This document shows, piece after piece, positions 1-12,672 of a stretch of DNA of 12,672 bases (within the stretch, counting starts at the first letter, position 1; each line of letters opens with the position of its first letter). A program made the translations under genes and the position numbers. The notes below the pieces were generated by a model. It was not told the origin of the DNA, ran no database searches, and saw nothing but the letters and a program-made list of their open reading frames with translations. This DNA comes from Deltaproteobacteria bacterium (GTDB lineage: Bacteria > Myxococcota_A > JAADFL01): positions 1-12,672 of the forward strand of contig JAADFL010000055.1 in the NCBI GenBank assembly GCA_013152945.1, written 5' to 3'.

Positions 1-1940
1 CACGCCCAGCATGGATGAGGCGAAATGCAGTCCGTGGGTCTCAATGTTATACCCGAAGAAGACGGCACCAGACCCGGTGAATACAACAGGTTGCTGTCGT
101 GATTGTATACACGGTAGTAATACGTCCTGGCATCAGGTACAGTACTGGTGTCTGAAAAAGAAGTCGCATAGCTGTCTGCATCATAGTAAGCAACCTCCAC
201 AACAGGATCCGGGGAATCACAAACTTTCTGCCCAATCGAATAAGACACTCCGTCCACCGGTGTTGCACTTGTGCACCACTGGACCGGCGGCACTTCAGAG
301 CGCAAAACCAGGACCCCATTATGCACCGCAGGGTTGCCCCAATACAGGTCGACATTTCCCCCGGAGCCGGTCGTTCCTGTAAAATAACTCACATCAGGAG
401 GCCTCTCGGCTCCACCTGGTTCATTAACCACGTTCACAACAGCGTACGCACTCCCGTTATTGCCGCCTACTGTGGAAATATCGACCCTGAAATTGGTCAC
501 TGTTTCCGATCCCGGGGTGGTTGCCATCACCACTGTAAAAATCTTGTTACCGCCTGGAGGAATCTCCTCTGCCTGGCTTGGTGCATCGAAATCCATGAAA
601 AGTCCGAAAAAGCCGTCTGAACCTGACGGAGTCCAACCGGACAGGTCCAGCCTGGCCCAGTTTTCACTGGTCGTGTCAATGCTCCAACCGGTTTTGACAT
701 CAGGAGATATGGACACGTGGTTCACGTTGTATCCTCCGTTGTTATACACTGTAAATGCAATAACCTGGTCGGTTCCGCCCGTGTAAACGCTCGACGGGTC
801 CGCTTCTGCAACATACTCTGCAATTACGCCATAACCGGAGGTGGCAGTGTTCGTGGTCATGGTCCCTGATTCGGCTGTTGCCTGCCCCTGAAAAGCAAAA
901 TCCTGGCCAAGCGATCCTGTAACCTGGTAAGTCCAGGAAACAGACTCGCTCTGTCCCGGAGAAAGGCTGGCTATTGACGCAGGTACAGGCCCTGACACCA
1001 GTGTGCATACTGCAGAGCCCAGGCCCACGTCCACGTCAGCCGGAGGCTGGATATCCCTTACGATTGTTTGCCCGTTGTTCTTCACAACCATAGTGGCCTC
1101 GACATTCTCACCACTGACCACGGCTTCCGGATAAAGCGACATTGTAGCTGTCAGGTCTCCCACGAGCACCTGGGTCGATGCCTCTGCACCCGTTACGTCA
1201 ACCCCGTTTGCATCTGCCGACAAATCAACCTGGCCCGAACTCACGGCCTGGCAATTCCAGATAAAGTCGGCAATGCCACCTGACGGTATGTCCTGGCTTG
1301 CCGGGGTTGCGGAACAAGACACTACTCCTGGTGTTGATTCTTTCAAGTTTGATGGTGTCACTGTCTTGTCTGCAGTAGAGTCGTTCTTCACCGAAAGTTT
1401 TACCTCTACCTGACCTCCCACACCCAGGGTGACCGGCGTTGCCGTCATCGATGTATAAAGGCCTCTGACAAGAAACGATGGCGTAGGAGTCTGGGAAAAA
1501 GTCCCTGTCCCGCACGTACTGTCGTCGGCTGTAGAGGACCACACACTTTTCAAAGAATCTGTGGATCCTGTGGTCCACGTCAAGTGCAAAGTGAAATCAG
1601 CCGACTGGCCAGGGCTGATCTGGGCCCCTGATGCACAGTCGTTTACAGCCAATCTGACACGAATCAGGTTAAGAAAAGAAATGGGGAAAATATCTACAAC
1701 ACCCCATCCGGCCGGTGTATCCACGGACTGTATGGCATGTGCCCCCCTGAACCAAAGTTGAATATAGGAAATAGGATCCCCTGTACCTGTATTGACGGCC
1801 GTTACGGTCAATGGAGAAGGCTCACCCATCACAATGTAAGCATCAGGAGCAGTGGTCAGATCCCATGCATTCTGACCCCTGGCCATGCCGGAAACAAAAG
1901 CGAACGGGATCAATATCGACAAAAAGATCCTCTTACGCAT
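1..1940 (-). CDS. Secreted multi-domain beta-sandwich protein, partial (C-terminus beyond the window)
   Basis: The frame is open without a stop from the ATG at 1940-1938 to the window edge, giving 646 full codons. AGGAGG at 1953-1948, 7 nt upstream, supports this start. Residues 1-23 look like a Sec signal peptide: MRKR, then a hydrophobic run ILIPFAFVSGMA. The rest is rich in Thr, Ser, Gly and Val. It falls into roughly four Ig/CARDB/NEW3-like segments (about 28-155, 160-258, 262-370 and 375-505), each with phrases such as 'VEVKLSVKNDS', 'VEATMVVKNNG' or 'VIAFTVYNNGG' and a Pro-Gly-Gln/Gly turn. Residues about 513-632 resemble a fibronectin-III-like module, with 'VDLYWGNP' and 'TYYYRVYNHDSN'. 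Cysteines occur in likely pairs (102/143, 209/230, 556/574), which suits an extracytoplasmic protein. I infer a surface or periplasmic adhesin-like or scaffold role. No catalytic motif is visible, and the missing C-terminus may carry the functional domain. Confidence 0.85.
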   Translation of the reverse strand, partial: MRKRIFLSILIPFAFVSGMARGQNAWDLTTAPDAYIVMGEPSPLTVTAVNTGTGDPISYIQLWFRGAHAIQSVDTPAGWGVVDIFPISFLNLIRVRLAVNDCASGAQISPGQSADFTLHLTWTTGSTDSLKSVWSSTADDSTCGTGTFSQTPTPSFLVRGLYTSMTATPVTLGVGGQVEVKLSVKNDSTADKTVTPSNLKESTPGVVSCSATPASQDIPSGGIADFIWNCQAVSSGQVDLSADANGVDVTGAEASTQVLVGDLTATMSLYPEAVVSGENVEATMVVKNNGQTIVRDIQPPADVDVGLGSAVCTLVSGPVPASIASLSPGQSESVSWTYQVTGSLGQDFAFQGQATAESGTMTTNTATSGYGVIAEYVAEADPSSVYTGGTDQVIAFTVYNNGGYNVNHVSISPDVKTGWSIDTTSENWARLDLSGWTPSGSDGFFGLFMDFDAPSQAEEIPPGGNKIFTVVMATTPGSETVTNFRVDISTVGGNNGSAYAVVNVVNEPGGAERPPDVSYFTGTTGSGGNVDLYWGNPAVHNGVLVLRSEVPPVQWCTSATPVDGVSYSIGQKVCDSPDPVVEVAYYDADSYATSFSDTSTVPDARTYYYRVYNHDSNLLYSPGLVPSSSGITLRPTDCISPHPCWA

Positions 1941-1989
1941 GCTGTATCCTCCTGCCGGGCAAAAAGTCCGACCATGAATCGACTTCCAA

Positions 1990-2019
1990 TATATACCATA
2001 TTTTAATAAAAAATTTCAA
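1990..2019 (-). promoter_or_regulatory. Putative sigma70-type promoter for the large secreted protein
   Basis: Read on the minus strand, TTGAAA (2019-2014) is followed after 18 nt by TATATA (1995-1990), and TGG directly precedes that hexamer as an extended -10. The predicted start site is near 1983, which leaves a leader of about 43 nt before the ATG at 1940. The region is strongly AT-rich compared with the genes on either side. This is pattern matching only. Confidence 0.5.
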
Positions 2020-2059
2020 TGAATGTGCAACACCTCGGCACCTATCTAGACAAAGAAAT

Positions 2060-2080
2060 CCCCAGGCTCTTGGCTTGGGG
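2060..2080 (-). terminator. Candidate weak intrinsic terminator after the lipoprotein gene
   Basis: The minus-strand RNA would carry CCCCA and TGGGG arms around an 11-nt middle that can add two more pairs after one mismatch. The run ATTTCTTTG follows. It lies 47 nt past the stop of the 2127-2732 gene and before the promoter of the next minus-strand gene, where a terminator is expected. The stem is short and the T tract is interrupted, so the call is tentative. Confidence 0.35.
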
Positions 2081-2126
2081 ACAGGAGATGGGGAGACTGG
2101 AGGGTATGAGGCAAAAAGGCCGTAGC

Positions 2127-2732
2127 CTAGTTAAGATCGAACTCGAAAGTGCCTGCTTCTTGTCCATCCAGGAATACCAAGGCATTCCACGTTCCATTCA
2201 TGTGATATGTTTGAATCGCCGTGCCTCTCACTCTCAAGAGAGAGACAGTCAGTTCAGGATCCGCCTGTACTGTAAAATCAAGCTCATAGACACTATACAG
2301 GTTGTTATCGGGAGAGTACAACTCTATCTTCTGTTGATGAGCTTCACCTATGTCGAGCCCTTTGTAACCGGCCAGGAGGTAGATTCCCCTTGTGGAATCG
2401 ATTGTAAAGCCTTCCTTGCATTGGCTCAAGTCGGAACTCGAGGCCGCACATCCTGTGTACATCCCCTTCACAGCCCTGATGTTTCCAATTTCCACCTTGT
2501 CCGGCATAGTAAAATCGGATTCCCGTTGGATCGTGCCGCTAAAAGACTTGTTCGAGAGAAAGGCCTGCATCGCCGTATTGCCACTTGAACCTGCAACCTG
2601 GTCCAATCCTGTCAGCGCCCATGACCGGTTGTCATCCGGTTCTTGACCTCCGCAGCCCAGGGGCGCGACTATTAGCAAAAACATGGCTGCCAAGGACATT
2701 TTCGATGACTTTATTAATTGATTCAACATCAT
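2127..2732 (-). CDS. Small exported probable lipoprotein of unknown function (201 aa)
   Basis: I do not recognise the family. The start is set by the ATG at 2732-2730, preceded by GGAGG and a 6-nt spacer. A longer in-frame reading from 2786 has no such site and would bury the signal peptide. Residues 1-27 have Lys at 8 and 11, a hydrophobic stretch SLAAMFLLIVAPLG and Cys27, so it is probably a lipoprotein. The lipobox is atypical because Pro occupies position -3 (APLGC). The mature part contains further Cys residues in 'GMYTGCAASSSDLSQCKEG'. Alternating polar/hydrophobic segments end in 'GTWNALVFLDGQEAGTFEFD', which looks like the last strands of a beta sandwich. The gene is transcribed divergently from the Omp85-like gene and has its own promoter-like sequence. 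The function is unknown; an outer-membrane or periplasmic accessory role is only a guess. Confidence 0.8.
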   Translation of the reverse strand: MMLNQLIKSSKMSLAAMFLLIVAPLGCGGQEPDDNRSWALTGLDQVAGSSGNTAMQAFLSNKSFSGTIQRESDFTMPDKVEIGNIRAVKGMYTGCAASSSDLSQCKEGFTIDSTRGIYLLAGYKGLDIGEAHQQKIELYSPDNNLYSVYELDFTVQADPELTVSLLRVRGTAIQTYHMNGTWNALVFLDGQEAGTFEFDLN

Positions 2733-2815
2733 TGTCCGCCTCCCTTCGAGCCTGACACCACAAATAAGATGCACATGCCATGCCAAGCTTTCTCTTGGGT
2801 TATTTGCTTGATATT

Positions 2816-2824
2816 ATTATAACA
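2816..2824 (-). promoter_or_regulatory. Extended -10 promoter for the small lipoprotein gene
   Basis: On the minus strand the sequence reads TGT followed by TATAAT (TATAAT at 2821-2816), a perfect -10 hexamer with the extended TGn element. No -35 match is present: the corresponding position reads AAAAGG. The predicted start is near 2809, giving a leader of about 76 nt. A palindrome at 2846-2871 lies at about -37 to -62, where an activator could replace the missing -35 contact. Confidence 0.55.
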
Positions 2825-2845
2825 TTCATAGTCCGGCGCCTTTTA

Positions 2846-2871
2846 GGGCAGGGTTTGCCTATACCCTGTCC
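2846..2871. repeat. 9-bp inverted repeat in the divergent spacer (possible operator)
   Basis: GGGCAGGGT (2846-2854) and ACCCTGTCC (2863-2871) can pair over nine positions, with one G-T, around an 8-nt centre. No T tract follows on either strand, so it does not look like an intrinsic terminator. Its location just upstream of the minus-strand extended -10 promoter suggests a regulator-binding site or an RNA hairpin. Confidence 0.5.
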
Positions 2872-2891
2872 GGGTTCAAAAATACGACATC

Positions 2892-2926
2892 AAAAAAACA
2901 AGACATTGGGGCGGGAGTGTTTTTTT
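2892..2926. repeat. A-tract/T-tract inverted repeat around a G-rich core
   Basis: AAAAAAACA (2892-2900) and TGTTTTTTT (2918-2926) are perfect inverted copies of nine bases around a 17-nt G-rich centre. The low-GC stem would be weak as RNA. As DNA it would be intrinsically bent or an UP-element-like sequence. It sits upstream of the plus-strand gene that starts at 3013. Confidence 0.4.
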
Positions 2927-2929
2927 CTG

Positions 2930-2974
2930 TATCAGGTACATATACTACTTGTATTATCACACGTATTATCAGGT
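2930..2974 (+). repeat. Short direct repeats upstream of the Omp85-like gene
   Basis: GTATTATC occurs at 2951-2958 and again at 2963-2970, exactly 12 bp apart. TATCAGGT occurs at 2930-2937 and 2967-2974. Both TATTAT hexamers (2952-2957, 2964-2969) could be -10 elements for the plus-strand gene, but neither has a convincing -35. The region is therefore either a weak promoter, a regulator-binding array, or both. Confidence 0.35.
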
Positions 2975-3001
2975 CTGATTGCTATCGGCGGACTTAAAAT
3001 T

Positions 3002-3006
3002 AGGAG
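3002..3006 (+). promoter_or_regulatory. Shine-Dalgarno site that decides a TTG start at 3013
   Basis: AGGAG at 3002-3006 lies 6 nt before the TTG at 3013. No in-frame ATG is available until residue 87, past the signal peptide and inside the POTRA-like region, so the TTG start is well supported. Confidence 0.7.
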
Positions 3007-3012
3007 AGCTTA

Positions 3013-4806
3013 TTGTCGATCAGATTTATACAACCACACACCAAGCATGAAAGGCCATGCATCTTTTATTTTGCAATACTTTCGATACTATCGGCTACTT
3101 TTCTACAGGCTTTTGAAACAGCAAAAGCAGGTCAATACGAAGACGACCTTGCTGGAAATGCATTAAAGGAGACCTGCCTCGAAATCGAGGATTCCCCGGG
3201 TGGCAAGATTATCGAAGGGATCATACTGGTCAGGTATCCGGTTGTCGGTAAAAACGATCCATGGCCGAAGCTGTTGAACATGTTTCACGTGACGACCAGG
3301 GACAAAATAATTCGGCAAGAACTCCTGTTTCACGAAGGGGAGCGTTACGACGAATCCACGGTCAGGGAAAGCGCCAGGAACTTGAGGGCCATGCCTATGA
3401 TATTTTCCATGGTGAGAATCCTCGCAGTAAAAGGATCCGCTCCTGACAGGGTCCTGGTCCTGGTTGTTACCAAGGACTTGTGGAGCATCAGATTAAACAC
3501 CAATTTCAACTTTGGCGGTGGGGTGTTCAACTTCGTCTCTTTCCTTCCTACAGAGCAAAACCTGCTTGGCCTGAATCAACAACTCAGCCTGTACGCCAGG
3601 GTTGACAGAAAAGTGCTTACTTTCGGCCAGTTATACCGAGTGCCCAGGGTATTGGGCTCAAGAATAGCCATGAATGAAGCGTTTGCTTTGCGAATCAATC
3701 GCTTTGATGGCGACCTGGAAGGAGGGCTCGGCTGGCTTACTATAAGAAGGCCCCTTTTTTCATTGTCTTCCAGGTACTCGTGGGAAATCTCTTCTTACTT
3801 TGATACAGGAATCGAGAGATACTTTCAGGGCGCGACGCAAAAAGTAATAACCATCAACTACAAGGACCAATCGTACAAGTTCTATCACATGTATGATTAC
3901 GAGAAGATGGCTCTGGAAACACGGCTCGGCATCTCTTTCGGCCATGTTTTCAAGACTGATTTCTATTTTGGATATAGGGCAAAGTCCAACAAATACTGTT
4001 CGTCGAGCAGCCTCGATCATGTTCCTGCACCGGTCGCAGATGCATACAAAAAGATATCAATCCCGCCCAGAGACCAGGCAGGTGAGATTTTTGCGCGCAT
4101 CGCGTTTTTTGAGGCTAGATACTCAAGGCAGAGAAATATTGACACATATGGATTGACAGAAGATGTTCGCCTTGGCCCTTCACTGGTCATGGAGGCTGCC
4201 CATGCCTCTCCGGTTCTCGGCTTCGACCAGTATTCGGTCTCCTTGTCTGCCATCGGAGGATACAGGTTGCTCATTGGAAATAATATACTTTGGGTGGGGT
4301 TGTCGTATTCTGCCAGGTGGTGGCCTGACAGCGGTATGGAAGGCGCCCATTCCTTTTGGATAGACAGAAATCTCGAAGTGGAATTCGAGAATATTACGCC
4401 CATGCTGTTCGATTGGTTCAGAATCCTGTCCAGGATTCATTTTTCATCTATGGACTATAGCAGGTCTTTATCCATAATCTCGATCGGAGGAAACAACGGC
4501 CTGCGTGGTTTCCAATCAGACTTCAGAAGCGGAACAAGGGCTTTAAACATCAATATCGAGGTCCGATCAAGGCCGTTCATATTCAAAACTTTGCATTTCG
4601 GATTGGCCGCTTTTTATGATGCGGGAGATGCATGGATGCATGAGCTGGGCGATTCAATCCATTACAACCAGAGCCTCGGTATCGGAATCAGAGCCCTGTT
4701 CCCCCAATTCGATCGCGGCGTGGTGCGACTGGATTTTGGTTTTCCCCTGGGTGGCGGGTTCTCACTTGAACACATGGTAACCTTTTCCTATCTGCAGGCC
4801 TTTTGA
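3013..4806 (+). CDS. Omp85/BamA-superfamily outer-membrane barrel protein with one POTRA domain (597 aa)
   Basis: The protein starts at TTG with AGGAG 6 nt upstream. Residues 1-39 form a signal peptide with a hydrophobic core at about 17-34 and AKA just before the expected cleavage point at Gly40. Residues about 67-155 match a single POTRA domain: 'FHVTTRDKIIRQELLFHEGE', then a Tyr-Asp-Glu turn and a helix 'VRESARNLRAMPM', then paired beta strands. From about 158 on, alternating aromatic/polar strands form a predicted barrel. Residues about 493-501 read GGNNGLRGF, the lid-loop RGF signature of Omp85 proteins. The chain ends in Phe, as outer-membrane barrels usually do. The family inserts or translocates proteins or lipids at the outer membrane. 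With one POTRA this is not a standard BamA, which usually has five; it is closer in layout to short Omp85 proteins or the barrel half of patatin-type type Vd secretors. The next gene encodes a hydrolase. The substrate is unknown. Confidence 0.88.
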   Translation: MSIRFIQPHTKHERPCIFYFAILSILSATFLQAFETAKAGQYEDDLAGNALKETCLEIEDSPGGKIIEGIILVRYPVVGKNDPWPKLLNMFHVTTRDKIIRQELLFHEGERYDESTVRESARNLRAMPMIFSMVRILAVKGSAPDRVLVLVVTKDLWSIRLNTNFNFGGGVFNFVSFLPTEQNLLGLNQQLSLYARVDRKVLTFGQLYRVPRVLGSRIAMNEAFALRINRFDGDLEGGLGWLTIRRPLFSLSSRYSWEISSYFDTGIERYFQGATQKVITINYKDQSYKFYHMYDYEKMALETRLGISFGHVFKTDFYFGYRAKSNKYCSSSSLDHVPAPVADAYKKISIPPRDQAGEIFARIAFFEARYSRQRNIDTYGLTEDVRLGPSLVMEAAHASPVLGFDQYSVSLSAIGGYRLLIGNNILWVGLSYSARWWPDSGMEGAHSFWIDRNLEVEFENITPMLFDWFRILSRIHFSSMDYSRSLSIISIGGNNGLRGFQSDFRSGTRALNINIEVRSRPFIFKTLHFGLAAFYDAGDAWMHELGDSIHYNQSLGIGIRALFPQFDRGVVRLDFGFPLGGGFSLEHMVTFSYLQAF

Positions 4807-4855
4807 TTTTTGCCTTTTTACTGCAAGGTCATGTCATGCTATAGATATCCGGATA

Positions 4856-5740
4856 ATGTCGACTGCAGCGCTTTTTGCAAATGCGGAGGTAGAAAAGTTG
4901 CTTCAAGACAGGGACCTGCTCAAGATCAAGTCGTTACTGGACAAGCTACGTTATGAAATACGACGATTCCACCACCACACGTGGGGATACCTTCAGCTAA
5001 ACCTGCTGGGAAACAATGTCAACAGAAAGGAAATTTTCGATCATGGTTCTCACCCGGTGCTCCTCCTTCATGGATGGGTGGCAACCAGGAGGGTCATGTC
5101 ATTACTGGAAAGGAGACTGCGCCGTGACGGATACTCGGTATTCAGTGTCCACCTCGGCGGACTGTTCGATACATTCAACAGTGACGGAATCCCGAGGCTG
5201 GCTGAAGTGGTTGCGGGAAAGGTTGAAAAAATCAGGCAACGCCACGATCTGGGCAGGATATCCATAATTGGGCACTCAGAAGGCGGTCTTATTGCACGGT
5301 ACTATGTAAAGCGGTTGCGGGGGAACAGGAATGTCAGGACCCTGATAACTCTTGGCACGCCTCACAGGGGCACAATAATGGCATTTGCCGGCATCTTCAT
5401 CCTGGGCTTCTTGTCAAGAAGCATCTGGCAATTGACGCCCCTGTCCCCGTTCATTCGGGAAATGAAGAAAGGTCCATGGCCCAAAGATGTCAAGCTTGTA
5501 ACCATATTTTCCAGGGCCGACTGGATGTCGCCATACCCGAGTTGCATACTGGAAGAAAAACCCGGCGAACCGGTCAAGAATATTGAAGTGGAAAACGTGT
5601 CGCATGCCGAGCTGCTTTTCAGCAGAGCTGTGTACAATGCCGTCAAAAAAGAGCTTCCGCCTCCAAAGGAGCCTGCAGAAGCCTGGAGAGAACGAACGAT
5701 TTCATCCCCTGCGCTACAGGAAACACTGAATATCGATTGA
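4856..5740 (+). CDS. Alpha/beta hydrolase, lipase/esterase type (up to 294 aa)
   Basis: This is a serine hydrolase of the alpha/beta-fold superfamily. 'HPVLLLHGW' (66-74) gives the strand and HG oxyanion loop. 'IIGHSEGGLIARYYV' carries the nucleophile elbow with Ser141, and 'TLGTPHRGT' follows as in triacylglycerol-lipase/PGAP1-like proteins. Asp222 ('SRADWMSP') and His250 ('NVSHAELLF') fit the rest of the triad. It probably cleaves an ester or acyl chain, but the substrate cannot be read from sequence. No signal peptide is visible; the N-terminus is a charged helical stretch. The start is uncertain. The ATG at 4856 has no ribosome-binding site, while an in-frame TTG at 4898 (residue 15) has GGAGGT 7 nt upstream and would give 280 aa. 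The coordinates cover the longer option. It follows the Omp85-like gene by 49 bp and ends 11 bp before the next start, so all three are probably co-transcribed. Confidence 0.88.
   Translation: MSTAALFANAEVEKLLQDRDLLKIKSLLDKLRYEIRRFHHHTWGYLQLNLLGNNVNRKEIFDHGSHPVLLLHGWVATRRVMSLLERRLRRDGYSVFSVHLGGLFDTFNSDGIPRLAEVVAGKVEKIRQRHDLGRISIIGHSEGGLIARYYVKRLRGNRNVRTLITLGTPHRGTIMAFAGIFILGFLSRSIWQLTPLSPFIREMKKGPWPKDVKLVTIFSRADWMSPYPSCILEEKPGEPVKNIEVENVSHAELLFSRAVYNAVKKELPPPKEPAEAWRERTISSPALQETLNID
4885..4890 (+). promoter_or_regulatory. Strong Shine-Dalgarno inside the annotated hydrolase start region
   Basis: GGAGGT at 4885-4890, 7 nt before an in-frame TTG at 4898, has the same form as the site used by the gene at 7587. 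It makes 4898 a serious alternative start for the hydrolase. It could instead be chance, because the bases also encode Ala-Glu-Val. Confidence 0.45.
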
Positions 5741-5744
5741 GGAG
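5739..5744 (+). promoter_or_regulatory. Shine-Dalgarno site that sets the metalloprotease start at 5752
   Basis: GAGGAG overlaps the stop codon of the hydrolase and lies 7 nt before the ATG at 5752. This favours 5752 over the in-frame TTG at 5737 and implies translational coupling with the upstream gene. Confidence 0.7.
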
Positions 5745-5751
5745 AACCACC

Positions 5752-7500
5752 ATGAAAATGAAAAAAAAATTTGTTGCACGTGCCGTTGTTGCATTCATCC
5801 TTGCATTTATTACAGGCGCGGCATTGCCGGGCCCGGTCGAAGCCGGAAAAGGGAGGAGCAGAAATACCATCTTCCTGAATGCGATGAAGACCGAGTTGGA
5901 GAGAACAAAGAACAACCTGAAATTACCGGACGAGGGCTTTCCCCCTCCATACTTTACAGCCTACAGACTTTATGAAACCAAGCAGACAACGCTGCTTGGA
6001 AAATACGGCGCAATTTTTTCAGACCGTGATTATTGTACTCGCAGGTTCTCTGTCGAGGTACGTGTCGGTGACTATTCGTTCGACAACACAAGTGGAAGCA
6101 GCGGGATGGAGTTTACATGGCCGGGAAGTCACTACTATGCCGACACCCTTGCCCCCCTGGACGACGACTCCGGTGATGCCCTACAAAATGCTCTCTGGCT
6201 GAAGACCGACGAGAAATACAAGTCCGCACTGGTTACTTATCATAAGAAAAAAGGTAAAATAGTTTATTCAGTAAAAGACGACAAGCATGTGGACTCTTTT
6301 TCCAGAGAAAAGCCCACCACTTATTTCGGGCCGGCAAAGCATTTTCCTTTTAATAAACAAAAATGGATTCGCTTCATTCGCAAGGCTTCTTCTATTTTCA
6401 AGGATCATCCGGCGGTTTTCGACCACTCGATCAAGGTGACAGCTCAAAAAGTCTCCCGGTTCCTGGTGAATACCGAGGGAACCGAGATTGTTGATGACAA
6501 TACTTTGTACGGCATCTTCATAAGCGCCTCTGCAAGGGCCGAGGACGGCATGCTCTTGAGTTCCAATGTAACCATATACAGCCGGGAATACAATAAGCTT
6601 CCCCGTGAAAAGAAACTCATGGAAAAAACATCCGGCCTGATAAGAGAACTCGAGAACTTGAGAAAGGCTCCCGTGGCCAACCCATATACCGGCCCCGCCA
6701 TATTGGCGCCGGCCGCAACAGGAGTAATGTTTCACGAGGCCATTGGGCACCGGCTTGAGGGCCACAGGCAGGACGATGAAAAAGAGGGTAGGACTTTCAA
6801 GGGACAGGTGGGCAAGAAGATCCTGCCGGATTTCCTGTCCGTGTACGACAATCCGACCCTGCGCGAGTTCAACGGCAAAACTTTAAATGGTTTCTACAAA
6901 TACGACGACGAGGGCGTAAACGTAAAGGCTCAAAAAGTAGTACTCGTGGACCATGGGATACTTAGGAATTTCCTGATGAGCAGAAAACCTATCGAGGGTT
7001 TCAGCCATTCCAATGGACACGGACGGGCCGCACCGGGACAAGACCCGGTTTCCAGGCAAGGGATCCTCATCATCGAGGCACACAAGAGTGTTCCTTACTC
7101 CAAACTCGAAAAAATGTTGATCAAAGAAGCCGAGCGACAGGGGAAGCCCTATGGATTGCTGCTCAAAGACATTGCCGGAGGCTCGACCAACACATCTTCT
7201 TATGGTTTCCAGGCATTCAAGGGGAGGCCAAGGCTGGTTTATAGAATCTGGGTAAAAGACGGCCACAAGGAACTTGTCCGGGGCGTAGAGATGGTCGGAA
7301 CTCCGCTGTCCAGCCTAAACAAGATAATGGCTGCATCCAATGAAAGAAAAGTGTTCAACGGGTATTGCGGGGCCGAGTCCGGCTTCATTCCCGTTTCAAC
7401 CATTGCCCCCGCTATCTTGGTAAGCGAAATCGAGCTGCAAAGGACCGCCAGGGAAAAGGAACGCCCTCCCATCCTCCCAAGCCCGTGGCAAGGGAAATAA
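5752..7500 (+). CDS. Exported TldD/PmbA-family zinc metalloprotease (582 aa)
   Basis: Residues 1-31 form a signal peptide: MKMKKK, a hydrophobic stretch AVVAFILAFITG, and VEA before Gly32. The C-terminal half carries the TldD hallmark 'FHEAIGHRLEGH'. His328, Glu329 and His333 form HExxxH, and a conserved Cys539 in 'GYCGAESG' is followed by 'IPVSTIAPAILV'. In E. coli TldD two His and a late Cys bind zinc, so this copy looks catalytically intact, unlike the TldE/PmbA partner subunit. Cytosolic TldD works with TldE in a TldD/E protease that cuts unfolded peptides (microcin B17 maturation, CcdA degradation). Here there is a signal peptide and no second family member in the window, so it probably acts alone in the periplasm or at the cell surface. 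It follows the hydrolase by 11 bp. At 582 aa it is longer than E. coli TldD (about 480). The substrate is unknown. Confidence 0.9.
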   Translation: MKMKKKFVARAVVAFILAFITGAALPGPVEAGKGRSRNTIFLNAMKTELERTKNNLKLPDEGFPPPYFTAYRLYETKQTTLLGKYGAIFSDRDYCTRRFSVEVRVGDYSFDNTSGSSGMEFTWPGSHYYADTLAPLDDDSGDALQNALWLKTDEKYKSALVTYHKKKGKIVYSVKDDKHVDSFSREKPTTYFGPAKHFPFNKQKWIRFIRKASSIFKDHPAVFDHSIKVTAQKVSRFLVNTEGTEIVDDNTLYGIFISASARAEDGMLLSSNVTIYSREYNKLPREKKLMEKTSGLIRELENLRKAPVANPYTGPAILAPAATGVMFHEAIGHRLEGHRQDDEKEGRTFKGQVGKKILPDFLSVYDNPTLREFNGKTLNGFYKYDDEGVNVKAQKVVLVDHGILRNFLMSRKPIEGFSHSNGHGRAAPGQDPVSRQGILIIEAHKSVPYSKLEKMLIKEAERQGKPYGLLLKDIAGGSTNTSSYGFQAFKGRPRLVYRIWVKDGHKELVRGVEMVGTPLSSLNKIMAASNERKVFNGYCGAESGFIPVSTIAPAILVSEIELQRTAREKERPPILPSPWQGK

Positions 7501-7574
7501 CGTGCGACAACCATCAACCAATCGACAGGCTTTGATCAAAATGTTACTTTTATCCCATCTTGTAGGAACGGCCC

Positions 7575-7580
7575 GGAGGT
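7575..7580 (+). promoter_or_regulatory. Strong Shine-Dalgarno before a TTG start
   Basis: GGAGGT at 7575-7580 sits 6 nt upstream of the TTG at 7587. It is the only good site near the beginning of this long frame and fixes the start. Confidence 0.75.
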
Positions 7581-7586
7581 GGTTAT

Positions 7587-10565
7587 TTGATTACTGTCGA
7601 GCTGGAGGCCTTGCTTGGCCGGGACAGCACGGAAATAGATCGTTTCGGAAATCATAACCGAAAGTACCTCTTCCAACTCCAAAAATACGGTTTCGAGCTG
7701 GCTCAACTGGTCAGCCCTGCAGGCCTTAGCCTGGATGCGTTTCCGGATGATCCGGAATCCGAAGTAACACGCCTTGTAGCAAAAAGCGGAACCCGGGCCC
7801 CACAGTATCTCGGCGCATACTTCAGCATTCATTACCTTAAGCTCAATGCCGCCGCTGTCTCACGTTTCAGATTGGAATCGGCATGCGCCAAAGACAGGTA
7901 CCGGCTTTACAGGACTATCCTGGGCGGGTACGAGCGCAAACTCTCTATCCTGGTACGCGCACTGTTCCATGCTTATGCCTCGTTCTATTCCAATGGCATC
8001 AAACTGGTCCCTTACACCGTGCTCAACGTAGGTTCCCTAACAGACCACGAGGATATAGATGTTGCCCTGGTAGCTGATGCGCCGAAGAAAGCAACGGACC
8101 TGGACATGGTCGTCAGCAACCTGTCCCAGGAATTCTTTCGCAGGATCATGCCTCTTCATTTCTACCTTGCGGAACAGTTCGAGGAACGTAGATACTGGGG
8201 CAGTCTCGCCGATTACACAAAGGTACTGGATATTCATTTGAAGGATTTCGTCGTGGTCGGCCAGTTGCTTACCGCAACCAGACTTGCCGGTTCACAAAGA
8301 CTATACAAAATCATCATCGATGAAGTTCACCGTAGATATCTGTCCCCGGAAGACAATACGCAGTACAGAGAAGGATTCTTGAGAGGCACCCTTGGAGAAC
8401 TGGATGTGCTTTTGGGCCAACGGGACCTGACAGAGGACTCCTTTAATCCAAAAAGGGAAATATACAGACTAATAAAGCTTCTGGTAGCAGCGGTAAGAAC
8501 AATTTTCCACCTTAGGCAACCCGGCATCATCGTAAACCTAAAATCTCTTATAGAACTGGATCCGGCCCATGCAGTCGAGTACCGTAACTTAAGACGTGCT
8601 TTCTCGTTCAACGAGAGCTTCAGGTACCTATACAATCTGCTGGTCATACCTACAGATGAAATACAAATGGAGAACGAGAACGTGCCCGAAGCCCTTTCCG
8701 AAATCGGAATGCTGATGGGTTTCGGCAAGGATCCAAGGGGACCTCTCCAAGCCCTGGTGCTTACTTATGCCGAGCACCTGGCAAAAAGCCTGGGAGCGGG
8801 GCTTGTCCTTTCACACCTACTAAGGGATCACCTGAAGGAAATAAGCATATTCAGACGCCTGTTAGCCGATGGCTTGACGCCGCCCGGGCCAGGAGGAAAA
8901 AAAAGAGATGCAGCCCTCAACCTCCTGGAAGATGTTAAGCGCACAGAGAAAAAGATCTTTTGGGAAGAAATACCGGAGGTAATACAGGAAAATCCCCAAA
9001 CACTGGCCAGATTCGTGGACGACCTCGCAAGATTGCCCCGGATAGATCAGATAGAAGCAGTGAGGAGCTATGTTCTCCTCATGACATCCGACCTGAAAAG
9101 CCTCGTGGAATTACTGATATTCTTATCCAACCTGCCAGTGCCGGCAGGTAAGAAAAAAAGGGCCGGAATAGCCGATCTCTTCCTGGAGGCCTTCTTGGAA
9201 TGCCTGAACAGTTTTCCTCACAAGGTAAAGGATTACGGGCGACTGGTTGTTTCCGATCCAGAACTCCTGGCCAGATTTGTAAGAGCCTATTCTCCTGATA
9301 TAATTGATAGAATTTCATCAATTTTAGCATCCCAGGGTGAGTCCTGGAAAGTGGAGAGACAGATTCTATGGCACAGGACACTCCTGGTCACCGAACACGG
9401 TAAAAGCAGGCATCTCGGCAGACTACTCGACAGGGTTTTGGGCCAACGGCCTGAAGTCAAACGCCTTCTCGGCGAACCCACCAGGCTCAAGGTCTTAGCT
9501 GAAGAGGTGAGACGGGAAGCCTCTTTGGAGCAGGAATTCGGACGAAAACGTAAGCTTCTGGGAGAATCTTTCGACATCGAGATGTTACGCCTTGCCCTTG
9601 GAACTCTGCTGCTCGCAGAGAATCCTGACTGGTATAAAGACTACATGGCTGTTGTTGACGATTATGTAAATGATGTCTTGAAGACGTGCATGCTCGAGGT
9701 CTGGGAAAAGCAAATGGCTTTCACCAGAATCAGTTTTCCTGCAGGGCTTTCTATCTATGCTACCGGCGGCAATGCACGGGGAGAGGGGCTGGCTGATGAC
9801 TACGATTTTATAGCATTGTTGGACGACAGGGCTGCAGGAGAACGATCCTTTTATAATAAAACGGTTGCCAAGTTCGTGACCGCCATTGGCAGGCATGGGC
9901 TTTTGGCACACAACCGTTTTGCAGAACACGTAAACAGCTACGTAATGACCATAGGTGAACTCAGGCAACATCTCGACGCCGATACATCGGAAGGATTCAT
10001 CGACCAGTCGGAACTGGTTGATGCCAGGCTGGTGGTGGGTGATCCCTGGCTTAACGGCAGGTTGAAGAGGGAGATCTTGAGAGATCGCATTTACCTCAAG
10101 GCCAATGAATTTCTATCGGCCATGGTCAAGGAACTGAAAGATCAGGATTCTTTCTTCAGGGTTCAAAAGCCGGGCGATACGATCGATGTAAAACAAGGGC
10201 CCGGCGGTTTGCGAACGATCAACCTTGTTTTACTCATGGCCAAGGCCAAATTCGGGTTGTACGAACCGATAACTCCACTGGCTCTGGAAAAGCTCAGGGC
10301 AGCGGCTCCAAACCTCGACAAAGAAATATATGCCCTTGAAAGAGCCAGGCGCTTTATCAAGCGTGTCCGCGATGTCTACAGGCTGACCGTGGCATACTCA
10401 GATGCAGTAAGGCCCGAACACATGGACGAACTTGTTCCCTTTGTGTATGGCGCTGTCTCGAACATGTCCGGGAGAGACCTGGCCAGGGACCTGGCCGAAC
10501 ACATGGCGACCAGCCGGGATGCAGTCTGGAGAATGGCTGAACAACTTACACACGGTTCACTATAG
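7587..10565 (+). CDS. Tandem GlnD/GlnE-like nucleotidyltransferase-fold protein without HD or ACT domains (992 aa)
   Basis: The C-terminal half is clearly GlnD-like. 'GGNARGEGLADDYDFIALLDD' (about 727-747) has the GG...DxD nucleotidyltransferase signature (Asp738, Asp740). 'DVKQGPGGLR' (867-876) matches the DIK-x-x-PGGLRD segment of PII uridylyltransferase (GlnD) and glutamine-synthetase adenylyltransferase (GlnE). A helix-rich tail ('LERARRFIKRVRDVYRL') then runs to the end. An earlier copy is weaker: 'VGSLTDHEDIDVALV' (148-162) has GS and Asp156/Asp158, but with a shorter gap than usual, and its 'EYRNLRRAFSF' helix resembles the C-terminal tail. Two nucleotidyltransferase-plus-helix units recall GlnE, but the GlnD HD and ACT domains are absent. 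The middle (about 370-700) is helical, charged and unrecognised. It probably transfers a nucleotide to a protein or small molecule; the target is unknown. TTG start with GGAGGT. It lies 86 bp after the metalloprotease and its stop is 2 bp before a consensus promoter. Confidence 0.85.
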   Translation: MITVELEALLGRDSTEIDRFGNHNRKYLFQLQKYGFELAQLVSPAGLSLDAFPDDPESEVTRLVAKSGTRAPQYLGAYFSIHYLKLNAAAVSRFRLESACAKDRYRLYRTILGGYERKLSILVRALFHAYASFYSNGIKLVPYTVLNVGSLTDHEDIDVALVADAPKKATDLDMVVSNLSQEFFRRIMPLHFYLAEQFEERRYWGSLADYTKVLDIHLKDFVVVGQLLTATRLAGSQRLYKIIIDEVHRRYLSPEDNTQYREGFLRGTLGELDVLLGQRDLTEDSFNPKREIYRLIKLLVAAVRTIFHLRQPGIIVNLKSLIELDPAHAVEYRNLRRAFSFNESFRYLYNLLVIPTDEIQMENENVPEALSEIGMLMGFGKDPRGPLQALVLTYAEHLAKSLGAGLVLSHLLRDHLKEISIFRRLLADGLTPPGPGGKKRDAALNLLEDVKRTEKKIFWEEIPEVIQENPQTLARFVDDLARLPRIDQIEAVRSYVLLMTSDLKSLVELLIFLSNLPVPAGKKKRAGIADLFLEAFLECLNSFPHKVKDYGRLVVSDPELLARFVRAYSPDIIDRISSILASQGESWKVERQILWHRTLLVTEHGKSRHLGRLLDRVLGQRPEVKRLLGEPTRLKVLAEEVRREASLEQEFGRKRKLLGESFDIEMLRLALGTLLLAENPDWYKDYMAVVDDYVNDVLKTCMLEVWEKQMAFTRISFPAGLSIYATGGNARGEGLADDYDFIALLDDRAAGERSFYNKTVAKFVTAIGRHGLLAHNRFAEHVNSYVMTIGELRQHLDADTSEGFIDQSELVDARLVVGDPWLNGRLKREILRDRIYLKANEFLSAMVKELKDQDSFFRVQKPGDTIDVKQGPGGLRTINLVLLMAKAKFGLYEPITPLALEKLRAAAPNLDKEIYALERARRFIKRVRDVYRLTVAYSDAVRPEHMDELVPFVYGAVSNMSGRDLARDLAEHMATSRDAVWRMAEQLTHGSL

Positions 10566-10567
10566 AC

Positions 10568-10595
10568 TTGACATACCCCTCAATATAGATATAAT
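10568..10595 (+). promoter_or_regulatory. Consensus sigma70 promoter directly ahead of the cpoB-like gene
   Basis: TTGACA (10568-10573) and TATAAT (10590-10595) are both exact consensus hexamers, with a 16-bp spacer. The promoter begins 2 bp after the stop of the upstream gene. A start site 6-8 nt past the -10 falls at about 10601-10603, so the mRNA would begin only about 3-5 nt before the ATG at 10606. Confidence 0.7.
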
Positions 10596-10605
10596 TAAAC
10601 CTAAA

Positions 10606-11496
10606 ATGAGTATAAATTATACTACAATTAAGCTGATTTTATTAATTATAGGGAGTTCCTTGTGGTCATGCGGAGGCTCAAGGCAGATTCTTCTGGAAAA
10701 GGAACTCGAAGACCTCCAGAACCAGTTGACACAAGTTCAACGCGAACAGGCAAAGATCAGGGAAAAAACCGAGGAACTTGGACATTGGATGTTCTTGATC
10801 CAAGACAGGGTCGACAGCAACAAGGTTTCCTTGAGCAGGACGAAAAGACCTAAACTGCCCAAACTTAAAGTTGTAAAACTAAGGCCGGATACAACTGCGA
10901 CACAGGTAACCAAAACACCGGCATCAACCCCGATTGTTAATATTCCAGCTCAGGAAAAGACGGATTTCCCCCCCAACCAAGGTAATTCGTCCCCGGAATC
11001 AACGGCGACGTCCTACCGGAATTTAAAAAATACGGTTCCCGTGGATATCAACAATGAGTCGCTTACATCCCCGGGGAAAAATGCAGTCGAGAAATATCAG
11101 CAGGCTCTGAGTCTCTTCAGAAAGGGAGAAATAAACCAGGCCATATTGGCATTCTCCCGGTTCTTTGAAAAATTCAAGAATAGCGATTTGGCCGACAATG
11201 CTCTTTACTGGACAGGCGAGGCCTATTATGATCAAAAAGAATATGCGTTGGCGCTTGAAGAGTTCAGGAGAGTGATCGAGGATTATCCGCAGGGCAACAA
11301 GGTTCCGGACGCCTTGCTCAAAAGTGCTCTTTGTATGATTGAACTGAAAAAAGTGGTCTTGGCCAGGAACGCTCTTTATCAGCTTGTGGATCTCTATCCT
11401 GCGAGCGATGCTGCCAAGACCGCCCAGGTAATTCTAGGAAAGCTCGGAAACAGCCGGGCCCACGGTGGAGGAAGCCATGTTCCGCTTGAACAGTAA
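10606..11496 (+). CDS. CpoB/YbgF-like coiled-coil TPR lipoprotein (296 aa)
   Basis: The ATG at 10606 gives a lipoprotein signal: Lys9, a hydrophobic run 'LILLIIGSSL' and Cys22 in LWSC. The mature protein opens with a heptad-like coiled coil ('LEKELEDLQNQLTQVQREQA', about 28-60). A Pro/Thr/Ser-rich linker covers about 75-155. From about 159 to 290 there are three TPR-like repeats: 'LSLFRKGEINQAILAFSRFF', 'ALYWTGEAYYDQKEYALALE' and a third ending 'LYPASDAAKTAQVIL'. This order matches CpoB (YbgF), a periplasmic protein that works with TolA-Pal and PBP1B to couple outer-membrane constriction to peptidoglycan synthesis. Two differences stand out: it has a lipoprotein signal instead of an ordinary one, and no tol-pal gene is in the window. 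There is no Shine-Dalgarno before the ATG, and a consensus promoter nearly touches it. The end overlaps the next gene by 20 bp. Confidence 0.87.
   Translation: MSINYTTIKLILLIIGSSLWSCGGSRQILLEKELEDLQNQLTQVQREQAKIREKTEELGHWMFLIQDRVDSNKVSLSRTKRPKLPKLKVVKLRPDTTATQVTKTPASTPIVNIPAQEKTDFPPNQGNSSPESTATSYRNLKNTVPVDINNESLTSPGKNAVEKYQQALSLFRKGEINQAILAFSRFFEKFKNSDLADNALYWTGEAYYDQKEYALALEEFRRVIEDYPQGNKVPDALLKSALCMIELKKVVLARNALYQLVDLYPASDAAKTAQVILGKLGNSRAHGGGSHVPLEQ
11467..11471 (+). promoter_or_regulatory. Shine-Dalgarno site that sets the LysM gene start
   Basis: GGAGG lies 5 nt before the ATG at 11477, inside the end of the cpoB-like gene. It overlaps the alternative in-frame GTG at 11465, which therefore cannot use it. 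Translation is probably coupled to the upstream gene. Confidence 0.7.
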
Positions 11497-12667
11497 GAAA
11501 GTAATCCTGGCAGTAATGATCTTTTACCCATTGCTTGCTGTCGGACAGGATGACTCGAACGACAACCAAGCCCCTGCATTGGAGGAGGATACAAAAACAG
11601 AGAAAACAGGAGCTCCAATACCGGGAGCGGGGGTACCCGAGGTCTATACAGTGGAGAAGGGAGACACACTGTGGGACCTGTGCCAAAAATTCCTCAACAA
11701 TCCGTGGTACTGGCCCAAGGTCTGGTCCTACAACCCAAGGATAACCAACCCGCATTGGATATACCCGGGAGATGAGGTCTATTTCTATCCACAGGAAGGC
11801 CAACGCCCGGCTCCCTTACAAGGCCCCGAACCCCTGGAGCCCCTGGAGGTATCCGGTCCCGAGCTTCCAAGTGTATCTGTCGCTCCGCCTGATCAACCCA
11901 TTCTACTCGACGAATCAGGCAAGCCGGTGATCGAGGTTTCGGGTCCCTACCAGATTGGTTCACCCGGCTTTGTCGAACGCAGGGATTTCTTTACTATTGC
12001 GAGGGGAGAAGAGTTTATTTCCAGGGATCTCGTCCAAGGAGCAGGGGTGCTTTCCTGGTCCAATTCAGAGCACGAGATGCTGGCAACCAGGGACGAGGCT
12101 TATATCAGGTTCAAGGACTTGAGCCGCGTATCTGTCGGCGACAAGTTCCAGATATTCCGTCCCCAGAGGGAAATCACGCATCCATTCACCGGTGAAGAGT
12201 TGGGTTATATCATCAAGATTCTGGGCCAAGCCCAGGTAATCGCCTTGAACGAGCAATGGGCAACCATCAAGATCATGGTGACCTATGATCCCATTGAAAG
12301 GGGGGACTTGCTTCGGCCTTGGAAGAACATTGACCACAAGATAAAACTGACAAAAAACAGGGCGGATATCATGGATGGCTGCATAGTCGATGTTTTCAGG
12401 GACCTGGAGGTGGCAGGAGAACATCAACAGGTCTTCCTGGACAAAGGAACCGATAATGGTGTGCGCGAGGGCAACCAGTTTGCAGTGGTTCGCAGGGGTG
12501 ATGGGCTGGAAGACGTGGATGCGGACGACCTGGAGACCCTGCCCGACGAGATAGTGGGAGAGTTGGTTGTCATCGAGACTTTTCCAAAAACTGCCACTGC
12601 CATGGTAACGAGAAGCCTGCGAGCCTTGGAAAAAGGCGACCGCGTGGTAATGAGGGCGGCACAGTAA
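11477..12667 (+). CDS. Exported LysM peptidoglycan-binding protein with two related C-terminal beta modules (396 aa)
   Basis: Residues 1-24 form a signal peptide: Arg3, Lys7 and Lys8, then 'VILAVMIFYPLLAVG'. A Pro/Glu-rich spacer leads to one LysM domain at about 56-105. It reads 'VYTVEKGDTLWDLCQKFL', then the Trp-rich insert 'NPWYWPKVWSYNPRI' and 'NPHWIYPGDEV'. LysM binds peptidoglycan glycan chains. After a second Pro-rich spacer, the region 165-396 is beta-rich. It appears to hold two related modules (about 216-281 and 327-392), each starting 'V-G-D-K-F / E-G-N-Q-F', passing a 'TGEELGYI / DEIVGELV' turn and ending 'ERGDLL / EKGDRVV'. No catalytic motif is seen. The gene shares 20 bp with the cpoB-like gene. 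The pair probably forms a periplasmic peptidoglycan-associated unit; from memory, similar LysM genes in related bacteria often precede dprA, which would lie beyond the window. Confidence 0.88.
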   Translation: MFRLNSKKVILAVMIFYPLLAVGQDDSNDNQAPALEEDTKTEKTGAPIPGAGVPEVYTVEKGDTLWDLCQKFLNNPWYWPKVWSYNPRITNPHWIYPGDEVYFYPQEGQRPAPLQGPEPLEPLEVSGPELPSVSVAPPDQPILLDESGKPVIEVSGPYQIGSPGFVERRDFFTIARGEEFISRDLVQGAGVLSWSNSEHEMLATRDEAYIRFKDLSRVSVGDKFQIFRPQREITHPFTGEELGYIIKILGQAQVIALNEQWATIKIMVTYDPIERGDLLRPWKNIDHKIKLTKNRADIMDGCIVDVFRDLEVAGEHQQVFLDKGTDNGVREGNQFAVVRRGDGLEDVDADDLETLPDEIVGELVVIETFPKTATAMVTRSLRALEKGDRVVMRAAQ

Positions 12668-12672
12668 AAAAA

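Follow-up and report, generated by a model that had tools for sequence, protein, structure and literature searches.

What does a protein with two nucleotidyltransferase (NTase) modules do among genes of envelope type? The question is raised by one gene in the DNA analysed here, a stretch of 12,672 nucleotides (the window). The relatives of this protein, GlnD and GlnE, are two-headed enzymes that tag proteins of nitrogen control with nucleotides and take these tags off again.

Architecture and active sites of the tandem nucleotidyltransferase

The gene was confirmed as the open reading frame at 7587–10565 (+) encoding a 992-aa protein with two NTase modules, as an earlier note on this DNA had read it. 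The TTG start was preceded by GGAGG, full-length homologues of 950–1000 aa backed both frame and start, and catalytic residues were near-invariant. The three motifs that the note had pointed out were found at their sites, namely VGSLTDHEDID (residues 148–158), GGNARGEGLADDYD (727–740) and DVKQGPGGLR (867–876). Features are given below with their window coordinates and the evidence on which they rest.

7575–7579 (+): GGAGG ribosome-binding site, 7 nt 5' of the TTG start (sequence)
7587–10565 (+): tandem NTase gene, 992 aa (full-length homologues)
7587–8816 (+): N-terminal GlnE-type half, residues 1–410, comprising a helical lead-in, the NTase core and a PF08335-like helical domain (AlphaFold2 model, superposition on 1V4A, match to the C-half)
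8028–8060 (+): N-half catalytic motif VGSLTDHEDID, residues 148–158 (family alignment)
8172–8174 (+): E196, invariant, candidate third carboxylate of the N-half (family alignment)
8817–9518 (+): central helical spacer, residues 411–644, with no family match (profile comparison, structure comparison, Pfam)
9519–10541 (+): C-terminal GlnE/GlnD-type half, residues 645–985 (Z 32.6 to 1V4A, 30.2 to 3K7D)
9765–9806 (+): C-half catalytic motif GGNARGEGLADDYD, residues 727–740, aligned to GlnD GGYGRGELHPLSDVD (family alignment)
9924–9926 (+): E780, where 28 of 34 relatives have D; candidate for the third carboxylate in the C-half (family alignment)
10122–10373 (+): PF08335 GlnD_UR_UTase match, residues 846–929, including DVKQGPGGLR at 867–876 (Pfam)

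Across the whole protein Pfam reported only the PF08335 match (24.5 bits, cut-off 21), NCBIfam GlnD models matched residues 711–929 (E 4e-9), and phmmer against PDB sequences returned no matches. The GlnE NTase profile PF03710 did not match the window protein and reached E ≤ 1 in 3 of 35 family members (best 1e-5). A second PF08335-type helical region lies in the N-half and was detected by Pfam in several homologues (at about 293–407 in the L052 protein). The two halves (62–410 and 645–985) were homologous to each other in profile–profile comparison (E 2.8e-23); judged from sequence, this mutual match and the near-invariance of the catalytic residues among 34 relatives indicate that the two-NTase pattern is more than chance.

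In an AlphaFold2 model of the whole protein built with 34 homologues the mean pLDDT was 84.7, and the N-half modelled alone reached a pLDDT of 91.2 and a pTM of 0.90. In these predicted models both halves superposed on the domains of GlnE (E. coli b3053, the glutamine synthetase adenylyltransferase/adenylyl-removing enzyme; Z 25.9–32.6), the C-half (547–985) giving Z 32.6 over 387 residues to the N-terminal domain (1V4A) and 30.2 to the C-terminal domain (3K7D), and the N-half alone giving 28.4 over 357 residues and 25.9, respectively. The tandem fold is thus predicted with good confidence. As in GlnE, two sets of NTase and PF08335-type modules enclose a helical centre in a protein of similar length, although identity in the structural alignments was only 11–15%. 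In hhalign comparisons the C-half was nearer to GlnD than to GlnE (E 8.3e-25 vs 2e-13), as was the N-half (8e-7 vs 2e-4), with the reservation that the GlnE profile held 6 sequences and the GlnD profile 20, an imbalance that could tilt the result towards GlnD. The protein is therefore GlnE-like in architecture and GlnD-like in sequence, which bears out the description of a GlnE-shaped protein made of GlnD-like parts. With GlnD (E. coli b0167; P-II uridylyltransferase/uridylyl-removing enzyme), to which its NTase and PF08335 regions match best, the C-half has the features GG-R-E-DxD and DxK-GPGGLR in common; the window protein differs in having a second NTase module and neither HD nor ACT domains. 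HD was absent from the window protein and from the 25 commonest families among 35 members, the spacer being unmatched, and ACT domains were likewise absent, the PF08335 region being followed by the protein end. Neither Pfam nor NCBIfam reported either domain and no hidden copy was found, in agreement with what the note had claimed.

The helical centre called unrecognised from residue 370 onwards stood for about 411–644, for which Pfam gave nothing significant and for which no relatives were detectable, a difference from GlnE; the residues up to about 410 belong instead to the N-terminal GlnE-type domain. A HEAT/ARM-like solenoid was rejected for residues 420–606 (Z 6–8, the chance level for helical models), as was a likeness of the N-half to AadA (Z about 8), which reflects merely the common NTase fold and was far exceeded by GlnE once the half was modelled alone. 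DUF294 proteins contain a single NTase, mostly combined with CBS or cNMP domains; PF03445 and PF10335 (DUF294 and DUF294_C) gave weak matches in 5 and 11 of 35 family members, and neither matched the window protein. Both halves also resembled the AMPylase domain of DrrA/SidM (PDB 6YX5; Z 22.6 for the C-half and 21.4 for the N-half), which has the GlnE-type protein-AMPylating fold and differs in its single NTase domain, its eukaryotic target and a very low identity of 10–11%. DrrA/SidM provides a precedent for a GlnE-type fold acting on proteins besides glutamine synthetase (PMC12409994).

The C-half motif aligned with GlnD GGYGRGELHPLSDVD and GlnE GKLGGRELNFSSDID, and G727, R731, D738, D740, K869, G873 and R876 were present in 34/34 sequences, with D or E at position 780 in 31/34. 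In the N-half, D156 and D158 were conserved in 32/32, and H191 and E196 in 33/33, of the members with a residue there. The DxD pairs of the window protein were intact in both halves (D156/D158 and D738/D740). It deviated from the family consensus at the otherwise constant positions 732, 733, 736, 774 and 877 while keeping the acidic core. Catalytic competence of the N-half is less sure because its loop (family consensus VGTRADQDDID) is shorter than the canonical G[GS]-x9-D-x-D, and with so short a phosphate-binding loop this half could be non-catalytic. One or both halves might then be pseudo-enzymes, and the protein might act on KGOR, the 2-oxoglutarate:ferredoxin oxidoreductase encoded beside most homologues (see below), as allosteric scaffold or assembly factor. 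This would also suit the loss of the consensus residues E732/Q733, D736 and D877 from the window protein, yet no member with residues at these sites lacked either DxD pair or E196, the fast-evolving window protein included, and we regard this explanation as very unlikely.

Distribution of the family and its linkage to kor genes

A search of 57 genomes of close relatives returned the window itself as the sole match, and in the window's phylum the family was present in 5 of 377 sampled genomes, namely the window's own and four of family f38; weak matches in this survey were mostly GlnD or GlnE with a different layout. As a lone query, the window protein matched the f38 homologues over residues 55–988 with E values down to 1.3e-84, and profile A6, in which it is included, matched it along its whole length. 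Since alignments of the whole family were too variable, a C-half alignment was used to scan 84,980 species genomes, which yielded 42 loci from Zixibacteria, Eisenbacteria, Krumholzibacteriota, Latescibacterota, KSB1, Calditrichota, Cloacimonadota, Gemmatimonadota, WOR-3, Neomarinimicrobiota and the f38 Myxococcota/proteobacterial bins. Homologues spanned about ten phylum labels, mostly of uncultured organisms; one 'Chloroflexi' bin, perhaps misassigned, grouped with Zixibacteria in the tree. The window protein was the most diverged member, with a branch of 5.5 changes per site and an overall identity of ≤27%. In the open-access papers searched, no description of the family was found. The superfamily is already known, and the branch with the tandem layout, the spacer and the KGOR linkage is apparently undescribed.

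In 27 of 33 testable loci, korC, coding for the gamma subunit of the oxidoreductase, lay just upstream of the NTase gene on the same strand (in two of the 27, L076 and L086, with an extra open reading frame in between). Despite sufficient upstream sequence it was absent from L059, L060, L065, L079, L081 and the window, so adjacency to korC is a usual rather than a required feature of the family. Most korC-linked loci also carried korD-korA-korB, often with hdrABC or ndk nearby. NCBIfam named the subunits KorA, KorB, OorC/KorC and OGOR delta, i.e. the 2-oxoacid/2-oxoglutarate type, and further neighbours HdrA2, HdrB, HdrC, FolE2 and nucleoside diphosphate kinase. Overall, we consider the existence of this family and its linkage to KGOR nearly certain. 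On a quick tree, the linked/unlinked label required six changes for the six unlinked members, which is consistent with repeated loss from a kor-linked ancestor; in our best explanation the gene originally stood directly downstream of korC in the KGOR operon.

Two korC paralogues, one belonging to korDABC and one paired with the NTase gene, stood side by side in L046, L047, L050, L053, L058, L067 and L075. In Zixibacteria-type loci the NTase-linked KorC was a separate paralogue that shared only 27–32% identity with the KorC encoded in the divergent korDABC next to it, so the pairing of KorC with the NTase is kept even where a second KorC serves the enzyme. In the SYGPEARG segment of KorC, Tyr occurred in 20 of 22 readable NTase-linked proteins and in the KorC of the window genome, and Phe in 7 of 7 unlinked paralogues; this pattern weakly suggests the Tyr as one candidate modification site.

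Gene linkage does not separate a target from a regulator or a co-expressed partner. The substrate might therefore be another linked electron-transfer protein (HdrB/HdrC or HdrA) or a small molecule, with the KGOR linkage reflecting co-regulation only. Many loci had hdrB/hdrC convergent downstream, and in Eisenbacteria the tandem NTase of L081 (7937–11245) carries a C-terminal HdrC-like 4Fe-4S domain in one fused protein. We nevertheless think this explanation unlikely, because it is korC that stays constant beside the gene: it also accompanies the NTase at those KSB1, Latescibacterota, WOR-3 and Myxococcota loci that showed no adjacent downstream hdrBC pair.

Other features recurred around the homologues. 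The KSB1-type operon (L061, L063, L066, L076 and L077) continued into folE2 and ndk, with ackA too in 4 of 5, and L078 likewise held folE2 and ndk. In loci of WOR-3 and Cloacimonadota, the gene immediately upstream of the tandem NTase (L086, 7245–7985; L059, 1517–2260) encodes a protein of 246–247 aa. The two proteins look similar, have the motif IIIGA...WDxDLLF, match nothing in Pfam and may be a third, small NTase.

The window locus and its genome

The neighbours of the window gene were as the earlier note had described them: an Omp85 barrel, an alpha/beta hydrolase, a TldD-like protein, a TPR protein and a LysM protein. The envelope role proposed from them was not supported, since the conserved neighbourhood of the family consists of korDABC, hdrABC and ndk rather than envelope genes; no envelope gene family recurred around homologues, and in the data examined envelope-type neighbours were confined to the window's genome. 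The TldD/PmbA-like protein (5737–7500, +; PF19289, E 2.4e-28) has an N-terminus that resembles a signal peptide; TldD/PmbA proteins are usually cytoplasmic. Elsewhere in the window we observed a CARDB/DUF7507-like repeat protein that is open at the contig end (3–1940, –) and a small protein that resembles a lipoprotein and has no significant family match (2127–2786, –).

The same genome encodes its own KGOR on contig 164, in the order sucC-sucD-korD-korA-korB-korC-ndk (L092:7379–12760, –), with the NTase gene absent. Its KorA and KorB shared 56% and 60% identity with their counterparts from NTase-linked operons, and its KorC was 62% identical to NTase-linked KorC vs 39–40% to the unlinked paralogue. 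Only 36 bp separate korC from ndk, the slot that the NTase gene fills in L082 of Gemmatimonadota (korDABC-NTase-ndk). Because the genome's own korDABC-ndk lacks the gene in this slot, the window copy looks like a relocated family member and a lineage-specific exception. Its function may have shifted, as it is unlinked to kor and sits on a very long branch. In the window lineage alone, the copy might have left the kor operon and then taken on an envelope function, which would fit a long-branched gene between TldD-like and TPR/LysM genes. This context was seen in one genome only, and the family-wide linkage to KGOR, the retained catalytic residues and the closely related KGOR in the same genome all argue against such a recruitment, which we consider rather improbable.

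An ordinary, diverged GlnE or GlnD in nitrogen control, acting on glutamine synthetase or P-II, would account for the fold and motifs, and 2-oxoglutarate is also a P-II ligand. The window genome, a 94% complete draft, yielded no P-II, GlnD or GlnE (the control search for P-II was positive in 13 of 14 genomes), and it gave 0 PF03710 matches and no other PF08335 match above the cut-off; P-II is hence an unlikely substrate. Among 31 family genomes, all drafts, P-II exceeded the cut-off in only 5, and three of these five (those of L047, L052 and L053) carried further GlnD/GlnE-type proteins besides the family member; for L047 and L052, GlnD and GlnE were encoded near P-II on a single contig. The family is therefore not simply a stand-in for GlnD or GlnE. 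Homologues located mainly beside glnA, glnB or amtB, which the note had set against its own reading, were not seen at any locus: the family is linked to korC rather than to glnA or P-II. An ordinary GlnE was thus rejected on the absence of PF03710 and the kor linkage, and an ordinary GlnD on the lack of HD and ACT domains and of P-II. We disfavour a role in nitrogen control and regard it as distinctly unlikely.

Proposed function and its meaning

We read these proteins as a probably bifunctional protein nucleotidyltransferase family of GlnE architecture, separate from both GlnD and GlnE. GlnE AMPylates with its C-terminal half and removes the AMP by phosphorolysis with its N-terminal half, the central part being regulatory (PMC12409994). 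By analogy, one half of the family protein would attach a nucleotide and the other would remove it by phosphorolysis, so that no HD domain would be needed. The earlier note had concluded that there is no removing activity of the HD type; the absence of HD stood, whereas removal as such is still conceivable, because a half corresponding to the AMP-removing N-half of GlnE is present (PMC12409994).

We infer the chemistry of nucleotide transfer, its direction, the nucleotide, its reversibility and its target from these likenesses and from the gene neighbourhood. The most economical choice of target would be the KGOR beside which the family evolved, KorC in particular. Our main reading, that the family reversibly nucleotidylylates KGOR with KorC or a KorC-like partner as the favoured target, has in our estimate a probability of about 0.5. 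Modification would gate the oxidative decarboxylation of 2-oxoglutarate and the reduction of ferredoxin in the citric acid cycle, and the diverged, relocated window copy would presumably act in trans on the KGOR of its own genome. More tentatively still, about ten phyla, most of them uncultured, may possess in this family a second nucleotidylylation switch, independent of P-II, in which reversible tagging of KGOR via KorC controls ferredoxin reduction and the citric acid cycle.

Glutamine synthetase is the classic example of a metabolic enzyme under reversible nucleotidylylation, and P-II is the signal protein that goes with it. If our reading is true, this mode of control would reach across the same junction metabolite to its carbon side, and a protein of roughly 1000 aa, apparently undescribed and present in many phyla, would gain a function. 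The proximity to kor genes across about ten phyla suggests that the citric acid cycle is under a switch of this kind, based on nucleotide tags and not yet described.
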